In this document: positions 1-64,000 of the stretch, in pieces
How positions within the stretch are numbered: position 1 is the stretch's first letter
Layout of the letters: every line of letters begins with the position of its first letter
From: Actinomycetospora sp. TBRC 11914
Lineage (GTDB): Bacteria > Actinomycetota > Actinomycetes > Mycobacteriales > Pseudonocardiaceae
NCBI RefSeq assembly: GCF_012933465.1
Contig: NZ_JABBND010000008.1
Location: 1-64,000, forward strand
Direction of reading: 5' to 3'
Length of the DNA stretch: 64,000 bases
Translations under genes and position numbers: made by a program
The notes under the pieces: model-generated
What the model was told of the DNA's origin: nothing
Seen by the model: only the letters and a program-made list of their open reading frames with translations
The model's database searches: none

Positions 1-1
1 G

Positions 2-31
2 CTCGACCTCGGGTTCCCGCGCAACGACTGA
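2..31 (+). CDS. 3' end of a gene entering from the left (partial)
   Basis: One open frame runs from the window edge to a TGA and reads LDLGFPRND. Only nine codons are visible, so no family can be named. Codon ends are GC-rich as in real genes here. It could be a chance frame. Confidence 0.35.
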   Translation, partial: LDLGFPRND

Positions 32-149
32 TCGGCGTCGGCAGGCCCTGAGGGGCACACCTGGCAGGTCGGCGGGTCCTGTTCATGGCTGACGTGCCCG
101 TGATCATGGACCCGGCTCACCAGCGGCCCGATCCGTCGATCCGATAATC

Positions 150-160
150 GACATTATGTC
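150..160. promoter_or_regulatory. palindrome GACATTATGTC, possible operator
   Basis: Perfect 5-bp arms flank one central base in the most AT-rich stretch of the region, about 260 bp upstream of the next likely start. It resembles a MarR or TetR half-site pair. No regulator lies next to it, so its role is a guess. Confidence 0.3.
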
Positions 161-228
161 AGATGGACCGGAGAACCCCTCCCCACTGGTCAGGAGTACG
201 TGAGGCCGGCCGCGCGCGTTCCCTCGCT

Positions 229-279
229 GCCTGGTGTGCCCGTCGCCCACGGCGCGCCAGGACGACGGGCACACCAGGC
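229..279. terminator. 17-bp-arm inverted repeat, hairpin
   Basis: Arms 229-245 and 263-279 pair perfectly over 17 bp around a 17-base loop. No T-run follows, which is usual for terminators in high-GC actinobacteria. It could end the gene entering from the left, or be a dispersed palindromic element. Confidence 0.45.
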
Positions 280-416
280 GGGCGCTGACGCGCGACCGGC
301 TGCCCGGTGTGCTGATGATCGAGGAACCGAGGCGCGCCCGATGTCGATGGCGCGCAACCGAACGGCGGCGCCCGGGCGTGGTCCGCCCGGTTCGCCCGGG
401 TGGTGTACTCCGTCCC

Positions 417-1166
417 GTGGCACGGGACGGGCACGACGACCACGACGACGGTGTCCTGGTCCTGCCCAGCACCGGCCCCGACCCGATCCCCCTCGCCGAC
501 GCCCTCGCCGCGGTGACCGGCTACGCGCTGGCCCGGCGCCCGCTGCGGTTCCGCTCGCCGGGCGTCCCCGACGGGCGCTGGGTGCGGGTCCCGGCCTACG
601 GCTGGTCCCGGTTCGACACCGTCGCGGCGAGCACCGGCCCCGACGGCGACGTCCTGCTCGGCGAGGCGCTGCACGGACGGCTCGACCGTGACGGCTGGCA
701 GGACGTGCACGACGCGCTCGCCCGGGTCGCGCCGCTCGTCGACGACGTCCGGCGTCGGGCCGCCGGCCGTGCCCTGTGGACGCTGCCCGCCGAGGAGTTC
801 TCGGTGCTCGAGGAGCCCGGCACCGTCGGGGCGCTGCTCCGCGAGGTCGCGGCGGTGGCCGGCCGGCACCCGGCCCACGTGCTCGCCGCGCTGCAGCACC
901 GCCACCCGGAGCTGATCCCCCACCTCGCGCGGTCGACCCGGCGTACGCTGCTCCCCCACCTCGAGGAGGGTGACAGCGGCGTCGAGGCGGTCGTGCGGCG
1001 CGAACTGGTCGCCAACGACGCGGCCTTCGCCGTCCTCGAGCGCCGGGTGGCGGACCGTCTGGAGGGCGCCCGACCGACCCGGCTGCGCCTGCACGACATC
1101 CTGCTCTGGCTCGCGACCACCCTGCGATGGCCGCACGCGGTCCGGGCCGGAGCCGACGAGGTGTGA
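417..1166 (+). CDS. conserved-looking hypothetical protein
   Basis: Encodes about 249 residues from a GTG at 417; the frame stays open further upstream but loses coding character. The protein is hydrophilic and rich in Leu, Arg, Asp and Ala, with no membrane segment or signal peptide. The middle and C-terminal parts look helical, with clusters such as TLLPHLEEGD. I do not recognise the family. Third-position GC is near saturation, which supports a real gene. It lies 55 bp upstream of the SMP-30 gene on the same strand and may be co-transcribed with it. Confidence 0.6.
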   Translation: MARDGHDDHDDGVLVLPSTGPDPIPLADALAAVTGYALARRPLRFRSPGVPDGRWVRVPAYGWSRFDTVAASTGPDGDVLLGEALHGRLDRDGWQDVHDALARVAPLVDDVRRRAAGRALWTLPAEEFSVLEEPGTVGALLREVAAVAGRHPAHVLAALQHRHPELIPHLARSTRRTLLPHLEEGDSGVEAVVRRELVANDAAFAVLERRVADRLEGARPTRLRLHDILLWLATTLRWPHAVRAGADEV

Positions 1167-1221
1167 CCCGGCTCACCCGATCGCGGTGTCGATCCGGCAG
1201 GGCCTCCCGCGTGGAGGGGCC

Positions 1222-2079
1222 ATGGACACCCAGCAGCTCTCCCCCACCCGCACCCTGCTCACCGGGCTGGCCATGGTCGAGTCCGCCCGCTGGCACGACG
1301 GCCGGTTGTGGTTCGCCGACTGGGGCGCCGGCGAGGTGATCGCCGTCGACCTCGACGGCACCGCCGAGGTCGTGGCGCCCGGCCCGCACCGCATGGGCTG
1401 GTCGCTCGACTGGCTGCCCGACGGGCGCCTGCTCACCACCGGCGACGCGATCCGCCGCCACGAGGCCGACGGCAGCACGACGACGCTGTGGGACCGGGCC
1501 GCCAACGAGATCGTCACCGACCCGCGCGGGCACCGCTACGTCGACGGGTTCGACTTCGACTTCCTCGGCGGCGGGACCCCGGAGCCGGGCTGGATCGACC
1601 TGCTCGGGCCCGACGGGACCTCCCGCCGGGTGGCCGGCGACGTCCAGTTCCCCAACGGCATGGTCGTCACCCCCGACGGCACGACCCTCGTCGTCGCCGA
1701 GTCGTTCGCCGGGCGCCTGACCGCGTTCGACATCGCCGACGACGGCGGCCTGACGGGTCGCCGGACGTGGGCCGAGGGCCTGGGCCCCGACGGCATTTGC
1801 GTCGACGCCGAGGGCGCGATCTGGGCCCAGACCGCCGACACCTTCGCGCACACGGGCGACGCCGGGGCCCCCGCCGGGGCGTGCGTGCGGGTCCTCGACG
1901 GCGGCGAGGTCACCCACCGCGTGGAGACCGAGCTGCCCTGCTTCTCCTGCGTCCTGGGCGGCCCCGAGGGCCGCCACCTGTTCCTGCTGTGCAACGAGTT
2001 CGAGGGGATCGAGCGGGCGCGGGAGGTCCAGGAGCGGCGCTCGGCCCGCGTGCTCGTCGCCGAGGTGCCCGCGCCCTGA
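1222..2079 (+). CDS. SMP-30/gluconolactonase-family protein
   Basis: A 286-residue protein with the six-bladed beta-propeller pattern of the SMP-30/gluconolactonase/LRE family, which hydrolyses sugar or other lactones using a divalent metal. The expected metal ligands are visible: Glu20 (MVESARWHDG), Asn145 (FPNGMVVTPDG) and Asp190 (GPDGICVD). There is no signal peptide, so it is probably cytoplasmic. The ATG at 1222 follows GTGGAGGGG at 1211-1219. Substrate is unknown; aldonolactones are typical, but some members act on other lactones. Confidence 0.85.
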   Translation: MDTQQLSPTRTLLTGLAMVESARWHDGRLWFADWGAGEVIAVDLDGTAEVVAPGPHRMGWSLDWLPDGRLLTTGDAIRRHEADGSTTTLWDRAANEIVTDPRGHRYVDGFDFDFLGGGTPEPGWIDLLGPDGTSRRVAGDVQFPNGMVVTPDGTTLVVAESFAGRLTAFDIADDGGLTGRRTWAEGLGPDGICVDAEGAIWAQTADTFAHTGDAGAPAGACVRVLDGGEVTHRVETELPCFSCVLGGPEGRHLFLLCNEFEGIERAREVQERRSARVLVAEVPAP

Positions 2080-2086
2080 CCCGGCG

Positions 2087-2881
2087 TCAGAGACCGAGCT
2101 CGTCGCGCCAGACCTCGGTCTTCGTCCGGTAGCCGTCGGCGACGTGCAGGGCCCGGTCGTCGAGGAGCCGCTCGAACGCGGCGGCGGCGGCCGACACCTC
2201 GTGGGGGTCGCAGTGGGTGGAGAGCTCCACCATCTCCCGGCCGCTGGGGAAGCGGAAGTGCTCGAGGTCCGCGCGCAGACCCGGCGCGGCGGCGGTGACC
2301 TTGACGCGGTGGACGACCAGGGGCCCGTGCACCGTCAGCTCCTTGAGGGCGCCGTCGTCGACGGGCTCGTGGCCGCCGCGCAGCGCCCAGGCGCGCTGTG
2401 CGGTGGAGAGCAGCTCACGGGGGTCGAAGGCGCGCGCGACCACGTGGGAGGCCTCGCCGGGGTCGACCTCGCGGCGGACCTCGATGTCCTGCCAGACCTC
2501 CCCGGGGACCACGTCGAGCTCGACCCGCACGCCCCGGGGGGCGGTGCGGTCGGGCGTCGTGCCGGTGCGGCGCGCCGAGACCGCGAGGTCGTAGCGGCCG
2601 CGGGCCCGGCGGCGCAGGCGGATCTCGACGCCGGCCCGGAGCAGGTCCAGTGCCTCGGTGTCGAGCAGGTAGGTCCGGCGCTCGCTCCACGTCGGCGAGG
2701 GGCGGCCGGTCAGCACCTCCGCGGCGCGGTCGGCCGGGGTCCGGAGCAGCGCCTTCAGCTCGACGCTGTCGGCGTGGGCGCCCCCCGTGCAGAGCCGGGC
2801 GAGCGCCTCGGGCGGTCCGAACCTCGGCACGTCCTCTCGACCTCCCGCCGGGCGGCGCGGAATCCCCGGCGACGACGCCAC
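2087..2881 (-). CDS. CYTH-like (triphosphate tunnel) protein
   Basis: A 264-residue protein whose body resembles CYTH/triphosphate-tunnel proteins: VELKALL near residue 41, alternating basic and acidic strands such as GVEIRLRRRARG and RVELDVVPGEVW, and a C-terminal FERLLDDRALHVADGY. The usual N-terminal ExExK is only partly present, because the first Glu is Ser. CYTH enzymes hydrolyse organic or inorganic triphosphates with a metal, but activity here is unproven. It converges on the SMP-30 gene with a 7-bp gap. The start could be internal, since the first 35 residues are poorly structured. Confidence 0.55.
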   Translation of the reverse strand: MASSPGIPRRPAGGREDVPRFGPPEALARLCTGGAHADSVELKALLRTPADRAAEVLTGRPSPTWSERRTYLLDTEALDLLRAGVEIRLRRRARGRYDLAVSARRTGTTPDRTAPRGVRVELDVVPGEVWQDIEVRREVDPGEASHVVARAFDPRELLSTAQRAWALRGGHEPVDDGALKELTVHGPLVVHRVKVTAAAPGLRADLEHFRFPSGREMVELSTHCDPHEVSAAAAAFERLLDDRALHVADGYRTKTEVWRDELGL

Positions 2882-2949
2882 CCGGCCGCGACCCTAGCCG
2901 CCGTCCGGAGGCGGCGGCAGCGTTCGATGCCGAACCTGGGCGGTCGGAC

Positions 2950-2983
2950 GGGGGCACCTCCCCGATTCACGGTAGGTGCCCCC
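2950..2983. terminator. hairpin with 10-bp perfect arms
   Basis: Arms 2950-2959 and 2974-2983 (GGGGGCACCT and its complement) flank a 14-base loop. The element sits between divergent genes, so it is not an ordinary 3' terminator. It may block read-through on one strand or act as an operator. Confidence 0.4.
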
Positions 2984-3013
2984 TCCGTCTCCCCCAGGTC
3001 CTTCGGGTTCCCC

Positions 3014-3030
3014 GTTCCGTCATCCGGAAC
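3014..3030. promoter_or_regulatory. GTTCCG-N5-CGGAAC inverted repeat
   Basis: Six-base arms with a 5-base spacer, about 325 bp upstream of the first PQQ-locus gene and 130 bp upstream of the CYTH-like gene. It is a candidate operator only; nothing in the window identifies the regulator. Confidence 0.3.
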
Positions 3031-3356
3031 GTAGAGGTGGAGATCTGCAGGTCGCGATGATCGACATCTGATCACTCCGCGCTCCCCCTTGCCGACCCAA
3101 GGTCACCTCCCTATGGTCGACTGTGGCTCAGCACACACCGTTGATCGACTGTCGACGCTGTCTCGACGGCCGACCACGTCGTGTCCTGCCGCCCAGTGGT
3201 CACCGAGATCGGACGAACGGTCGACAGGCCCGTGGCGGCAGGTGCAAGTGCGCCTCTCCCCGCGGTCGTGACCGTGGTCCGACGACCGCCCGCTCCCCGG
3301 AGCGACGGGCACCACCGGTGGCCCGCCCGGACGACCGAGAAGAGGAGGGATGGCCG

Positions 3357-3821
3357 ATGACGGCCACCGCAGGTGATCGAGACACCCAGCTCCACGAAGC
3401 TGGGCTCGACGGGCAGAACCGGACGGCACTGGGCCGGCTGCTCGGCACCGGGAACGTCGGACACGCCGAGGAGGGCTCCGACGGCGTCATGCGGGCGACG
3501 GTCCGCATCCCGGAGGACGAACTGATCTTCGACCCGTCGATCCTCGTCTTCCCGCACGGGGGCGAGGTCGAGCTGACGCTCATCAACGACGACAAGAACA
3601 CCCACTGTGCAGTGCTGCCCAACAACGGTGATCCCAAGATCATCTGGTTGGTCAACCACTCCAAGGGCATCGCCCGCCTGAACCTGGGCGGACCGGGGAC
3701 CTACTACTACGGCTCCACCACCGGCAACGACGAGGGCCGCGGGCTGACCGCCGCGCTGGTCTTCGGTGGCGAGGTGCCCGACTCGGCCAAGATCGACCGT
3801 CCCCCGCAGCCGCGCCCGTAA
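3357..3821 (+). CDS. PQQ-associated cupredoxin-like protein (MSMEG_3727-type)
   Basis: A 154-residue protein resembling the actinobacterial family annotated as MSMEG_3727-type PQQ-associated protein, which occurs beside PQQ alcohol dehydrogenases. The second half reads as a beta-sandwich, with INDDKNTHCAVLPNNGD and LNLGGPGTYYYG reminiscent of a cupredoxin copper site (His/Cys). Copper binding is inference. No signal peptide is present. The ATG at 3357 follows AGAGGAGGGA; an overlapping ATG at 3350 is in another frame. It ends 12 bp before the dehydrogenase, so it may be its electron acceptor or partner. Confidence 0.75.
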   Translation: MTATAGDRDTQLHEAGLDGQNRTALGRLLGTGNVGHAEEGSDGVMRATVRIPEDELIFDPSILVFPHGGEVELTLINDDKNTHCAVLPNNGDPKIIWLVNHSKGIARLNLGGPGTYYYGSTTGNDEGRGLTAALVFGGEVPDSAKIDRPPQPRP

Positions 3822-3833
3822 GGAGGAGCACCC

Positions 3834-5522
3834 ATGACCGACTACGTGGACGCCGGCGAGGCCGTCCCCCACAAGACGCTCAGCGCCACCAAGGGCAGCG
3901 CCCCGGCCACCAGCGACGTCAACTACGAGCGCATCCAGAACGCCCGCTCGGAGCCGGAGAACTGGCTCACCTACTACGGCACCTACGACGGCCAGCGGCA
4001 CAGCGCGCTCGACCAGATCAACCGCGAGAACGTCAAGCGCCTCTCGCCCGCGTGGGTCTTCCAGGCCGGCTCGGCGGGTCTGCACTCCGGCGCGTCGACC
4101 TACTCGTTCGAGTCCTCACCGCTCGTCGTCGAGGGCGTCATGTACGTCTCCGGCCCCGAGGGCAAGTTGTGGGCGATCGACGCCACCACCGGTGAGGAGC
4201 TCTGGCGCTACAAGCACGCCTCGCCGTACGACGTCTCGCTGTGCTGCGGCAACGTCAACCGCGGCGTGGCCGTGGGCCACGGCAAGGTGTACCTGTACAC
4301 GCTCAACGCCCACCTCATCGCGCTCGACGCCCAGACCGGTGACCTCGTCTTCGACGTCGTCAACGGCGACGTGCGCGCCGGCGAGAGCGGCACCGTCGCG
4401 CCGCTGATCGTCAAGGACAAGGTCATCGTCGGGAGCTCCGGCGGGGAGTTCGGGCTCCGCGGCCACCTCGACGCCTTCGACGCGCAGACCGGCGAGCGCC
4501 AGTGGCGCTGCTACACGATCCCGAAGCCGGGCGAGCCCGGGTCGGAGACGTGGCCGGACGACGGCGAGGCGTGGCAGCGCGGCGGCGCGAACTGCTGGGT
4601 GACACCGACGTACGACCCGGAGCTCGAGCTGCTGTACCAGGGCACGGGCAACCCGGCGCCGGACTTCGACGGCGGCGTGCGCCCCGGCGACAACCTCTAC
4701 ACCGACTCGACCATCGCGGTCGACGTGAACACCGGCGAGATCCGCTGGCACTACCAGTTCACGCCCCACGACCTGTGGGACTACGACTCGACGATGGAGA
4801 ACGTCCTGTTCGACGCGCCCGACGGGCGCAAGCTGCTCGCGCACGCGGACAAGAACGGGTACTTCTTCGTCCTCGACCGGACCAACGGCGAGCTGGTCCG
4901 GGTCTTCCCGTTCGTCGACCGGATCACCTGGGGCGAGATCACGCCCGACGGCAAGGTGACGCCGAAGGTCTACCCGGACGAGGAAGGCGTCCCCGTCCAC
5001 TTCTGGCCCGGTCCGGCCGGCGGCAAGGAATGGACGCACATGGCGTACAGCCCGCGCACCGGGCTGATCTACGTTCCCGTCCAGGAGGTCGGGGCGACGG
5101 CCACCCGCCGTCGTCGTGAGTTCAAGGAGAGCATCCCCTACTGGGGTGCGGGCGTGGCCGTCGACCTCGACGACCACTACGGGTTCGTGGCCGCCATCGA
5201 CCCGTTGACCGGCGAGGAGAAGTGGCGCTGGCGCAACGAGTACCCGATGTGCTCCTCGACCCTCACCACGGGCGGCGGCCTGGTCTTCCAGGGGACGCCG
5301 ACGGGCGAGTTCGTCGCGCTCGACGAGGAGACCGGCGAGAAGCTGTGGTCGTTCCAGTGCGGCAGCGGGCACCACAGCAGCCCGTCGACGTACAGCGTGG
5401 ACGGCCGCCAGTACGTCGCGGTGCCCACCGGCTGGGGCGGCTGGATCGAGGGCTTCCTCCCCGGTCTGCTCGGCGCCGCCGCGGGTGACGCCCTGTTCGT
5501 GTTCGCGCTGCCGGAAGCCTGA
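3834..5522 (+). CDS. PQQ-dependent methanol/ethanol-type alcohol dehydrogenase
   Basis: A 562-residue quinoprotein propeller protein that oxidises primary alcohols with PQQ. Visible features: the vicinal Cys137-Cys138, Glu205 (GGEFGLRG), Asn273 (GTGNPAP), catalytic Asp316 in PHDLWDYDST, Lys340, and propeller repeats such as ALDAQTGD. Two residues after Asp316 is Asp318, the extra metal ligand of lanthanide enzymes (XoxF/PedH); calcium MxaF has Ala there. No signal peptide is visible, although most relatives are periplasmic. AAGGAGG at 3822-3828 fixes the ATG. There is no cytochrome domain, and pqqA follows. Confidence 0.93.
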   Translation: MTDYVDAGEAVPHKTLSATKGSAPATSDVNYERIQNARSEPENWLTYYGTYDGQRHSALDQINRENVKRLSPAWVFQAGSAGLHSGASTYSFESSPLVVEGVMYVSGPEGKLWAIDATTGEELWRYKHASPYDVSLCCGNVNRGVAVGHGKVYLYTLNAHLIALDAQTGDLVFDVVNGDVRAGESGTVAPLIVKDKVIVGSSGGEFGLRGHLDAFDAQTGERQWRCYTIPKPGEPGSETWPDDGEAWQRGGANCWVTPTYDPELELLYQGTGNPAPDFDGGVRPGDNLYTDSTIAVDVNTGEIRWHYQFTPHDLWDYDSTMENVLFDAPDGRKLLAHADKNGYFFVLDRTNGELVRVFPFVDRITWGEITPDGKVTPKVYPDEEGVPVHFWPGPAGGKEWTHMAYSPRTGLIYVPVQEVGATATRRRREFKESIPYWGAGVAVDLDDHYGFVAAIDPLTGEEKWRWRNEYPMCSSTLTTGGGLVFQGTPTGEFVALDEETGEKLWSFQCGSGHHSSPSTYSVDGRQYVAVPTGWGGWIEGFLPGLLGAAAGDALFVFALPEA

Positions 5523-5576
5523 CGGCGGCCGGACGCACGATCCGCATCACCGTCGTTCACGAGGAGGTGAAAGTCC

Positions 5577-5666
5577 GTGGAGCTCCACGTGTGGGAGGCC
5601 CCCGAGTTCGAGGAGATCGGGGTCGCTCCTGAGGTGACGATGTACGTCGCACAGATGGACGACTGA
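5577..5666 (+). CDS. pqqA: PqqA, peptide precursor of PQQ
   Basis: A 29-residue peptide from GTG at 5577 with a strong GAGGAGGTGA site at 5561-5570. It has the PqqA pattern: N-terminal Trp, PEFEEI, then PEVTMY, giving the Glu19-x3-Tyr23 pair that PqqE cross-links to build PQQ. It follows the PQQ dehydrogenase by 54 bp and precedes a hairpin, so it is probably co-transcribed. No pqqB, C, D or E gene is in the window, so maturation enzymes must lie elsewhere. It is short enough to be missed by gene callers. Confidence 0.9.
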   Translation: MELHVWEAPEFEEIGVAPEVTMYVAQMDD

Positions 5667-5680
5667 TCGAGAACGCGCGG

Positions 5681-5709
5681 AGGGGCGCCGGACTGGTTCC
5701 GGCGCCCCT
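5681..5709 (+). terminator. strong hairpin after pqqA
   Basis: Perfect 11-bp arms (5681-5691 and 5699-5709) with a 7-base loop start 14 bases after the pqqA stop. It probably ends the dehydrogenase-pqqA transcript, or lowers expression of the rubredoxin pair. The pairing is seen directly; termination is inferred. Confidence 0.75.
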
Positions 5710-5770
5710 TCGCGGTGTTCGGCACCGATACCGTGCACCGTGCCCCTGACCGAGGATCTCCGGAGGCGAC

Positions 5771-5986
5771 ATGACCGTCGAGCAGACCGAGGCCAGACCG
5801 CAGGCCACGCGTTGGCTCTGCGAGATGTGCGGATTCATCTACGATCCTGAGGAGGGTGATCCCGACAGCGGTATCCCGCCCGGGACGCCTTTCGAGGACA
5901 TCCCCGACGACTGGATGTGCCCGATCTGCGGAGCCGAGAAGTCGGACTTCCGTGCGCTGGAGCCGGGAGAGTTCCCGGAGATGTGA
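5771..5986 (+). CDS. rubredoxin
   Basis: A 71-residue rubredoxin: a one-iron electron carrier with CEMCG and [11 protein letters not shown] supplying the four Cys ligands, and the typical [28 protein letters not shown] core. The ATG follows CGGAGGCGAC. It ends 13 bp before the R2-like diiron gene, so the natural inference is that it feeds electrons to that enzyme, as rubredoxins do for alkane and other diiron oxygenases. A link to the upstream PQQ dehydrogenase is possible but untested. Confidence 0.95.
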
Positions 5987-5999
5987 GGGATCTGTACAG

Positions 6000-6764
6000 A
6001 TGATCACCGGGTACGGCCACTTCGCACAGCTCGCCGAATCACTGCAGTGGGACGAGACCGCGATCGACCTCTCGACGGACGTCGAGGCCTGGGCGAAGCT
6101 CGAGGACGAGGAGAACGAGCAGATCCTCGGGCTCCTCGCCGGCTTCGTCGTCGGGGAGACGTCCGTGGCGACGCACCTCAAGAACTTCCAGACCGCCGCG
6201 AGCACCGACGATGCGATGGCGAAGGTGTTCGAGGCCCAGGCCCGCGACGAGGCCCGCCACGCCCGGTTCTTCGACCGCGTCGTCCGCGAGGTCGTGGAGG
6301 TCCCGGGCGAGAACCTCACCGAGCGCATGGACGCGCTGCGCGACCGGGTGAGCCCCGACCTCGTCGAGCTGTTCGAGGAGCGGCTCCCGGCCATGGCGGA
6401 GCGGGTCGCGCAGGACGCGCAGAACCTCACCGCGGCGGTCGGGCTGTACCACATGATCCTCGAGGGGGTCGTGCTGACCGCGGGCCAGCACGCGCTGCTC
6501 GAGACGCTCGAGGGCTGCTCGATCAACATGCCGGGGATGCGCAAGGGGATGGAGCTCGTCCTGCGCGACGAGCGCTGGCACATCGGCTTCGGGTCCCGGG
6601 TCATCCAGAGCGCCGATGTCGTCGACGACGAGATGGAGGAGCTGCTGACGCAGGGCACCAAGGCGGCGTCCGCCTGGGGCGACCTCATCTCCGCGAAGTC
6701 CGTCGACAAGGTCGACCAGCTGCACCGCCGGCGCCTCAAGTCCGTCGGCATCAAGTTCTGGTAG
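6000..6764 (+). CDS. R2-like diiron ferritin-superfamily protein
   Basis: A 254-residue helical protein with the carboxylate metal site of ribonucleotide-reductase R2 and ferritin-like oxidases. Candidate ligands are Glu53, Glu84 and His87 (DEARH), Glu155 (LEGVV), Glu191 and His194 (DERWH). The Glu53-Glu84 gap of 31 equals that in class I R2. The residue where R2 carries its radical Tyr is Phe91, as in class Ic R2. It is shorter than R2 (about 320-375 residues), and no large RNR subunit is nearby, so an oxidase or hydroxylase paired with rubredoxin is more likely. Upstream in-frame codons overlap the rubredoxin gene and are not favoured. Confidence 0.8.
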   Translation: MITGYGHFAQLAESLQWDETAIDLSTDVEAWAKLEDEENEQILGLLAGFVVGETSVATHLKNFQTAASTDDAMAKVFEAQARDEARHARFFDRVVREVVEVPGENLTERMDALRDRVSPDLVELFEERLPAMAERVAQDAQNLTAAVGLYHMILEGVVLTAGQHALLETLEGCSINMPGMRKGMELVLRDERWHIGFGSRVIQSADVVDDEMEELLTQGTKAASAWGDLISAKSVDKVDQLHRRRLKSVGIKFW

Positions 6765-6809
6765 CCCGCCTCCCGCGCGTCCCCCGGGCCAGGTGCTCGT
6801 TGGACGGGC

Positions 6810-7091
6810 ATGGTGCTGGGCTGCGAGGTGGCGGGGGCCGCGGAGACGGCGGAGCTGCACGACCCCGTCGCGACCGCCGGGATCGTCCGGGTGTTCACGA
6901 GCCGGGTCCGCCGGGCCTGCGAGGACGGGTCGCTGCACGCGCACCGTGACCACGCGGGCCCGGCGATCCCGCTGGTGTGCGCGCTCGCGTGGCGCGCGGG
7001 GCACGACGCGGCCCGGCAGCGGGTGCTGTGCCCGCTGTGCATGGTGCTCGCCCGGGTCGCCCCCGGGGTGGGCCCGCGCCCCCGCGCCTGA
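6810..7091 (+). CDS. small hypothetical protein with C-terminal Cys-Pro-Leu-Cys
   Basis: A 93-residue frame with strong GC at third positions, 45 bp after the R2-like gene. It has two His (HAHRDH) in the middle and CPLCMVLARV near the C-terminus, which could bind a metal, but no known domain is evident. Ribosome-site evidence is weak. It converges on the next minus-strand gene. I do not recognise it. Confidence 0.5.
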   Translation: MVLGCEVAGAAETAELHDPVATAGIVRVFTSRVRRACEDGSLHAHRDHAGPAIPLVCALAWRAGHDAARQRVLCPLCMVLARVAPGVGPRPRA

Positions 7092-7112
7092 CCCGCCCCG
7101 GGAGAGCGGTCG

Positions 7113-7787
7113 TCAGGCCGCGACGCCGAGCGCCGACCCGACGCGACGGGCGACCCCGAGCACCTGATCGCCCGGACGCTGCTGCTCGCCGGCCTGCGCG
7201 CTGAGCACGACCAGCGCGCCGGTCAGGGCGGGCACCGCGAGCTGGAACCAGGACAACTGGCGCTTGGCCTCGGCGGCACCGATCGGCAGCTGCTCGGCGG
7301 CCTGGCTGAGCGCCTGCCCGGCCTGCTTGTCGACCTCCTGCACAGCCTGGGCCGCGCCCCCGCGACCCTCCTGCGTGGTGCCGCGGTCGAGGTGGGTCGT
7401 GGTGCTCGACGAGATGTTCGGCGAGGCGTGGATGACGGCGTCCTCGACCTTCTTGCCGAGCACGCGGGTGTAGGCGGTCGTCGCCAGCGCGGCACCGGTG
7501 AGGACCAGCTTGGCGACCGTGGTGCCGGTAACGCCCTTCTGGTACTTCACGCGCTTGCGGTTGGTGGCGAGCAGGCCGGCCCCGCCGATGAGGTGCGCCC
7601 CGATGAAGGCGGCGTTGACGGGGCTCCACTTCGCCCAGCCGATGCTGGTGACGCGGGCCTTCGTGCGCTCCTGGTCGGCCTCCTGCGCCGCCGCGTTCAG
7701 GCCCGCCACGCCGAAGAGCGAACCGCCGAACCAGGCGGCCAGACCGACGTCGTGCAGGGCCCGGAATCCGGTGTTGCGTGTGCTCAT
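7113..7787 (-). CDS. hypothetical membrane protein
   Basis: 224 residues from MSTRNTGFRAL. Hydrophobic stretches lie near residues 14-32, 58-74, 90-105 and 186-200, separated by a polar, Gln/Ala-rich loop around 120-170. The first helix (HDVGLAAWFGGSLFGVAGLN) is typical of a small actinobacterial membrane family of unknown function. The start was set at 7787 rather than 7820 because it begins the hydrophobic domain and leaves room for the divergent promoter shared with the YihY gene. Confidence 0.7.
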   Translation of the reverse strand: MSTRNTGFRALHDVGLAAWFGGSLFGVAGLNAAAQEADQERTKARVTSIGWAKWSPVNAAFIGAHLIGGAGLLATNRKRVKYQKGVTGTTVAKLVLTGAALATTAYTRVLGKKVEDAVIHASPNISSSTTTHLDRGTTQEGRGGAAQAVQEVDKQAGQALSQAAEQLPIGAAEAKRQLSWFQLAVPALTGALVVLSAQAGEQQRPGDQVLGVARRVGSALGVAA

Positions 7788-7882
7788 GGGCGGTGGTGCC
7801 CCGCCGTCGCGACGACGCAATCGTCGACGGCGTCACCGCGGATCCGGGGATCGTCACGACGCGGACGTGGGTACCAGCGCGC

Positions 7883-8938
7883 GTGAAGCCCGCCCAACTG
7901 CTCTCCGCCGGTCTCGTCGCGCGCAGCGTGGTCCGCGGCGTCCGCCATCCGCAGGACCCCGACCACCGGCCCCGCCGGGAGCCCGCGACGCCCGACACCC
8001 CGCCCGGGTCGCGCGCCGCGACCCCCACCGACATCCCGCCGGCCGGGTGGTGGCAGATCATCCGGCGTGCGTTCGCGGAGAGCAGCAAGGACAACGTCAG
8101 CATGCTCGCCGGCGGGGTCGCGTTCTTCGGGTTCCTCGCGATCTTCCCGGCGCTGATCGCGCTGGTGTCGCTCTACGGCCTCGTCGCCGACCCGGCGCAG
8201 GCGGCGCAGACCCTGGAGAGCGTCACGTCGGCCCTGCCCGCGTCCGCCCGCCCGCTGGTCGCCGAGCAGTTGCAGGCGGTGGTCACGAGCAGCAGCGGGG
8301 GCCTGACGACGGGCTTCATCATCTCCGCGCTCGCCGCGCTGTTCAGCGCCTCCAGCGGGACCCAGAACCTCATGGCGGCGGTGAACATCGCCTACGACGA
8401 GACCGAGACACGCAGCGCGGTGAAGCTGCGCCTGCTGGCCCTCGCGCTGACGCTCGGCGCGGTCGTGTTCGTCATCGTCTCGATCGCGCTGGTCGCCGTG
8501 GCCCCGTTCGTGCTCGACCACCTCGGCACGGTCGGCCGGGTGATCGGCCAGGTGGTGCGCTGGGTGCTGCTGGTGCTGCTCGTCGTCGTCGGGCTCGCGG
8601 TGCTCTACCGGGTGGCACCCGACCGCGACTCGCCGCGCTTCCGCTGGGTGACCCTCGGCTCGGTGGCCGCGACGGTGCTCTGGGTGGTCGGCAGCGTCGT
8701 CTTCAGCCTCTACGTCGACAACTTCGGCAGCTACAACAAGACCTACGGCGCCCTGGCCGGGGTCATCGTGCTGATGCTGTGGATGTACCTGTCCAGCTAT
8801 GTCGTGCTGCTCGGCGCCGAGATCAACGCGGAGTCCGAGCTGCAGACGGTGCAGGACACCACGAAGGGCCCCCCGCGGCCGATGGGCTCGCGCGGGGCGG
8901 CCAAGGCCGACGACGTCGTCGCCGGGCGGAACGGCTGA
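7883..8938 (+). CDS. YihY/BrkB-family inner-membrane protein
   Basis: A 351-residue multi-helix protein of the YihY/virulence-factor BrkB family. Diagnostic pieces are DNVSMLAGGVAFFGFLAIFPALIALVS (residues 71-97), FSASSGTQNLMAAVNIAYDE, and the C-terminal YVDNFGSYNKTYGALAGVIVLMLWMYLSSYVVLLGAEIN. About six membrane spans are predicted by eye. The biochemical role of the family is unclear despite older RNase BN naming. I prefer the GTG at 7883, which clears the divergent gene start at 7787; the open frame extends upstream to 7778. Confidence 0.88.
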   Translation: MKPAQLLSAGLVARSVVRGVRHPQDPDHRPRREPATPDTPPGSRAATPTDIPPAGWWQIIRRAFAESSKDNVSMLAGGVAFFGFLAIFPALIALVSLYGLVADPAQAAQTLESVTSALPASARPLVAEQLQAVVTSSSGGLTTGFIISALAALFSASSGTQNLMAAVNIAYDETETRSAVKLRLLALALTLGAVVFVIVSIALVAVAPFVLDHLGTVGRVIGQVVRWVLLVLLVVVGLAVLYRVAPDRDSPRFRWVTLGSVAATVLWVVGSVVFSLYVDNFGSYNKTYGALAGVIVLMLWMYLSSYVVLLGAEINAESELQTVQDTTKGPPRPMGSRGAAKADDVVAGRNG

Positions 8939-8964
8939 CGGGGCGCGGAGGGCCGGGCGGGGCC

Positions 8965-9306
8965 TCAGCCCTGCAGTGTGTGCAGGGCCCGGGCGTAGGC
9001 GTCCGCGGCACTCGTCCGCGCCGCCAGCACCCGGGTCCCGGTGGTCGTCAGCCGGTAGGCCCGCGGATCGGCGGGCGACCGTCGGACGAGCCGGTTGCGC
9101 GCCAGCCGGTGCAGCGCGGCGAACACCTGCTGGGCGGAGGGCGTCGGGGTGCCGCGGGCGCCCTCCCGGAGCCGCTCCAGCACGCCGTAGCCGTCGCGGT
9201 CGGCCGAGGCCAGGGCCGCGAGGACGAGCGTGTCGCACCGCTCGCGGTCGCGCACCCCGCCCGTCGGCGGTGTCGTCGCCCGGGTCCGGGTCGTCAGTGT
9301 GCTCAT
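8965..9306 (-). CDS. PadR-like winged-helix regulator
   Basis: A 113-residue protein with a PadR-type helix-turn-helix: TLVLAALASADRDGYGVLERL, then SAQQVFAALHRLARNRLVRR and a wing ending AYRLTTTGTRVLAAR. The family represses genes, often in response to phenolics or drugs. Its ATG overlaps the HAD stop codon by four bases (ATGA), so the two are translationally coupled. No palindromic target is evident nearby. Confidence 0.75.
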   Translation of the reverse strand: MSTLTTRTRATTPPTGGVRDRERCDTLVLAALASADRDGYGVLERLREGARGTPTPSAQQVFAALHRLARNRLVRRSPADPRAYRLTTTGTRVLAARTSAADAYARALHTLQG

Positions 9307-9959
9307 GCCGCGCTCCTCCCCTGCCCGCGCACCAGCTCGAGCAGCTCGGAGAGAGACTCGACGACGTGGCGCGCGCCGGCCTCGGTCAGCTCGTCGTCGG
9401 AGAACCCGCCGGTGCGCACCGCGAGGAACGGCACCCCGGCGGCGACCCCGGCCCGACCGTCCCAGACCGAGTCCCCGACGAGGATCGCGTCGGTGGCCCC
9501 GGCGCGCTGCAGCGCGAGCTCGACGAGGTCGGGCGCGGGCTTGCTCGCCTCGACGTCGGCGCTGGTCACCACGTCGTCGGCGTAGGTCCGGCCGTCGACC
9601 AGCCCGAGCAGGTGCTCGGCGGTCCCGCTGGAGCCGGAGGTGGCGAGCACGACCCGCAGCCCGTCCTCGCGCAGGCCGGCCAGCAGCCGCTGGGCGTCCG
9701 GGAACGCCGCGACCTCGTCGATGAGGGCGTCGAACTCCTCACCGTGCGCCGCGCGCACGTCGTCCCCGTACTCGGCCTCGGCCTGCTCCCCCGCCACGTG
9801 GGTGACGAGCTGGTCGCCACCCATCCCGACGGCACGGTGGAGGTGCCAGATCGGCAGGGTGGTCCCGAACCGGCGGAAGGCCCGGTACCAGGCGAGGGCG
9901 TGCTGGTAGTTCGAGTCGACGAGCGTGCCGTCGACGTCGAGGATCGCGGTGTCCGGCAT
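9303..9959 (-). CDS. HAD-family hydrolase (phosphoglycolate-phosphatase-like)
   Basis: 218 residues with all four HAD motifs: DVDGTLVDSN near the start (nucleophile and acid/base Asp), LATSGSSG, a Lys in VEASKPAPDLVELA, and VGDSVWDGRAGV. The helical cap lies between motifs I and II. Such enzymes remove phosphate from small sugars such as 2-phosphoglycolate; the substrate cannot be read from sequence. The start at MPDTAILDVDG fits the fold. The gene precedes and overlaps the PadR-like regulator. Confidence 0.9.
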   Translation of the reverse strand: MPDTAILDVDGTLVDSNYQHALAWYRAFRRFGTTLPIWHLHRAVGMGGDQLVTHVAGEQAEAEYGDDVRAAHGEEFDALIDEVAAFPDAQRLLAGLREDGLRVVLATSGSSGTAEHLLGLVDGRTYADDVVTSADVEASKPAPDLVELALQRAGATDAILVGDSVWDGRAGVAAGVPFLAVRTGGFSDDELTEAGARHVVESLSELLELVRGQGRSAA

Positions 9960-10049
9960 GGCGGGCTGGTTGCCCGGTGGGCGGGCGTCGCCAATCGCCG
10001 GTCGGGGCCAGCGGTTGTGTTCCGGGCCCGGGACCGATAGCCCTTCACC

Positions 10050-10637
10050 GTGGACCTCGCCGTCGCCGGGATCGTGTTCGGCATCGTCGCGCTCGCGGAG
10101 CTGCCCGACACCAGTTCGCTGGCGGCGGTCGTGCTCGGCAGCCGCTACCCCCCGCGGTTCGTGCTGATCGGCGCGATCCTGGCGCACACCGTGCAGACCG
10201 TCGTCTCGGTGGCGGCCGGGAGCGTCGTCGCCCTGCTCCCCCGGCGGCCGCTCGAGTTCGCGCTGGTGGTGATCTTCCTGGTCGCGGCGGTGCTGGTCCT
10301 GCGCGAGGACGACGACGACGATGACGACGACGAGCCCCGGCTCGACGGACGTCCGGGGACCCGCCGCAAGGTGGTGCTGACGTCCTTCACGGTCGTGCTG
10401 CTGGCCGAGCTCGGCGACCCGACCCAGATCATCACCGCGACCCTCGCGGCCCGCTACGACGACCCGATCGCGGTCGGGGTCGGCAGCGCGCTCGCGCTCT
10501 GGGTGGTCTCGGCGGTCGCCGTGTACGGCGGCGACCGGCTGCGCCGCGTGGTCCCCGCCCAGTGGCTGACCCGGGCCGCGGCCGCGATCCTGGTGATCCT
10601 CGCCGTGCTCACGGCGATCGAGGCCATCACGGGGTGA
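10050..10637 (+). CDS. TMEM165/GDT1-like cation exporter
   Basis: A 195-residue membrane protein with two related halves, as in the GDT1 (UPF0016) family of Mn2+/Ca2+ exporters. The paired metal motifs are altered: ELPDTSS (near residue 17) and ELGDPTQI (near 118), where the family usually has ExGD(K/R)(T/S). The loop between halves holds eight consecutive Asp (EDDDDDDDDE), unusual and possibly cation-binding. GTG start at 10050. The altered motifs may change ion specificity. Confidence 0.75.
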   Translation: MDLAVAGIVFGIVALAELPDTSSLAAVVLGSRYPPRFVLIGAILAHTVQTVVSVAAGSVVALLPRRPLEFALVVIFLVAAVLVLREDDDDDDDDEPRLDGRPGTRRKVVLTSFTVVLLAELGDPTQIITATLAARYDDPIAVGVGSALALWVVSAVAVYGGDRLRRVVPAQWLTRAAAAILVILAVLTAIEAITG

Positions 10638-10773
10638 GGCGTGCTGGAGTTCGGGATCGTCCTGGGCGCGCGGGGCTCGGGATGCGGGGCGGTCCCGAGG
10701 GGTGAACGGTCTCCACCCCGTCTCGACCCGTCGGTGGAGGCGCCGGCGCGTTCCGGGGGACGACGATGGCGGC

Positions 10774-11982
10774 GTGCCCGACACCGCCACCGACCTGCCC
10801 CGCCTCCCCTTCCCGACCCCCGACCCGCTCGGCCTCGCCCCGGCGCTCGGCCCGCTGCGGGAGCGCTCACCGGTCACCCGGGTGCGCACGCGCGTCGGCG
10901 ACGAGGCCTGGCTGGTCACCGGGTACGCGCCGGTGCGGGCGCTGCTCGCCGACCCCTGGCTGGGGCGTTCGCACCCCGAGCCCGAGAAGGCGGCGCGGCT
11001 GCACGACGGGATGCTCCTGGGCGGCCCGATGGGCGACCACGAGCACGAACGGGCCTCCCACCAGCGGATGCGCCGGCTGCTCGCCCCGGCGTTCTCCGCG
11101 CGCCGGATGCGACGCCTGGCCGACCACGTCGGCGAGCTGGTCGACGGCCTGCTCGACGACCTGCTCGCCCGCGAGCGGCCGGCCGACCTCCACGCCGTGC
11201 TGGCCGAGCCGCTGCCCGCCCTGGTCATCTGCGAGCTCCTCGGGGTGCCCTACGCCGACCGGGACGCCTTCCGCGCCTGGTCCGGTCAGGCCGCCGCGAT
11301 CGACGACGCCGGGACGAGCCGCGCGGGCATCACCGCCCTCGGGCGCTACGTGGCCGGTCTGGTCGACGCGAAGCGGCGCGAGCCCGCCGAGGACGTCCTC
11401 TCCGACCTCGTGGCGGCCCAGCAGGACGACCCGGAGCTCTCCGACCTGGTGGTGGCGGGGATCGCGACCGGCCTGCTCTTCGCCGGCCACGAGACCACGA
11501 TGACCCGGATCGACGCCGGCGTCCTGCGCCTCTTCCCGCACGACGGCCGGTCCCCCGGCCTCCCGACCGATCCCGACGACTTGGCCCGCACCGTCGAGGA
11601 GATCCTGCGGCTCCCGGTGCCCGGCGGCGGACGGGGCGGCGGGCTGATCCGCTACGCGCACGAGGAGGTCGTCGTCGACGGCGTCGTCATCGCCCCCGGC
11701 GACGCCGTGGTGCTCTCGATCGGCGCGGCCAACCAGGACCCGGCGGTGTTCGACGCGCCGGCCGAGCTCGACGGGGCCCGCCGCGAGAACCCACACCTGG
11801 GCTTCGGGCACGGGGTGCACCACTGCGTCGGGGCGAGCCTCGCGCGGGTGGAGCTGCGGGCGGTGTTCACCGCGCTGCCCGCGCGGGTCCCGACGCTCCG
11901 GGTCGCGGTGCCGGCCGACGAGCTCCGGCTGCGGCCCGACAGCCTGACCGGGGGCCTGCTGGAGCTGCCGGTCAGCTGGTGA
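10774..11982 (+). CDS. cytochrome P450
   Basis: A 402-residue soluble P450. The I-helix oxygen motif is AGHETT (residues 237-242), ExxR is EEILR (275-279), and the haem loop FGHGVHHCVG places the ligand at Cys351. The haem HEHERASHQRMRR C-helix signature is near 89-101. The GTG at 10774 gives a normal length; an upstream in-frame ATG adds a basic tail. No ferredoxin or reductase is adjacent, so partners are elsewhere. It overlaps the convergent TetR gene by 11 bp. Substrate unknown. Confidence 0.93.
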   Translation: MPDTATDLPRLPFPTPDPLGLAPALGPLRERSPVTRVRTRVGDEAWLVTGYAPVRALLADPWLGRSHPEPEKAARLHDGMLLGGPMGDHEHERASHQRMRRLLAPAFSARRMRRLADHVGELVDGLLDDLLARERPADLHAVLAEPLPALVICELLGVPYADRDAFRAWSGQAAAIDDAGTSRAGITALGRYVAGLVDAKRREPAEDVLSDLVAAQQDDPELSDLVVAGIATGLLFAGHETTMTRIDAGVLRLFPHDGRSPGLPTDPDDLARTVEEILRLPVPGGGRGGGLIRYAHEEVVVDGVVIAPGDAVVLSIGAANQDPAVFDAPAELDGARRENPHLGFGHGVHHCVGASLARVELRAVFTALPARVPTLRVAVPADELRLRPDSLTGGLLELPVSW

Positions 11983-12520
11983 CCGGCCGCAGGCTCTCCA
12001 CCACCAGGTCGAGGAGCCGTTCGGCCTGCTCGCGGCCGGCGTCGTCGTCGGGGGTCCGCCACACCGCCCCCATCAGCAGCAGGACGTCGTCGGGGTCGAG
12101 GCCGGGGCGGATGGTGCCGTCGGTCTGCCCCGCCTCGAGCAGCGTCCGGATCGCGCCGATCACCGGGCCGTACGTCTGGGCGGTCGCGGCCTCGTGGTTC
12201 GGGGCGGTCAGGGCCTCCCCCAGCCCGCGCTTGAGCCGGATGTAGCCCGCGAGCAGCGCGAACCAGGTCCGCAGCGCCGCCAGCGGCGGCTCGGCCGCCA
12301 GCAGCTCGGGCACCCGGTCGACCAGGCGCTGGACCTCCGTGCGGTAGACGGCCAGCACGAGGGCTTCGCGGTTCGGGAAGTGCCGGTAGAGCGTGCCGGC
12401 CCCGACGCCGGCCAGCTTCGCGACCGAGTTCAGCGACGCGTCGCCGTCCCGGGCGAGGGCCTGCGTCGCGACCTCGAGGATGCGGGCGCGGTTCTGGCGT
12501 GCGTCGGCGCGCTCGGCCAT
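11972..12520 (-). CDS. TetR-family repressor
   Basis: A 182-residue TetR-type regulator. The N-terminal helix-turn-helix reads ARILEVATQALARDGDASLNSVAKLAGVGAGTLYRHFPNREALVLAVY (about residues 12-60), followed by a helical ligand domain. The ATG at 12520 has GAGGAGGCGGC just upstream. It is divergent from an aldo/keto reductase, and two matching palindromes (12539-12553 and 12569-12583) sit between them, so it probably represses itself and that gene. Confidence 0.93.
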   Translation of the reverse strand: MAERADARQNRARILEVATQALARDGDASLNSVAKLAGVGAGTLYRHFPNREALVLAVYRTEVQRLVDRVPELLAAEPPLAALRTWFALLAGYIRLKRGLGEALTAPNHEAATAQTYGPVIGAIRTLLEAGQTDGTIRPGLDPDDVLLLMGAVWRTPDDDAGREQAERLLDLVVESLRPVTS

Positions 12521-12538
12521 GCCGCCTCCTCGCGCAAA

Positions 12539-12583
12539 CGGAGAGTTCTCCGGTACTGTCACCCGTAGCCGGAGAACTCTCCG
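12539..12583. promoter_or_regulatory. two TetR operators between divergent genes
   Basis: CGGAGAGTTCTCCG(G) at 12539-12553 and (C)CGGAGAACTCTCCG at 12569-12583 are each near-perfect palindromes and are mirror copies of each other, with centres 30 bp apart (about three helix turns). They cover the gap between the TetR ATG (12520) and the aldo/keto reductase ATG (12599). Two dimers bound on one DNA face is the simplest reading. Confidence 0.85.
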
Positions 12584-12598
12584 GTCTTCGGAGCCACG

Positions 12599-13663
12599 AT
12601 GGGACCGATCATGGACTACGTCAAGCTCGGGGCGACCGGCCTCGACGTCTCCCCCGTCGCCATCGGCGCGATGACCTACGGCGATCCCGCCCGCGGGCAC
12701 CCGCGCTGGTCGCTGGACGAGGAGGCCAGCCGACCCCTGATCAAGCACGCGCTGGACCGGGGAATCAACGTCTTCGACACCGCCAACATGTACTCCCAGG
12801 GTTCCTCGGAGGAGATCCTGGGACGCGCCCTGCGGGATTTCGCCGACCGGGACGCCGTCGTCGTCGCCACCAAGCTGCGCCACCCCATGCGCTCCGGGCC
12901 CAACGGTCGGGGGCTGTCCCGCAAGGCGGTGATGACCGAGGTCGAGCACAGCCTGCGCCGCCTCGGCACCGACCACATCGACCTCTACCAGGTCCACCGC
13001 AACGACCACGCCACTCCGCTCGAGGAGACCCTCGAGGCGCTGCACGACGTGGTCAAGGCGGGCAAGGTCCGCTACCTGGGCGCCTCCTCCATGCCGGCCT
13101 GGGAGTTCGCGAAGGCCCTCCACCTGCAGGAACGGCACGGCTGGGCCCGCTTCGTGGCGATGCAGGACCACTACAACCTGCTCGCCCGCGAGGAGGAGCG
13201 GGAGATGCTGCCGCTGTGCGCCGACGAGGGCGTGGGCACCATCGTCTGGAGCCCGCTGGCCCGGGGCCGGCTCGCCCGACCGTACGACGAGGCCCGGGCG
13301 ACGGCCCGCGGCGCGGACGACGGTGCCTACGCCGACCTGCTCTACCCGCCGGCCACCGCGGACTCCGACCGTCGGATCCTCGAGGCGGTGGGCGCCGTGG
13401 CGGCGGCGCGCGGCGTGTCCCGCGCCCAGGTCGCGCTGGCCTGGTTGCGGACGAAGCCGGTGGTGGCGGCGCCGCTGGTCGGGGCGAGCAGCACCGCGCA
13501 GATCGACGAGGCCGTGGCGTCGCTCGACGTCGAGCTGACCCCGGCCGAGATCGAGGCGCTCGAGGCGCCGTACACGCCGCGGGCCGACTGGCAGGGCGTG
13601 TCCGACGAGGCCGAGCTGGAGCGCATCCGGGCGCGGATCCCGCAGATGACGCCGGCGGCGTGA
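12599..13663 (+). CDS. aldo/keto reductase
   Basis: A 354-residue AKR-superfamily oxidoreductase, closest by eye to the YajO/Tas-like group. The catalytic tetrad is visible: Asp60 and Tyr65 (FDTANMYSQG), Lys92 (VATKLRH) and His133 (LYQVHRND). NADPH-binding residues lie in the C-terminal VGASSTAQIDEA. The ATG at 12599 has CGGAG six bases upstream; an ATG at 12611 is an alternative. It is probably repressed by the divergent TetR. Substrate unknown. Confidence 0.92.
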   Translation: MGPIMDYVKLGATGLDVSPVAIGAMTYGDPARGHPRWSLDEEASRPLIKHALDRGINVFDTANMYSQGSSEEILGRALRDFADRDAVVVATKLRHPMRSGPNGRGLSRKAVMTEVEHSLRRLGTDHIDLYQVHRNDHATPLEETLEALHDVVKAGKVRYLGASSMPAWEFAKALHLQERHGWARFVAMQDHYNLLAREEEREMLPLCADEGVGTIVWSPLARGRLARPYDEARATARGADDGAYADLLYPPATADSDRRILEAVGAVAAARGVSRAQVALAWLRTKPVVAAPLVGASSTAQIDEAVASLDVELTPAEIEALEAPYTPRADWQGVSDEAELERIRARIPQMTPAA

Positions 13664-13732
13664 GCATGCCCGGTGATTTCACTCGTCCGGCCCAGTGCGG
13701 GATGCCCGATTCCGGCCGTGACTGTCGGGGGG

Positions 13733-13748
13733 TCGAACTAGTGTTCGA
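13733..13748. promoter_or_regulatory. LexA SOS box
   Basis: TCGAAC-TAGT-GTTCGA matches the mycobacterial/actinobacterial LexA consensus TCGAAC(N4)GTTCGA exactly and ends three bases before the ATG of the HNH gene. LexA bound here would block transcription or initiation until DNA damage. 13E12-family genes in M. tuberculosis are known members of the LexA regulon. Confidence 0.9.
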
Positions 13749-13751
13749 TTC

Positions 13752-15881
13752 ATGACGGTGGTGGTGGACGACGCGGTGCTCGGCGGGCTCGATGCCCTGC
13801 CTGCCGGTCCCGTGCTGTCCGCCGCGCTGGAGGAGGTCGACCCGGCCAGGCTGACCGGCGAGGAGGCCGCCGCGTGGATGCGGGCGTGGTTCCGTACCCG
13901 CAACCACGCCGACTTCCAGCTGCTGCGCAGCATCCGGGAGGCCTGCTCGGCGCGGGCGGGGACCACGGTGCGGGTCGATCTCGACGAGTTCGCCCCGAAG
14001 ATCGCCGCGGCCTCGCTGGGGTGGTCGGCGACGATGGCCTGCTCGAAGCTCGACCTGGCGGTCGGGATCCTCGAGCGGATGCCCGCGCTCGGGGAGCTCA
14101 TGCGCCGCGGCGAGCTGGAGCTGGTCAAGGCGGCCGCGTTCGTCACCGGGCTGGAGGGGCTCACCGACGCCCAGTGCGCGGCGGTGCTCGCCATGCTGCT
14201 CGGCGAGGCGCCCGAGCTGCCGCTGGGGCAGCTGCGCGACCGGATCCTTGCCGCCGGGTACGAGGTCGACCACGTGTGGGGCGCGAACCGACTGGCGGCG
14301 GCGACGGCGCGGGCCCGGGTCTCGACCGAGACCAACCCGTCCGGGGCGGTCAACGTCTGCGGCCGGGACCTCGACCCCGCGCTCGCCCAGGACGCCACGG
14401 CGCGGCTGCGGGCGTTGGCGCTGGCGGTGCGGGCCCGGGTGCGGCGCGCGGGGCGGAAGCCGGCGCTGGGGTTCGTCGAGGCCCGGGTGTTCGTGCGGCT
14501 CATCGACGGCACCCTCGCCGGCGCCGACGACGCCGCAGTCATCGACGCGGTCGCCGCCGAGCTCACCACGGCCGAGGGCCCGACCGACCCCGGCCCCGAC
14601 GACGGCCCGGGCGACAGCGGCCCAGGCGATGGCGGCCCGGACGACGGTGGCCCGGACGACGGTGGCCCGGACGACGGTGGCCCGGACGACGGTGGCCCGG
14701 ACGACGGTGGCCCAGGCCGCACGCCTGGCGACGGCAGCGACGAGCGGGGCCCTGACGAGGACGGGCCCGACGACGGTCTGGGCAACGACGGTTCAGAAGA
14801 CAGCGGCCGTGGTGACGGCGCCCCCGGTGCCGGCGGCCCGGATGACCCCCGCCCGGATGACTCCTGCCCGGGTAACAGCGGCCCCGAGCACAACTCCGGC
14901 GCACGCCGCGGCTCGCCCGAGCACTCGGTGGAGTTCGCGCCCGGGACCGCGGTGGGTCTGCGGCTCTCGACCCTGCTCGGCCTCGACGACGCCCCCGGAA
15001 CCCTGACCGGCCTCGGTCCGGTCCCCACCGCCACCGCCCGCGCCGCGGCCCTCGCACGCGGCGCGGCGAGCTGGCAGGTCCTCGTCCACGACGACGACGG
15101 CCACCTGACCCACCTGCTGGTCCTGCGCGGCCCGCCCGGCGCGGCCCGCGACCCCCGCCACCGCCGCCAGACCGTCCAGGTCACCGCCCCGGCGGAGCTG
15201 CTGCACGCCCTCGCCACCCGCGCCCGCGGCGGCAGCGACGGCGGCGAGGTCGGCGAGCTCGACCTCCCCGGTCCCCGGGCGGTGCTGTGCGACGCCGCCA
15301 CCTCCGCATGGCTGGCCCGCCTCCGGGAGGCCCTCGTGCGTTCGGAGACCGCCGACCCCGACGACCACCCGGCCACCACCACCCGCGACCGGGACCGGCG
15401 ATTCCCCGGCGCCCGCCTCGCCGCGTGGGTGATCGCCCGCGACCAGACCTGCGTGGCTCCCGGCTGCAGCCGACCCGCCGAGACCTGCGACCTCGACCAC
15501 ACCCTCGACCGGAGCCTCGGCGGCCCGACCGAGGCCGGCGACCTGGAGGCGCTGTGCCGTCACGACCACCGCAGCAAGCACGAGGGCGGCTGGGACTACC
15601 AGCAACCGGAACCGGGCCGGTTCGTGATCACCGACCCCACCGGCACCCGCCACCTCGTCGAGAGCCGCGTGACCGACCCCCGGATCGCCCGGGTCGATCC
15701 CGGCTACGCGGTCGCCCCGGACCAGCCGCCCCCACCACCGCAGGAGGACTGGAAGCCCCGACGCACCCGCGACGGTCGCATCACCCGGCAGGCCCACGAC
15801 ACCGTCGCCCGACTCGCCCGCCGCCGGCGCGCACACGAGCAACGACCACCGGGCCGCTACGACCACGACCCGGACTTCTGA
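13752..15881 (+). CDS. DUF222/13E12-family HNH endonuclease-like protein
   Basis: A 709-residue member of the 13E12 repeat family: a long DUF222 region (about 1-275 and 380-540) and a C-terminal HNH domain (about 559-615) with CVAPGCSRPAETCDLDH and CRHDHRSKH, the expected Cys and His metal/catalytic residues. DUF222 is split by an acidic Pro-Asp-Gly region with five exact PDDGG repeats. The family is multicopy in mycobacteria and may cut DNA, but its role is unproven. An SOS box overlaps the start, so damage induction is likely. A hairpin follows the stop. Confidence 0.92.
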   Translation: MTVVVDDAVLGGLDALPAGPVLSAALEEVDPARLTGEEAAAWMRAWFRTRNHADFQLLRSIREACSARAGTTVRVDLDEFAPKIAAASLGWSATMACSKLDLAVGILERMPALGELMRRGELELVKAAAFVTGLEGLTDAQCAAVLAMLLGEAPELPLGQLRDRILAAGYEVDHVWGANRLAAATARARVSTETNPSGAVNVCGRDLDPALAQDATARLRALALAVRARVRRAGRKPALGFVEARVFVRLIDGTLAGADDAAVIDAVAAELTTAEGPTDPGPDDGPGDSGPGDGGPDDGGPDDGGPDDGGPDDGGPDDGGPGRTPGDGSDERGPDEDGPDDGLGNDGSEDSGRGDGAPGAGGPDDPRPDDSCPGNSGPEHNSGARRGSPEHSVEFAPGTAVGLRLSTLLGLDDAPGTLTGLGPVPTATARAAALARGAASWQVLVHDDDGHLTHLLVLRGPPGAARDPRHRRQTVQVTAPAELLHALATRARGGSDGGEVGELDLPGPRAVLCDAATSAWLARLREALVRSETADPDDHPATTTRDRDRRFPGARLAAWVIARDQTCVAPGCSRPAETCDLDHTLDRSLGGPTEAGDLEALCRHDHRSKHEGGWDYQQPEPGRFVITDPTGTRHLVESRVTDPRIARVDPGYAVAPDQPPPPPQEDWKPRRTRDGRITRQAHDTVARLARRRRAHEQRPPGRYDHDPDF
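14636..14710 (+). repeat. five perfect 15-bp tandem repeats within the HNH gene
   Basis: The unit CCCGGACGACGGTGG occurs five times without change (14636-14710), with degenerate copies on either side. Each unit encodes P-D-D-G-G, so copy-number changes would stay in frame and alter linker length in DUF222. Confidence 0.95.
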
Positions 15882-15920
15882 GGCCGACCACGTCAGCGGA
15901 ACTCGGCGAGGTGGTCGGCC
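15882..15920 (+). terminator. hairpin immediately after the HNH gene
   Basis: Arms 15882-15891 (GGCCGACCAC) and 15911-15920 pair perfectly around a 19-base loop, starting one base after the stop codon. It may also serve the convergent monooxygenase gene. The minus strand of 15893-15997 also reads a fragment ending DHLAEFR with no good start, perhaps a gene remnant. Confidence 0.65.
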
Positions 15921-15997
15921 ACCCACCGGACGGCGACCGTCACCGCGGCGATGTCGGCCTCGTGGGCTGGCCGGACCGGCGTCGGATGCCGGGTGCG

Positions 15998-16333
15998 TCA
16001 GGCGTGGTGGACCGCGCGCACCCGGACGAGCGTCGGGTCGAAGGACTCCGCGAGCGCGGCGGCCTCGCCGATGTGCTCGCGGACCTCGGGGCGCGCCAGC
16101 GCCGCCTCGTACGCCTCGCGGCTCGTCCACTGCGCGTAGTTGACGACCCGGGTGCCGTCGAGGCTCGCGTGCAGGTTCGCGGAGACGAACCCGGGATCGC
16201 CCACGAAGACCTGGCCGGTCGCACGGTCGAGGGCGTCGACCAGCTCGTCCTGGCGCTCCGGCGCGACGGTGAACACGTTGACGAGGGTGACCTGCTCGCC
16301 GTCGGTGTCGACCGCGATCATCGTGGTGGGCAT
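15998..16333 (-). CDS. antibiotic-biosynthesis-monooxygenase (ABM) domain protein
   Basis: A 111-residue ABM-fold protein: VTLVNVFTVAPERQDELVDALDRAT, then GFVSANLHASLDGTRVVNYAQWTSREAYEAAL, the classic pattern of dimeric ferredoxin-like monooxygenases that oxidise quinols or haem without a cofactor. It is divergent from a MarR gene and shares two operator palindromes with it, so it is probably that repressor's target. Substrate unknown. Confidence 0.88.
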   Translation of the reverse strand: MPTTMIAVDTDGEQVTLVNVFTVAPERQDELVDALDRATGQVFVGDPGFVSANLHASLDGTRVVNYAQWTSREAYEAALARPEVREHIGEAAALAESFDPTLVRVRAVHHA

Positions 16334-16350
16334 GGTGGGCTCCCGAGGTG

Positions 16351-16413
16351 TGTCAATGTCCTGACACCAAGAACGGTAGAGCGCCACCGCGTCGTATGTC
16401 AAACTCCTGACAT
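16351..16413. promoter_or_regulatory. two MarR operators TGTCA-N6-TGACA
   Basis: TGTCA-N6-TGACA occurs at 16351-16366 and again at 16397-16412; the second extends to ATGTCA...TGACAT and overlaps the MarR start codon. The first lies just upstream of the monooxygenase ATG (16333). The same spacer length in both and their position between divergent genes support a MarR-type double operator with autorepression. Confidence 0.85.
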
Positions 16414-16849
16414 GACCGAACCCGTCGTCGGGACCGCCACCGAGAAGCTGGGCTACCGGGTCAAGCGCGCCGCGTCGGCGCTGCGCGCGCGGATGGACGA
16501 GGGGCTCCGCCCGCACGGGCTGACGGTGCCGCAGTACGCCACGCTCGAGCTCCTCGAGGAGCACCCGGGGCTGTCGAACGCCGAGCTCGCCCGCGGGGCG
16601 TTCGTGACCCGGCAGTCGATGAACGTCGTGCTGCGCGGGCTGCAGGAGGCCGGGCTGGTGCACCGTCCGTCGACCAGCGAGCACGGACGCGCCCTCCCCG
16701 CCCACCTCACCGACGAGGGCCGGCGCCGCCTCGGGGCGGCACGCGACGTCGTCTACTCCCTCGACGCCCGGATGCTGCGGGCCGTGCCGGAGGAGCGGCG
16801 TGCGCGGCTGCTGGCCGACCTGGACGCGATGGCGGCGGCGCTCGCCTGA
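16412..16849 (+). CDS. MarR-family regulator
   Basis: A 145-residue MarR regulator: helical N-terminus, winged helix LTVPQYATLELLEEHPGLSNAELARGAFVTRQSMNVVLRGLQEAGLVHR, wing STSEHGRALPAHLTDEGRRRL, and dimer helices at the end. Its ATG lies inside the second TGTCA-N6-TGACA palindrome, which implies tight autorepression. The divergent ABM monooxygenase is the likely regulated gene, with a phenolic or quinone ligand as a guess from family precedent. Confidence 0.92.
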   Translation: MTEPVVGTATEKLGYRVKRAASALRARMDEGLRPHGLTVPQYATLELLEEHPGLSNAELARGAFVTRQSMNVVLRGLQEAGLVHRPSTSEHGRALPAHLTDEGRRRLGAARDVVYSLDARMLRAVPEERRARLLADLDAMAAALA

Positions 16850-16857
16850 CCCGCGCG

Positions 16858-17361
16858 TCAGGGGCGGCGCAGCACGAGGTTCAGCGCCTTCAGCGCCAGT
16901 GGGCAGCGGTCGTCCTCGGTGAGCAGGGCGACGTCGGTGCGGACGATGCCGCGGTCGGGCTTGGAGCGCGACGGGCGGGCCTCGGCGACGGTCACCCGCA
17001 GCCGCACCGGCTCGTCCGGCCGCAGCGGCGACGACCAGCGCAGCTCGTCCACCCCGGGCGAGCCGAGGCTGGCGACGGCGGAGATGTAGTGGTCGCAGTA
17101 GAGCCTCATCATCAGGCCCGCGCTCTGCCAGCCACTCGCAATCAGCCCGCCGTACGGCCCGGTCGCCGCCCAGTCGGGGTCGGTGTGCAGGCGCTGCGGG
17201 TCGTACCGCTCGGCGTACTCGACGATCTCGTCGCTCGTGAGCGAGCGCCAGCCGTACTCGAACGTCTCACCGGGGCGGTAGTCCTCGAACCACCGGTCGT
17301 CGATGGGGCTCGTGAAGTCGTGCTCACCGAGGGCGCGCGTCGTCACGGGGGCGGAGACCAT
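16858..17361 (-). CDS. MaoC-like hotdog dehydratase
   Basis: A 167-residue hotdog protein of the MaoC/(R)-enoyl-CoA hydratase group: DRWFEDYRPGETFEYGWRSLTSDEIVEYAERYDPQRLHTDPDWA carries the expected Asp and His active-site pair (YDPQRLHTD), followed by GPYGGLIASGWQSAGLMMRL. These enzymes hydrate enoyl-CoA in fatty-acid or polyketide metabolism. It stands alone, convergent with MarR (8-bp gap). The ATG at 17361 was chosen as the first good start before conserved sequence. Confidence 0.85.
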   Translation of the reverse strand: MVSAPVTTRALGEHDFTSPIDDRWFEDYRPGETFEYGWRSLTSDEIVEYAERYDPQRLHTDPDWAATGPYGGLIASGWQSAGLMMRLYCDHYISAVASLGSPGVDELRWSSPLRPDEPVRLRVTVAEARPSRSKPDRGIVRTDVALLTEDDRCPLALKALNLVLRRP

Positions 17362-17478
17362 GGGCTCGATCCTGCCGCGTGGGTCCCGAGTGGGCGCGGG
17401 CAGGAGCCACCGTGCCGCTGGTCCGCTCGGGGGATGGGCGCGCTCACCCGAGCGAACCGGACCGTCACTCCTCGTGCC

Positions 17479-17490
17479 CCAACGCGTTGG
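17479..17490. promoter_or_regulatory. palindrome CCAACGCGTTGG
   Basis: A perfect 12-bp palindrome 36 bp upstream of the 60-residue gene and 117 bp upstream of the MaoC gene. It is a candidate operator; the regulator is not identifiable. Confidence 0.3.
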
Positions 17491-17526
17491 TCCGTACAGC
17501 CGGTCCCGCGCGGTGGAGGAGGAACG

Positions 17527-17709
17527 ATGGACGAGCTCGCGAGGAAGGCCGCGCGCGTCGACCCGGCGATGGCCCCGGGCCTGGACGCGGCCGTGCACCA
17601 CGGGTGCCGGTGCTCCGTGCTGTTCAAGGACGAGGCCCTCGTGGACCCGCTCTGCCCGCTGCACGGGAGCTCGCTGGACCTCGAGCGGCTCGGCGGCCCG
17701 TCCCGCTGA
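17527..17709 (+). CDS. 60-residue Cys/His-rich small protein
   Basis: Starts MDELARKAARVD with GGAGGAGGAAC directly upstream, one of the better ribosome sites in the window. The centre has HHGCRCSVLF and the C-terminal half DPLCPLHG, giving three Cys and three His that could form a small zinc site. I do not recognise the family. It lies 16 bp from the convergent VOC gene. Confidence 0.65.
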   Translation: MDELARKAARVDPAMAPGLDAAVHHGCRCSVLFKDEALVDPLCPLHGSSLDLERLGGPSR

Positions 17710-17725
17710 GCTCTCTGCCGGACCC

Positions 17726-18130
17726 TCAGGCCTGCTCGATCCGCACCATGTTGCCGGCGGGGTCGCGCACCGCGGCATCCCGCACGCCCCACGGCTGGCT
17801 CGTGGGCTCCGAGAGCACCTCGACGCCGGGCGCCGACGCGATCTTGTCGAACATCGCGTCGAGGTCGTCGCAGCGGATCTGGACCATGCCGAGCGACCCC
17901 TTCGCCAGCAGGGCGGCGAGCGCGTCCCCGTCCTCCCGGGACCGGCCCGCGTGCGGCGGCGAGAGCACGATGCCGATCTCGGGCTGGGTGTCGGTGACCA
18001 GCGTGACCCAGCGGCCGTAGTCGTTCCCGACGTCGTTGCGCACCGTCATGCCGAGCGTGTCGCGGTAGAAGGCGAGGGCCGCGTCGACGTCGTCGACCGC
18101 CACGTGCACCCCGCTGAGGGAAATCGTCAT
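17726..18130 (-). CDS. VOC/glyoxalase-superfamily protein
   Basis: A 134-residue VOC protein: SGVHVAVDDVDAALAFYRDTLGM opens the first beta-alpha-beta unit, and GMVQIRCDDLDAMFDKIASAPGVEV with a C-terminal AVRDPAGNMVRIEQA forms the second. Metal ligands would be the His near residue 9 and the Glu near the end. Roles range from glyoxalase to drug binding. Its ATG overlaps the AraC gene's stop by four bases, so the regulator and this protein form one operon. Confidence 0.9.
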   Translation of the reverse strand: MTISLSGVHVAVDDVDAALAFYRDTLGMTVRNDVGNDYGRWVTLVTDTQPEIGIVLSPPHAGRSREDGDALAALLAKGSLGMVQIRCDDLDAMFDKIASAPGVEVLSEPTSQPWGVRDAAVRDPAGNMVRIEQA

Positions 18131-18591
18131 GGCCGGGACGCTAGGCCGGGGTCGGTCGCGGCGGCTTCTCCGAAACTGCTCACCTGGGCGGGGTCGCCCT
18201 TCCGGGGCCGGGTGACCGCCATCGTCTGGCAGGTCGGCAGCGCCCGGAGCGCGTCGTGGGCCCGCGCGCGGTACGCGGACGGCGTCTCCCCGACGAGCTC
18301 GGTGAACCGGCTCGAGAACGAGCCGAGGCTCGTGGCGCCGACGGCGAAGCACACCTCGGTGACCGTGAGGTCGCCCCGGCGCAGCAGGGCCTGGGCCCGT
18401 TCGATGCGCCGGGTCATCAGGTAGGAGTACGGCGTCTCCGAGTAGGCCTCACGGAAGCGCCGGCTGAAGTGCGCCGTCGACATCAGCGCCGTGCGCGCGA
18501 GCGCCGGGACGTCGAGCGGCGCGGCGTACTCCCGGTCCATCCGGTCACGGGCACGGCGCAGGCGGCGCAGCTCGTCGAGGTCGGGGCCCAC
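18127..18591 (-). CDS. AraC-family helix-turn-helix regulator (short form)
   Basis: A 154-residue protein that is essentially one AraC DNA-binding domain: MDREYAAPLDVPALARTALMSTAHFSRRFREAYSETPYSYLMTRRIERAQALLRRGDLTVTEVCFAVGATSLGSFSSRFTELVGETPSAYR. It lacks a ligand-binding N-terminal domain. GTG at 18591 follows GAGGGGAGG. It overlaps the VOC gene (ATGA), as in many actinobacterial AraC-VOC pairs, so it may control that gene. Confidence 0.88.
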   Translation of the reverse strand: MGPDLDELRRLRRARDRMDREYAAPLDVPALARTALMSTAHFSRRFREAYSETPYSYLMTRRIERAQALLRRGDLTVTEVCFAVGATSLGSFSSRFTELVGETPSAYRARAHDALRALPTCQTMAVTRPRKGDPAQVSSFGEAAATDPGLASRP

Positions 18592-18632
18592 GGCGCCATC
18601 CTCCCCTCCCGCCACGGTGTCGCGGGAGGGGC

Positions 18633-18959
18633 TCAGCGCGGGGCGTACATGATCACGCCGACCCCGACGAGGCAGACGAGCGCGCCGAGCAGGTCGAAGC
18701 GGTCGGGCCGGAAACCGTCGACGACGACGCCCCAGAGCAGGGAGCCGGCGACGAAGACCCCGCCGTAGGCGGCGAGGATCCGGCCGAACGAGGCCTCCGG
18801 CTGCAGCGCCGCGGCGAACCCGTACAGCCCGAGCGCGACGATGCCGAGCCCGGCGAGCCACCACGCGCGGTGCTCCCGGACCGCCTGCCAGATCAGCCAG
18901 GCGCCGCCGATCTCCAGGATCGCCGCCACGACGAACAGCCCGATCGACCGGAGCGTCAC
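18633..18959 (-). CDS. ynfA: YnfA/UPF0060 family small membrane protein
   Basis: 108 residues and four transmembrane helices, the standard size for this SMR-like family. Hallmarks are [26 protein letters not shown] with the conserved Glu in helix 1, [34 protein letters not shown], and a C-terminal [20 protein letters not shown]. Start GTG at 18959 matches the family start. The function is not settled; drug/metabolite efflux is suggested. Confidence 0.92.
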
Positions 18960-19016
18960 GGCCGGGACCGTAGTCGGGGCCTCCCGGCACCGTCCGGCGA
19001 GGAGGACGCTGATCCC

Positions 19017-19457
19017 GTGACGGCTCCGGGCGCGATGTGGCGCTGCCCGTCGTGCGGGCGGACGTTCGCCGCGACCGGGCAGGTCCACACGTGTCGCGCG
19101 CTCGGTGACCTCGACGCCCACTTCGCCCGCTGCGAGCCCGCGGTCCGCGCCGTCTTCGACGGCGTCGTGGCGGCGGTCCGCGCCCTGGGGCCCGTCGAGG
19201 TGCTGCCGGAGAGGACCCGCGTGGCGCTGCACGCGCGGATGAGCTTCGCGGCCTTCGTCCCCCGGCGGCGCTGGCTCGACGGCCACCTCGTCCTCGCGCG
19301 GGTCGTCGACAGCGCGCGGTTCCGCCGCGTGGAGGTCTACTCGGCCCACAACGTGCTGCACGCGGTCCGGCTGACCTCGACCGCGGAGCTCGACGACGAG
19401 TTCCGGGGCTGGCTCGCCGAGGCCTACCTCGTCGGGGTGCAGCACCACCGGCGGTGA
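19017..19457 (+). CDS. DUF5655-like protein with N-terminal zinc ribbon
   Basis: 146 residues beginning with a treble-clef-like CPSCGRTF-N8-HTC segment (about residues 9-25), then a DUF5655-type domain with [41 protein letters not shown] start at 19017 with GCGAGGAGGAC upstream. The function of the domain is unknown. It is divergent from ynfA with a 57-bp gap, and convergent with the efflux pump. Confidence 0.75.
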
Positions 19458-19507
19458 GCGCTCAGAGCCCCCGCACGAACAGTTCCGCGAGGGCGGCGCC
19501 CTCCCCG

Positions 19508-21232
19508 CTAGCCCTCGATCACCCGCGGGCCCTCCTGGGCCGCCGGCTTCCCGCTGGGCAGCAGCAGCGCGAGCGGCACACCGATCGCGGTGAGGATCGC
19601 GGTGACGATGAGCAGATCGTTCAGCGCGGTGATGAAGACCTGGCTCTGCAGGCTCTCGTACATCGAGTACTGCTGCACGAACGCGCTGTTCGACCCGCCC
19701 GCGGCGCCGGACGCGGCTGAGCCGGTGCCCGAGGTCGTCGCGGACGACATCAGCCCCGACCGGTCGGCGAGCCCCTGCGCCTGCTGGAGGGTCATCAGCG
19801 CGGTCATCGCCGCGAGGCCGATCGCCGAGGAGGTGCGCTGCACGACGGTGTTGAACGCGCTCCCGTTCGACGTGAACTCGGGGGGCAGCGACGCCATGCC
19901 GCCGGTCATGATCGGCATCATGGCGAGCCCGATCCCCGCGGCGCGGATCGCGAGGATCAGCTCGAGGTGGCCGTGGGGCGTGTCGGTGGTCAGCGTCGCC
20001 ATGTCCCAGGTGGTCCAGGCGACGATCGCGAGCCCGATCGCCGCCGGCCACCGCGAGCCGAAGCGGTCGTAGATCTGCCCCGCCAGCGGCATGATCACCG
20101 CCATGACGAGGGCCTGCGGCAGCAGGAGCAGGCCGGTGTCGAAGGCCCCCATGTCCTGGAACTGCTGCAGGTAGACGGGGATGTAGAACAGCACACCGAA
20201 CAGGCCGACCGACACGATCGCGATGAGGATCAGCGAGTTCGTGAAGGCCCAGCTCGTGAAGACCCGGACGTCGAGCAGCGGCTGGTCGACCTCGAGCTCG
20301 ATGACGACGAACAGCGCCAGCGACAGGACGCCCACCGTGAGCAGGATCAGCGTCGGGTAGGAGGTCCAGCCCCAGGTCGGGGCTTCGGACAGCGCGAGGA
20401 GCAGCGAGAACGCCCCGACGGCGATGGCGAGGAAGCCGGGCACGTCGAACTTCTGGCCCGTCTCCGGCCGGAAGCGCGGCAGCAGGAAGACCGCGCCCAG
20501 GACGCCGAGCACGCCGACCGGCACGTTGATGAAGAAGATCAGGCGCCAGTCGACGTACTCGACGAGGTAGCCGCCGAACGTCGGGCCGATGGCCGGCGCG
20601 AAGACGATCCCGAGGCCGTAGATGCCCATGGCCCCGCCGATGCTCTTCTTGGGGACGATCTTGTAGAGCATCGAGAGCGCGACGACGGGGATGATGCCGC
20701 CGGGGATGGCCTGCAGGATCCGGAACACGATCATGCTGTGGACGTCCCACGCGAGGCCGCAGAACGCGGAGAAGATCGCGAAGCCGATCATCGCGAAGAT
20801 GTAGGCGCGGGAGAGCCCGAGCCGCGCCCCGAGCCAGGCGCTGGCCGGGACGATGACGCCCTCCGCCAGCGAGTACGACGTCGAGACCCACTGGATCTGG
20901 TCGGTGGTCGCCCCGAAGTCGTTCTGCATCGTCGAGATCGCGACGTTGACGATGCTGATGTCGAGCACCGACATGAACATGCCGACGACGAGCACGAGCA
21001 GCGGGACGAGCCAGTTCGACTGCGGGCCGGGCTGTTCCGGGGCGGCCGGCCGGGCCGGCTTCGCGGGAGCGGTGGCGGCCGCGGCGCCGTCACGGCGGGC
21101 CCCGTCGCGCGGCTCCTCGGTGGTGGGTCGGGCGGGAGCGTGACCGTTCTCCCGGGTGTCCGGGAGCGTCGAGCCGGGGTGTCCGTCGTCGAGCGTGGTC
21201 GGGCCGGCCCCGACCTCGGTCTCGGTCGACAT
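19508..21232 (-). CDS. DHA2-family (EmrB/QacA-type) drug efflux pump
   Basis: A 574-residue 14-helix MFS pump. DHA2 markers include [24 protein letters not shown] in helix 1, the conserved Arg region after helix 4 ([21 protein letters not shown]), and [34 protein letters not shown] (motif C). The N-terminal 65 residues are a charged Ala/Pro tail. It is the last gene of an operon with two adaptor proteins. Actinobacteria lack a TolC-type outer membrane channel, so the adaptors must work differently from EmrA. Confidence 0.93.
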
Positions 21233-21355
21233 GCGGGGGCTCTCCTCCTCGCAGACGGCTGGCCCCCGGGGATGCCCGGGGGCCTCGGCGTCACGCGTCG
21301 CTCGCGAGGAGCGTCACGTCACCCGATCGAAACCGTAGGACGAGGCGGACCAGAG

Positions 21356-21396
21356 CGCTCAGTGATGTGGGAGACGTCTCCCAGAATCGCTGAGCG
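21356..21396. promoter_or_regulatory. nested palindrome between adaptor and pump genes
   Basis: A perfect 16-bp palindrome TGGGAGACGTCTCCCA (21368-21383) is enclosed by a second pair of arms CGCTCAG/CTGAGCG (21356-21362 and 21390-21396). It lies in the 169-bp gap before the pump gene. It could be an operator for a pump-specific promoter, or an mRNA hairpin setting the adaptor-to-pump ratio. Confidence 0.6.
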
Positions 21397-21401
21397 AACC
21401 C

Positions 21402-22163
21402 TCAGTCGCCCGGCTTGTGGATGCTCACCGTGACGTTCATGCCGGGGATGAGGTCGAGGCCCTGGTCGTCGTCGATGCCGATGCGCACCGGGATCACCTG
21501 GGTGACCTTCTGGAAGTTGCCCCCGGAGTTGGACTGCGGGAACTGCGAGAACACCGCCGCCGCCCCGCCCTGGATCTCCTGCACCGTGCCGTGGAAGCTC
21601 TTGCCCGGGTAGGCGTCGACCGTGAAGTCGACCGGCCGGTTGACCTCGACGTCGTTGATGTCGGTCTCGTCGACGCGGGCGGTCACGTAGACGTTGGCCG
21701 GGTCGTAGGCGATCGCGAGCTGGGCGCCCGCGGTCACGTAGGCGCCCTCGGTGGTGTCGGAGTTCGCGATGGTGCCCGCGGCGGGCGCGCGGATCGGCAG
21801 CTGGGGCTGCACGTAGGCGCCCTGCTGCTGCACGCGGCCGACCACCTGGTCGCGTCGCAGCACCGTCCCGATCGAGCCGGTCCACCCGACCAGCGTGCCG
21901 CTGGTGGGCGCCACGATCGGGATCTGGGTGCCGTCGATCTGGGCGTTGTCGGTGGAGACGACCTTGCTGGAGTTGATGAAGTAGTTGGCCGTGAAGGCCG
22001 CGGCGGCCAGCAGCGCCAGGATGATGATGACCGCCAGGGCGATCTTCGTCGAGCGCTTGAGACCGCGGCGCTTCGTGCCCTCCTCGGTCGCGGTGCCCTC
22101 GGCGGGCGTCCCGTCCTCGACCGTGGTGCCCGCGCTCCCCTCGGGGGCCTCGGGGGCGCTCAC
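21402..22163 (-). CDS. HlyD/EmrA-type membrane-fusion adaptor
   Basis: A 253-residue adaptor: an acidic N-terminus, one membrane helix (about 41-63), then a split biotinyl-lipoyl domain (VSTDNAQIDGTQIPIVAPTSGTLVGW and LPIRAPAAGTIANSDTTEGAYV) and a beta-barrel ending IPGMNVTVSIHKPGD. No long coiled-coil hairpin separates the lipoyl halves, so it is shorter than EmrA. GTG start overlaps the upstream adaptor's stop (GTGA). Works with the DHA2 pump by context. Confidence 0.9.
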   Translation of the reverse strand: MSAPEAPEGSAGTTVEDGTPAEGTATEEGTKRRGLKRSTKIALAVIIILALLAAAAFTANYFINSSKVVSTDNAQIDGTQIPIVAPTSGTLVGWTGSIGTVLRRDQVVGRVQQQGAYVQPQLPIRAPAAGTIANSDTTEGAYVTAGAQLAIAYDPANVYVTARVDETDINDVEVNRPVDFTVDAYPGKSFHGTVQEIQGGAAAVFSQFPQSNSGGNFQKVTQVIPVRIGIDDDQGLDLIPGMNVTVSIHKPGD

Positions 22164-23668
22164 GCCCCGCCGCCCAGCAGGACCTGCTGGCCCTCGGAGA
22201 GGCCGCTGGTGATCTCGGTCCGGTCGGGACCGACGAGTCCGGTCGTCACCGGGGTCGGTACCTGTCTGCCATCGGGTTCCACGACGGTGACCGTGGCCTT
22301 GTCCCCCTGCCGGTGCAAGGCGGCATTCGGCACGCTGATCTTCTGATCGGACGAGGCGGTGATGACGGTGGCCCGCGCGGACTGCCCGTCGTGCACCCGC
22401 GGGTCGCCGTCGGGCAGCGCGATCGTCACGTAGTACTCGACGCTGCCGCCGAGGGCCGTGGACGAGGGCGCCACCGAGAGCACCGTGCCGTCGAACGTGT
22501 GGTCCGGGATCGCGTCCAGGGAGATCGTCGCGTGCTGCTGCGGGGCGATCTTCGCCGCGTCCACCTCCTGGAAGGGCGCGACGACGGAGAAGTGGGCCAG
22601 GTTCTGCAGCACGAGGAACTGCGTGCCACCCGGGCGCGAGGGCGACGCGGCGCCGGCCGCGGCGCCCGCGGCGGCACCCGCCGCCTGCGCCGCGCCCGGG
22701 ATCGGGGCGTCGGCCCCCGGCGCGAAGGGCGTGGTCGCCGAGGACGGCGTGATGAACTCCCCGACCGCCCCGTTGAGGGCCGAGACCGTGGCCGCCACCG
22801 GCGCGCGCAGCGTGGTGTTGTCGAGGCCCCGCTGCGCCAGGGCGACCTGGGTGCGGGCGCCGTCCAGGGCGGCCCGGGCCGCATCGAGGCTGTTGGGACG
22901 GTCGGCGCTGGCCGAGTCGAGCCCGTTCTGCGCGCTGACCTGGCCCTGCCGGGCGCTGGCCACCTGGAGGTTGCCGGCGGCGGCGTCGACGTTGCGCTTC
23001 TGCTGGGCCTGTGCGAGCTGCTGCTGGGCGGTCTGCACGCCCTGCTGGGCCTGGAGCACGGCGTACTGGTCGACCGGGATGCGCTGGCAGGGCGCGGGGG
23101 GCGTCGTGCCGTAGGTGGGCGCGCACGCGGCGCTGTCCGCGGTGAGCGCCGCCTGGGCCGGGGCCACGCCGGCCTGGGCCTGGCTGACCGCCGCGCGGGC
23201 CGCCCGGATCGCGGCGTCGTCCGCGGCGAGGGTGGCGTCGGCCTGCCGCTTGGTCGCCGAGACCACCGACGCGGCCGCGTCCACGGAGTTCTGGGCGCCG
23301 CCGACCGAGGTGCCGTCCGCGACCCGGTCGTAGTTCGCCTGCTGCGCGGCGAGCTGCGACTGCGCCTGCCGGAGCTGCTGGCGGGCGGAGAAGTCGTCGA
23401 TGGTGGCCAGGATCTGCCCGGGGGTGACCTGGTCGCCGACCGAGACCCGCACCGACGTCAGCTGCCCGCCGGTCGGGAAGCCGAGGTTGGTGGACCCGAG
23501 CGCGGAGACCGAGCCGCTCGACTCCACGCCGGTGTTGACGGCCGCGCGTTCCACGCGGGCGGTCCTGGGTGGGCCGGCGCTCTGCGAACCGCCGCAGGCC
23601 GCCAGGACGAGGGCGGAGACCAGGGCCAGCACGGGGAGCGTCATCCGTCGGACGGAGCAACGGGTCAC
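22160..23668 (-). CDS. lipoprotein efflux adaptor with long coiled-coil hairpin
   Basis: A 502-residue periplasmic-adaptor-type lipoprotein. The signal peptide ends in the lipobox LAAC at Cys25. A lipoyl half (GGQLTSVRVSVGDQVTPGQILATID) leads into a long Ala/Gln-rich alpha-helical hairpin (about 85-265, heptad-like AQSQLAAQQANYDRV), then TLRAPVAATVSALNGAVGEFI and a barrel domain. An Ala/Pro-rich insertion lies near 295-330. Such adaptors also serve MacB-type ABC exporters, but here the DHA2 pump is the operon partner. GTG start at 23668. Confidence 0.88.
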   Translation of the reverse strand: MTRCSVRRMTLPVLALVSALVLAACGGSQSAGPPRTARVERAAVNTGVESSGSVSALGSTNLGFPTGGQLTSVRVSVGDQVTPGQILATIDDFSARQQLRQAQSQLAAQQANYDRVADGTSVGGAQNSVDAAASVVSATKRQADATLAADDAAIRAARAAVSQAQAGVAPAQAALTADSAACAPTYGTTPPAPCQRIPVDQYAVLQAQQGVQTAQQQLAQAQQKRNVDAAAGNLQVASARQGQVSAQNGLDSASADRPNSLDAARAALDGARTQVALAQRGLDNTTLRAPVAATVSALNGAVGEFITPSSATTPFAPGADAPIPGAAQAAGAAAGAAAGAASPSRPGGTQFLVLQNLAHFSVVAPFQEVDAAKIAPQQHATISLDAIPDHTFDGTVLSVAPSSTALGGSVEYYVTIALPDGDPRVHDGQSARATVITASSDQKISVPNAALHRQGDKATVTVVEPDGRQVPTPVTTGLVGPDRTEITSGLSEGQQVLLGGGA

Positions 23669-23731
23669 GCCCAGGACAACGCGTCGGGATGATCTGGGAT
23701 ACGACTCCCGGTCCGGAAGTCATCTCACGAG

Positions 23732-23742
23732 GTGATCATCAC
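23732..23742. promoter_or_regulatory. palindrome GTGAT-C-ATCAC
   Basis: An 11-bp perfect palindrome 64 bp upstream of the efflux operon's first start codon and just past the SRPBCC stop. It could be the operon's operator; no local regulator is adjacent. Confidence 0.3.
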
Positions 23743-23750
23743 GCCCCGGC

Positions 23751-24221
23751 TCAGCGATACCCCCGTCGCACGACGCGTTCGAGGATGCCGAGCGTGGCCC
23801 GCAATGCCTGCGCGGGGATCACCGGGAAGATGTCGCGTTCGCGCCACTCCGGGTGGATGTCGGACCAGTCGTAGGACGAGGTGACCAGTGTGCCGCCGTC
23901 GACCGGCTCGAGCCGGTATCCGTAGACGTGGCCGATCGGCGGCCGCGCGACCCCGGTGACCGTCCACGCGATCTCGCGGTCCGGCTCGAACGCGGTGATC
24001 GTCACCGTGACGTCGTAGCGGCCGAGCGGGCGGTCCCCGAGGGCCTCGCGGTCCATGTGCACGACGAACTCGTCCCCGACCGCGGTGACCCGCTCCCCCG
24101 TCGCGTCCATCAGCATGCCCGCGGCGTCGACGGCGACGTGGCCGACCGGGTCGGTGAGCACCGCGAAGATCTCGCTCGGCGCGGCGGGGAGGGTGCGCTG
24201 GACCTCGATGCGATCGGCCAT
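23751..24221 (-). CDS. SRPBCC-family protein
   Basis: 156 residues with the START/Bet v1-like pattern: IEVQRTLPAAPSEIFAVLTDPVGHVAVDAAG at the N-terminus, a central GRYDVTVTITAFEPDREIAWTVTG, and a long C-terminal helix (PAQALRATLGILERVV). SRPBCC proteins bind hydrophobic ligands in a deep pocket. It is 24 bp downstream of a thioesterase gene on the same strand, so a lipid or acyl ligand is plausible. Confidence 0.85.
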   Translation of the reverse strand: MADRIEVQRTLPAAPSEIFAVLTDPVGHVAVDAAGMLMDATGERVTAVGDEFVVHMDREALGDRPLGRYDVTVTITAFEPDREIAWTVTGVARPPIGHVYGYRLEPVDGGTLVTSSYDWSDIHPEWRERDIFPVIPAQALRATLGILERVVRRGYR

Positions 24222-24245
24222 GGCCGCATCGTGGCAGCGGCCCCG

Positions 24246-25133
24246 TCAGCGCGCCGGGCGCCAGGCGTCGAGGACGTCGGCCGGCAGGTCCCCGCGGCGC
24301 CCGGTCGCGTCGGCCAGCCCGACGCAGCGGTCCCCGAGGAAGACGCCGAGGCCGTAGTGCACCGTCGGGACGCCGTCGTCGTCGACGTCCTGGCCGAGCA
24401 CCGCCACCCCGATCTCGTACTCCGCGGGGTAGCCCACCTCGGCGACGTACTGGACCCGGAAGGCGTGCGGGGCGATCTCCGGCGGCGGGCCGCCCCACCC
24501 GGAGGTGAGGACCTCGTCCTGCAGGGACGCGACGCCGTCGGCGTACCAGGACAGCAGGACGACGTTGTTGACGTGGCGGTTGGTGTCGATGTCGCCGACC
24601 CGGGCGCGCAGCGACACGGCGAAGGGGTAGGTGGCGCGATCGCGCCGCTCCGGGCCCGGGCGCAGGGACGTCGGCGCGTCGGGCTCGTCGAGCACCATCC
24701 CGGCGAGGTCCGAGCGCAGCGCGTCCGGCAGGTGGGCGGGCCCGGCCTCCGTCGCGAAGACGGTGACGGTGTCACCGAGGGCGACGCAGCGGTCGTCGCA
24801 GAAGACGCCGTAGCCGTAGGTGAACGACGAGTTGCCGACCCGGCGAATCCCGACGCCGATCCGGTACTTGCCATCCCAGCGCATCGGCGCGCGCCGGTCC
24901 ACGTGCTGGGCGGCGAGCAGCACCCGGAACGGGCCGAACTCGCCGTCCTCGACGAGCCGGCGGAACGCCGGGAGCTCGACCGCGACGCGGACGTCCTCGA
25001 ACCAGCGCGCCAGCCCGGTCGCCGAGATCATCCCGTCCGGCCCGAGGTCGGAGTAGCGCGGCGCGACGTCCCGGAGGACCGGGTAGGCCCCGGGGTGGGT
25101 CAGCGCGCAGGGCACGGCGGCGGAGTCCGACAT
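24246..25133 (-). CDS. double-hotdog thioesterase-like protein
   Basis: 295 residues with two hotdog halves resembling 4-hydroxybenzoyl-CoA/FatA-type thioesterases. The first has RYSDLGPDGMISATGLARWFEDVRVA, and the second RVGDIDTNRHVNNVVLLSWYADGVASLQDEV, where DIDTNRHVNNV is the typical active-site segment. The first repeat's matching segment is less conserved. It probably hydrolyses acyl-CoA thioesters. Start MSDSAAVP at 25133. Co-directional with the SRPBCC gene. Confidence 0.85.
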   Translation of the reverse strand: MSDSAAVPCALTHPGAYPVLRDVAPRYSDLGPDGMISATGLARWFEDVRVAVELPAFRRLVEDGEFGPFRVLLAAQHVDRRAPMRWDGKYRIGVGIRRVGNSSFTYGYGVFCDDRCVALGDTVTVFATEAGPAHLPDALRSDLAGMVLDEPDAPTSLRPGPERRDRATYPFAVSLRARVGDIDTNRHVNNVVLLSWYADGVASLQDEVLTSGWGGPPPEIAPHAFRVQYVAEVGYPAEYEIGVAVLGQDVDDDGVPTVHYGLGVFLGDRCVGLADATGRRGDLPADVLDAWRPAR

Positions 25134-25201
25134 GGGGACATCGTCGCGGTGCGGAGGCCGGCGGCGCTCCCGGGCCGGGCCCGCGTCACAGGCGCGCCGC
25201 G

Positions 25202-25855
25202 TCACACGGCGGGGCCGTACTGCCCGTGCCGGCGCCACCACACGTAGGGCGCCGACTGCGGGCGGCCCGCCGGGGTGTCCTCCCAGGTCTCCTGACGGCC
25301 GTAGGGCACGAGGTCGAGGAAGGTCCACGTGCTGCCGAGCGCCTCCACGCCGCGCCCGGAGGTGGAGTAGGTCCGCAGCACCCGATCACCGTCGCGGAGG
25401 AACACGTCGAGCTGGAACCCCGGCACGCGCATCGCGTCCCGGAAGCCGTCCACGTCCTCGTACCAGGGGACGTCCCAGCCCATGTGGGCCCGGAAGGCCT
25501 CGATCTCGGCGATCGGCGCCCGGGAGGACAGCGCGAAGGTCACGTCGCGGGCGCGCAGGTGGTCGAGGTGCCCGACGTTGTCGGTGAACAGGCAGCAGTC
25601 GGCGCACGGGTCGTCGTCGCCCGGGCCGAGCATGTGGTGGTAGAGGACCAGCTGCGGGCGGCCGTCGAAGAGGTCGGCGAGGGTGGCCCCGCCGTCGGGA
25701 CCCACGAAGCGGTACCCGGGGTCGACCTCCACCGCCGGCAGCCGGCGCCGGGCCGCGGCGAGGGCGTCGCGGGCCCGCGTCGCCTCCTTCTCGCGCTCCC
25801 GGAACGCGGCCGACGCCTCGTCCCACTCCTGCTGCGACACCACCGTCATCGTCAT
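25202..25855 (-). CDS. DUF899 thioredoxin-fold family protein
   Basis: 217 residues of the DUF899 family: EEWxxA-type N-terminal helix, LADLFDGRPQLVLYHHMLGPGDDDPCADCCLFTDNVGHLDHLRARDVTFALSSRAP, then MGWDVPWYEDVDGF and a C-terminal LDLVPYGRQETW. The fold is thioredoxin-like, with CADCC near the active-site position, but catalysis is unknown. Start ATG at 25855, with a second in-frame ATG two codons later. Divergent from the PPOX gene. Confidence 0.88.
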   Translation of the reverse strand: MTMTVVSQQEWDEASAAFREREKEATRARDALAAARRRLPAVEVDPGYRFVGPDGGATLADLFDGRPQLVLYHHMLGPGDDDPCADCCLFTDNVGHLDHLRARDVTFALSSRAPIAEIEAFRAHMGWDVPWYEDVDGFRDAMRVPGFQLDVFLRDGDRVLRTYSTSGRGVEALGSTWTFLDLVPYGRQETWEDTPAGRPQSAPYVWWRRHGQYGPAV

Positions 25856-25903
25856 ACCGACTGATCCTAGAAAAGGACTACGAGGTGCGTCTAGGGTCGA
25901 GCC

Positions 25904-26308
25904 ATGGTCGCGTCGCTGGACCCCGGGGTCAGGGAGCTGCTGAGCGCCCGCAACATGGCCCACGTGGCCACGCTGATGGCCGACGGCTCGCCGCACGTCT
26001 CGCCGGTCTGGATCGAGGTGCTCGACGACGACCGGCTCGCCATCTTCTCGACCCAGGCCCACCTGAAGATCCGCAATCTGCGGCGGGACCCCCGGATCGG
26101 CATCTCGGTGGCCGACGAGCACAACCCGTACCGCTCGGTGATCATCCGGGGCCGGGTCGTCGAGGAGATCCACGGCGACGAGGCGATCGAGATCATGGAC
26201 CGGATGAGCCGCCGCTACACGGGCGCGGACTTCCCGGTCCGCTCCTCGATCGTCGAGGTCATCGAACCGGAGCGGGTGAAGGTGCAGGAGCTGCCCTTCA
26301 GGCACTGA
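25904..26308 (+). CDS. PPOX-fold F420-dependent enzyme
   Basis: A 134-residue split-barrel protein of the type annotated as PPOX-class F420-dependent: RNMAHVATLMADGSPHVSPVWIEVLDDDRLAIFSTQAHLKIRNLRRDPRIGISV, the cofactor-binding strands, and IIRGRVVEEIHGDEA. These reduce varied substrates with F420H2 or flavin, or bind biliverdin or haem. Which cofactor is used cannot be settled by eye. It is followed by a large palindromic element. Confidence 0.88.
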   Translation: MVASLDPGVRELLSARNMAHVATLMADGSPHVSPVWIEVLDDDRLAIFSTQAHLKIRNLRRDPRIGISVADEHNPYRSVIIRGRVVEEIHGDEAIEIMDRMSRRYTGADFPVRSSIVEVIEPERVKVQELPFRH

Positions 26309-26328
26309 GGGCCGGAGCGGCCGGGCCC

Positions 26329-26393
26329 GTGATCAGCGGACCTCGGTGGTGGTGTTCCGAGGCCCACCACCGCCGTCCAGGTCTGTTGATCAC
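26329..26393. terminator. long interrupted palindrome between convergent genes
   Basis: Outer arms GTGATCA/TGATCAC (26329-26335 and 26387-26393) and inner arms CGGTGGTGG/CCACCACCG (26344-26352 and 26364-26372) form an interrupted cruciform-like stem between two convergent genes. A bidirectional terminator is the simplest reading. Confidence 0.7.
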
Positions 26394-26414
26394 GCGCGAG
26401 GGGCCGAGCAGCGG

Positions 26415-27200
26415 TCACACCCCGGGCTCGTCGTACCGCGCGCCGCAGAACCCGCCCCCGACGAAGACGTCGGTCCACGCGTCGGCGGCGAGGTCGCGGT
26501 CGGCGAACACCTCGGCGTCGTCGGCCGGGCGGTAGCCGAGCTCCGCGGCGGCGGTCAGCGAGAACCGGCGCCGGGTGTTGTCCGAGACGCCCCAGACGAT
26601 CCGGAAGCCCGGCGACCGCACGGTGACCGCGGCGTCGACGAGCCGCGCGACGTCGCCGGGCGAGAGCCAGGTGGCCAGCGCCCGGGCGTCGGGCGGGGCC
26701 TCGAAGCACGACCCGATGCGCAGGCAGACGACGTCGAGGCCGTACCGGTCGTGGTAGAGGCTGCCGAGCGCCTCGTCGGTCACCTTGGCCACGCCGTAGA
26801 ACGTGTCCGGGCGGGGCGGCACGTCGTCGGGCACCGGGTCGACGGCCGGGTGGAACCCGACGGCGTGGTTGCTGCTGGCGAACACCACCCGCCCGACCCC
26901 GGCCCGTCGCGCGGCCTCGAAGACCGTGAACGTCCCGTGGATGTTGACGTCGAGGATCTCGCTCCACGCCGCCTCGCCGCTGATCCCGCCGAGGTGCACC
27001 ACGGCGTCGACCCCGCGGCACGCCGCGGTGAGCGCGTCGAGGTCGGTGACCGACGCCGTCACCACCTCCTCGCCCTCCCCCGGGTCGTCGATCGCGGCGA
27101 CGTCGAGCAGGCGCAGGGTCCGGTCGGCGCGGGCGAGGCGGGGGCGCAGCATGCCGCCGATGCGCCCGGCGGCGCCCGTGATGAGCAGGGTCTCGGTCAC
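26415..27200 (-). CDS. NAD-dependent epimerase/uronate-dehydrogenase-like protein
   Basis: A 261-residue extended-SDR enzyme. The Rossmann motif TGAAGRIG is at residues 8-15, HLGGISGEAAWSEILDVNIHGTFTVFEAAR and FASSNHAVGF resemble uronate dehydrogenases, and the catalytic pair is Tyr135-x3-Lys139 (YGVAK). Uronate dehydrogenase oxidises galacturonate or glucuronate to the lactone, so the SMP-30 lactonase at 1222 could act on such products, though it is far away. GTG at 27200 gives the family-typical start; an upstream start adds a basic tail. Confidence 0.85.
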   Translation of the reverse strand: MTETLLITGAAGRIGGMLRPRLARADRTLRLLDVAAIDDPGEGEEVVTASVTDLDALTAACRGVDAVVHLGGISGEAAWSEILDVNIHGTFTVFEAARRAGVGRVVFASSNHAVGFHPAVDPVPDDVPPRPDTFYGVAKVTDEALGSLYHDRYGLDVVCLRIGSCFEAPPDARALATWLSPGDVARLVDAAVTVRSPGFRIVWGVSDNTRRRFSLTAAAELGYRPADDAEVFADRDLAADAWTDVFVGGGFCGARYDEPGV

Positions 27201-27253
27201 GGGACGACATCGTGCCCGGGTTCGCCGCACCCGGCCCCGGGGTAGCCGCCGGC

Positions 27254-27661
27254 ATGGGTGACTACGAGCACACCGCCACCATCCGCCGCCCGCCGGACGT
27301 CGTCTTCGACTACGTGTCCGCCGTGGAGAACCTGCCGTCGTTCTTCGACAGCATGCGCGACGCCCACGCCGAGGGCGGCGACGACGTCCACGTGGTCGCC
27401 GACGTCGAGGGGCACACCTACGAGGGCGAGGCGTGGATGCACGCCGACCCCGACGCCAAGCACGTCCGGTGGGGTGCCGAGTCCGCCAGCGGCTACCACG
27501 GCGAACTGTTCGTGACCGGCATCGGCGACGAGGAGTCGAAGGTGACGGTCACCCTGCACACCGAGCACGCCGACGGTCCGGGCATCCGCGCCGGGCTCGA
27601 GCAGACCCTGGCCAACCTCAAGACGCAGCTGGACGGCAGCAGCACCGAGCCCGCCGGCTGA
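27254..27661 (+). CDS. SRPBCC-family protein
   Basis: 135 residues: YEHTATIRRPPDVVFDYVSAVENLPSFFDSM is the characteristic first strand and helices of a polyketide-cyclase-like SRPBCC domain, followed by a long C-terminal helix (GIRAGLEQTLANLKTQL). The ligand is unknown. It ends 5 bp before the LigD-like gene and is probably co-transcribed with it. Confidence 0.85.
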   Translation: MGDYEHTATIRRPPDVVFDYVSAVENLPSFFDSMRDAHAEGGDDVHVVADVEGHTYEGEAWMHADPDAKHVRWGAESASGYHGELFVTGIGDEESKVTVTLHTEHADGPGIRAGLEQTLANLKTQLDGSSTEPAG

Positions 27662-27666
27662 CGACC

Positions 27667-29823
27667 GTGACCCCGCGGCCGATGCTCGCGACCCCCGGCG
27701 ACCCGCCGGAGGGCGCGGGCTGGGCGGTGGAGTTCGCGTGGGACGGCGTGCGGGTCCTGCTGCGGACCGGTCCCGACGGTGCCGTGGTCACCGGGGAGGA
27801 CGGCGCCGACCTCTCCGCGGTCTACCCCGAGCTGGCCGAGGTGGGCCGTGGGCGGGAGCTCGTCCTCGACGGCGAGGTCGTCGTGCTCGACGCCCACGGT
27901 CGTCCCGACGCGGCCCGCCTCGCCCGGCGCGCGGCGGCCGCGACCCCGGACGAGGAGCTGCGCTCCGCCGCCCCGGTGACGCTGTACGCCACCGACCTGC
28001 CGTCCGTCGACGGCGACGAGCTGCACGATCGCCCGTACGACGAGCGCCGTGCGCGACTCGAGGCGCTCGACCTCGGGTCCCGCGCCGAGGTGCCGCCGTC
28101 GTTCACCGACTCCACCCCCGCCGAGGTGCTCGAGGTCGCGCGCGGGTACGGCCTGCGCGGCATCGTGGCGAAGCGCCGCGCCTCCCCCTACGTGTTCGGG
28201 GTGCGGTCGGGCGACTGGGTGGAGACCCGGGTCGACCGGCTGGCCACCTACACGGGGATGCGCGACTTCACCGCGACCCCCGAGCCCACGGGCGGCTCCC
28301 CATCCGCGGGCGCGCCGATCTTCGTCGTCCAGCGCCACCGTGCCCGCCGGCTGCACTACGACTTCCGGCTCGAGATCGACGGCGCGCTGGCGAGCTGGGC
28401 CGTCCCGCGCGGCCCGACGCTGGACCCCTCCGCGCGGCACCTGGCGGTGCACACCGAGGACCACCCCATGGACTACGCGCTGTTCGAGGGCGTGATCCCG
28501 AAGGGCCAGTACGGCGGCGGCGACGTCATCGTCTGGGACCGCGGGGTGTGGCACCCGGCGCACACCGACGACCCGGCGGCCGCCGTCCGCGCCGGGGAGA
28601 TCCACCTCGACCTGGAGGGCGAGAAGCTCGCCGGACGCTTCGTCCTGGTGCGCCGCCGCGCCCGCGACGGCGAGCGGCCCGGCGCGGAGCAGTGGGTCCT
28701 CGTGCACAAGCACGACGACCACGCGCAGGAGGGCTGGGACCCCGAGGAGCACCCGCGCTCGGTGCTCACCGGACGCACGAACGACGAGGTCGCCGCGGCA
28801 CCGGCGGCGATGTGGCAGAGCGAGGCCCCCGCCGCGCAGGCCGAGGTGCCGCTCGCCGCGTCGGACCCCGGACTGCAGGTCGCGGCCACCGACGACGATC
28901 TGGCCGCGCTCGACGCCCTCGGCGACGGCGGCCCGTGGTCGGTGGGCGGCCGGGAGGTCGTGCTGAGCAACCTCGACAAGGTCCTCTTCCCCGGGCAGGC
29001 CGGGCCGCCGCTCACCAAGCGCGACCTCGTCCGGTTCCACGCGCGGATCGCGCCGTTCCTGCTGCCCTACCTGGCGGGGCGCCCGGTCAACCTCCACCGC
29101 TTCCCCGACGGCGTCGCCCGCCCGGGGTTCTGGCAGAAGGAGGTCCCCGGCCACGCCCCCGACTGGCTCCGGCGCTGGCACAACCCGGAGGCCGCGCCCG
29201 ACGAGACCCAGCACTACGTCGTCCTCGACAGCACCGCCGCGCTCGTCTGGACGGCCAACCACGGCGCGATCGAGCTGCACCCCTGGACCTCGCGGCTGCC
29301 CGACGTCCACCATCCGACGTGGGCGCTGATCGACATCGACCCCGGGCCCGCCGTCGGCTTCGACGACGTCCTGCTCCTCGCCCGGCTCTACCGCACCGCG
29401 CTCGAGCACCTGCAGGTCGCGGCGGCGCCCAAGGTCACCGGCAAGCGCGGCGTCCAGATCTGGGTGCCCATCGCCGACGGCTACACCTTCGACGACACCC
29501 GCGCCTGGGTCGAGAAGCTGTCCCGCGCCGTCGGGAAGACCGCGCCCGGGCTCGTGTCGTGGGAGTGGCACACCGACCGCCGCCACGGGCTCGCCCGGCT
29601 CGACTACACCCAGAACGCGATCAACAAGACCCTCGTGGCCCCGTTCAGCCCCCGCCCCGCGCCCGACGCCCCGGTGTCGACGACCCTGCGCTGGGACGAG
29701 CTCGACGATCCCGACCTGGCACCGGACCGTTGGACGATCCGCACCCTGCCCGACCGGTTGGCCACCGCGGGCGATCCCCTCCGACCGCTGCTCGGGCAGG
29801 CACAGACGCTGCCGGCCCTGTAG
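27667..29823 (+). CDS. LigD-like protein: degenerate ligase, phosphoesterase and polymerase domains
   Basis: A 718-residue protein related to LigD of bacterial non-homologous end joining. Domain order: a ligase-like region (1-200), a 3'-phosphoesterase domain (about 217-370; LHYDFRLE with His230, VHTEDHPMDYALFEGVIPKGQYG), then a polymerase/primase domain (about 436-715; LSNLDKVLFPG, LIDIDPG metal Asp pair). The ligase motif that should read ExKxDG is EFAWDG, so the AMP-accepting Lys is Ala24, and no OB-fold follows. It can probably polymerise and trim ends but not seal them. Confidence 0.9.
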   Translation: MTPRPMLATPGDPPEGAGWAVEFAWDGVRVLLRTGPDGAVVTGEDGADLSAVYPELAEVGRGRELVLDGEVVVLDAHGRPDAARLARRAAAATPDEELRSAAPVTLYATDLPSVDGDELHDRPYDERRARLEALDLGSRAEVPPSFTDSTPAEVLEVARGYGLRGIVAKRRASPYVFGVRSGDWVETRVDRLATYTGMRDFTATPEPTGGSPSAGAPIFVVQRHRARRLHYDFRLEIDGALASWAVPRGPTLDPSARHLAVHTEDHPMDYALFEGVIPKGQYGGGDVIVWDRGVWHPAHTDDPAAAVRAGEIHLDLEGEKLAGRFVLVRRRARDGERPGAEQWVLVHKHDDHAQEGWDPEEHPRSVLTGRTNDEVAAAPAAMWQSEAPAAQAEVPLAASDPGLQVAATDDDLAALDALGDGGPWSVGGREVVLSNLDKVLFPGQAGPPLTKRDLVRFHARIAPFLLPYLAGRPVNLHRFPDGVARPGFWQKEVPGHAPDWLRRWHNPEAAPDETQHYVVLDSTAALVWTANHGAIELHPWTSRLPDVHHPTWALIDIDPGPAVGFDDVLLLARLYRTALEHLQVAAAPKVTGKRGVQIWVPIADGYTFDDTRAWVEKLSRAVGKTAPGLVSWEWHTDRRHGLARLDYTQNAINKTLVAPFSPRPAPDAPVSTTLRWDELDDPDLAPDRWTIRTLPDRLATAGDPLRPLLGQAQTLPAL

Positions 29824-29929
29824 GGCAGGGGCGCGGCAGCCACGTCACCACCGCGGGGTCTGGACGCGTCGGGCCGCGCGGGGTCGGGTGTGGGGAGACC
29901 CACCACGTCCCACGAGACGAGGAGCTCCC

Positions 29930-30169
29930 GTGCCCGAGATCGTCCGCACCCTCGGCCTCCTGACCGCGCTGCCGGGATCCCTGGTCGTCCTCGCGATGGG
30001 CCTCGCGCGGGCCACCCAGGCCAGTCCGCCGAACTGGATCCTGCTGATCATCGGCGGGGCCCTCTTCGTCCTCAGCGTGCCGCCGCTGCTGTTCGGGTCG
30101 TCCCCCGACGACGGGCGCGGCACGTCCGACCGGGGCGCCCGGCGCCCGGTGCCGACCCGCGCCCGCTGA
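29930..30169 (+). CDS. 79-residue two-helix membrane protein
   Basis: Starts GTG with GAGGAGC upstream: VPEIVRTLGLL. Two hydrophobic spans (about 8-23 and 34-52) with a short polar turn, then a basic/acidic tail ending PTRAR. No family recognised. It stands alone, convergent with the next gene. Confidence 0.65.
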   Translation: MPEIVRTLGLLTALPGSLVVLAMGLARATQASPPNWILLIIGGALFVLSVPPLLFGSSPDDGRGTSDRGARRPVPTRAR

Positions 30170-30184
30170 GGCGGGCGCCCGGTC

Positions 30185-31345
30185 TCAGGCCGCGTCGGAC
30201 TCGTCGTCGGAGCGGTCCGTGATCCGGGCCGGCGGGTTGCCCCGCAGGTGCTCGCGCTGCCGGTAGCCGTACGCGGCGTTGCGGATGTCCTCGTCGCGCT
30301 GCAGGACGATCCCGACCGCCCCGGCCAGGGTGGCGGCCACCGTCGCGAGCGAGGCGATGCGGATCCAGTCGGTGACGACCGGGGTCCGGTGCAACGTCGC
30401 GGTGACCGTGTTCGCGAGCGCGCCGGGCGAGATGAGGAACAGGACGGCGCCGAGGTCGACGGCGAAGGTCACGACGACGAGGGCGACCACCGCCTGCCCG
30501 ATCGTCGCGAGCGTGGCGAGGTTGTAGAGCCGGATGACGCGTGCCTCGGCCTGGGCCCGCCGGCGTCTCTCCCACAGCCCGTGGCGCACGACGATCCACG
30601 CCGTCATCAGTACCGCGGACGCCACCGCCGCGCCGACCAGCCGCCACGGACCGGCGGTCAGCGCGATGTACCACGTGGACGAGTTGAAGATCATGAATGC
30701 GCTGGCGGCGACGGTGGCCGCGAACGCGGCCGCCATGCCGGCGACGAGCCGCCCGGGGTGGTTGGTCCGGATCATCCCGGCGAGGAGCCGCAGCCGGCCC
30801 GACACCACCGGGCCGGTGAGGCGCTGGTCGATCCGGGAGTCCCGGGGCTCCCGACGGCGGGTGGAGCCCAGGAGCGTCGCGATGCGCGGTGAGCTGTCGT
30901 CCGTCGCGGTCTCCGGCCCGTCCCCGTCGGCCTCGAGCAGCCCGACGACGAGGTGGGCCACCACGCGCACCGCCCGGGTGCGCAGCCGCCACGCGCCGAG
31001 GGCGGGCAGGGACACCGCGGCGACCCGGCGGTCGAGGCCGACGTCGGCGATCACGGGTTCGTGGCCGTGCAGCACCGGGACCTCGGTGAGGTAGACCGCG
31101 ACGTCCCAGCCCTCCCGCTCGCGGTGGTCGGCGACCGCGTCGAGCACCCCGGGCATGTGGGAGCGACCGGCCGCGATCGCCGACTGGCGCACCTGCAGGC
31201 GGCAGCCGGGGTCGTCCTCGGCGCAGCTCCGGTGGGCGGCGAGCGCGCGCGGCAACGAGGAGTCCGCCAGCGCGTGCGCCACCTCCACCGGCAGGTCGGG
31301 GTCGGCGAGCAGGCCGATCTCCGGCTGGTCGGTCCGAGGAGCCAT
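30185..31345 (-). CDS. hypothetical membrane protein with soluble N-terminal half
   Basis: 386 residues. The first 190 are soluble, with alternating motifs such as IGLLADPDLPVEVAHALAD and GWDVAVYLTEVPVLHGHEPVIADV, a Rossmann-like rhythm. The second half has four membrane spans (about 200-220, 231-253, 277-306, 326-348). No known domain is recognised with certainty. It may be co-transcribed with the DUF1440-like gene 54 bp upstream. Confidence 0.75.
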   Translation of the reverse strand: MAPRTDQPEIGLLADPDLPVEVAHALADSSLPRALAAHRSCAEDDPGCRLQVRQSAIAAGRSHMPGVLDAVADHREREGWDVAVYLTEVPVLHGHEPVIADVGLDRRVAAVSLPALGAWRLRTRAVRVVAHLVVGLLEADGDGPETATDDSSPRIATLLGSTRRREPRDSRIDQRLTGPVVSGRLRLLAGMIRTNHPGRLVAGMAAAFAATVAASAFMIFNSSTWYIALTAGPWRLVGAAVASAVLMTAWIVVRHGLWERRRRAQAEARVIRLYNLATLATIGQAVVALVVVTFAVDLGAVLFLISPGALANTVTATLHRTPVVTDWIRIASLATVAATLAGAVGIVLQRDEDIRNAAYGYRQREHLRGNPPARITDRSDDESDAA

Positions 31346-31399
31346 GCCGGGGGCTGCCCACCCGGGCCGGGCTCTCTCCCTCGTTTCTCCCCGGCCCGG

Positions 31400-31885
31400 T
31401 CAGGCGGCCCGCGTCCAGCCCGCGGCACGGTCGCCGGACAGCGCGTCGTACACCGTCCCGGCGGCCACGGCGTAGACCAGGTGGTGGCCGAGGTCGGTCA
31501 GCGTGGCGGTGGCGCCGTAGGCCGGGGTCGGCTTCCCGAGCCCGAGGGCCGGGGTGAGCGCCTGCTCGGCGCCGAGCACGGCGGCCAGGTGGGCCGCCGT
31601 CGCGAGGGGGCCGCGCTCCCCGGCGAGGTCGAGCAGCGTGCGCGCGAGGCCCCAGCCGGTGCCGTAGGCCCAGTGCGCGACGACGTTGAGCCGGTTCCGG
31701 GCGGCCTCGTCCTTCGGCGCGATCCCGGTGGCGGTGGCGACGCCGTCGGCGGGTGTGGTGCTCCCGGAACGGCCCGAGAGCCGTTGCTCGACGGTCTGGG
31801 ACAGCGTCATGGCGGCCGTGCCCGCGAGGCCCGCGAGCACGCCGCGCGCCCCGGAGAGCAGGGGCCGATCGGTCGGTGAGGTCAT
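31400..31885 (-). CDS. DUF1440-like membrane protein
   Basis: 161 residues with hydrophobic segments near 13-29 (GVLAGLAGTAAMTLSQTVEQ), 66-80, 95-110 and 125-145. The opening GxxAGxxGTxAMT pattern is that of DUF1440-like membrane proteins of unknown function. ATG at 31885. Located between the DMT transporter and the preceding hypothetical on the same strand, with short gaps. Confidence 0.75.
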   Translation of the reverse strand: MTSPTDRPLLSGARGVLAGLAGTAAMTLSQTVEQRLSGRSGSTTPADGVATATGIAPKDEAARNRLNVVAHWAYGTGWGLARTLLDLAGERGPLATAAHLAAVLGAEQALTPALGLGKPTPAYGATATLTDLGHHLVYAVAAGTVYDALSGDRAAGWTRAA

Positions 31886-31926
31886 CGCTGCGGATCGACG
31901 CTCGGCGGGGCCGCCGAAACCGGCGC

Positions 31927-32814
31927 TCAGCCGGCTCCGTGGGGGGCCGGGGACGGCGCCCCGTCGGTCTCGACCACCGCGTGCTCGACGCGGCTGAGCA
32001 CGACGGTGCCCGCGACGATGCCCACCGCGCCGACGAGCCCGCCGAGGGTCCAGGCGTCGAGCGGGGCCCGGTCCCCGAACACGGCGAAGCCCCACGTCAT
32101 GGCGACCAGCGGGTTGGCCAGCGTGATGCCGGGCTGGGCCCAGAGCAGGTCGTGGGCCTGCAGCGCCTGCTGGAGGAAGACGAACGAGACGATGCCGCCG
32201 ATGAGCACGCCGTAGGTCTGCCAGGTGGTGAGCACCGCGAGCACGCCGTGGGCGTAGGCCGGTCCGAGCCCGGCGAGCAGGGCCGCGTTGTACCCGTACG
32301 TCACGCCCGCGCCGAGCCCGAACCACAGGGCCCGGCGTCGTCCGCGGCCCCCGCGGCCCAGGAGCGCGAGGACGACGAGGACGGCCACCACGATCGCGCT
32401 CCCGACGAACCAGGCCGGGCCCGACGTCGCCGCCGGGTCGCCTCCCGAGGGCACGAGGCAGAACAGCAGGAGCGCGAGGCCGAGGGCCATCACCGCGATC
32501 GCGGTCCACGCCCGGCGGCCCATCGGGGTGTGCAGCAGGACCGCGCTCAGCACCAGGGTGAACGGCAGCTCGGTGATGAGCATCGGCTGCACGACCGAGA
32601 TGGACGCCAGGGTCAGCGCCACGGCCTGCAGGACGAAGCCCACGACGTGCCCGGCGATCCCGGCCGTCCACGCCGGGCGGCGCAGCAGGTCGAGCACCGC
32701 GCGCCGGCGGCCCGCCTCCGGGTCGTGGTGGCGCGACGCCGACCGTTGCAGCACCGACCCGAGGGCGTTGGCGGCCGCCGCGGCCGTCGCCACACCCAGT
32801 CCGGTCAGGAGCAT
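31927..32814 (-). CDS. DMT-superfamily transporter
   Basis: 295 residues and about ten membrane helices in two related halves, as in drug/metabolite transporters: ALTLASISVVQPMLITELPFTLVLSAVLL in the first EamA-like repeat and GITLANPLVAMTWGFAVFGDRAPLDAWTLGG in the second. ATG at 32814 with GAGGAGGACCC upstream. A palindrome 60 bp upstream recurs before the hydrolase gene at 34695, so both may be under one regulator. Substrate unknown. Confidence 0.88.
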   Translation of the reverse strand: MLLTGLGVATAAAAANALGSVLQRSASRHHDPEAGRRRAVLDLLRRPAWTAGIAGHVVGFVLQAVALTLASISVVQPMLITELPFTLVLSAVLLHTPMGRRAWTAIAVMALGLALLLFCLVPSGGDPAATSGPAWFVGSAIVVAVLVVLALLGRGGRGRRRALWFGLGAGVTYGYNAALLAGLGPAYAHGVLAVLTTWQTYGVLIGGIVSFVFLQQALQAHDLLWAQPGITLANPLVAMTWGFAVFGDRAPLDAWTLGGLVGAVGIVAGTVVLSRVEHAVVETDGAPSPAPHGAG

Positions 32815-32874
32815 GTCCGCGGGTCCTCCTCGCCTCGCCCCGGCGGGTGAGTGCCCGTTCCCGGCCCCGCCCAT

Positions 32875-32888
32875 CGGTCGTTCGACCG
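32875..32888. promoter_or_regulatory. palindromic operator CGGTCG-TT-CGACCG (copy 1)
   Basis: A perfect palindrome 60 bp upstream of the DMT transporter start. Read towards the gene it is CGGTCGAACGACCGAT. The same element, in the same orientation, occurs 58 bp upstream of the hydrolase at 34695. Size and symmetry fit a TetR-type site. Confidence 0.75.
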
Positions 32889-32911
32889 CTTCTCTCCCGG
32901 CGCCGTGGTTG

Positions 32912-32927
32912 CGGTGGTGGACCACCG
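32912..32927. promoter_or_regulatory. palindrome CGGTGGT-GG-ACCACCG
   Basis: Seven-base perfect arms with a 2-base centre, 57 bp upstream of the HSL-type hydrolase GTG. Different from, but next to, the operator at 32875; a candidate site for the plus-strand gene. Confidence 0.5.
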
Positions 32928-32984
32928 ATAGCGTGATCGGGCGACGGCGTGGCCGTCGTGTCGTGACGGAGCCGGAGGGACGCG

Positions 32985-33992
32985 GTGGGAGGAACGCCCG
33001 GAGAGGGAGCCGACCCCGTGCCGGTGCTCGACCCGGCCTGCGCGCGGCTGGTCCACGCCCTCCAGGGCCCTCCGCAGTTGCACCAGCTCGGCACCCAGGA
33101 CGGGCGCGAGGCCCTGCGGGAGCTGCAGGACGACGTCGTGGCCGGGCCGGGTGTCGAGGCGGATCTCCACACCGCGGCGGCCGGGCCCCGGGGGCTGGTC
33201 GGTTTCCTCGTGGTGCGCCCGGCCGGGGTGCCCGGCCCGCTCCCGGCGGTGCTGCACCTGCACGGCGGCCGCTTCACCGCCGGGGACGCCGACACCCACG
33301 GCCGGCTGATCCGCGCCCTCGCGACCGGCGTGCGCGCGGCGGTGGTGGTCCCGGAGTTCACCCGGGTCCCCGAGGCCCGCTACCCCGTGGCGGTCGAGGA
33401 GGCCTACGCGACGCTGCTGTGGGCCGTCGACCACGCCGGCGACCTGGGCCTGGACCCGGGCCGGGTCGCGGTGTCGGGCGACTGCACGGGCGCGACGACG
33501 GCCACCGTCCTCGCGGTCCTCGCGGGCCGCCGGGCCGGGCCGCGCCTGGTCGCCCAGCTACTGTTCTACCCGTGGGCCGACCCGCGCTGCGACCTGCCCT
33601 CGCACCGGGAGTTCGCCGACCTCCCGGTGCTGCCCAGCGGGGCCACGCGCTGGTACTGGGAGCAGTACGCGGGCCGGGTCGAGGACCTCGACGACCCCGC
33701 CTTCGCCCCGGCCCGCGCGCCCCGCGCCGACCTCGTCGGGCTCCCGCCGGCCCTGGTGGTCACCGCCGAGGTCGACGTCGTGCGCGACGAGGCCGAGGCC
33801 TACGCCCGCGCCATGACCGAGGCCGGTGTCGCGGTGACCTGCACGCGCTACCTGGGCGTGGTACACGACTTCGTCACGCTGCGCCCGCTCCAGGAGATGC
33901 CGGCCGCGCGGGCGGCCCTGCGCCAGGGCATCGGGTTCCTCGCCGACGCGCTCGGCACCTCCCGGTGCGGGATCGACCTCACCGGTCGGTGA
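32985..33992 (+). CDS. HSL-family alpha/beta hydrolase with Cys at the nucleophile position
   Basis: A 335-residue hydrolase of the hormone-sensitive-lipase group. The oxyanion segment is LHLHGGRFTAGD (usually HGGG), and the nucleophile elbow reads SGDCTGA with Cys167 where nearly all relatives have Ser (GDSAGG). The acid (AEVDVVRDEAE) and His (GVVHDF) are retained. It may be a Cys hydrolase, an acyl-transfer enzyme or catalytically weak. GTG at 32985 follows CCGGAGGGA. Its end overlaps the convergent hydrolase by 14 bp. Confidence 0.85.
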   Translation: MGGTPGEGADPVPVLDPACARLVHALQGPPQLHQLGTQDGREALRELQDDVVAGPGVEADLHTAAAGPRGLVGFLVVRPAGVPGPLPAVLHLHGGRFTAGDADTHGRLIRALATGVRAAVVVPEFTRVPEARYPVAVEEAYATLLWAVDHAGDLGLDPGRVAVSGDCTGATTATVLAVLAGRRAGPRLVAQLLFYPWADPRCDLPSHREFADLPVLPSGATRWYWEQYAGRVEDLDDPAFAPARAPRADLVGLPPALVVTAEVDVVRDEAEAYARAMTEAGVAVTCTRYLGVVHDFVTLRPLQEMPAARAALRQGIGFLADALGTSRCGIDLTGR

Positions 33993-34695
33993 CCCGGATC
34001 GCCTCGCGGATCAGGTCGGCGACCTCCTTCGGGTGGGAGAGCATCACCAGGTGCGACGAGTCGATCTCGACGACCGTCGCCCCGGCTCGCTGGTAGCCGA
34101 AGCGCTCGACGTCGGGGTTGATCGTGGTGTCCGAGGAGGACACCGACCCCCACGACGGCTTCGTGTGCCACGCGGCCGCCGAGGCGGGCTCGGCGAAGGC
34201 CGCGGCCGCCAGCGGGCGCTGGGAGACCGCGAGGACCTTCGCGAGCTCGGGGTCGAGGTCGGCCGCGAAGATCTGCGGGAACCGGGCCGGGTCGACGGAC
34301 ACGTCGGTGCCGGTCGAGCCGTCGGGCAGCGGGAACGTGGTCTGGACGAGCGCGGTGGCCAGCGGCGAGTCGGGGAAGCGGCCCTGCAGCTCGCCGAGGC
34401 TCTCGCCCTCCTCCAGCGCGTAGCCGGCCAGGTAGACCAGGGCCCGCACGTTGTCCTCCACCCCGGCGACGGTGATGACGGCCCCGCCGTAGGAGTGCCC
34501 GACGAGCACCACGTCGCCCTCGATCTGGCGGACCACGGAGGCGATGTAGGCGGCGTCGCCGGACAGCGACCGGTTGGGGTTGGCGGGCACGACGACGGGG
34601 ATGTCGTCGGCGAGCAGCTCGGGGACCACGGCGGCGAAGCTGCCGGCGTCGGCGAAGGCGCCGTGCACGAGCACGACGGTGGGGTTGGTGGGCAT
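33979..34695 (-). CDS. alpha/beta hydrolase (EstC-like)
   Basis: A 238-residue hydrolase with TVVLVHGAFADAGSFAAVVPELLADDIPVVVPANPNR, nucleophile elbow VGHSYGG (Ser), acid in the C-terminal third and His in DSSHLVMLSHP. It resembles small actinobacterial esterases of the EstC type. Start ATG at 34695. A palindrome shared with the DMT transporter lies 58 bp upstream. It is 81 bp downstream of the large LuxR-type regulator, which may control it. Confidence 0.9.
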   Translation of the reverse strand: MPTNPTVVLVHGAFADAGSFAAVVPELLADDIPVVVPANPNRSLSGDAAYIASVVRQIEGDVVLVGHSYGGAVITVAGVEDNVRALVYLAGYALEEGESLGELQGRFPDSPLATALVQTTFPLPDGSTGTDVSVDPARFPQIFAADLDPELAKVLAVSQRPLAAAAFAEPASAAAWHTKPSWGSVSSSDTTINPDVERFGYQRAGATVVEIDSSHLVMLSHPKEVADLIREAIRVTDR

Positions 34696-34753
34696 GGATC
34701 GTCTCCCTCGGATCGGTGGATCCAGCCTCCGACCGGCCGCGGGCGCCCGGTAT

Positions 34754-34767
34754 CGGTCGAACGACCG
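34754..34767. promoter_or_regulatory. palindromic operator CGGTCG-AA-CGACCG (copy 2)
   Basis: Perfect palindrome 58 bp upstream of the hydrolase start. Read towards the gene it is CGGTCGTTCGACCGAT, the same extended 16-mer (apart from the central pair) as the site before the DMT transporter. Confidence 0.75.
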
Positions 34768-34776
34768 TTCCGCCCC

Positions 34777-37554
34777 TCAGGAGGTGCGCAGCAGCGCCCC
34801 GAGCTGGTGGCGCCCGCTGATCCCGAGCTTGGGGTAGGCGTGGTGCAGGTGCGACCCGACGGTGCGCGGCGACAGGAAGAGCCGCTCCCCGATCTCCCGG
34901 TTGCGCAGGCCCGCGGCCGCGAGCCGGACGATCTCGCGCTGCTGGGGGGTGAGCCCGGCGAGCGGGTCGGCGGCGGGCTCCCGGTCGACGTGCTCGGCCG
35001 ACCCCGCCGCGCGGAGCTCGGCGCGGGCCCGCTCGGCCAGGGCCACGGCGCCGATCGCCGCGAACCCCTCGAGCGACGCCGAGAGCATCTCCCGGGCCTC
35101 GCGGGCCCGGCGCCGGCGGCGCAGCCACCCGCCGTAGTCCAGGCGCACGGTGGCCCGCTCGACCGGCCAGTCCTCCCCCGTGGGGTCGGCGAGGGCGAGC
35201 CGGAAGTGGTGCTCGGCGTCGCGGTCCGGGCCGACCAGCGCGTCGGCGTGGTGGAGCAGCAGCCGCATCCGCACCGAGGGGCGCTCCCCCACCGCCGCCC
35301 GCACCGCCGCCACGACGACGGCGGCGTCGGCCCGTTCCTCCGGGCCGGTCACCTCGGCGGCGAGCCGGGCGACCAGGCGGGGCGAGAGCACGGCGTGGCG
35401 GGGGGCACCGTCGGCCTCGAACGCGCCCCGCAGGTGGCGGTAGGCCTGGGCGTGCTCCCCCGCCACGCTCGCGGTCGTCCCGGCGGCCGTCCGCAGGCGC
35501 ACGTCGAGCAGCAGGGCGTCGGCCAGGTCCACCCGCGACCGGGCCCGCGCCAGCTCCTCCTCGGCCGCCGCGGGGTCGCCGCGCAGGGCGAGCAGGACGG
35601 CGCGGCTCGCGGCGACCTCGACCCCGAGCCGGTCCAGGTGCCGTCGGCCCGCCAGCACCCCGAGGTTCTCGATCGCGCGGTCCGCGGTGCTCCACCGGCC
35701 GTGCTCGACGAGCAGGGCCACCAGTGCCCCGGCGCCCCAGGCGGCGGGCCCGTCGTGGTGCATCAGCTCGAGCGAGCGGGTGAGGAGGTCCACGGTGGCC
35801 CGGACGTCGTCGGCCCGGTCGGCGAGCAGGCCGAGGTTGTGCAGGTCGTCGGCGCCGGCGCCCGGTCCCGCCCGGCCCGCGCGCAGCGCCTCCGCGAGCG
35901 CGGCCGCCGCCGCGGGCCGGTCGAGCGCGGCCCCGCTGCGCAGCCACAGCAGATCGGCCGGCGACTCCCGCGCGGCGAGGACCTGCCGGACGGACTCCGT
36001 GACGACCGGGTGCGCCAGGACCTCCTGGGCGGCGTCGCGGTGCTCGGGCACGCCGGACTCGTCGGCCGCGGTCGCGAGGAACGCCGCGAGGAGCACCACC
36101 GAGCCGCGGTCGACGGCACCCAGCAGCGGCGCGACCTCCTGCAGCGCCCGCACGGCGTGGCGGTGGCGGGCGCGCATCATCAGCGCGGCGGCGTGCAGCA
36201 GCGTCGTGCGCACCAGCACCGCGGGGTCGTCGGTCAGCTCCCGCACGAGGCGGTGCTGCCGGGCGACCCACGCGGCGTCGCCGCCCGCGTAGGCGGCCCG
36301 CAGCGCGGCGTGGTGGCGGGCCACGCGGAGGCGCGGGTGCGGGGAGCACTCCGCCGCCCGCTCGAAGTCCCGGGCCGCGTCGCGGTGCTCGCCCCGCGCG
36401 AGCGTGCGGTCCGCGGCCGCGGCCAGGGCGGACGCCACCTGCTCGTCGGTGCCCGGGCACGCGTGGGCGCGGTGGCGGGCGGCCGCGTCGGGGTCGTCCC
36501 CCGCCGCGGCGAGCGCCCGGTGGGCGTCGCGGCGCTCGTCGGCGGTGGCGAGCGCGTAGGTCGCGGCGCGGGTGAGCGGGTGCCGGAAGACGGTCGTCCG
36601 CCCGACGGTCACCAGCCCCGCGCGCTCGGCGGGCGCCCAGTGCTCGAGGTCCGGCTCCCCCGCCGCCGCGTGGATCGCGGCCGTCGGCTCGCCATCGCCC
36701 GCCGCCGCGTGCAGTAGCAGCCGCCGGGTGCGCGGGGGCAGGTCGCGCACCTCGCCGGCGAACGCGGTCAGCGCCCCGCCGGCCACCGCGAGCGGCCGGT
36801 CGGTGCCCGCGGCACCGAGCTCCCGGAGCGCGAGCGGATTCCCCCGCGCCGCGAGCAGGATCTCCTCGCGGACCCGGCCGGCCGGCGCGGCGGCCAGGCC
36901 GTCCAGCAGCGCCTCGGCGGACGGGCCGTCGAGGGGCCCGAGCCCGAGCGTCGGCAGCGAGGCGTCCCCGGGCACCGGGCGGGCGTCCCCGCGGCCGGCC
37001 AGCACCACGCCCAGCCGGTCGCGCGCGTGCAGGCGGCGGGCGACGAACAGCAGGGTGTGCAGCGAGCCGACGTCGAGCCGGTCGGCGTCGTCGACCGTGA
37101 CCAGGGCCGGCCCGGCGGCGGCGAGGCCGCGCAGCAGTCGGTGCACCCCGGTGCGCAGCGCGGGGAGCTGGTCGCGGCACGCGTCAGTGTCCAGCTCGAG
37201 CAGCGCCGTCACGGCCCGGCGCTGGTGCTCGGGGAGGTCGCCGACGAGCGGGCCGAGCTCGTCGAGGAGCTGCGAGAGCGCGGCGAAGGGGACGTCGGCC
37301 TCGTGCCGGCAGCCGTCGGCCCGCAGCACCCGCACCCCGGCCAGGCGTGCGCGTCCGGCCACGGCGTCGAGGAGCGCCGTCTTGCCGGTGCCGGCCTCGC
37401 CGACGACGACGAGGCCGGTCGTCACGTGGCCGGTGGTCGCGTGGCCGGTGGTCGCGTGGCCGGTCGTCGGGTGGGCGGACGCGGTGTCCGCGAGCTCGTC
37501 GACGAGCCCGTGGAGCACCCGGAGCTCGGGCGCGCGCCCGACCAGCGTGCTCAC
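34777..37554 (-). CDS. large ATPase LuxR-family transcription regulator (LAL type)
   Basis: About 925 residues: an N-terminal P-loop ATPase with GEAGTGKT (52-59) and LVTVDDADRLDVGSL (Walker B), a long TPR-like helical middle, and a C-terminal LuxR helix-turn-helix LTPQQREIVRLAAAGLRNREIGERLFLSPRTVGSHLHHAYPKLGI. The large size and N-terminal ATPase make it a LAL regulator, often activators of secondary or catabolic pathways. Before the P-loop is a TTGHA repeat. I chose GTG at 37554; an ATG at 37662 extends it by 36 residues. Confidence 0.9.
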   Translation of the reverse strand: MSTLVGRAPELRVLHGLVDELADTASAHPTTGHATTGHATTGHVTTGLVVVGEAGTGKTALLDAVAGRARLAGVRVLRADGCRHEADVPFAALSQLLDELGPLVGDLPEHQRRAVTALLELDTDACRDQLPALRTGVHRLLRGLAAAGPALVTVDDADRLDVGSLHTLLFVARRLHARDRLGVVLAGRGDARPVPGDASLPTLGLGPLDGPSAEALLDGLAAAPAGRVREEILLAARGNPLALRELGAAGTDRPLAVAGGALTAFAGEVRDLPPRTRRLLLHAAAGDGEPTAAIHAAAGEPDLEHWAPAERAGLVTVGRTTVFRHPLTRAATYALATADERRDAHRALAAAGDDPDAAARHRAHACPGTDEQVASALAAAADRTLARGEHRDAARDFERAAECSPHPRLRVARHHAALRAAYAGGDAAWVARQHRLVRELTDDPAVLVRTTLLHAAALMMRARHRHAVRALQEVAPLLGAVDRGSVVLLAAFLATAADESGVPEHRDAAQEVLAHPVVTESVRQVLAARESPADLLWLRSGAALDRPAAAAALAEALRAGRAGPGAGADDLHNLGLLADRADDVRATVDLLTRSLELMHHDGPAAWGAGALVALLVEHGRWSTADRAIENLGVLAGRRHLDRLGVEVAASRAVLLALRGDPAAAEEELARARSRVDLADALLLDVRLRTAAGTTASVAGEHAQAYRHLRGAFEADGAPRHAVLSPRLVARLAAEVTGPEERADAAVVVAAVRAAVGERPSVRMRLLLHHADALVGPDRDAEHHFRLALADPTGEDWPVERATVRLDYGGWLRRRRRAREAREMLSASLEGFAAIGAVALAERARAELRAAGSAEHVDREPAADPLAGLTPQQREIVRLAAAGLRNREIGERLFLSPRTVGSHLHHAYPKLGISGRHQLGALLRTS
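37423..37467 (-). repeat. 15-bp tandem repeat encoding TTGHA/TTGHV
   Basis: About three near-identical 15-bp units (GTGGCCGGTGGTCGC on the plus strand) encode a TTGHA-TTGHA-TTGHV run just before the P-loop of the LAL regulator. Being in-frame, it can expand or contract without breaking the gene. Confidence 0.85.
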
Positions 37555-37700
37555 CCCGGCGTCGGACCGGGTGGGAGGGCACGAGGGCGCACGGCGGTCT
37601 CCTCTCGGGGACCCCGAGGTTAGGGGCGCCTCACCCCGGCGGCATCCGCCGAATGACCGCACTCACCTCCGTGCCTGCTCCGGCACGGGGCGTGACCCCA

Positions 37701-37895
37701 CTACTCGAAGGTCTGCCGGCGCCGGTACTGGGCGACGACCTCCGGGGGCAACGGGCCGTGGGTCGGCACCGAGAGCCCCTGCTGCCGGGCCCACTGGCGG
37801 GCGGACTCCGTGAGGCCGCGCACGTCGCCGCGGCGCACCGTCTCCCGGGCCGCGCCCCGCGGCGTCGTCGTCTCGTTGTGCTTCGCGTCGGACAT
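37701..37895 (-). CDS. Lsr2 C-terminal-domain mini-protein
   Basis: A 64-residue protein: a polar N-terminus (MSDAKHNETTTPRGAARE), then ARQWARQQGLSVPTHGPLPPEVVAQYRRR, which matches the Lsr2 DNA-binding domain (IRxWAxxxGxxVxxRGRIPxxVxxAY). The Lsr2 dimerisation/oligomerisation domain is absent. Lsr2's RGR AT-hook-like loop is THG here, so minor-groove binding may be altered. ATG at 37895 with CGGAGGTGC upstream. It could act as a free DNA-binding domain or interfere with Lsr2. Confidence 0.8.
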   Translation of the reverse strand: MSDAKHNETTTPRGAARETVRRGDVRGLTESARQWARQQGLSVPTHGPLPPEVVAQYRRRQTFE

Positions 37896-38011
37896 CGAGC
37901 GCACCTCCGATGACCTCGTCGTCACCGTCGTCGTGGTGGGCCGGACGTTACTCGCGTCACACCCGCGCGTCATCCGCGGGACGCCTGCCACCCGGGCGCC
38001 AGGCTGGGCCG

Positions 38012-38392
38012 GTGCTCCGCCTCGGCTTCCCCGTCCTCGGCGTGACCGACCTCGACCGCGCCGTCGCGTTCTGGACCGCCGCGCTCCTGCTGACCGCGAG
38101 CGAGGAGTGGGCGAGCCCGACCTGGCGCAACCTCGTCGACGGCGACGGCGCGCGCACCCTGGCCCTCATGCACAGCGGCTCCCCCGCCGAGTCCCACCCG
38201 CGCGTGCACCTCGACCTGTTCGTCGACACCACCGCCGAGCAGGACGCCGAGGTGGAGCGGCTGCTCGGGCTCGGGGCGACGCGGCCGGACTGGGACGGCT
38301 ACCCCGCCGACCCGGACTTCGTCGTCCTGGCCGACCCGGACGACAACCTCTTCTGCGTCGTCGACCTCAGCCGCGCGCCGTCGGGAGGCTGA
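38012..38392 (+). CDS. VOC-superfamily protein
   Basis: 126 residues: LRLGFPVLGVTDLDRAVAFWTAALLL and HLDLFVDTTAEQDAEVERLLGLGATRPDWDGYPADPDFVVLADPDDNLFCVVD. The paired repeats match the actinobacterial VOC group with a Trp in the first helix (AVAFWTAAL). GTG start at 38012. The possible metal ligand His is present in the second repeat. Function unknown. Confidence 0.88.
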   Translation: MLRLGFPVLGVTDLDRAVAFWTAALLLTASEEWASPTWRNLVDGDGARTLALMHSGSPAESHPRVHLDLFVDTTAEQDAEVERLLGLGATRPDWDGYPADPDFVVLADPDDNLFCVVDLSRAPSGG

Positions 38393-38468
38393 CCACGGCC
38401 CTCCGGGCGGCGAGTGCGGGCCCTCCGGCACTGGTGACCGCGATCGGTGATCGCCGAGTCTGGACGCC

Positions 38469-39995
38469 ATGGCGAGCACCGACACCGCGTCCGGCACCAC
38501 CGACGGACCCGGTGTCCGGCCCGGGAAGGGGGTGCTCCTCGTCGCGTGCGTCTCGACGCTCGTGGTGAACGCGAACACCTCGGCGGTCAGCATCCTGATC
38601 CCGTCGATCAGCGCCGACCTGGGGACCCCCATCGACGTCCTGCAGTGGGCCGTGACCGGCTACCTGCTCATGGGCGCGGCCACGATCATCACGACCGGGG
38701 CGCTCGGTGACGTCTTCGGCCGGCGCCGCGTGTTCGTCGCCGGGCTGGTGCTCTTCGTCGCCTCGTGCGTGCTCATCGCCCTGGCGCCGACCGGGGGCAT
38801 CGTGGTCCTCGGCCGGGTCATCCAGGGCGCGTCCGGCGCGACGATCCTCGCCTGCGGGCTGAGCCTGCTCTCGGTCTCCTCCTCCGGGCAGGGCCAGCTC
38901 TGGGGGGTCTCGCTGTGGGGCGGCGCCTCGGCGGTCGGCGCGGCGGCGGGCCCGGTGGTCGGGGGCGTGCTCGACCAGGTCGCCGGGTGGCAGGGCCTCT
39001 TCTGGATCGACGCCGTGGTGGCCGCCGTCTGCATCCCGGCCACCTGGGCGAGCGTGGGCGAGTCGTCGGACCCGGACCGCCCCCGCCGGATCGACCTGGC
39101 GGGCACCGTGCTCGTCGCGGCCACGCTGGTGCCGTTCGTGTTCGCGGTGACCGAGGCGTCCTCGTGGGGGTGGGCGTCCGCGAGGACCATCGGGTGCCTC
39201 GTCGCCTCCGTGGTGGCGGCGGTCGCCTTCGTGGCGGTCGAGCGCCGGGTGCGGGCGCCGCTGGTCGACCTCGCGCTGCTGCGCAACGGCATGCTCGTCG
39301 GGGCGACGACCGCGATCCTCATCGGCGCCGGGGCCATCGCCGCGATCAGCTTCCTCATCAGCCTGTACTTCCAGAACCCGCTGGCCTTCGGCTGGACGAG
39401 CCTGCAGGCCGGCATTGCGACGCTGCCGGTCGCCGCGGCGGTGGTGGTGGTCGCGCCGCTGGTCACCCCGCTCGCCCACCGGTTCGGGGGCCGCACCGTG
39501 GTGCTCGTCGGGTTCGTGGTGCTCACCGCGTCGTTCGCGGTGCTGGCCGCCGTGAGACCCAGCTGGGGCTACGGGGCGTTCCTGTTCCCCCTCCTCGGCG
39601 TGGCGGTCGGGCTCGCGCTCTCCAACGGGCCCGCGTCGTCGCTCTCGACGTCCTGCGTGCCCCCGCGCCAGGTCGGGGCGGCGTCCGGCATCTCCAACAT
39701 GGCGCGCTACGTCGGCGGCGCGGTGATGACGGCGGTCGCCGCCGGCATCGTCGCCCGCGTCGCCTCCGGCAAGGTGGACGCCGGGGCACCCGGTGCCGAT
39801 GCGCTCGCGACGGGCTTCGGCCACGCCTGCCTCGTCCTGGCGATCTTCTCCGCGTTCGGGATCCTGCTGGCCTGGCGGGTCGGGCGCGACGTGCGCCGCC
39901 CACACGCGATCGACCTCGCCGCGGCGGCGGCGTCGACCACCCACACGCTGCCCCAGGCCGGGGCCCGGCCGCCCGACCGGGACACCCCCGACTAG
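38469..39995 (+). CDS. DHA2-family MFS transporter
   Basis: 508 residues and about 14 helices: VNANTSAVSILIPSISADLGTPIDVLQWAVTGYLLMGAATIITTGALGDVFGRRRVF carries MFS motif A (GDVFGRRR), and VGGVLDQVAGWQGLFWIDAVVA is the DHA2 motif-C region. Drug or small-molecule export is the likely role. Its stop codon shares CTAG with the stop of the convergent AI-2E-family gene (4-bp overlap). Confidence 0.92.
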   Translation: MASTDTASGTTDGPGVRPGKGVLLVACVSTLVVNANTSAVSILIPSISADLGTPIDVLQWAVTGYLLMGAATIITTGALGDVFGRRRVFVAGLVLFVASCVLIALAPTGGIVVLGRVIQGASGATILACGLSLLSVSSSGQGQLWGVSLWGGASAVGAAAGPVVGGVLDQVAGWQGLFWIDAVVAAVCIPATWASVGESSDPDRPRRIDLAGTVLVAATLVPFVFAVTEASSWGWASARTIGCLVASVVAAVAFVAVERRVRAPLVDLALLRNGMLVGATTAILIGAGAIAAISFLISLYFQNPLAFGWTSLQAGIATLPVAAAVVVVAPLVTPLAHRFGGRTVVLVGFVVLTASFAVLAAVRPSWGYGAFLFPLLGVAVGLALSNGPASSLSTSCVPPRQVGAASGISNMARYVGGAVMTAVAAGIVARVASGKVDAGAPGADALATGFGHACLVLAIFSAFGILLAWRVGRDVRRPHAIDLAAAAASTTHTLPQAGARPPDRDTPD

Positions 39996-41203
39996 GACGC
40001 CTCGGCCGGGGCGGGGGCCGCCGCCGCGGCCTTCCGGGCGGCGCGGCGCTCCTTCCGCGGCGTCGAGGGCTTGGAGGGCTCGGCGCCCAGGAGGGCCTCC
40101 ACCCAGGCGGCGCGGGGATCGGCGTCGACCAGGATCGCCTTGGCGAGCAGCGTCACCGGGATGGCCAGGAGTGCGCCGAGGGGCCCGAGGATCCACGCCC
40201 AGAACAGCAGCGCGACGAAGGTGACGGTCGCGGAGAGCCCCACCGAGTCGCCCACGAAGCGGGGCTGGATGAGCGACTGGATGACCAGGTTCAGCACGCA
40301 GTAGACGACGACCACCGCGAGGGCGGTCTGCCAGCCCCCGGTCAGCAGCGCGAGCAGCGCCGGCGGGACGAGCCCGATGATGAACCCGACGTTGGGGATG
40401 TAGTTGGTCAGGAACGCGAGCACGCCCCAGAGCAGCGCCAGCGAGATGCCCATGATGAACAGCGCCACGGTGTCGAGCACCGCCACGATCCCGCCGAACA
40501 CGGTGGTGACCAGCAGGTAGTTCCGGGTCCCGTGCACGAAGTTCCCCAGCGCGGCGACCATGTGCGGGCGCTGCTGGGCGATGAGGGTCATCCGCCGGTC
40601 GGTGCCGCCGGACTCGGCGGTCAGGAACAGCAGCAGGGCCAGGATGAACACCAGGCTCGTCAGGATCGACCCGAGGCCCGAGAGCACGTCCCCGACCGCG
40701 CCGGCCACCTTGGTGAGGTTCGCCGAGTTCGCCGCGTTGCTCGCGTCGGGTGGGGAGATCCCGATCTTCTCCAGCTGTGCGGTGAGCGAGTCGACGAGCT
40801 GCTTGGCCTGCCCGGTGTGCTGGGACAGCAGTGACGCGAGCTGGCTCACCGACGCGACGAGGAAGGCCACCAGCACCACCAGCGCGCCGTAGATCACGAC
40901 GACGAGCGCGAGCACCGCCGCCCACGACGGCCAGCCCCGGCGCTGCAGCCAGGTCTTCACCGGGTACACCGCGATGACGATCATGAGGGCCAGCAGGATG
41001 GGCCCGGCCAGCCATGCCACCTGGGACATCCCCGCGACGACGACCACGGTCGCGGCCGCGCCGACCAGCAGGACCACGCCGCGGGGCACCAGCGCCGGCG
41101 TCCCGATCGCGTCACCGGTGAGGTCCGCCGGCGGCGGCGGCGCGGGGGTAGGGGGCACCGTCGGAGGCGGCACGTCCCCGTTCGACGATTCGTCAGCGCG
41201 CAT
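39992..41203 (-). CDS. AI-2E-family (YdgG/PerM-type) membrane protein
   Basis: 403 residues of the PF01594 type: about eight spans, with YPVKTWLQRRGWPSWAAVLALVVVIYGALVVL, GTRNYLLVTTVFGGIVAVLDTVALFIMGISLALLWGVLAFLTNYIPNVGFIIGLVPPALLALL and IQPRFVGDSVGLSATVTFVALLFWAWILGPLGALLAIPVTL. The family name comes from one E. coli member that exports AI-2; most members have other or unknown roles. The N-terminus is Pro-rich and disordered, the C-terminus basic. Confidence 0.9.
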   Translation of the reverse strand: MRADESSNGDVPPPTVPPTPAPPPPADLTGDAIGTPALVPRGVVLLVGAAATVVVVAGMSQVAWLAGPILLALMIVIAVYPVKTWLQRRGWPSWAAVLALVVVIYGALVVLVAFLVASVSQLASLLSQHTGQAKQLVDSLTAQLEKIGISPPDASNAANSANLTKVAGAVGDVLSGLGSILTSLVFILALLLFLTAESGGTDRRMTLIAQQRPHMVAALGNFVHGTRNYLLVTTVFGGIVAVLDTVALFIMGISLALLWGVLAFLTNYIPNVGFIIGLVPPALLALLTGGWQTALAVVVVYCVLNLVIQSLIQPRFVGDSVGLSATVTFVALLFWAWILGPLGALLAIPVTLLAKAILVDADPRAAWVEALLGAEPSKPSTPRKERRAARKAAAAAPAPAEAS

Positions 41204-41362
41204 CGGGATCGGCTCCCCTCCGGCGGGCGGTACGTCTCCCACCCCGCCACACCGGCGCCGCGCTGCCCAGGGGACTACGTCCCGAGGACGCGGGCCGACG
41301 GGACCTGAGGTCCGGCGCCGAACCGCGACGGATCCGCTGCTACGCACCGCTGGCACCTGTCA

Positions 41363-41378
41363 GTGAATGCTGATTCGC
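41363..41378. promoter_or_regulatory. GTGAAT-GCTG-ATTCGC imperfect palindrome
   Basis: An AT-richer inverted repeat (5 of 6 pairs in each arm) 55 bp upstream of the cation-diffusion-facilitator gene, resembling ArsR/SmtB-type metal-sensor sites. No metal sensor gene is adjacent, so this is a weak call. Confidence 0.3.
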
Positions 41379-41433
41379 TTTCCGTATCGGCGATCTCTAC
41401 CGTCCACACCGGTCGGATCGGGAGAGGACCCCA

Positions 41434-42489
41434 GTGGACGACACGGCGCACGGTCATGGTCACGGGCACGGGCACGGGCACGGCCACGTCCGCGAGGTCT
41501 GGTGGCGGCGCCTCCTCCACCGCCTGCCGGCCCACTCCCACGACGCCGCGGACCGGGTCGACCAGGAGCTCGAGACGAGCCGGGAGGGGCTCCGCGCCCT
41601 GTGGTGGTCGCTCGCGCTGCTTGGCGTCACGGCGGTGGCGCAGGCGGTCGTCGTCGTGGTGTCCGGGTCGGTGGCGCTGCTCGGCGACACCGTCCACAAC
41701 GTCGCCGACGCCCTGACCGCCGTGCCGCTCGGCATCGCCTTCGTCCTCGGGCGGCGCCCGCCCACCCGCCGCTACACCTACGGCTACGGGCGCGCCGAGG
41801 ACCTCGCCGGGGTCGCCGTCGTCCTCGTCATCGCGGCGTCGGCCGTCGTCGCCGGCTGGGAGGCGGTCGACCGGCTGCTGCACCCGCAGCCGGTCTCGCA
41901 CCTGGTGGCGGTCGCGGCGGCCGGCGTCGTCGGGTTCGTCGGCAACGAGGCCGTCGCGAGGCTGCGCATCCGGGTCGGGCGCCGGATCGGCTCGGCCGCG
42001 CTGGTCGCCGACGGGCTGCACGCCCGCACCGACGGGCTGACCTCGCTGGCGGTGGTGCTGGGCGCGGGCGGTGTGGCCGTGGGCTGGGGCTGGGCGGATC
42101 CCGTCGTCGGCCTGCTGATCACCCTCGCGATCCTGCTCGTCCTGCGCGACGCGGCCCGCGAGGTCCACCACCGGCTCATGGACGCGGTGGACCCCCGCCT
42201 CGTCGACGACGCGGAGGCCGCGCTCGCCGCCGTCCCGGGCGTCGAGGCCGTCGGGCGGGTGCGGATGCGCTGGATCGGTCACAAGCTGCGGGCCGAGACC
42301 GACGTCGTGGTCGCCGCCGAGAACACCGTCGTCGAGGCGCACGCGATCGCGGTGGCCGCCGAGCACGCCCTGCTGCACGCGGTGCCGCGGCTGACCGGCG
42401 CGACGGTGCACACCGACCCGGCGCCCGACCACCTCGGGACCGACCCGCACGGCGTCCTGTCGCACCACTCGCCCGCCGCGGAGGCTTGA
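41434..42489 (+). CDS. cation diffusion facilitator (Zn/Mn/Co exporter)
   Basis: A 351-residue CDF protein. The N-terminus has a GH repeat (seven His in GHGHGHGHGHGHGH) likely to bind zinc; the membrane site uses HNVADA (LLGDTVHNVADAL) and HARTDG (DGLHARTDGL); a C-terminal ferredoxin-like metal-sensing domain follows (VEAVGRVRMRWIGHKLRAETDVVV). GTG at 41434 with GGAGAGG upstream. Exports divalent metal using the proton gradient. 62 bp before the methyltransferase gene. Confidence 0.93.
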   Translation: MDDTAHGHGHGHGHGHGHVREVWWRRLLHRLPAHSHDAADRVDQELETSREGLRALWWSLALLGVTAVAQAVVVVVSGSVALLGDTVHNVADALTAVPLGIAFVLGRRPPTRRYTYGYGRAEDLAGVAVVLVIAASAVVAGWEAVDRLLHPQPVSHLVAVAAAGVVGFVGNEAVARLRIRVGRRIGSAALVADGLHARTDGLTSLAVVLGAGGVAVGWGWADPVVGLLITLAILLVLRDAAREVHHRLMDAVDPRLVDDAEAALAAVPGVEAVGRVRMRWIGHKLRAETDVVVAAENTVVEAHAIAVAAEHALLHAVPRLTGATVHTDPAPDHLGTDPHGVLSHHSPAAEA

Positions 42490-42551
42490 CCTCGACCGAG
42501 ATCGAGGTCGGAGGCTGGGACGGATCGCCCGACCCGAGCGCTGGAGGACCC

Positions 42552-43199
42552 GTGACGACCTCACCGCACACCTTCGACGAGGCCTACCGCACCGGCGAGC
42601 CGCCGTGGGTGATCGACGAGCCGCAGCCCGCCGTCGTCGAGCTCGCCCGGGACGGCGCGATCACCGGCCCGGTGCTCGACCTCGGCTGCGGGGTCGGCGA
42701 GCACACGATCCTGCTCCACCGCCTCGGCTACGAGGTGCTCGGCGTGGACGCCGCCCCCGCCGCCGTCGAGCGGGCCCGGGAGCGGGCGCGCCTCGCCGGG
42801 GTGGCGGCCGACTTCGCGGTGGGCGACGCGATGGACCCGGCCGCATTCGGATGCTTCGCCACGGTGCTCGACAGCGCCCTCTTCCACGTCTTCGGCGCCG
42901 ACGACCAGGCCCGCTACGCCCGGGCCCTGACCGAGGTCGTCGCGCCGGGCGGCCAGGTGCTCGTCCTCGCGCTGTCCACCCGGGGGCCGGGGTTCGGGCC
43001 GCAGATCGACGACGACGCCGTGCCGGCCGCGTTCACCGGCCCGGCCTGGACCGTCGAGGATCTGCGGGAGTCGATCTACCGTGGTCGGGTCACGCACGAG
43101 TCCCAGGCGGCCGCGACCGGTCGGGGCCTCGGCGAGCTCGTCGACCTGCCGGCGCTGCTCGCCCGGGTCCGCCGGGCGGGTGCCGACGCGGCGGGGTGA
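42552..43199 (+). CDS. class I SAM-dependent methyltransferase
   Basis: 215 residues with the SAM-binding motif VLDLGCGVGEHTILLHRLGYEVLGVDAAPAAVERAR (about 37-75) and a proline/GG loop (VVAPGGQVLVLAL). FDEAYRTGEPPWVIDEPQPAVVELA is the N-terminal cap of the thiopurine/TehB-like group. GTG start with GGAGGACCC upstream. Substrate unknown; the neighbouring metal exporter hints at metalloid detoxification, but that is speculation. Confidence 0.9.
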   Translation: MTTSPHTFDEAYRTGEPPWVIDEPQPAVVELARDGAITGPVLDLGCGVGEHTILLHRLGYEVLGVDAAPAAVERARERARLAGVAADFAVGDAMDPAAFGCFATVLDSALFHVFGADDQARYARALTEVVAPGGQVLVLALSTRGPGFGPQIDDDAVPAAFTGPAWTVEDLRESIYRGRVTHESQAAATGRGLGELVDLPALLARVRRAGADAAG

Positions 43200-43228
43200 T
43201 CCCCGCCCGTCCCCGAGAAGGGCCGGTC

Positions 43229-43528
43229 ATGATCTTCGACATCCACACGTCGGCGACGACGACGAGCCCGGTGCGCTCCTCGGCGGACTTCCTCCGCTCG
43301 GCGATGGCGCAGTACACGCCGACGGTGCGCACGGTCGGCGCCGAGGGCCTCGACGTGGTGCTGCACGTCGAGGCGGACCGGCTCGCCGACGCCTTGACCG
43401 ACGCCGTCAACGCCGTGCTCGACGCCCTGCACGCGGGGGGTGACCAGGTCCGGGCCGCCACCGTGAGCGGGTCGCGCGACGACGACGAGGCGGCGGAGAG
43501 CGCCGACGACCTGGACGACGAGGAGTGA
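43229..43528 (+). CDS. 99-residue acidic small protein
   Basis: MIFDIHTSATTTSPVRSSADFLRSAMAQYTP... with a predicted alpha/beta core and a C-terminal tail of Asp/Glu (DDDEAAESADDLDDEE). No recognised domain. It is 29 bp after the methyltransferase gene. The ribosome site is modest (GAGAAGGG). Confidence 0.6.
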   Translation: MIFDIHTSATTTSPVRSSADFLRSAMAQYTPTVRTVGAEGLDVVLHVEADRLADALTDAVNAVLDALHAGGDQVRAATVSGSRDDDEAAESADDLDDEE

Positions 43529-43537
43529 GCGCGGTCG

Positions 43538-44089
43538 TCAGCGGAGGACGGCCTCGGCCGCCGACCTCGCGCGGACCGCCGCCTGCCCGCCGAGGATCGC
43601 CGAGGTCACCATCGCGCCCTCGGCCAGCGTCTGGATCTGCTCGGCCACGTCGACGGGCTGCTCGAGTCCGTCGGCGAGCCCGACGAGGTAGTCCCGGAAG
43701 AGCTCCTTGTGCTCGCGGACCGCGGCGGCCACGAGGTCGTCGGCCGGGCCGATCTCGCCCCAGGCGTTGATGAAGGCACACCCGCGGTAGTCCGGCTCGG
43801 CGAACCACCGCCCGAGCCAGTCGAAGACGGCGAGCAGCCGCGCGCGCGGCCCGGCGTCGGCCGCGTGGGCCTCGACCCAGCCGGCGAGCCGGGCGCGCCA
43901 GCGGGCGTCGCGGGCGCGCAGGTAGCCCGCGACGAGGTGCGCCTTGGACGGGTAGAGCCGGTAGAGCCGGGCCAGTGAGACGCCGGCCCGGTCGCGCACC
44001 TCGTCCATCCCGACCGCGTGGATACCGCGCGCGTAGTAGAGCGCCTCGGCCGCGGCGAGCAGCCGCTCTCGCGCCTCGTCGTGCTCCAC
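43538..44089 (-). CDS. TetR-family repressor
   Basis: 183 residues with a TetR helix-turn-helix: ERLLAAAEALYYARGIHAVGMDEVRDRAGVSLARLYRLYPSKAHLVAGYLRARD, and a C-terminal ligand domain containing AEPDYRGCAFINAWGEIG, typical of the AcrR/YcdC-like group. Divergent from the DUF1348 gene, with two identical-type palindromes between them, so it probably represses both itself and that gene. Confidence 0.93.
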   Translation of the reverse strand: MEHDEARERLLAAAEALYYARGIHAVGMDEVRDRAGVSLARLYRLYPSKAHLVAGYLRARDARWRARLAGWVEAHAADAGPRARLLAVFDWLGRWFAEPDYRGCAFINAWGEIGPADDLVAAAVREHKELFRDYLVGLADGLEQPVDVAEQIQTLAEGAMVTSAILGGQAAVRARSAAEAVLR

Positions 44090-44120
44090 GGCACCTCCCC
44101 GACCCGTCGCTTCCGCATCG

Positions 44121-44158
44121 AGAACGACCGTTCTAGGCTAGCCGAGAACGCCCGTTCT
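44121..44158. promoter_or_regulatory. two TetR operators AGAACG-N2-CGTTCT
   Basis: AGAACG-AC-CGTTCT at 44121-44134 and AGAACG-CC-CGTTCT at 44145-44158, centres 24 bp apart, fill the gap between the TetR (44089) and DUF1348 (44184) starts. Both palindromes are perfect in the arms. Confidence 0.85.
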
Positions 44159-44183
44159 GATCCGCGACCCGTGGAGGTCCCCC

Positions 44184-44639
44184 ATGGCCGGCCGCCCGCC
44201 CTACCCGCCGTTCGACGCCGAGTCGGCGGCCCAGAAGGTCCAGGCGGCGGAGAACGCCTGGAACACCCGCGACCCCGAGAAGGTGTCGCTGGCCTACACC
44301 GAGGACTCGGTGTGGCGGAACCGCGACACGTTCGTGCGGGGACGGGACGAGATCGTCGCGTTCCTGGCGCAGAAGTGGGAGCGCGAGCTGGACTACGCGC
44401 TGCGCAAGTCGCTGTGGACCTTCGCGGGCAACCGCATCGCGGTGCGGTTCCAGTACGAGTGCCGCGACGCGGACGGCCGGTGGTGGCGCTCCTACGGCAA
44501 CGAGAACTGGGAGTTCGCCGACGACGGCCTGATGCGCCGGCGGGAGGCGAGCATCAACGACCTGGAGATCACCGAGGCGGATCGCCGGATCTTCGGCCCG
44601 CGGGCCGAGGGCGACACGGCGGAGATCCCGCTGCAGTAG
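44184..44639 (+). CDS. DUF1348/nuclear-transport-factor-2-fold protein
   Basis: 151 residues of the DUF1348 family: [57 protein letters not shown] and [24 protein letters not shown]. The fold is a cone-like NTF2/SnoaL barrel, often with an unknown small-molecule role. It is the likely target of the divergent TetR. Confidence 0.92.
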
Positions 44640-44705
44640 GGAGCCGGTCGCCGCCCGGGACCCGGATGCGCGGGATGCCCGGGCCGCGCCCGCTCCGAGG
44701 ACCCG

Positions 44706-45218
44706 CTAGGAGGAGAGCCCGGAGTTCCGGCCCGAGGCGGTGGTCGACTCGTCGAGCATCCCCTCGCCCTCGCCCGAGGAGGAACGGCCCGCGGCGACCA
44801 TCGTCGCGGCGGTGTCGTAGTAGAGCCGCACCCCGGCGAGGGTGTCGGCCCGGTCGAGCTCCAGGACCGTCGCGCCGGTGTAGCGCACCGGCGAGCCGTT
44901 GTGGTGGCTCCCCCGGCTGGTCCACTCCAGCACGACCCGGTTCGGTGTCTCGGTGACAGTGGAGAACTCCGAGCCGATCTCGGCGAAGGAGCGGCGGTAG
45001 CGCTCCCAGAACTGCCGGGCGCCGTCCGGGCCGGTGGCCTCGTCATCCGGGCCGACGCTCCACCACCGCGTCGCGTCCGTGCTCAGCGCGACCATGTCGT
45101 CGAGCTCGCCGCGCTCCTCGAGGGTGCGCAGCGCCGTGACGAACTGCCGGGCCGTCGCCGACTCCAGCACGCTCTCGGCGGGAGTGCCGGCGTCGAGGGT
45201 GCCCTGGTCAGAACTCAT
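44706..45218 (-). CDS. SnoaL-like NTF2-fold protein
   Basis: 170 residues with a SnoaL-like pattern: FVTALRTLEERGELDDMVALSTDATRWWSVG, GARQFWERYRRSFAEIGSEFSTVTETPNRVVLEWTSRG and GVRLYYDTAATM. The C-terminal 20 residues are a Ser/Gly-rich tail. Convergent with DUF1348; function unknown. The gap between them (44640-44705) contains GC-rich inverted repeats. Confidence 0.8.
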   Translation of the reverse strand: MSSDQGTLDAGTPAESVLESATARQFVTALRTLEERGELDDMVALSTDATRWWSVGPDDEATGPDGARQFWERYRRSFAEIGSEFSTVTETPNRVVLEWTSRGSHHNGSPVRYTGATVLELDRADTLAGVRLYYDTAATMVAAGRSSSGEGEGMLDESTTASGRNSGLSS

Positions 45219-45314
45219 CGTCCGTCCTCTCCGAGAGATCCGGTGATCTCCCGCGGACGGGGTCGGCCGTGCACGACCGGCCCGAAACGTCGGCCGCGCC
45301 GCACCGCCGCCGGG

Positions 45315-46196
45315 TCAGCCCGCCGGCACCCCGGGCCACGTCGCGACCCGCAGCTCCAGGCGCCCGTCGCGGACGCGCGTCGGGAACACCGCCGCGGGCG
45401 CCGTCGCCGGGCCGTGCACCACGCCGCCGTCGGTGAGCCGGAAGACGCTGCCGTGCCACGGGCACACCACGCACTCGGCACCGTCGGCGGTGGTGAGCTC
45501 GCCGTCGGAGAGCGGCGCCGACGCGTGCGGGCACCGCTCCCCCAGGGCCAGCACCTCGTCCCCGCGGCGCACGACGACGACCCCGACGTCGCCGGTCGTG
45601 CGCTGCACCGGCGTCCCCTCCGGCAGCTCCGCGACCGCGCCGACGTCGACCCAGTCCTCGGGCCCGATGTGCGCGTAGGGCTCGGCGTGGTTCGGGCCGA
45701 GCGACTGGTGGTAGCTCAGGTGCCCGCCGAGCGCCGCGCCGGCGGAGCCGACGGCGAGCGCCGCCCAGCCCCACAGCGCGCCGCGGAAACCGCGGCCGCG
45801 CGCCCGGGCGGCGAGCGAGGCGACGTAGCCGGCGAGCATGGTGATGTTGGCCGCGGCGTGGACGATCCCCACGCGCTGCTGCTCCTCGTGGGCCTGCGCG
45901 TAGTCCGCCCACCCGGCGGCGGCGGTCGGGGCCGCGGAGAGCAGCCCCACCCCGATGAGGGCCGTCGCCGGCCGGCGGGTGCGGGGGACGAGGTCGAGGA
46001 TGCCCGCGGACAGGAAGCTGCCGAAGGTCAGCTGCGCGAGGACCGGGTGCAGCGGGTGCCCGATCGGCACCCCGTGCAGGACGTCGGCCACCTTCCGGTC
46101 GGTGAGCACGCGGTTCACGAGGTCGCGGGCCGGCGCCGCGATCCGGTCGAGTGCCGGCCAGGCGGCCAGCCGGTCGATGTCGTCGAACGGGCGCAC
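45315..46196 (-). CDS. DUF2231 membrane protein fused to a Rieske [2Fe-2S] domain
   Basis: 293 residues: a DUF2231 membrane domain (HPLHPVLAQLTFG with the conserved HPxHP, three to four spans, about 45-180) fused to a Rieske domain (about 190-290). The Rieske ligands are CPHASAP and CPWHGSVF, spaced as in Rieske proteins. GTG at 46196 with GGAGGT upstream. A second DUF2231-Rieske protein lies at 60608. Such fusions probably link membrane electron transport to an oxygenase or quinol oxidation. Confidence 0.9.
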   Translation of the reverse strand: MRPFDDIDRLAAWPALDRIAAPARDLVNRVLTDRKVADVLHGVPIGHPLHPVLAQLTFGSFLSAGILDLVPRTRRPATALIGVGLLSAAPTAAAGWADYAQAHEEQQRVGIVHAAANITMLAGYVASLAARARGRGFRGALWGWAALAVGSAGAALGGHLSYHQSLGPNHAEPYAHIGPEDWVDVGAVAELPEGTPVQRTTGDVGVVVVRRGDEVLALGERCPHASAPLSDGELTTADGAECVVCPWHGSVFRLTDGGVVHGPATAPAAVFPTRVRDGRLELRVATWPGVPAG

Positions 46197-46417
46197 GGGG
46201 ACCTCCGCGGTGGGGATCGGGCGAGGAGGAGATCGCCGTTCGCGCCGGGCCGGAAACTCCTCCGGCGCGCGAGGTGGATTCACGGCCCACGCCGTCGGGA
46301 ACCCGCCGGTCACCGCGCCGTCGGCGCCGACGCCGCGGTCCAGGGTTGACCTCGCAGCCGGTTCCGCCTCCTCCCGACCGCGCGGGCCGCGGCCGGGGGC
46401 CGCCGAGAGGAGCCGCC

Positions 46418-46741
46418 ATGGCCGCGGTGACCCGACTCCCCGCCCCCACGGACGACCACTGGCGCTGGCAGGGTCTCGCCGCGTGCCGGGGCATGGATCT
46501 CGACGCCTTCTTCCACCCGACCGGCGAGCGCGGCCACGAGCGCCGCGAGCGCGAGGACCGCGCGAAGCGGGTGTGCGCGACCTGCCCGGTGATGGACGCC
46601 TGTCGGCGCTGGGCCCACCACGTGCAGGAGCCGTTCGGGGTGTGGGGCGGCGAGTCCGAGGACGAGCGGCGCGCGGTCATCCGCGCCGAGCGCCGGGAGC
46701 GCCGGCTCGCGGAGCGCCGGGCCGGGGCGCTGGCCCGGTGA
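46418..46741 (+). CDS. WhiB-family iron-sulphur regulator
   Basis: 107 residues with the four WhiB Cys ligands: Cys23 (AACRGM), Cys53 and Cys56 (CATC) and Cys62, plus the GVWGG turn (74-78) and a basic C-terminal AT-hook-like tail. WhiB proteins sense redox/NO through a [4Fe-4S] cluster and act at sigma-A promoters. GAGAGGAGC upstream. Its stop overlaps the next gene's GTG, so both are co-expressed. Confidence 0.95.
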   Translation: MAAVTRLPAPTDDHWRWQGLAACRGMDLDAFFHPTGERGHERREREDRAKRVCATCPVMDACRRWAHHVQEPFGVWGGESEDERRAVIRAERRERRLAERRAGALAR

Positions 46742-47031
46742 GCCCGCCCTCCTACCGCCCCGCCCGTCCGCTCTCGTGGCGCGAGCACGTGGAGCTCGCC
46801 GCGCTGGCCCGCTCCCTCGACGCCGTGCCACGCCTGCGTGCCGATCCCCGCCGTCGCCTGCGCCGCGCGCTCGGGACGGTCGCGGCCGCCGTCGTCGTCG
46901 TGCTCGGCCTCGTCGTGGTCGCGGTGCTGGCGGGAGCGGGCGGGTTCGAGCTCACGGCCGTGCTGCTCGGCGCCCTCCTGTTCGGCGCGACCCTGCGCGA
47001 CGTGGTGCGCTCGACGCCGCCCCCGTCCTGA
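46738..47031 (+). CDS. DUF3040-like small membrane protein
   Basis: 97 residues from GTG 46738: a hydrophilic start (SPPSYRPARPLSWREHVELAALARSLDAVPRLRADPRRRLRRALG), then one hydrophobic stretch of two short spans (about 47-85). This matches the DUF3040 pattern (short helix, basic, membrane). It overlaps the WhiB stop by four bases. Function unknown. Confidence 0.7.
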   Translation: MSPPSYRPARPLSWREHVELAALARSLDAVPRLRADPRRRLRRALGTVAAAVVVVLGLVVVAVLAGAGGFELTAVLLGALLFGATLRDVVRSTPPPS

Positions 47032-47123
47032 GATCCAGGTGTGGGCCGCGCCACCACGCGGGCACCCGCCCTCATCGGTTGACCTTGCCAGCCGTCGTGC
47101 GACCCGACGGCCGGGAGGCCCCC

Positions 47124-47426
47124 ATGACGATTGCCCAAGCTCCCCCGCGCACCCTCGACGCCGCCGCGCAGCGGCGGGAGGCGTTGCTCTCGATGGTCCA
47201 GGCGGCCACCGAGGCGCTCGTCGCCGCCGCGCCGGGCGCCGTCCGCGAGGACGCCGCGACCGCCCACGTCCTCGCCCGCGCCCGGGCGACCGCCGAGGAG
47301 AACGACGGCACCGGTGGCCGCGCTGCGGCCGCGATCCGCACCGCGTGGGCCCACCTGGCCGCGGGCCAGGCCGAGGACGCGTTCCTCGCGCTGTCCTGCG
47401 CCGGCGACGCGCTGGCCCCGTACTGA
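47124..47426 (+). CDS. 100-residue hypothetical protein
   Basis: MTIAQAPPRTLDAAAQRREALLSMVQAATEALVAAAPGAVREDAATAHVLARARATAEENDGTGG..., an Ala-rich, mainly helical protein with no known domain. CGGGAGGCCCCC upstream gives a reasonable ribosome site. It precedes the metallo-beta-lactamase-fold gene by 29 bp. Confidence 0.65.
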   Translation: MTIAQAPPRTLDAAAQRREALLSMVQAATEALVAAAPGAVREDAATAHVLARARATAEENDGTGGRAAAAIRTAWAHLAAGQAEDAFLALSCAGDALAPY

Positions 47427-47455
47427 CCCCGGACCGGGACCAGGAGGAGCACGTC

Positions 47456-48259
47456 GTGACCGAACCGGACCCCTCCCTCTCGTTCGTCGGGACGGCCACG
47501 GTCCTGCTGCGCTGTGGCGGGATGCGGGTGCTCACCGACCCGAACTTCCTGCACCGCGGCCAGCGCGCCTACCTCGGGCACGGGCTCTCCTCGGCGCGGT
47601 TGACCGATCCCGCGTGGTCGCCGGAGGAGCTCGCGCCGGTCGACGTCGTCGTGCTCTCCCACCTGCACGGCGACCACTGGGACCGGGAGAGCCGGCGGCG
47701 TCTGCCCCGGACGACGCCGATCGTGACCACCCGCCACGCCTCGAAGCGCCTGCAGACCCGGCACGGCTTCCCGCGGGCGATCGGGCTGGACACGTGGGAG
47801 ACCCACACCGTCGCGGGGCCCGACGGCGCGACGCTGCGGGTCACGGCCCTGCCGGGGCGCCACGCACCCCGGCCGCTCGGGCGTCTGCTGCCGCCGGTGA
47901 TGGGCAGCCTGCTCGAGTTCACCGCGGGCGACGGGACGGTGCTGCGCCGGGTCTACCTCTCCGGCGACACGCTGGCCTTCGACGGGCTGCAGGCGATCCG
48001 GGGCCACGTCGGTGAGGTCGACCGGGCGGTGCTCCACCTCGGGGGCACGACGCTGCCGGGCGGGCTCGTCGTGACGATGGACGGGCGCCAGGGCATGGAG
48101 GCGCTGCGGATGATCGAGCCGCGCCGCGCGACGCCGGTGCACTACGACGACTACACCGTGTTCCGCTCACCGCTGTCCGACTTCGTCGCCGAGGTCGAGC
48201 GGCACGGCTGGGTCGACCGGGTCGACCTCGTCGCGCGGGGGGACACGATCGCCCTGTAG
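47456..48259 (+). CDS. metallo-beta-lactamase-fold hydrolase
   Basis: 267 residues. Metal motif HLHGDH (His69-Leu-His71-Gly-Asp73-His74), with later ligands in LPGRHAP and SGDTLAF. It resembles the UlaG/RomA-like MBL hydrolases that act on cyclic or phosphate esters. GTG at 47456 with AGGAGGAGC upstream. Substrate unknown. Confidence 0.9.
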   Translation: MTEPDPSLSFVGTATVLLRCGGMRVLTDPNFLHRGQRAYLGHGLSSARLTDPAWSPEELAPVDVVVLSHLHGDHWDRESRRRLPRTTPIVTTRHASKRLQTRHGFPRAIGLDTWETHTVAGPDGATLRVTALPGRHAPRPLGRLLPPVMGSLLEFTAGDGTVLRRVYLSGDTLAFDGLQAIRGHVGEVDRAVLHLGGTTLPGGLVVTMDGRQGMEALRMIEPRRATPVHYDDYTVFRSPLSDFVAEVERHGWVDRVDLVARGDTIAL

Positions 48260-48261
48260 GG

Positions 48262-48284
48262 GCCGGCCGAGCGGCCCGGCCGGC
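48262..48284. terminator. hairpin between convergent genes
   Basis: Arms GCCGGCC (48262-48268) and GGCCGGC (48278-48284) with a 9-base loop, between the MBL gene and the F420 LLM gene. Likely a bidirectional terminator. Confidence 0.6.
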
Positions 48285-48322
48285 ACCGTCCACGTCCGCC
48301 GTCCCGTGTGACGCGGACCTTC

Positions 48323-49285
48323 CTAGGCGCGGTCCGCCAGCGCCGGCAGGACCTCCTTCGCGTAGGTGGCGAAGAAGCCCTCCTTGTCCGGCCCGATCTG
48401 CTGGACGTAGACCTCGTCGTACCCGGCGTCGGCGTAGGAGCGCAGCTGCGCGACGTGCTCGTCGACGTCCGGGCCGCAGGCGAACAGGTCGGGCACGGCG
48501 TCGCGACGCAGCAGCTGTGCGGCGGCCTCGAAGTCGGCGGGCCGGGGCAGGGTCTGCGCGAGCTGCCCGGGGAAGGCGTCGTTGGGCCAGGTGCGGTGCG
48601 CGACGTCGATCATCTCCTCGCGGTCGGCGCCCCAGCACACCTTCGTGCCGCCCTGGGTCGGCTTCCCCGCTCCCCCGGCGCGCCGGAAGGTGTCGAGCAG
48701 CGAGGAGTCCGGCGCGACGCCGCAGTAGCCGTCGCCGATCCGCCCGGCCAGCTCGGTGGCCTGCTCGCCGAAGCCCGAGACGTAGATCGGGACCGGGTTC
48801 TCGGGAAGGGTGTAGATCCGGGCGTCCTCCACGCGGTAGTACCGACCGCGGTGGTTGACCGTCCCGCCCTCGTGGAGCCGACGGATCAGCCCGATCGCCT
48901 CCTCCAGCATCTCGAGGCGCTGGCCGATCGGGGGCCAGTGGTCGCCCAGGACGTGGTCGTTGAGCGCCTCGCCGGTGCCGACCCCGAAGACGAACCGGCC
49001 GTCGAGCTGCACGGCGGCGGTGGCGGTCGCCTGGGCCAGGATCGCCGGGTGGATGCGGATGATCGGCGAGGTCACCGCCGTGGTGACCGGCAGCGAGGTC
49101 ACCTGGGAGAGCGCGCCGATCACGCCCCACACGAAGGGGCTCTGGCCCTGGACGTCGTTCCACGGGTGGAAGTGGTCGGAGATCCAGAGCCGCTCGAAGC
49201 CCGCGTCCTCGGCGCGCCGTGCCTGGTCGAGGAGCTCGTGCGGGCCGTACTGCTCGCAGGAGAGGAAGTAGCCGTAGGAGGTCAT
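48323..49285 (-). CDS. F420-dependent LLM-class oxidoreductase
   Basis: A 320-residue luciferase-like (beta/alpha)8 enzyme of the F420 group: GYFLSCEQYGPHELLDQARRAEDAGFERLWISDHFHPWNDVQGQSPFVWGVIGALSQVTSLPVTTAVTSPIIRIHPAILAQATATAA, GRFVFGVGTGEALNDHVLGDHWPP and YVSGFGEQATELAGRIGDGYCG. Closest by eye to the F420-dependent glucose-6-phosphate dehydrogenase-like subgroup. Uses coenzyme F420 for hydride transfer. Divergent-convergent neighbours give no substrate clue. Confidence 0.92.
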   Translation of the reverse strand: MTSYGYFLSCEQYGPHELLDQARRAEDAGFERLWISDHFHPWNDVQGQSPFVWGVIGALSQVTSLPVTTAVTSPIIRIHPAILAQATATAAVQLDGRFVFGVGTGEALNDHVLGDHWPPIGQRLEMLEEAIGLIRRLHEGGTVNHRGRYYRVEDARIYTLPENPVPIYVSGFGEQATELAGRIGDGYCGVAPDSSLLDTFRRAGGAGKPTQGGTKVCWGADREEMIDVAHRTWPNDAFPGQLAQTLPRPADFEAAAQLLRRDAVPDLFACGPDVDEHVAQLRSYADAGYDEVYVQQIGPDKEGFFATYAKEVLPALADRA

Positions 49286-49307
49286 CGGCGCGGCTACCCC
49301 GGCCCCG

Positions 49308-50306
49308 CTACCGCCGCAACGTGTCCCGCGGACTGCCGCCGAAGCGGCCCCGGTAGGTGACGGAGAAGCGTCCGGGGTGGCTGAAGCCCCACCGGGCCGC
49401 GATGCCGCCGACCGTGTCGCCGAGCGTGGGGTCGGCGTCGACCAGGTCGCGGTGGGCGCCCTCGAGCCGCACCGTCCGCAGGTGGTCGAGGGGGCTGTGC
49501 CCGCGCTGCCGGCGGAACGCGTTCTGCAGGGCCCGCGGCCCGACCCGCGCGGCCGTGGCGATCTCGCCGAGCCCGATGTCCTCCCGGGCGTGCTCCTCGA
49601 TGAAGGCGACGGCCCGACGGACGGCGGCCGCCCCGCTCGAGGTCTCCGGCCCCGCCGCCCGGATCGCCTCGAGGGCGTCGTTCGGGAACGCCAGCAGTGC
49701 CGCCACGGCCAGCGACCGGGCCGCCTGGCCCGCGACGAGCGGACTGCTCGCGACCTCGTCGTCGGCGAGGACGTGGTCGCGGACGTGGGCGGTGACCGCG
49801 CGCATGCGCGCGGCGGCGGCCGCGGACACCGGGGTCCAGTCGCTGAAGTCCACCGGCCCGGACTCCCACCCCAGTCCGGCCGCCGCGCGCTCCACCACGG
49901 CCCGGTCGAGCCGGACGGCCTCGTCGTCGAGGTCGTCCCAGCTCACGCGCCAGGGGCCACCGACCGGCATGAGATAGGGCTCGTCGAGGTCGGGCTCGAC
50001 GGTCGACCCGGGTGACGCCACCCGCATCCGGCCCCCGCGGTGGATGTTGACGATGAGCATCCCGTCCAGCGGCTCGGTCTCGCACTCGAAGGCCGCACGG
50101 TGGCGGATCGCGGCGATCGACAGGCCCGGCACCTCGCACCCGGTCGTGGTGAACGAGAAGTGCTCCGGATCGCTGCGCAGCCGTGCGCGGCGGTAGCCGA
50201 CGTAGGCGTCCTGCAGCCAGGACTCGGCGACGTCGGGCCGCGTCGTCGCGAGTGCGAACCGTTGCGGTGGCCGGGCGTGGCCCGGACGCTCGTCCGTGGT
50301 CGTCAT
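49308..50306 (-). CDS. AraC-family regulator
   Basis: 332 residues with an N-terminal AraC-binding-like domain ([61 protein letters not shown]) and a C-terminal double helix-turn-helix ([90 protein letters not shown]). An 18-bp palindrome lies 92 bp upstream of its start. It neighbours the amine oxidase, so it may regulate amine use. Confidence 0.92.
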
Positions 50307-50397
50307 GGGGATCGTCGCACCCCCCGGCGCGATCGGACATCCGACGAGGGCGGCCGATTCGTGGACCGCGTGGCTCGCACGCACATCGGGACGGGAG

Positions 50398-50415
50398 CGA
50401 CACGTTAACGTGTCG
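50398..50415. promoter_or_regulatory. 18-bp perfect palindrome CGACACGTTAACGTGTCG
   Basis: An exact palindrome with an AT-rich GTTAAC centre, 92 bp upstream of the AraC start and downstream of the amine oxidase. Its length and symmetry are well above chance, so a dimeric regulator site is likely. AraC proteins more often bind direct repeats, so another regulator is possible. Confidence 0.65.
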
Positions 50416-50446
50416 GCCACCGTCCGGACACCCACCGGTCAGCCGG

Positions 50447-50548
50447 GACGCGCACCCCGGGGCGCCCCGCGGGCGTCACCGACCCGCGGCGGTACCCGGG
50501 ATCGGGGGAAGGACTCCCGGGTACCGCTCGACGTCCGGGGTGCGCGTC
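50447..50548. terminator. nested inverted repeats downstream of the amine oxidase
   Basis: Outer arms 50447-50460 and 50535-50548 (14 bp, GACGCGCACCCCGG and its complement) enclose inner arms 50489-50501 and 50515-50527 (13 bp, GCGGTACCCGGGA and complement) around a 13-base loop. On RNA this would fold into a long two-part stem. It lies 46 bp past the amine oxidase stop and could be its terminator or a regulated leader for araC. Confidence 0.7.
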
Positions 50549-50593
50549 GTGTGACACCTTTTCCGACGCGGTCGGGGCGCTACCATCGGGGGG

Positions 50594-52504
50594 TCACCCG
50601 TGGCAGTGCCCCGACCGGCTCGGCGGGACGTCGAGCGCCGGGTTGGCGTCGAAGAACCCGACCGGCTTGAGGGTGAAGCCGGTGTACTCGACGGGCATGA
50701 CCGGCCAGTCCTCCGGGCGCGGGAAGTGCGTGGTGCCGAAGGTGTGCCAGACGACGATGTCCTCGCCGTCGACCGGTCGGTCGGCCTGCGTCCAGGCCGG
50801 GAGGCCGGCGCCGCCGGGGTTCTGGTTCACGAAGTCGCCCGCGGGGTAGCGCTCGTCGGGCCGGTAGGGCGTGACCCAGAGGTTCTGCGTGGCGAACCCG
50901 GCCCGGGCGTGGATCGAGGACCGCTCGTCGGCCAGCAGCGTGGCCTTGTTCTCCGGGTGCAGCGCGTAGCCCACCGGGCGCCCGAGGGCGTTGGTGCTCT
51001 CCGGGTTGACGATGTGCCAGGTCCGCACCACCGAACCGTCGTTGCGCCGCTTCGCGCTCTGCTCGCTGGTCAGTCGGGTGACCTTCCGTCGGAACGCGTT
51101 GCCCTGGGGGTTGTCGGGTCCCATCGGCACCCGCTCGGCCTCGACCTCGTCGACGGCGTTGCGGACCCCGTCGACGGTCATGTCGAGCCGGGCGCAGAAC
51201 AGGTGCTGGTGGTACGGGGCACCGAGCCCGGGCGCGACCTCGCTCGCGTACTGCCCCGGCGTCGCCGAGGCGAAGACCAGGCCGGTCGCCTTGACCTCGA
51301 GCTCGATCGTCCCGTCGAGGTAGAGGTACCAGTAGAAACCGTAGTCGTAGTTCCCGATCGGCACGAAGAACGAGATCACCAGACGGCGCTGGCGACGCAC
51401 TTCCGAGGCCTGCGTGAAGAACAGGTCGGTGTGCTTCCAGAGCACACCGTAGTCCTCCTCGTGCATGCAGATCGCATTCGTGATGGTGCGCGGACGGCCG
51501 TCGTCGTCGGCGACCACGGCGTCGGTGTAGTGGATGTCGCCGAGGCAGTCGCAGCCCAGGCGCAGCGAATCGGCGTACCGCGCGAACATGTACTCGCCGC
51601 AGTCGAAGTAGTTCTGCCAGAACCGCACCGGGGCGGGGTCGGCGTAGGGCACGACCATCTCGGCGACGCTCGCCCGGTAGACGATCGGGCGGCCGTCGAA
51701 CGCGACCTGGTGCAGGGTCAGCCCCTCGCGCTCGTTGAACCCGTAGCGCAGGTCCCACTTGCCCCAGCGGACGTGGTTGCCCTCGACGGTGAAGCTGCGC
51801 CCCTCGGGCTGGGTGATCTCGATGGGCCGCAGCGAGTCCAGCGGCGGGCCCTGCACCGCGGGGTCCTGGAAGTTGCCGGACACGTCGGGCACGGCCACCT
51901 CGCCGCTGTCGATCACCCGGTCCACCGTGCGGGCGGTGAGGTCGACGTAGGCGACGAGCCCGTCGATCGGGTGGGCCCACGGGTGGTCGTCGGGGCCGTC
52001 CTGCCGGAACCCGAACGCGCGGGCCATGCGCCGGCCGACCTCCTCGGGGTAGTCGTACACCCCGGCCGAGAGCGGGACGGCGCGCACCGTCGCCGGGTCG
52101 ATGCCGCGGGCAGCGAGCGCGTCGGTCCAGCGGCGGTCGGCGTTGAGGATGTCCTCCATCGGCTCGAACTCGCTGTCGATGATGGGCGGCTGGCCGTCGC
52201 GAGGCGGGTCGAGCTCACGGGCCGAGACCACCTCGCGGCGGGTCGCGGAGACGACGGTGTCCCAGCTCCGGCCGCTGTCCAGGTCCAGCAGCACCGCGCG
52301 GAAGCGGCGCTCGACGGGGTCGCCGTCGCGGTGGGCGAGGACGGCGGCCTTCTCCGGCTCCTCGAGGTCGGCGAAGCAGTAGCGCACCCGCTCGGTGAGC
52401 AGGCCCGCCTCGACGAGCACCTCGCGGACGGCGTCGAGCTCGGCGGCGGTGGGCAGGGCGAGCGGGTGGGTGACGGTGGTCCCGACGGGGGCCGTGGCGG
52501 TCAT
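50594..52504 (-). CDS. copper-containing primary-amine oxidase (topaquinone)
   Basis: A 636-residue copper amine oxidase oxidising primary amines to aldehyde, NH3 and H2O2. The topaquinone Tyr386 sits in NYDY (IGNYDYGFYWYL), copper ligands are His432 and His434 (YHQHLF) plus His in WHTFGTTHFPRPEDWPVMP, and the base is Asp301 (YFDCGEYMFARYADSL). TPQ forms by self-processing with copper. There is no signal peptide, so it is cytoplasmic, as in Arthrobacter phenylethylamine oxidase. It is 13 bp after the permease gene and co-transcribed with it. Confidence 0.95.
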   Translation of the reverse strand: MTATAPVGTTVTHPLALPTAAELDAVREVLVEAGLLTERVRYCFADLEEPEKAAVLAHRDGDPVERRFRAVLLDLDSGRSWDTVVSATRREVVSARELDPPRDGQPPIIDSEFEPMEDILNADRRWTDALAARGIDPATVRAVPLSAGVYDYPEEVGRRMARAFGFRQDGPDDHPWAHPIDGLVAYVDLTARTVDRVIDSGEVAVPDVSGNFQDPAVQGPPLDSLRPIEITQPEGRSFTVEGNHVRWGKWDLRYGFNEREGLTLHQVAFDGRPIVYRASVAEMVVPYADPAPVRFWQNYFDCGEYMFARYADSLRLGCDCLGDIHYTDAVVADDDGRPRTITNAICMHEEDYGVLWKHTDLFFTQASEVRRQRRLVISFFVPIGNYDYGFYWYLYLDGTIELEVKATGLVFASATPGQYASEVAPGLGAPYHQHLFCARLDMTVDGVRNAVDEVEAERVPMGPDNPQGNAFRRKVTRLTSEQSAKRRNDGSVVRTWHIVNPESTNALGRPVGYALHPENKATLLADERSSIHARAGFATQNLWVTPYRPDERYPAGDFVNQNPGGAGLPAWTQADRPVDGEDIVVWHTFGTTHFPRPEDWPVMPVEYTGFTLKPVGFFDANPALDVPPSRSGHCHG

Positions 52505-52517
52505 GGTCGGTGTCCTC

Positions 52518-53984
52518 TCAGGCGGGGGTGGTCGTGGCGGCGGGTGCGGCGGCGAGGCCCTCCCCCGCGCCGGGCCCGGCGGGGGCGTGGTCGCGGCGGA
52601 CGACGGCCAGCACGATCCCGACCGCGGTGACGACGGCGAGCAGCCCGCCGATGCCGAGCGCGAGCGCGGTGGAGCCGCCGATGAGGGTCGGGAAGTTCGC
52701 GACGGTCAGGACGAGGCAGACGGCGAGGCCGAGGAAGCCCAGCGCGGGGGCGACGCGGGTGTGCCAGACACGCCGGTCGAGGCCGCTGCGGGCGAAGAAC
52801 ACGATGACGGCGAGGCAGGTCAGCACGAGCAGCACCAGCACGCCGAGCGTCGCGGTGCCCGCGGCCCAGGCGAAGACCTGCGCCACCGGGTCCAGCCCGG
52901 CGAGCACGCAGACCGCGATGATCACGAACGAGAGCGCGGTCTGCGCCAGCGAGGCGGCGTGGGGCGAGCCGTGCCGCGGGTGGGTGGCGGCGAGGCGGGC
53001 CGGCACCGCGCGGTGCCCGCCCAGGGCGTACCAGTACCGGGCGGCGACGTTGTGGAAGGACAGGATCGCCGCGAAGATGCTGGTCACGAGCAGGACGCTG
53101 ACGACGTGCCCGGCGACCGGCCCGAGCCAGGTCTCCACGGTCGTCAGCAGCATCGTCCCGGGGTTCGCGGCCGCCTCGGTGACTGCGGCGTCGTCGCCCC
53201 ACGCGGAGACCACCGCCCAGGTGGAGATCGCGTAGAAGACGCCGACGATGCCCAGCGCGAGGTAGGTGGCGCGCGGGATGGTGCGCTGCGGGTCGCGGGC
53301 CTCGTCGCGGAACACCGCGGTGGCCTCGAAGCCGATGAAGCTCGCGACGGCGAACATCACCGCGATCCCGACCGCGCCCGAGGTGATCCGGCCGGGCGAG
53401 AGGAACGCCGTGGAGAGGCCCTGCGCGCCCCCGCGGACGGTCACCACCGCGTCGAGGACGAGCACGATCGCGATCTCGGCGCACAGCAGCACCCCGAGCA
53501 CCCGGCTGGAGAGCTCGATGTGCCGGTAGCCGAGCACGGCGACGAGAGCCATGAGGATCCCGGTCCAGACCCACCACGGCAGGCTCGGGCCGCCGAAGCC
53601 GGTGACGAGCTCGTCGATCGCGGCGCCGACGTAGCCGTACACGGCGGCCTGCACCGCGGCGTAGGTGGCGAGCGCGAGGAACGCCGCCCCGAGCCCGAGC
53701 GGGCGGCCGAGCCCGTGGCGGATGTAGGTGAAGAACGCCCCGGCGTCGGGCACGTGCGGGCTCATCGCGCAGAACCCGACCGCGAAGAACAGCAGCACCA
53801 CCGCGCAGAGCACGAACATCGCGGGGAACGCCGCGCCGTTGCCGGCGCCGATCCCGAGCGGCACCGCCCCGGCGATGACGGTCAGGGGCGCGGCCGCGGC
53901 GACGACCATGAACACGATGGAACCGGCGCCGAGTTTCCCGGACAGCGTCCGGGGCGGTGCTCCGGTGTCGGAGGCGAGGGTCAT
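52518..53984 (-). CDS. APC-family amino-acid/amine permease
   Basis: 488 residues and about 12 membrane helices of the amino acid-polyamine-organocation family: KLGAGSIVFMVVAAAAPLTVIAGAVPLGIGAGNGAAFPAMF (helix 1 unwound segment) and MFAVASFIGFEATAVFRDEARDPQRTIPRATYLALGIVG. Context makes it the uptake system for the amine oxidised by the downstream oxidase. A second APC permease faces it across the divergent promoter. Confidence 0.92.
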   Translation of the reverse strand: MTLASDTGAPPRTLSGKLGAGSIVFMVVAAAAPLTVIAGAVPLGIGAGNGAAFPAMFVLCAVVLLFFAVGFCAMSPHVPDAGAFFTYIRHGLGRPLGLGAAFLALATYAAVQAAVYGYVGAAIDELVTGFGGPSLPWWVWTGILMALVAVLGYRHIELSSRVLGVLLCAEIAIVLVLDAVVTVRGGAQGLSTAFLSPGRITSGAVGIAVMFAVASFIGFEATAVFRDEARDPQRTIPRATYLALGIVGVFYAISTWAVVSAWGDDAAVTEAAANPGTMLLTTVETWLGPVAGHVVSVLLVTSIFAAILSFHNVAARYWYALGGHRAVPARLAATHPRHGSPHAASLAQTALSFVIIAVCVLAGLDPVAQVFAWAAGTATLGVLVLLVLTCLAVIVFFARSGLDRRVWHTRVAPALGFLGLAVCLVLTVANFPTLIGGSTALALGIGGLLAVVTAVGIVLAVVRRDHAPAGPGAGEGLAAAPAATTTPA

Positions 53985-54275
53985 GGGGGCTCCCGGAAAG
54001 GGCGGTGGATGACGCGGCTCACCGTCGCGGCGCCATTCCCGCCCGGTCAAGGGACCGTTCCCGGTCGCGGGAGCCGGATCTCCACCCGTTCTCGCGGAAA
54101 GCGGTCCCGTCGGCGGGTCGTTCCCGGAACGGAGAATCGGGGCGGGGAATCCGTGGTCGAACGAGAAACGCCGGGAGATCGATTCCCGTTCGGCTCGGTC
54201 GCCCGCGGAGAAGACATTCCGTCGGGGTGCCCGCACGCTCTACGGTACGGCGGTGCGCAGCGACGGAGGTCACCG
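53985..54275. promoter_or_regulatory. divergent promoter region with GTTCC/GGAAC elements
   Basis: A 291-bp gap between the two permease operons, less GC-rich than its surroundings. It contains CGTTCC-C-GGAACG (54119-54131) and several other TTCCCG/CGGGA repeats (near 54057, 54068, 54171, 54182). These resemble IclR-family binding patterns, and an IclR gene ends the plus-strand operon. No gene is supported inside. Confidence 0.6.
54119..54131. promoter_or_regulatory. palindrome CGTTCC-C-GGAACG, candidate IclR operator
   Basis: Six-base perfect arms around one base, mid-way between the divergent amine-transport operons. Proposed target of the IclR regulator encoded at 55712. Confidence 0.45.
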
Positions 54276-55715
54276 GTGAGGGGCGTGCCGGTGCTGCGCG
54301 CGCGCTCGCCGGTGGCGGGTCTGCGGCGCCGCACCCTCGGCCCGTTCGGGGTGCTCGCGCAGTCGGTGGCGACGACGGCCCCGGCCGGCGCGGTCGCCGC
54401 CACTCCCCTGCTCGTCGCCGCCGACGCCGGGCGCGACGCGCCGTGGTCCTTCGCCGTCGCCGCCGTGCTGGTCGGGCTGGTCTGCGCGTGCATCGCGGTG
54501 TTCGCCCGGCGGATGGCCGCCGCGGGCGGGCTCTACAGCTTCACCGCCAAGGGGCTCGGCCCCGGCGGCGCGTTCGCCTGCGCGGTGTCGGTGGTGGTCG
54601 GCTACGCGCTCCTGGTCGCGGCGGCGCTCGTCGGCGCCTCCTGGTACGCGCGGGCACTGGTGGAGCGGCTGTGGCCGTCGGCCGCGGGCGAGACGACCCC
54701 GATCGGCATCGCCGTGATCGTCGTGCTGGCCGTCGCGATCGCGTGGTGCGCGGTCCGCGGGGTCCGGCTGACCGGCCGGGTGATGCTGGTGATCGAGGGC
54801 TTCTCGATCACGCTGATCCTCACGGTGCTCGTGGTGCTCGCGCTGGCCACCGCCCACGGACCCGGGCCCGGGCCGCCGCTGCCGCCCTCCGGCGGGGTCG
54901 GGGGCGTGGCGGCCGGGGTGCTGCCCGCGGTCGCGGCCTTCATCGGCTTCGACAGCGCGACCGCGCTCGGCGTCGAGGCCCGCCGGCCCTTCGCGACGGT
55001 GCCGCGGGCGGTCGCCACGACCGCCGGCGGTGCCGCGCTGCTCTACCTCGCCGCGGCGCTGGTGAACCTGGCCGCACCGGGCGTGCTGCCCGCGCTGACC
55101 GTCGCCGGGACGCTGGGCGGCACCGGGGCGGTCACCGGGATCTGGGCGCCGCTGCTGCTCGACGCGGGGATCATCGCGTCGTTCTCGGCGTGCACGCTGG
55201 CGGCCCTGAACACCCTGGTGCGGGTGCTCTTCTCGCTCGCGCGGGAGGGGGTGGCGCCGGCGCTGCTCGGGCGGACCCACCGTCGTCACCAGACCCCCGC
55301 GGTCGCGGTGGCGGCGGCCGTGCCCGTGCTCGCCGCGGCACCCGTCGTCGGGACCCTGGTCGGGGTGCCGCCGCAGACCCTGCTCGGCGGCCTGCTGGCC
55401 GTCGCCGCGGTGGGCTTCCTCGCCGCCTACCTGCTGGTGTGCCTGGCCGCGCCGCGCTTCCTCGCGCGGATCGGCGAGCTGACCCGCGGGATCGTGGTGG
55501 TGGCCGCGGTCGCCGTGCCCGCGCTCGCCGCCGTCGTGGTGGTGGCGCTGGTCGTCGACGGCGGGGCGGTGCTCGCCGTCGTCGTCGGCGCCCTGCTGCT
55601 CGCCGGGCTCGCGGGGTGGCTCGCCCTGCGTCGCGCCCGCCCGTCGGCGCTGGCCGGGATGGGCGTGTACGACGAGACGACGACGGCCGACGTGCACACC
55701 GGCGCGGCGCGGTGA
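54276..55715 (+). CDS. APC-family permease
   Basis: 479 residues and about 12 helices: LGPFGVLAQSVATTAPAGAVAATPLL at the start, GGLYSFTAKGLGPGGAFACAVSVVVGYAL, and AAFIGFDSATALGVEARRPFATVPRAVATTAGGAALLYLAAALVNL, the APC helix-6 signature. GTG at 54276 has CGGAGGTCACC just upstream; the frame extends far upstream through the divergent gene but without coding sense. Its stop overlaps the IclR start (GTGA). Confidence 0.92.
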   Translation: MRGVPVLRARSPVAGLRRRTLGPFGVLAQSVATTAPAGAVAATPLLVAADAGRDAPWSFAVAAVLVGLVCACIAVFARRMAAAGGLYSFTAKGLGPGGAFACAVSVVVGYALLVAAALVGASWYARALVERLWPSAAGETTPIGIAVIVVLAVAIAWCAVRGVRLTGRVMLVIEGFSITLILTVLVVLALATAHGPGPGPPLPPSGGVGGVAAGVLPAVAAFIGFDSATALGVEARRPFATVPRAVATTAGGAALLYLAAALVNLAAPGVLPALTVAGTLGGTGAVTGIWAPLLLDAGIIASFSACTLAALNTLVRVLFSLAREGVAPALLGRTHRRHQTPAVAVAAAVPVLAAAPVVGTLVGVPPQTLLGGLLAVAAVGFLAAYLLVCLAAPRFLARIGELTRGIVVVAAVAVPALAAVVVVALVVDGGAVLAVVVGALLLAGLAGWLALRRARPSALAGMGVYDETTTADVHTGAAR

Positions 55716-56455
55716 GCCCCGCCGACGGCGCGATCGGCGGCCGCCAGCCGCAGGCGGTCCGCAGCGCGCTCGCCGTGCTCGAGGCGGTCGCGGCGGCCGG
55801 CGTCGGCGTCACCGCCAAGGAGATCTCGACCGACCTGCGCATCCCGCCGGCCACGACCTACCGCCTGCTCAACCTGCTCGTGGCCGAGGAGTACCTCGTC
55901 CGGCTCCCCGACCTGCGCGGCTTCGCGCTCGGGCGCCGGGCGGCGAACCTCGCCCCGGCCCCGCTCGCGATCCCGACCGCGGCCCGCACCGTCATGGAGG
56001 GCCTGCGCGGGCGGGTGCGCTGGGGCGCTCACCTGGCCGGTTACGTCGGGCACCGCATCGTCTTCCTCGACCCGGACCCCGACCACCCGCCCGCCGACCC
56101 GGAGGAGCTCACCCGCCACCCGCACGCCACGGCCGTCGGCCGGCTGCTGCTCGCCGAGCACGAGGAGCACCTGCCGCAGGGGACCCTGGCCCGGCTGACC
56201 CCGGCCACCGTGGTCGACCGGGGCGAGCTGCGGCTGCGGCTCGCGGAGGTGGCCGAGCGGGGCATCGCGCGGCAGTGCGGGGAGTTCCGCGCCGACTACG
56301 GCTGCCTGGCCGTCCCGGTGCGCGCACCCGACGACGGCCGGCTGGTCGCGGCGCTCGTCCTCACCGGGGCGGCCGCGCGGGTCGCCGCGGCGGGCGCGGA
56401 CCTCGTCGAGATCCTCGAGAAGCACGCCGCCGAGCTCGCGCCGCTGCTGGCCTGA
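55712..56455 (+). CDS. IclR-family regulator
   Basis: 247 residues: winged helix AVRSALAVLEAVAAAGVGVTAKEISTDLRIPPATTYRLLNLLVAEEYLVRLPDLRGFALGRRA, then the IclR effector domain (WGAHLAGYVGHRIVFLDPDP, RHPHATAVGRLLLAE, GIARQCGEFRADYGCLAVPVRAPDDGRLVAALVLTG). Overlaps the permease stop by four bases, so the regulator follows the permease it probably controls. A CGTTCC-C-GGAACG palindrome upstream of the operon is its candidate site. Confidence 0.93.
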   Translation: MSPADGAIGGRQPQAVRSALAVLEAVAAAGVGVTAKEISTDLRIPPATTYRLLNLLVAEEYLVRLPDLRGFALGRRAANLAPAPLAIPTAARTVMEGLRGRVRWGAHLAGYVGHRIVFLDPDPDHPPADPEELTRHPHATAVGRLLLAEHEEHLPQGTLARLTPATVVDRGELRLRLAEVAERGIARQCGEFRADYGCLAVPVRAPDDGRLVAALVLTGAAARVAAAGADLVEILEKHAAELAPLLA

Positions 56456-56459
56456 GCCG

Positions 56460-56511
56460 GCGCCCTCAGGAGGCGGGCCGGTCGGGCGCCCTCAGGAGGC
56501 GGGCCGGTCGG
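56460..56511. repeat. perfect 26-bp tandem duplication
   Basis: The unit starting GCGCCCTCAGGAGGCGGGCC occurs twice with no change (56460-56485 and 56486-56511). The second copy contains the stop codon and last codons of the minus-strand membrane protein; the first repeats them downstream. It looks like a recent slippage or duplication event. Confidence 0.95.
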
Positions 56512-57082
56512 CCCCGCCGTCCCCGGACCGCTCCCCGTGGTCGGTCCTCCCGCCGCCCGCGACGCGGGCGATGGCGCCGAGCAGCGAGGGGTTGTCGGCG
56601 CCGACGAACTCCCAGGCCCGCGCGAGGCCGAGCGCGAACAGGACGATGACGATGATCGCGAGGTTGTCGACCACGGCCACGTCGGCCGGCCGGGCGAGCA
56701 GGCGGAGCCCGTCCCAGAGCTGCGCGCCGTAGAGGACGCCCTGCCCGAGCACGAGCACCACGCCCTGGGCGAGACGCCCCGGCCGGTCGCGGCCCTGACC
56801 CGCGAGCAGCACGAGCATGACGACCATCGAGGCCAGCCCGGCCGCCCCGAGCGCGATCGACACGCTCCCGAGCTCGGCCCGCGGCCGCAGGGCCAGCAGC
56901 GAGAGGAAGAGCGTGTTGAGGAACGCCGAGAGCGCGGTGACCGAACGCAGCCGCACGGTGATGTGCGCCGTGCGCGACGCGGCCCCGGGGCGCACCGAGA
57001 TCGCGACGAACAGCAGCCCGATCAGCGCGCCGGCGACGGTCGCGGTGGCGACGAAGAACTCGTGCCAATCCTCGGGGACCAC
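56492..57082 (-). CDS. hypothetical membrane protein
   Basis: 196 residues, GTG start: VPEDWHEFFVATATVAGALIGLLFVAISVRPGAASRTAHITVRLRSVTALSAFLNTLFLSLLALRP, then spans near 78-95, 104-121 and 137-155, and a Gly/Asp-rich tail. The opening matches a widespread actinobacterial membrane family of unknown function. Its 3' end carries the 26-bp duplication. It precedes nothing on the same strand that looks related. Confidence 0.8.
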   Translation of the reverse strand: MVPEDWHEFFVATATVAGALIGLLFVAISVRPGAASRTAHITVRLRSVTALSAFLNTLFLSLLALRPRAELGSVSIALGAAGLASMVVMLVLLAGQGRDRPGRLAQGVVLVLGQGVLYGAQLWDGLRLLARPADVAVVDNLAIIVIVLFALGLARAWEFVGADNPSLLGAIARVAGGGRTDHGERSGDGGADRPAS

Positions 57083-57105
57083 GCCGGGAGACCCTAGACC
57101 CGGGC

Positions 57106-57535
57106 TCAGCGGGGCAACTTGACCACCGTGACGAAGAAGTCGTCGATCTGCCGGATGACGTCGATGAAGCGCTCGAAGTCGACCGGCTTCGCGACGTAGG
57201 CGTTCGCGTGGAGGTTGTAGCTGCGCAGGATGTCCTCCTCGGCCTGCGACGTCGTCAGCACGACGACCGGGATCGAGCGCAGCGACTCGTCGGACTTGAT
57301 CTCCTCGAGGACCTGCCGGCCGTCCTTCCGGGGCAGGTTGAGGTCGAGCAGGATGAGCCCGGGGCGGGGGGCGCCGGCGTGCTCCCCCTCGCGCCGCAGG
57401 AACGAGATCGCCTCGACGCCGTCGGGGACGACGTGCAGCTGGTTGCGCAGCTTGTGGTGCTCGAACGCCTCCTTGGTCATGAGGACGTCGCCCTCGTCGT
57501 CCTCGACGAGCAGGACGTCGATCTCGGCGGCGGGG

Positions 57536-57543
<8 letters not shown>
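57106..57543 (-). CDS. response regulator (single receiver, Rcp1-like)
   Basis: 145 residues, one receiver domain: acidic EDDEGD at 14-19, phosphoacceptor Asp67 ([13 protein letters not shown]), Thr in VVLTTS, and Lys in [10 protein letters not shown]. No output domain. This size and the DLNLPRKDG motif match Rcp1-type regulators paired with phytochrome-like kinases. GTG start overlaps the histidine kinase stop by eight bases, so the two are coupled and likely a cognate pair. Confidence 0.95.
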
Positions 57544-59115
<1,572 letters not shown>

Positions 59116-59119
<4 letters not shown>

Positions 59120-60396
59120 CGGCGCGAGACCAGGAGGACGGCGGCCACGTCGTCGGCGCGCTCCTCGGTCAGCTCGCCGACGCGCTGCAGGACGCAGTCC
59201 AGGAGCCGGTCGGGGTCGACGTACCAGGGCGTCGGTGCCGTGTCGTCGGGGCCGGGGACGGCCACGTCGTTCTCCTCCCGGTCCTGTGCGGCGCAGTCGT
59301 CGAGCACCCGCAGCAGTCCCTCCGTGTCGAGCACCGACCCGTCCACGCCGTCCCACGAGGCCCCGTCCGGTGGTGCGCCGTCGTAGGGGCGGCCCTCGAC
59401 GAGCCCGTCGGTGTAGAGCAGCAGCGCCCAGCACGGGGGGAGGCCGACGTCGAGGACCTCCCAGCGGTCGTCGAGCACGACGCCGATCGGGCGGCCGAGC
59501 CGGTCGACCGGCAGCGGGCGGGCCGGGCCGTCGGGCGGCAGCAGGAGCGGCGGCGGATGACCGGCCAGGCGCAGCCGGGCGCGGCGCAGGTCGGGGTCGA
59601 TCGTCAGGAGGGCCAGCGTCGCGAAGACGCCGGTGCGGTCGCGCTCGTGGACGAGCAGGCGGCTCAGGGTCGGCAGCAGCGAGGCGTCATCGGCGCCGGA
59701 CAGGACCATGGCGCGCCAGGCGATGCGCAGGTTCACCCCGAGCGCGGCCTCGTCGGGACCGTGGCCGCAGACGTCGCCGATCACCACGTGCAGGGTGCCG
59801 TCGGCGCCCTCGATCGTGTCGTAGAAGTCGCCGCCGAGCAGCCGCCGGGCCCCGCCGGGCTCGTAGCGCACGGCGACGTGGATGTCGGGGTTGGTCAGCA
59901 GCGGCGTCGGGAGGAGGCCCCGCTCGAGGCGGACGTTCTCCTCGGCGCGGGCCTCGGCGTCCCAGAGCTGGCGGCGGACCCGCTCGCCGCGGACGCGCTC
60001 GACGGCGTAGCGCAGCGCGCGGGTCAGCGAGGCGCCGTCGACGGCGTCCTTGAGCAGGTAGTCCTGGGCGCCGGCACCCACCGCCCGGATCCCCAGGGCC
60101 TCGTCGTGCCGGCCGGTCAGGACGACGACCGCGGCGCCGTGGCCGGCGGCCAGGACCCGCTGCAGCGCGTCGAGGCCGTGGGCGTCCGGGAGTGCGAGAT
60201 CGAGCAGGACGCAATCGACCGCGTCGACCGCGTGCGCGGTCACCTCCGCGACGGTCCTGACCCGCTTCAGCGCGATCGTCAGCCCGCTGAGGGCCTCGGC
60301 GTCGGCGAAGTGCTCCGCGACGAGCAGGGCGTCCGCGTCGTCGTCCTCGACGACGAGGACGGAGAGGGGCGCAGACTCGTCGGGCGTCCGATCCAC
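59116..60396 (-). CDS. receiver-SpoIIE/PP2C phosphatase
   Basis: 426 residues: an N-terminal receiver (EDDD at 17-20; phosphoacceptor Asp66 in CVLLDLALPD), a helical linker, and a SpoIIE-type PP2C domain with LGGDFYD, VIGDVCGHGPDEAAL, LLLYTDGLVEGR and the C-terminal RADDVAAVLLV motifs. Such proteins dephosphorylate anti-anti-sigma factors, as in RsbU/RsbP partner-switching. ATG at 60396. First gene of a three-gene operon with the kinase and receiver. Confidence 0.94.
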
Positions 60397-60607
60397 GGCA
60401 CCTCCTCTGCCCGATCACGGCCCGGGCGCCGTCCGGGTGAAGCGCGCTACCGGACGGAAACCCTAACGCGTGCTCGGGGGCCGCCCCGCAGGCGCTGCTG
60501 CCCCTCCCTCGGTGGGGGTCACGGGCTCCGCCGGGAGGCGTAGCGGCGCCCGCGAATACCGCGTCGACTATGGCGGCGATCACAACCGAGGTGAGATCGT
60601 CAGCTCC

Positions 60608-61564
60608 ATGACGGGCACCGTTGAGGACGCCTCGCCGGCGTCACGCGCCGCTCGCGTGGCGACGACCTGGCACCGGGACGCGTTCGAGGCCGTGCAGCGG
60701 TGGTCCTGGCTGCAGGACCTCAACGACCGCGTGACGGCGGCCGTCGAGCCCGTCTACGACCGCTACCGTGACAATCTCGTCCTCGAGCTGATGCACGGCG
60801 GCCGCTGGGTCGGGCACTCGCTGCACCCGGCCCTGTCCGACCTCCCGATCGGGCTGTGGTCGAGCACCTTCGTGCTCGACCTCGCCGGGCAGGACGGGGG
60901 CGACGACGGCCGCCGGGTCGGCCCCGCCGCCACGCTCAGCGCGGCCGGTCTCGTGGCCGCCGCCGCCACGGCGGCCACCGGCGTCGCCGACTGGAACGTC
61001 AGCGACGGCGAGGACCGCCGCGTCGGGCTCTTCCACGGCCTGCTCAACGGCGCCGCCATGGCGCTGCAGGGCGCGTCGCTCGCCGCCCGGCTCGCGGGGC
61101 GTCGCGGGACGGCGCGGACGCTGGGCGCGGGGAGCCTCGCCGTCACCGCCGCGGCGGGCTTCGTCGGCGGGCACCTGGTCCAGGGCCGCGCCGTCATGGT
61201 CAACCGGGTCGCGACGACGACCGGACCCACCCGCTGGGTGCGCGCGGTCGAGGACGGCGACCTGCCCGAGGGCACGCCGGTCGGCTGCGAGGTCGAGGGG
61301 CGCAAGGTGCTGCTGTTCCGCCGCGAGGGCGAGGTGCACGCCCTCGACGACGTCTGCAGCCACGCCGGCGCGCTGCTGCACCGGGGCGAGGTCCAGGGCT
61401 GCGCGATCGTCTGCCCGCTGCACTTCTCGGCCTTCGACGTGCGCGACGGCTCGATCGTCCGCGGGCCCGCCCACCACCCACAGCCCGTCCTGCCGGCCCG
61501 CGTCCGCAACGGATGGGTCGAGGTCCGGGGGAGCCAGCCACGGGGCCGGCGGAAGTCAACCTGA
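60608..61564 (+). CDS. DUF2231 membrane protein fused to a Rieske domain (second copy)
   Basis: 318 residues: DUF2231 membrane part with HSLHPALSDLPIGLWSSTFVLDLAG (about 60-80) and several spans, then a Rieske domain with CSHAGALLHRGE and CPLHFSAFD. It is the paralogue of the protein at 45315-46196. 12 bp before the Rieske ferredoxin, so the two probably form an electron-transfer pair. The terminus is basic. Confidence 0.9.
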   Translation: MTGTVEDASPASRAARVATTWHRDAFEAVQRWSWLQDLNDRVTAAVEPVYDRYRDNLVLELMHGGRWVGHSLHPALSDLPIGLWSSTFVLDLAGQDGGDDGRRVGPAATLSAAGLVAAAATAATGVADWNVSDGEDRRVGLFHGLLNGAAMALQGASLAARLAGRRGTARTLGAGSLAVTAAAGFVGGHLVQGRAVMVNRVATTTGPTRWVRAVEDGDLPEGTPVGCEVEGRKVLLFRREGEVHALDDVCSHAGALLHRGEVQGCAIVCPLHFSAFDVRDGSIVRGPAHHPQPVLPARVRNGWVEVRGSQPRGRRKST

Positions 61565-61576
61565 GAGGAAGCGGCG

Positions 61577-61930
61577 ATGGCCTGGGAAGCAGTGGCGGAC
61601 CTCGACCAGCTCGAGGAAGGCGACATGATGCTCGTCGACATGGGCGAGCCGATCTGCGTCGTCCGGCTGTACGAGGACGAGGCGGTGGCCGTGCACAACA
61701 CGTGCACCCACCAGCAGCAGCCGCTCAACGAGGGCTACCTGCAGGAGGACGACAGCCTCATCTGCCCCGCGCACAACTCCCGGTTCGACCTCCACACCGG
61801 CGTGCCCACCGGTGTCCCGGCCGTCGACCCGATCCCCGTCTACGCCTGCAAGATCGAGGACGGGGCGATCTGGGTGGACGTGGAGCAGCAGCTCAACGAC
61901 GCGGCCATCCCCCACAAGCCGTATCACTGA
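61577..61930 (+). CDS. Rieske-type [2Fe-2S] ferredoxin
   Basis: 117 residues, a stand-alone Rieske protein: NTCTHQQQPLNEGYLQEDDSLICPAHNSRFDLHTGVPTGVPAVDPIPVY carries the two Cys and two His ligands (CTH and CPAH). It resembles ferredoxins of bacterial dioxygenase or nitrite-reductase systems and probably shuttles electrons for or from the adjacent membrane Rieske protein. GAGAGGAAGCG upstream. Confidence 0.95.
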   Translation: MAWEAVADLDQLEEGDMMLVDMGEPICVVRLYEDEAVAVHNTCTHQQQPLNEGYLQEDDSLICPAHNSRFDLHTGVPTGVPAVDPIPVYACKIEDGAIWVDVEQQLNDAAIPHKPYH

Positions 61931-61960
61931 GGTCCTCGCACCTCCTACGCCCACCACACG

Positions 61961-62249
61961 ATGAACCGGTGACGACGGCCGCTCGGCCCGGCTCCACCTG
62001 CGCGCGACCGCCCAGATCCTCGAGGCCGGGGTCATCCCGCTGCTCCTGCTCGTCGCGGCCGGTCTCGGGCTCCTGTCGGTCGTGCTCGCGACGTGGCTCG
62101 GCATCTGGGTGCTGGTCGCGTCCATGGGGCTGATCGCCCTGCTGGCGGTCCGCCGGGCGGGCCTGCCGTGGTGGAAGGGCCTGCTGCTCATCCTCGCGCT
62201 GGTCGTGCTGGCGCTGCTCGTCGTCGGGGTGAAGACGCTCGGGCACTGA
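61961..62249 (+). pseudogene. small two-helix membrane protein, start apparently frameshifted
   Basis: An in-frame stretch reads RLHLRATAQILEAGVIPLLLLVAAGLGLLSVVL... to KTLGH, with two membrane spans (about residues 10-45 and 56-88 of the open frame) and good coding bias. No ATG, GTG or TTG precedes the first span in this frame. An ATG at 61961 is one base out of frame; removing one G near 61968 would give MNRDDGRSARLHL. This may be a real frameshift, a sequencing error or a non-standard start. Confidence 0.5.
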
Positions 62250-62325
62250 GGTTCGGTCAGGTGACCCTCGCCCGCGGGGCTGTTCGTCCGCTTCACTGGT
62301 CCGACTCCCGACGAGAGGGCACGTG

Positions 62326-62490
62326 ATGACCGGTTCGCCGACTCCCCCGCTGTCCCCGGCGGCCGAGGTCGAGGTGGGTATGGAGGTGGGTGTCGAGGTG
62401 GGTGTCGAGGCCGACGAGGCCGGCGAGCTCGCGGCGTTCCTGGCGGCCGAGAAGGTCGCCAACGACTACCACCCGGGCCTCGAGGTCTGA
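62326..62490 (+). CDS. 54-residue hypothetical peptide
   Basis: ATG at 62326 with GAGAGGGCACGTG upstream. Reads MTGSPTPPLSPAAEVEVGMEV, a VEVG repeat, then DEAGELAAFLAAEKVANDYHPGLEV. Acidic and probably helical in the second half. A 12-bp tandem repeat encodes the VEVG part. No family recognised; it could be a small regulatory or toxin/antitoxin-like protein, but there is no partner gene. Confidence 0.5.
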   Translation: MTGSPTPPLSPAAEVEVGMEVGVEVGVEADEAGELAAFLAAEKVANDYHPGLEV

Positions 62491-62537
62491 GCCGGAGGAC
62501 CGCGACCCGGCATGGGTCGACTGCGAAGGCCTCCGGA

Positions 62538-62564
62538 GCGACCGAGTCGCCGCGACTCGGTCGC
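62538..62564 (+). terminator. 12-bp-stem hairpin
   Basis: Arms 62538-62549 and 62553-62564 (GCGACCGAGTCG and complement) with only 3 bases between them, 48 bp after the 54-residue gene. A strong terminator candidate. Confidence 0.75.
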
Positions 62565-62641
62565 GCGGCCACGGATCCGTCCGCTGCCGCGCCACCCGGG
62601 GCCGGGCCGGCGCGACCCCTCGAGGAGGCAGACTCGCGGTC

Positions 62642-63076
62642 ATGGAGCTCTCCGACGTGTTCGCGCTGTGCGCGGGCGAGCAGGGCCTCGTCGTCGTGGC
62701 CACGGCCCGCGCCGACGGGACGATCCAGTCCTCGGTCGTCAACGGCGGCCTGATCCCGCACCCCGTCACGGGCGAGCAGGTCTTCGCCTTCGTGACCTAC
62801 GGGCCCGCGAAGCTCGGGAACCTGCGCCGCCGCCCCTGGACCGCGGTCACCGCCCGCTCGGGGTGGCGCTGGGCGACGGTCGAGGGCACCGTCGAGATCG
62901 TCGGGCCGGACGACCCGCTGCCGGGCGTCGCCGAGGACCGGATCCCGGGCCTGCTCCGCGACATCTTCACGTCGGCCGGCGGCACCCACGACGACTGGGA
63001 CGAGTTCGACGCCGTGATGGCCCGCGACCGCCGCGCCGCGGTCCTCGTCACGCCCACGCGGATCTACTCGAACTGA
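62642..63076 (+). CDS. PPOX-fold F420-dependent enzyme
   Basis: 144 residues of the PPOX-class F420 type: VVVATARADGTIQSSVVNGGLIPHPVTGEQVFAFVTYGPAKLGNLRRRPWTAVTARSGWRWATVEGTVEIVGPDDPLP. Resembles the TIGR03618-type subgroup. CGAGGAGGCAG upstream. Ends 13 bp inside the convergent CGNR gene. Confidence 0.88.
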   Translation: MELSDVFALCAGEQGLVVVATARADGTIQSSVVNGGLIPHPVTGEQVFAFVTYGPAKLGNLRRRPWTAVTARSGWRWATVEGTVEIVGPDDPLPGVAEDRIPGLLRDIFTSAGGTHDDWDEFDAVMARDRRAAVLVTPTRIYSN

Positions 63077-63660
63077 CCCCCGTGGTGGCGGCGGTAGTGC
63101 CGCGCCACCCGGGCCCGGTTCCCGCAGCCGGCCGAGCACCATTCGCGGCGCGCGTGCTGCCGCACGAAGTACAGGACGCAGCCCGGCGCCCGGCACGCCC
63201 GCAGGTCCGCCGACCCGGCGAGCAGGTCGACCGCCTGCTCCGCCACCGCGGCGACGACGGCGAGGGCCGCCGATCCATGCGACCGGGTCACCCGCACGAG
63301 CGCCCCGCCCTCGTCGCGCTCCAGCGCCGACCACGTCGGGGCGGCGGACGCCGCGTCGTTCACGACGGCGACCGCCTGGTCCGCATCGGTGACGGGTGAG
63401 GTCCAGGTCGGGCGGTCGTCGGCGGTCGCCTCGGCCGCCAGGCACCGCAGCGCGTCCCGCAGCGCCCGGAGCCGGCGCAGCGCCTCGTCGTCGACGGTCC
63501 CGTCCGGCCGGCCGAGCCCGCGAGCGGCACCGCCGAACCACGCCCGGGCCTGCTCGGGGTCGTCGAGCGTGTCGTGCACCCCCTGGCGGTCCGCCCACAC
63601 GGTGTTCATCAGCTCGACGGGCCACGGCTCGCCGCCGAGCTCGACCGCCTCCGTCGTCAC
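63064..63660 (-). CDS. CGNR zinc-finger / ABATE-domain regulator
   Basis: 198 residues: an N-terminal ABATE domain (GGEPWPVELMNTVWADRQGVHDTLDDPEQARAWF) and a C-terminal CGNR zinc finger (CRAPGCVLYFVRQHARREWCSAGCGNRARVARHYRRHHG). It is a predicted stress-responsive transcription regulator. GTG at 63660 has AGGAGG five bases upstream; a second GTG (63666) is possible. Divergent from the PPOX-like gene at 63778, which it may regulate. Confidence 0.9.
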   Translation of the reverse strand: MTTEAVELGGEPWPVELMNTVWADRQGVHDTLDDPEQARAWFGGAARGLGRPDGTVDDEALRRLRALRDALRCLAAEATADDRPTWTSPVTDADQAVAVVNDAASAAPTWSALERDEGGALVRVTRSHGSAALAVVAAVAEQAVDLLAGSADLRACRAPGCVLYFVRQHARREWCSAGCGNRARVARHYRRHHGGQFE

Positions 63661-63675
63661 CCGCACCTCCTGGAT

Positions 63676-63741
63676 CTAATGCCTAGGCGCTCCACTGCCC
63701 GTTTGACTTTGCCACGCCGGAGGAGGACTGTCACCTAATGC
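63676..63741. promoter_or_regulatory. CTAATGC direct repeats between divergent genes
   Basis: CTAATGC occurs at 63676-63682 and 63735-63741, 59 bp apart, between the CGNR regulator and the PPOX-like gene; the first runs into a GCCTAGGC palindrome. Candidate CGNR binding sites, weakly supported. Confidence 0.35.
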
Positions 63742-63777
63742 GAGCACCAAAGCTCAGCCGTTAGACGAGGAGGGGCC

Positions 63778-64000
63778 ATGGAGCGCGGGTTCCACGCCGG
63801 GGAGCGGGCGGTGCAGCAGCGGGCGGGCACGCGTGCCGAGGCCGACCGGCTCGCGGGGATGCTCGACGAGCCCGACCTGCGCTCCGGCCTCGGGCAGTTC
63901 CTCGCCGAGCGCACCTTCGCCGGCCTCGCCGCCCGCGACACCGACGGCCGACTGTGGATCTCGCCCGTGACCGGTACGCCGGGCTTCCTCCGGCCGACGA
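63778..64000 (+). CDS. pyridoxamine-oxidase-fold flavin-binding protein (partial)
   Basis: ATG at 63778 with ACGAGGAGGGG upstream; 74 codons run off the window. MERGFHAGERAVQQRAGTRAEADRLAGML... then FLAERTFAGLAARDTDGRLWISPVTGTPGFL, matching the N-terminus of PNPOx-like flavin proteins. Divergent from the CGNR gene. Confidence 0.8.
   Translation, partial: MERGFHAGERAVQQRAGTRAEADRLAGMLDEPDLRSGLGQFLAERTFAGLAARDTDGRLWISPVTGTPGFLRPT

Follow-up and report, generated by a model that had tools for sequence, protein, structure and literature searches.

Why a PQQ-dependent alcohol dehydrogenase and the precursor peptide of its cofactor should be encoded beside a rubredoxin and an R2-like dimetal protein, and apart from the enzymes that make PQQ, is the question raised by the locus considered here. 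It lies in a stretch of 64,000 nucleotides of Actinomycetospora sp. TBRC 11914, hereafter the window, which begins at base 1 of its contig (C62), such that 3.3 kb of upstream sequence are visible. Judged from sequence comparisons within the family Pseudonocardiaceae, the five genes are inherited together and are best explained as half of a PQQ-alcohol oxidation module that is split in this genome, and we hold it very probable that the rubredoxin and the R2-like protein serve this dehydrogenase subtype, or its cofactor, in some capacity. The earlier note had placed five genes on one strand between 3357 and 6764, and profile matches confirmed each of them at its position. The features are as follows:

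2087..2881, minus strand: divergent CYTH-like gene (CYTH at E 0.096 only, below the cut-off)
3357..3821, plus strand: MSMEG_3727-type PQQ-associated protein, 154 aa (TIGR04339, 258.2 bits, cut-off 75; PF23509, 247.9, cut-off 27)
3834..5522, plus strand: PQQ-dependent alcohol dehydrogenase of the methanol/ethanol family, 562 aa (TIGR03075, 633 bits, cut-off 480)
5577..5666, plus strand: pqqA precursor peptide, 29 aa, GTG start (PF08042, 29.6, cut-off 21.1; TIGR02107, 30.9, cut-off 20)
5671..5720, plus strand: strong GC hairpin immediately 3' of pqqA (-47.9 kcal/mol, z -4.9)
5771..5986, plus strand: rubredoxin, 71 aa (PF00301, 86.9, cut-off 23; NF045768, 93, cut-off 90)
6000..6764, plus strand: R2lox-like dimetal protein of a separate subfamily, 254 aa (PF00268, 60.9 bits, cut-off 33.6)

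The dehydrogenase belongs to TIGR03075 by its score above the curated cut-off, its vicinal Cys pair and its catalytic Asp. The vicinal pair, Cys137-Cys138, and the motif Asp316-x-Asp318 are conserved in all dehydrogenase rows over 450 aa that were aligned. Its closest solved chain is the quinoprotein ethanol dehydrogenase 6zcv, which we take to be the lanthanide-dependent PedH, and with which it shares the PQQ propeller, the vicinal Cys pair and the catalytic-site Asp-x-Asp; it differs in having no recognisable signal peptide and in its partner, the MSMEG_3727-type protein. The earlier description of this partner as cupredoxin-like holds for the fold and fails for the last ligand loop. An AF2 model (pLDDT 74) found auracyanin 6kol as its top Foldseek match (E 4.3e-06, TM 0.51 by query), together with other cupredoxins. 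A type-1 copper ligand loop consists of Cys, His and Met. From the GPG at residues 112-114 to residue 138 Cys occurs in 0/37 rows, while the last loop carries His in one and Met in nine of the 37, never together, and the protein thus lacks such a loop. The motif GNDEGRG is invariant.

The pqqA gene is the only one with a product above the cut-off that was found when the draft genome was searched. Its translation, which matches the curated PqqA models, contains EVTMY and hence the Glu-x3-Tyr motif at which PqqA is cross-linked. As the earlier note had remarked, the genes that normally follow are absent, and tblastn with PqqB, C, D and E gave no match in the 64 kb window; the proposed search elsewhere in the genome located pqqBCDE on another contig (C56, locus L013), without an adjoining pqqA. 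Because pqqBCDE lie there and no other PqqA exceeded the cut-off, the peptide encoded at this locus should serve PqqBCDE in trans. The idea that the precursor is placed with its user enzyme rather than its makers does not extend to a design principle, since 23 of the 34 R2 loci read hold the MSMEG_3727-type protein, the PQQ dehydrogenase, the rubredoxin, the R2-like protein and pqqBCDE in one cluster. Apart from the window genome, the split arrangement was seen in A. endophytica (L077) and in a metagenome-assembled genome (L093), for which pqqE was not found, and because single clusters prevail among the R2 loci the split looks derived and secondary. The PQQ locus MSMEG_3721-3727 of M. smegmatis, as named in PMC6529628, shares the MSMEG_3727 family protein, the PQQ dehydrogenase and PQQ biosynthesis genes. 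R2-less genomes fetched from the order mostly show the arrangement 3727-dehydrogenase-pqqA-pqqBCDE, without the rubredoxin-R2 pair.

Between pqqA and the rubredoxin gene the earlier note had placed a terminator. The strong hairpin is present, but it has no T run and gave no intrinsic-terminator match, and an operon end at this point was rejected for lack of the T run. Similar hairpins occur 3' of pqqA in relatives whose clusters run on downstream, and for this reason the hairpin need not mark a transcript boundary. Over 73 nt, 36 of 38 pqqA copies from R2-containing loci folded with -37 kcal/mol or below; weaker folds were obtained for the first of the L066 copies (-27.9) and for L085 (-26.1). 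In a comparison with shuffled sequences, made for eight hairpins only, seven gave z values from -2.7 to -6.2 and L085 gave +0.36. No such long stem was seen where pqqB directly follows pqqA in the R2-less loci L018, L020, L021 and L022.

Co-occurrence speaks for a functional connection. When the dehydrogenase search and the R2 profile search were run separately on the same 297 Pseudonocardiaceae genomes, the R2 subfamily was detected in 31, exactly those that carry a dehydrogenase at least 84% identical to the one in the window, while it was absent from the 60 genomes with other PQQ dehydrogenases only (at most 76% identity). These 31 genomes span four genera and are related, and do not represent 31 independent events; eight of them additionally carry a dehydrogenase of another type. 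In the dehydrogenase tree, the 30 R2-linked rows form one clade (100/100) that excludes all 33 R2-less rows. The tie between the rubredoxin-R2 pair and the PQQ genes, proposed earlier from neighbourhood, was borne out, with 30 of 32 R2 places lying 546-5258 bp from an MSMEG_3727-type gene on the same contig; regular occurrence of the pair away from PQQ genes, named at the time as the observation that would speak against one system, was not seen in the 297 genomes. One of the two exceptions (G706) has its R2 gene on a different contig from the MSMEG_3727 gene in an assembly of 730 contigs. The other (G823, locus L074) is a second R2 copy with pqqA just upstream, and no dehydrogenase or rubredoxin was found in the 20.8 kb fetched around it. 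The rubredoxin gene adjoins R2 in 32 of 34 loci; in P. hydrocarbonoxydans (L086) none was found in the 1.6 kb before R2, a stretch that reaches the contig start. The pair is kept in or beside the cluster despite several gene orders.

Members of the R2 subfamily are confined to one family except for L083, a metagenome-assembled genome with a record titled Nocardioidaceae, and no further member was detected in 396 genomes of the phylum. Other families of the phylum hold more distant R2 relatives, scoring 75-134 bits, and 20 fetched loci of these relatives (3.5-13 kb) gave no match to the rubredoxin or PQQ queries.

The R2-like protein itself represents a short, R2lox-like subfamily and is a small metal-dependent enzyme that probably uses oxygen. 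The six metal ligands of the R2 superfamily, E53, E84, H87, E155, E191 and H194, are invariant in all 30 members. Its AF2 model (pLDDT 89.8) finds R2lox structures as top PDB matches, and it matches R2loxI of G. kaustophilus (4hr0) at 4.6e-12, with 23% identity for the model. It falls far below the cut-off of NF006202, the best NCBIfam R2lox model (85.6 bits against 315), and below those for the ribonucleotide-diphosphate reductase beta subunit (at most 31.4 bits against at least 237). In the R2-like tree the subfamily forms a clade of its own with 100/100 support and a long stem (2.18), with the tree rooted by midpoint only and subject to a long-branch warning. With the R2lox proteins of G. 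kaustophilus (4hr0), M. tuberculosis (3ee4) and Sulfolobus acidocaldarius (6qrz) it shares the ferritin-like fold, the six carboxylate/His ligands and the Val and Tyr of the cross-link. It is shorter, however (254 aa against about 300), and two fixed residues are specific to the subfamily: L159, at E155+4, in place of Ala, and W193, just before the last His, in place of Arg. Furthermore, unlike R2lox, it comes with a dedicated rubredoxin and a PQQ cluster. This rubredoxin, which exceeds the curated cut-offs and carries two CxxC motifs (CEMC and CPIC), is the only one found in a search of the draft genome.

Our preferred explanation, which is plausible and which we advance tentatively, is that an R2lox-like oxygenase, supplied with electrons by the rubredoxin, forms the alcohol that this dehydrogenase subtype goes on to oxidise. 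At a diiron or Mn/Fe site the R2 protein would activate O2, the rubredoxin acting as electron donor, and could hydroxylate a non-polar substrate (an alkane, an ether or similar). The resulting alcohol would be oxidised by the neighbouring dehydrogenase using PQQ, itself presumably made from the locally encoded PqqA by the PqqBCDE encoded elsewhere in the genome. Support comes from R2loxI of G. kaustophilus, reported in PMC10867098 as an alkane monooxygenase clustered with alcohol and aldehyde dehydrogenases. Both loci place an R2lox-type protein beside an alcohol dehydrogenase; the G. kaustophilus cluster differs in having aldehyde dehydrogenases and beta-oxidation genes, and the word rubredoxin is absent from the main text of that paper, in contrast to the dedicated rubredoxin found here.

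The strongest competitor, though rather unlikely in our estimation, is that the pair is an accessory oxidase of PQQ biosynthesis or PqqA tailoring, which might aid tyrosine hydroxylation, oxidise a late intermediate or yield a PQQ variant exclusive to this dehydrogenase subtype. Most Actinomycetospora loci have the pair between pqqA and pqqB, ten of them between two pqqA copies, an arrangement that also fits cofactor biosynthesis and to that extent tells against an oxygenase feeding the dehydrogenase. The same applies to the extra L074 copy of R2, directly behind pqqA and dehydrogenase-free in the stretch fetched. At L026 the R2 stop codon overlaps the pqqB start, and the distance correlations (R2-dehydrogenase 0.62, R2-PqqE 0.79) do not favour the dehydrogenase over PqqE as the partner of R2. 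Against tailoring, the split genomes (the window genome and L077) keep the pair with the dehydrogenase and pqqA and not with pqqBCDE, and in R2-less relatives the core of pqqA is very similar and pqqBCDE are present in most loci fetched. Moreover, PqqB and PqqC are each encoded in one frame in 24 of the 25 R2-containing loci that hold them, and a substitution of R2 for a broken PqqB was rejected on this account. Functionally important motifs such as NASPD and DAExDH are kept in the 95% consensus of 36 PqqB and 35 PqqC rows, pooled from R2-containing and R2-less loci, of which eight sequences of each were read. Because the frames are open and the family consensus is kept, R2 need not, on present comparisons, replace any known PQQ step. 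The window genome's own PqqB (L013) reads DLLE where the consensus is DGxE. At L030 both PqqB and PqqC are split over two frames and at L084 stops fall within the PqqE match; unless these are sequencing errors, an R2-containing genome need not retain sound PQQ genes, a point against the preferred reading.

Quinoproteins are generally known as periplasmic enzymes. No hydrophobic leader was found in the dehydrogenase (65 homologues) or its MSMEG_3727 partner (68 homologues) by a simple proxy, not a trained predictor, applied to the 60 residues that follow the aligned start; the best 15-residue mean for the dehydrogenase was 1.0, against 2.25 for one exported control. Since neither shows a leader, the two proteins seem unable to reach cytochrome c in the periplasm. 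For a conserved quinoprotein class that has no recognisable signal peptide, it must be asked where the electrons go, and the pair could conceivably be the answer, as a soluble alternative to cytochrome c along which electrons pass from PQQH2 via rubredoxin and R2 to O2. The strict co-occurrence with one dehydrogenase subtype and the sole rubredoxin would agree with such a sink, which we nonetheless consider unlikely: the 60 genomes with only other dehydrogenases, likewise leaderless where fetched, manage without such a pair. R2lox-type sites, moreover, are not known as efficient terminal oxidases. A further reading, quite unlikely in our view, is a closed cytosolic circuit in which dehydrogenase electrons would return via the dedicated rubredoxin to the R2 oxygenase. 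If it were true, the oxygenase and quinoprotein would form a self-fuelling pair that converts hydrocarbon and O2 to aldehyde and water, free of NAD(P)H after priming.

It is improbable that R2 protects or modifies the module, by removing O2 or peroxide or by oxidising a residue of the dehydrogenase, of the MSMEG_3727 partner or of itself. Self-oxidation could take the form of an R2lox-style ether cross-link. According to PMC6060897, R2lox modifies itself, and its cross-link joins a Val three residues after the first Glu to a Tyr five residues before the third. The corresponding V56 and Y150 are invariant in 30/30 members, and V and Y likewise stand at these positions in 42 of the 47 other R2-like sequences of the alignment. 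A dedicated rubredoxin, however, suggests multiple turnover rather than a single self-modification, and dehydrogenase types with and without R2 show no difference in their vicinal Cys pair or D-x-D. Hitchhiking, whereby a single insertion brought the pair close to an ancestral PQQ cluster, where chance kept it, would fit the near-confinement to one family and the monophyly of the R2-linked dehydrogenases, but is already disfavoured and very improbable given the exact 31/31 co-occurrence over four genera, the several gene orders across which the pair is kept and the adjacency of rubredoxin and R2 in 32 of 34 loci.

The substrate of R2lox has been called a long-standing question, with alkane hydroxylation reported for one member, in PMC10867098. 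The association with one dehydrogenase is a clue to the role of the poorly understood superfamily to which the R2-like enzyme belongs, and since both the candidate electron donor and the partner dehydrogenase of this subfamily are fixed, its chemistry becomes addressable as a defined three- or four-protein system. Neither the module of rubredoxin, R2 and PQQ dehydrogenase nor an R2lox-like protein acting inside a PQQ system was found described among the matches listed from the open-access literature, from which most subscription papers are missing.

Two minor observations may be added. The single TGA noted inside several distant dehydrogenases was considered as a possible selenocysteine codon and, in the four cases checked (L029, L142, L143 and L144), proved to be the gene's own stop codon. 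Many relatives have the CYTH-like gene on the upstream side of their MSMEG_3727 gene, and homologues occupy the same place in Actinomycetospora and in three Pseudonocardia-type loci (L086, L088 and L150).

The five genes that the earlier note had placed on one strand within 3357-6764 were all found there, each passing at least one curated cut-off:

3357-3821, + strand, MSMEG_3727-family protein
3834-5522, + strand, PQQ alcohol dehydrogenase
5577-5666, + strand, pqqA
5771-5986, + strand, rubredoxin
6000-6764, + strand, R2-like dimetal protein (R2)

The genome is a 6.52 Mb draft in 63 contigs with a stated completeness of 97%, and only 3.3 kb are visible upstream because the 64-kb window opens at base 1 of its contig (C62). 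The named relatives closest in the locus genes belong to Actinomycetospora.

The rubredoxin and R2 belong to the PQQ module. One set of 297 Pseudonocardiaceae genomes was searched with TIGR04339, the curated model for MSMEG_3727-type proteins (90 genomes above cut-off), with an R2 profile (31 genomes at E 1e-50 or better, all among the 91 with an MSMEG_3727 match) and with the dehydrogenase (91 genomes at E 1e-100 or better). A dehydrogenase copy at 84-100% identity occurs in 31 genomes, all other copies showing 76% or less, and these are the same 31 genomes that carry R2; 60 genomes have only lower-identity matches and lack R2, eight carry both dehydrogenase kinds, and one (G779) has a match at 45% only. 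Fisher's test gave p = 9e-43 for the co-occurrence but, since the genomes are related, the identity gap and the identity of the two sets weigh more. In a dehydrogenase tree of 63 rows, from which sequences shorter than 450 aa were omitted (including those of the contig-cut loci L081 and L083) and for which L149 and L094 are identical, all 30 R2-linked rows formed one clade (100/100) that included none of the 33 others. At the level of sequence, these results demonstrate co-inheritance of R2 with one dehydrogenase subtype. An earlier order-wide draw yielded an R2 orthologue in 3/298 genomes (303 bits or more; next match 64), all three also carrying the rubredoxin and PQQ genes, and in a 396-genome phylum draw the best R2 profile match beyond the window itself reached 134 bits, against 483 for the window.

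Scanning named genomes with the R2 alignment produced 29 loci which, together with the window, L026, L030, L150 and L151, gave 34 R2 loci for reading; L149 was not counted, its dehydrogenase matching that of L094 exactly. The synteny that the earlier note had proposed to compare is conserved in content, with rubredoxin adjoining R2 in 32 loci (exceptions L074 and L086) and the MSMEG_3727 and dehydrogenase genes sharing the locus in 31 (exceptions L074, L082 and L084, R2 lying 0.4 kb or less from a contig end in the last two), but not in order, for which five arrangements were found. Actinomycetospora shows 3727-DH-pqqA-Rub-R2-(pqqA2)-BCDE, most Pseudonocardia-type loci carry Rub-R2 before 3727-DH-pqqA-BCDE, Saccharopolyspora (L094) has 3727-DH-Rub-R2-pqqA-BCDE, L151 has 3727-DH-pqqA-BCDE-Rub-R2, and the cluster is split in the window genome and A. 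endophytica (L077), with the same left half in a MAG (L093). R2 and pqqB overlap in L026, at the stop of the former and the start of the latter. A pair regularly lying away from PQQ genes was not seen, 30 of the 32 R2 places in the 297 genomes being 546-5258 bp from an MSMEG_3727 gene.

The pqqBCDE genes sought by the earlier note are present on another contig (C56), beside which no pqqA was found. The window pqqA was the sole PqqA above cut-off in a search of its own draft genome and should, therefore, serve these genes in trans. The idea that pqqA sits with its user rather than its makers holds for this genome but not generally, since in 23 of the 34 loci PqqB, C, D and E are encoded together with the MSMEG_3727 protein, dehydrogenase, rubredoxin and R2. 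The split is common to A. endophytica, with pqqE on a different contig, and the MAG yielded no pqqE over cut-off in its 3.5 Mb. Among 27 genomes compared, L093 being left out, PqqC and PqqE are nearest to L077 and the L076/L080 group (0.86-0.92), whereas R2 (0.81) and the MSMEG_3727 protein (0.90) are nearest to L066, which belongs to the other Actinomycetospora group, such that the cluster looks mosaic.

Several further genes accompany these loci. Two differing pqqA copies flank Rub-R2 in ten Actinomycetospora loci (L066-L073, L075, L078), and a variant PqqA with the core CAEATGYFYR or CAEVTGYFYR (L029, L032, L033, L034) has exchanger, dehydrogenase or PqqE-like genes in its vicinity. A prolyl-oligopeptidase-type peptidase, a candidate PqqA-processing protease, is encoded upstream of Rub-R2 at L088:7109-9214 (assigned by PF00326) and, by tblastn, in L030, L081, L085, L087, L089-L091 and L150. 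A sodium/calcium exchanger gene, which may supply or remove the dehydrogenase metal, adjoins pqqE in the genome's own pqqBCDE locus (L013:8553-9689, +) and recurs near PQQ genes, with and without R2, in L014, L015, L018-L020, L022, L025-L027, L030-L034, L066-L076, L078-L080, L088-L092, L094 and others (PF01699 for L013 and L088, tblastn for the rest). A divergently oriented methylenetetrahydrofolate-reductase-like gene (L013:12855-13946, +; PF02219 and PF12225) adjoins pqqB.

The six metal ligands and a Val/Tyr pair (V56 and Y150) are invariant in 30/30 R2 members, and this pair forms the ether cross-link in R2lox according to PMC6060897. The AlphaFold model (pLDDT 89.8) has R2lox proteins as its best structural matches. 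By the curated models it does not belong to R2lox, scoring 85.6 bits against a cut-off of 315, and R2 members form a separate clade in a midpoint-rooted tree subject to long branches. Leu159 and Trp193 are fixed in them, whereas each of the 47 further R2-like proteins in the alignment has Ala and Arg, respectively, at these positions. Leu159 corresponds by position to A171 (E167 + 4) of G. kaustophilus R2lox, a residue that we infer to line the ligand channel and, given that basis, a different substrate for the subfamily is a guess. R2-like proteins of 418-493 aa, lengths that depend on the start-codon rule applied, occur in other actinobacterial families (L114, L115, L118, L120, L126, L127, L129-L132); L114 alone was read, and its additional residues lie at the C-terminus.

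The best-supported reading, to which we give somewhat less than an even chance, is that the rubredoxin would bring electrons to an R2 oxygenase supplying an alcohol for oxidation by this dehydrogenase subtype; reaction, electron-flow direction and substrate are all putative. In PMC10867098, G. kaustophilus R2loxI is reported as an alkane monooxygenase clustered with alcohol and aldehyde dehydrogenases, a precedent for this reading. Cofactor tailoring by Rub-R2 is a good deal less probable, although the position of the pair between pqqA and pqqB in Actinomycetospora suits it and counts against the oxygenase, as does an additional R2 copy in A. callitridis (L074:9801-10765), immediately preceded by pqqA and followed by an exchanger gene, with neither rubredoxin nor dehydrogenase in the 20.8 kb fetched. 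A core role in PQQ biosynthesis is unlikely, since PqqB and PqqC frames are open in 24 of the 25 R2 loci holding them and relatives lacking R2 have PQQ genes. In the exception, L030 (12346-13240 and 13272-13953), two frames are needed to read PqqB and likewise PqqC, while stops interrupt the match to PqqE at L084:3931-4530, either decay or sequencing error. An electron sink is improbable, and a closed circuit, with the rubredoxin reduced by the dehydrogenase, slightly more so. The locus parts are each of known kind; no description of the R2 subfamily, or of its strict association with a single quinoprotein subtype, was found among the papers listed in searches of open-access literature. PMC6529628 names the M. 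smegmatis MSMEG_3721-3727 PQQ locus, and PMC10811679 and PMC10401708, used as background only, treat other folds.

No hydrophobic leader was detected among 65 dehydrogenase or 68 MSMEG_3727 homologues using a Kyte-Doolittle proxy, rather than a trained predictor, that covered the 60 residues following the aligned start and was set against a single exported control. The dehydrogenase vicinal Cys pair and the Asp-x-Asp known from lanthanide-type enzymes are kept alike in types with and without R2; eight alignment columns fully separate the two, column 329 being all gaps in rows lacking R2. The MSMEG_3727 protein has a predicted cupredoxin fold (model pLDDT only 74), and the stretch expected to hold the last copper ligands carries Cys in 0/37 rows, His in one and Met in nine. 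A lone paralogue, 79-86% identical, occurs in same-genus genomes (L028:10011-10463, L152, L153) with no dehydrogenase match in the stretch fetched. Downstream in the window, an ORF at 10702-11982 (+) carries FGHGVHHCVG, which we take to be a cytochrome P450-like heme motif.
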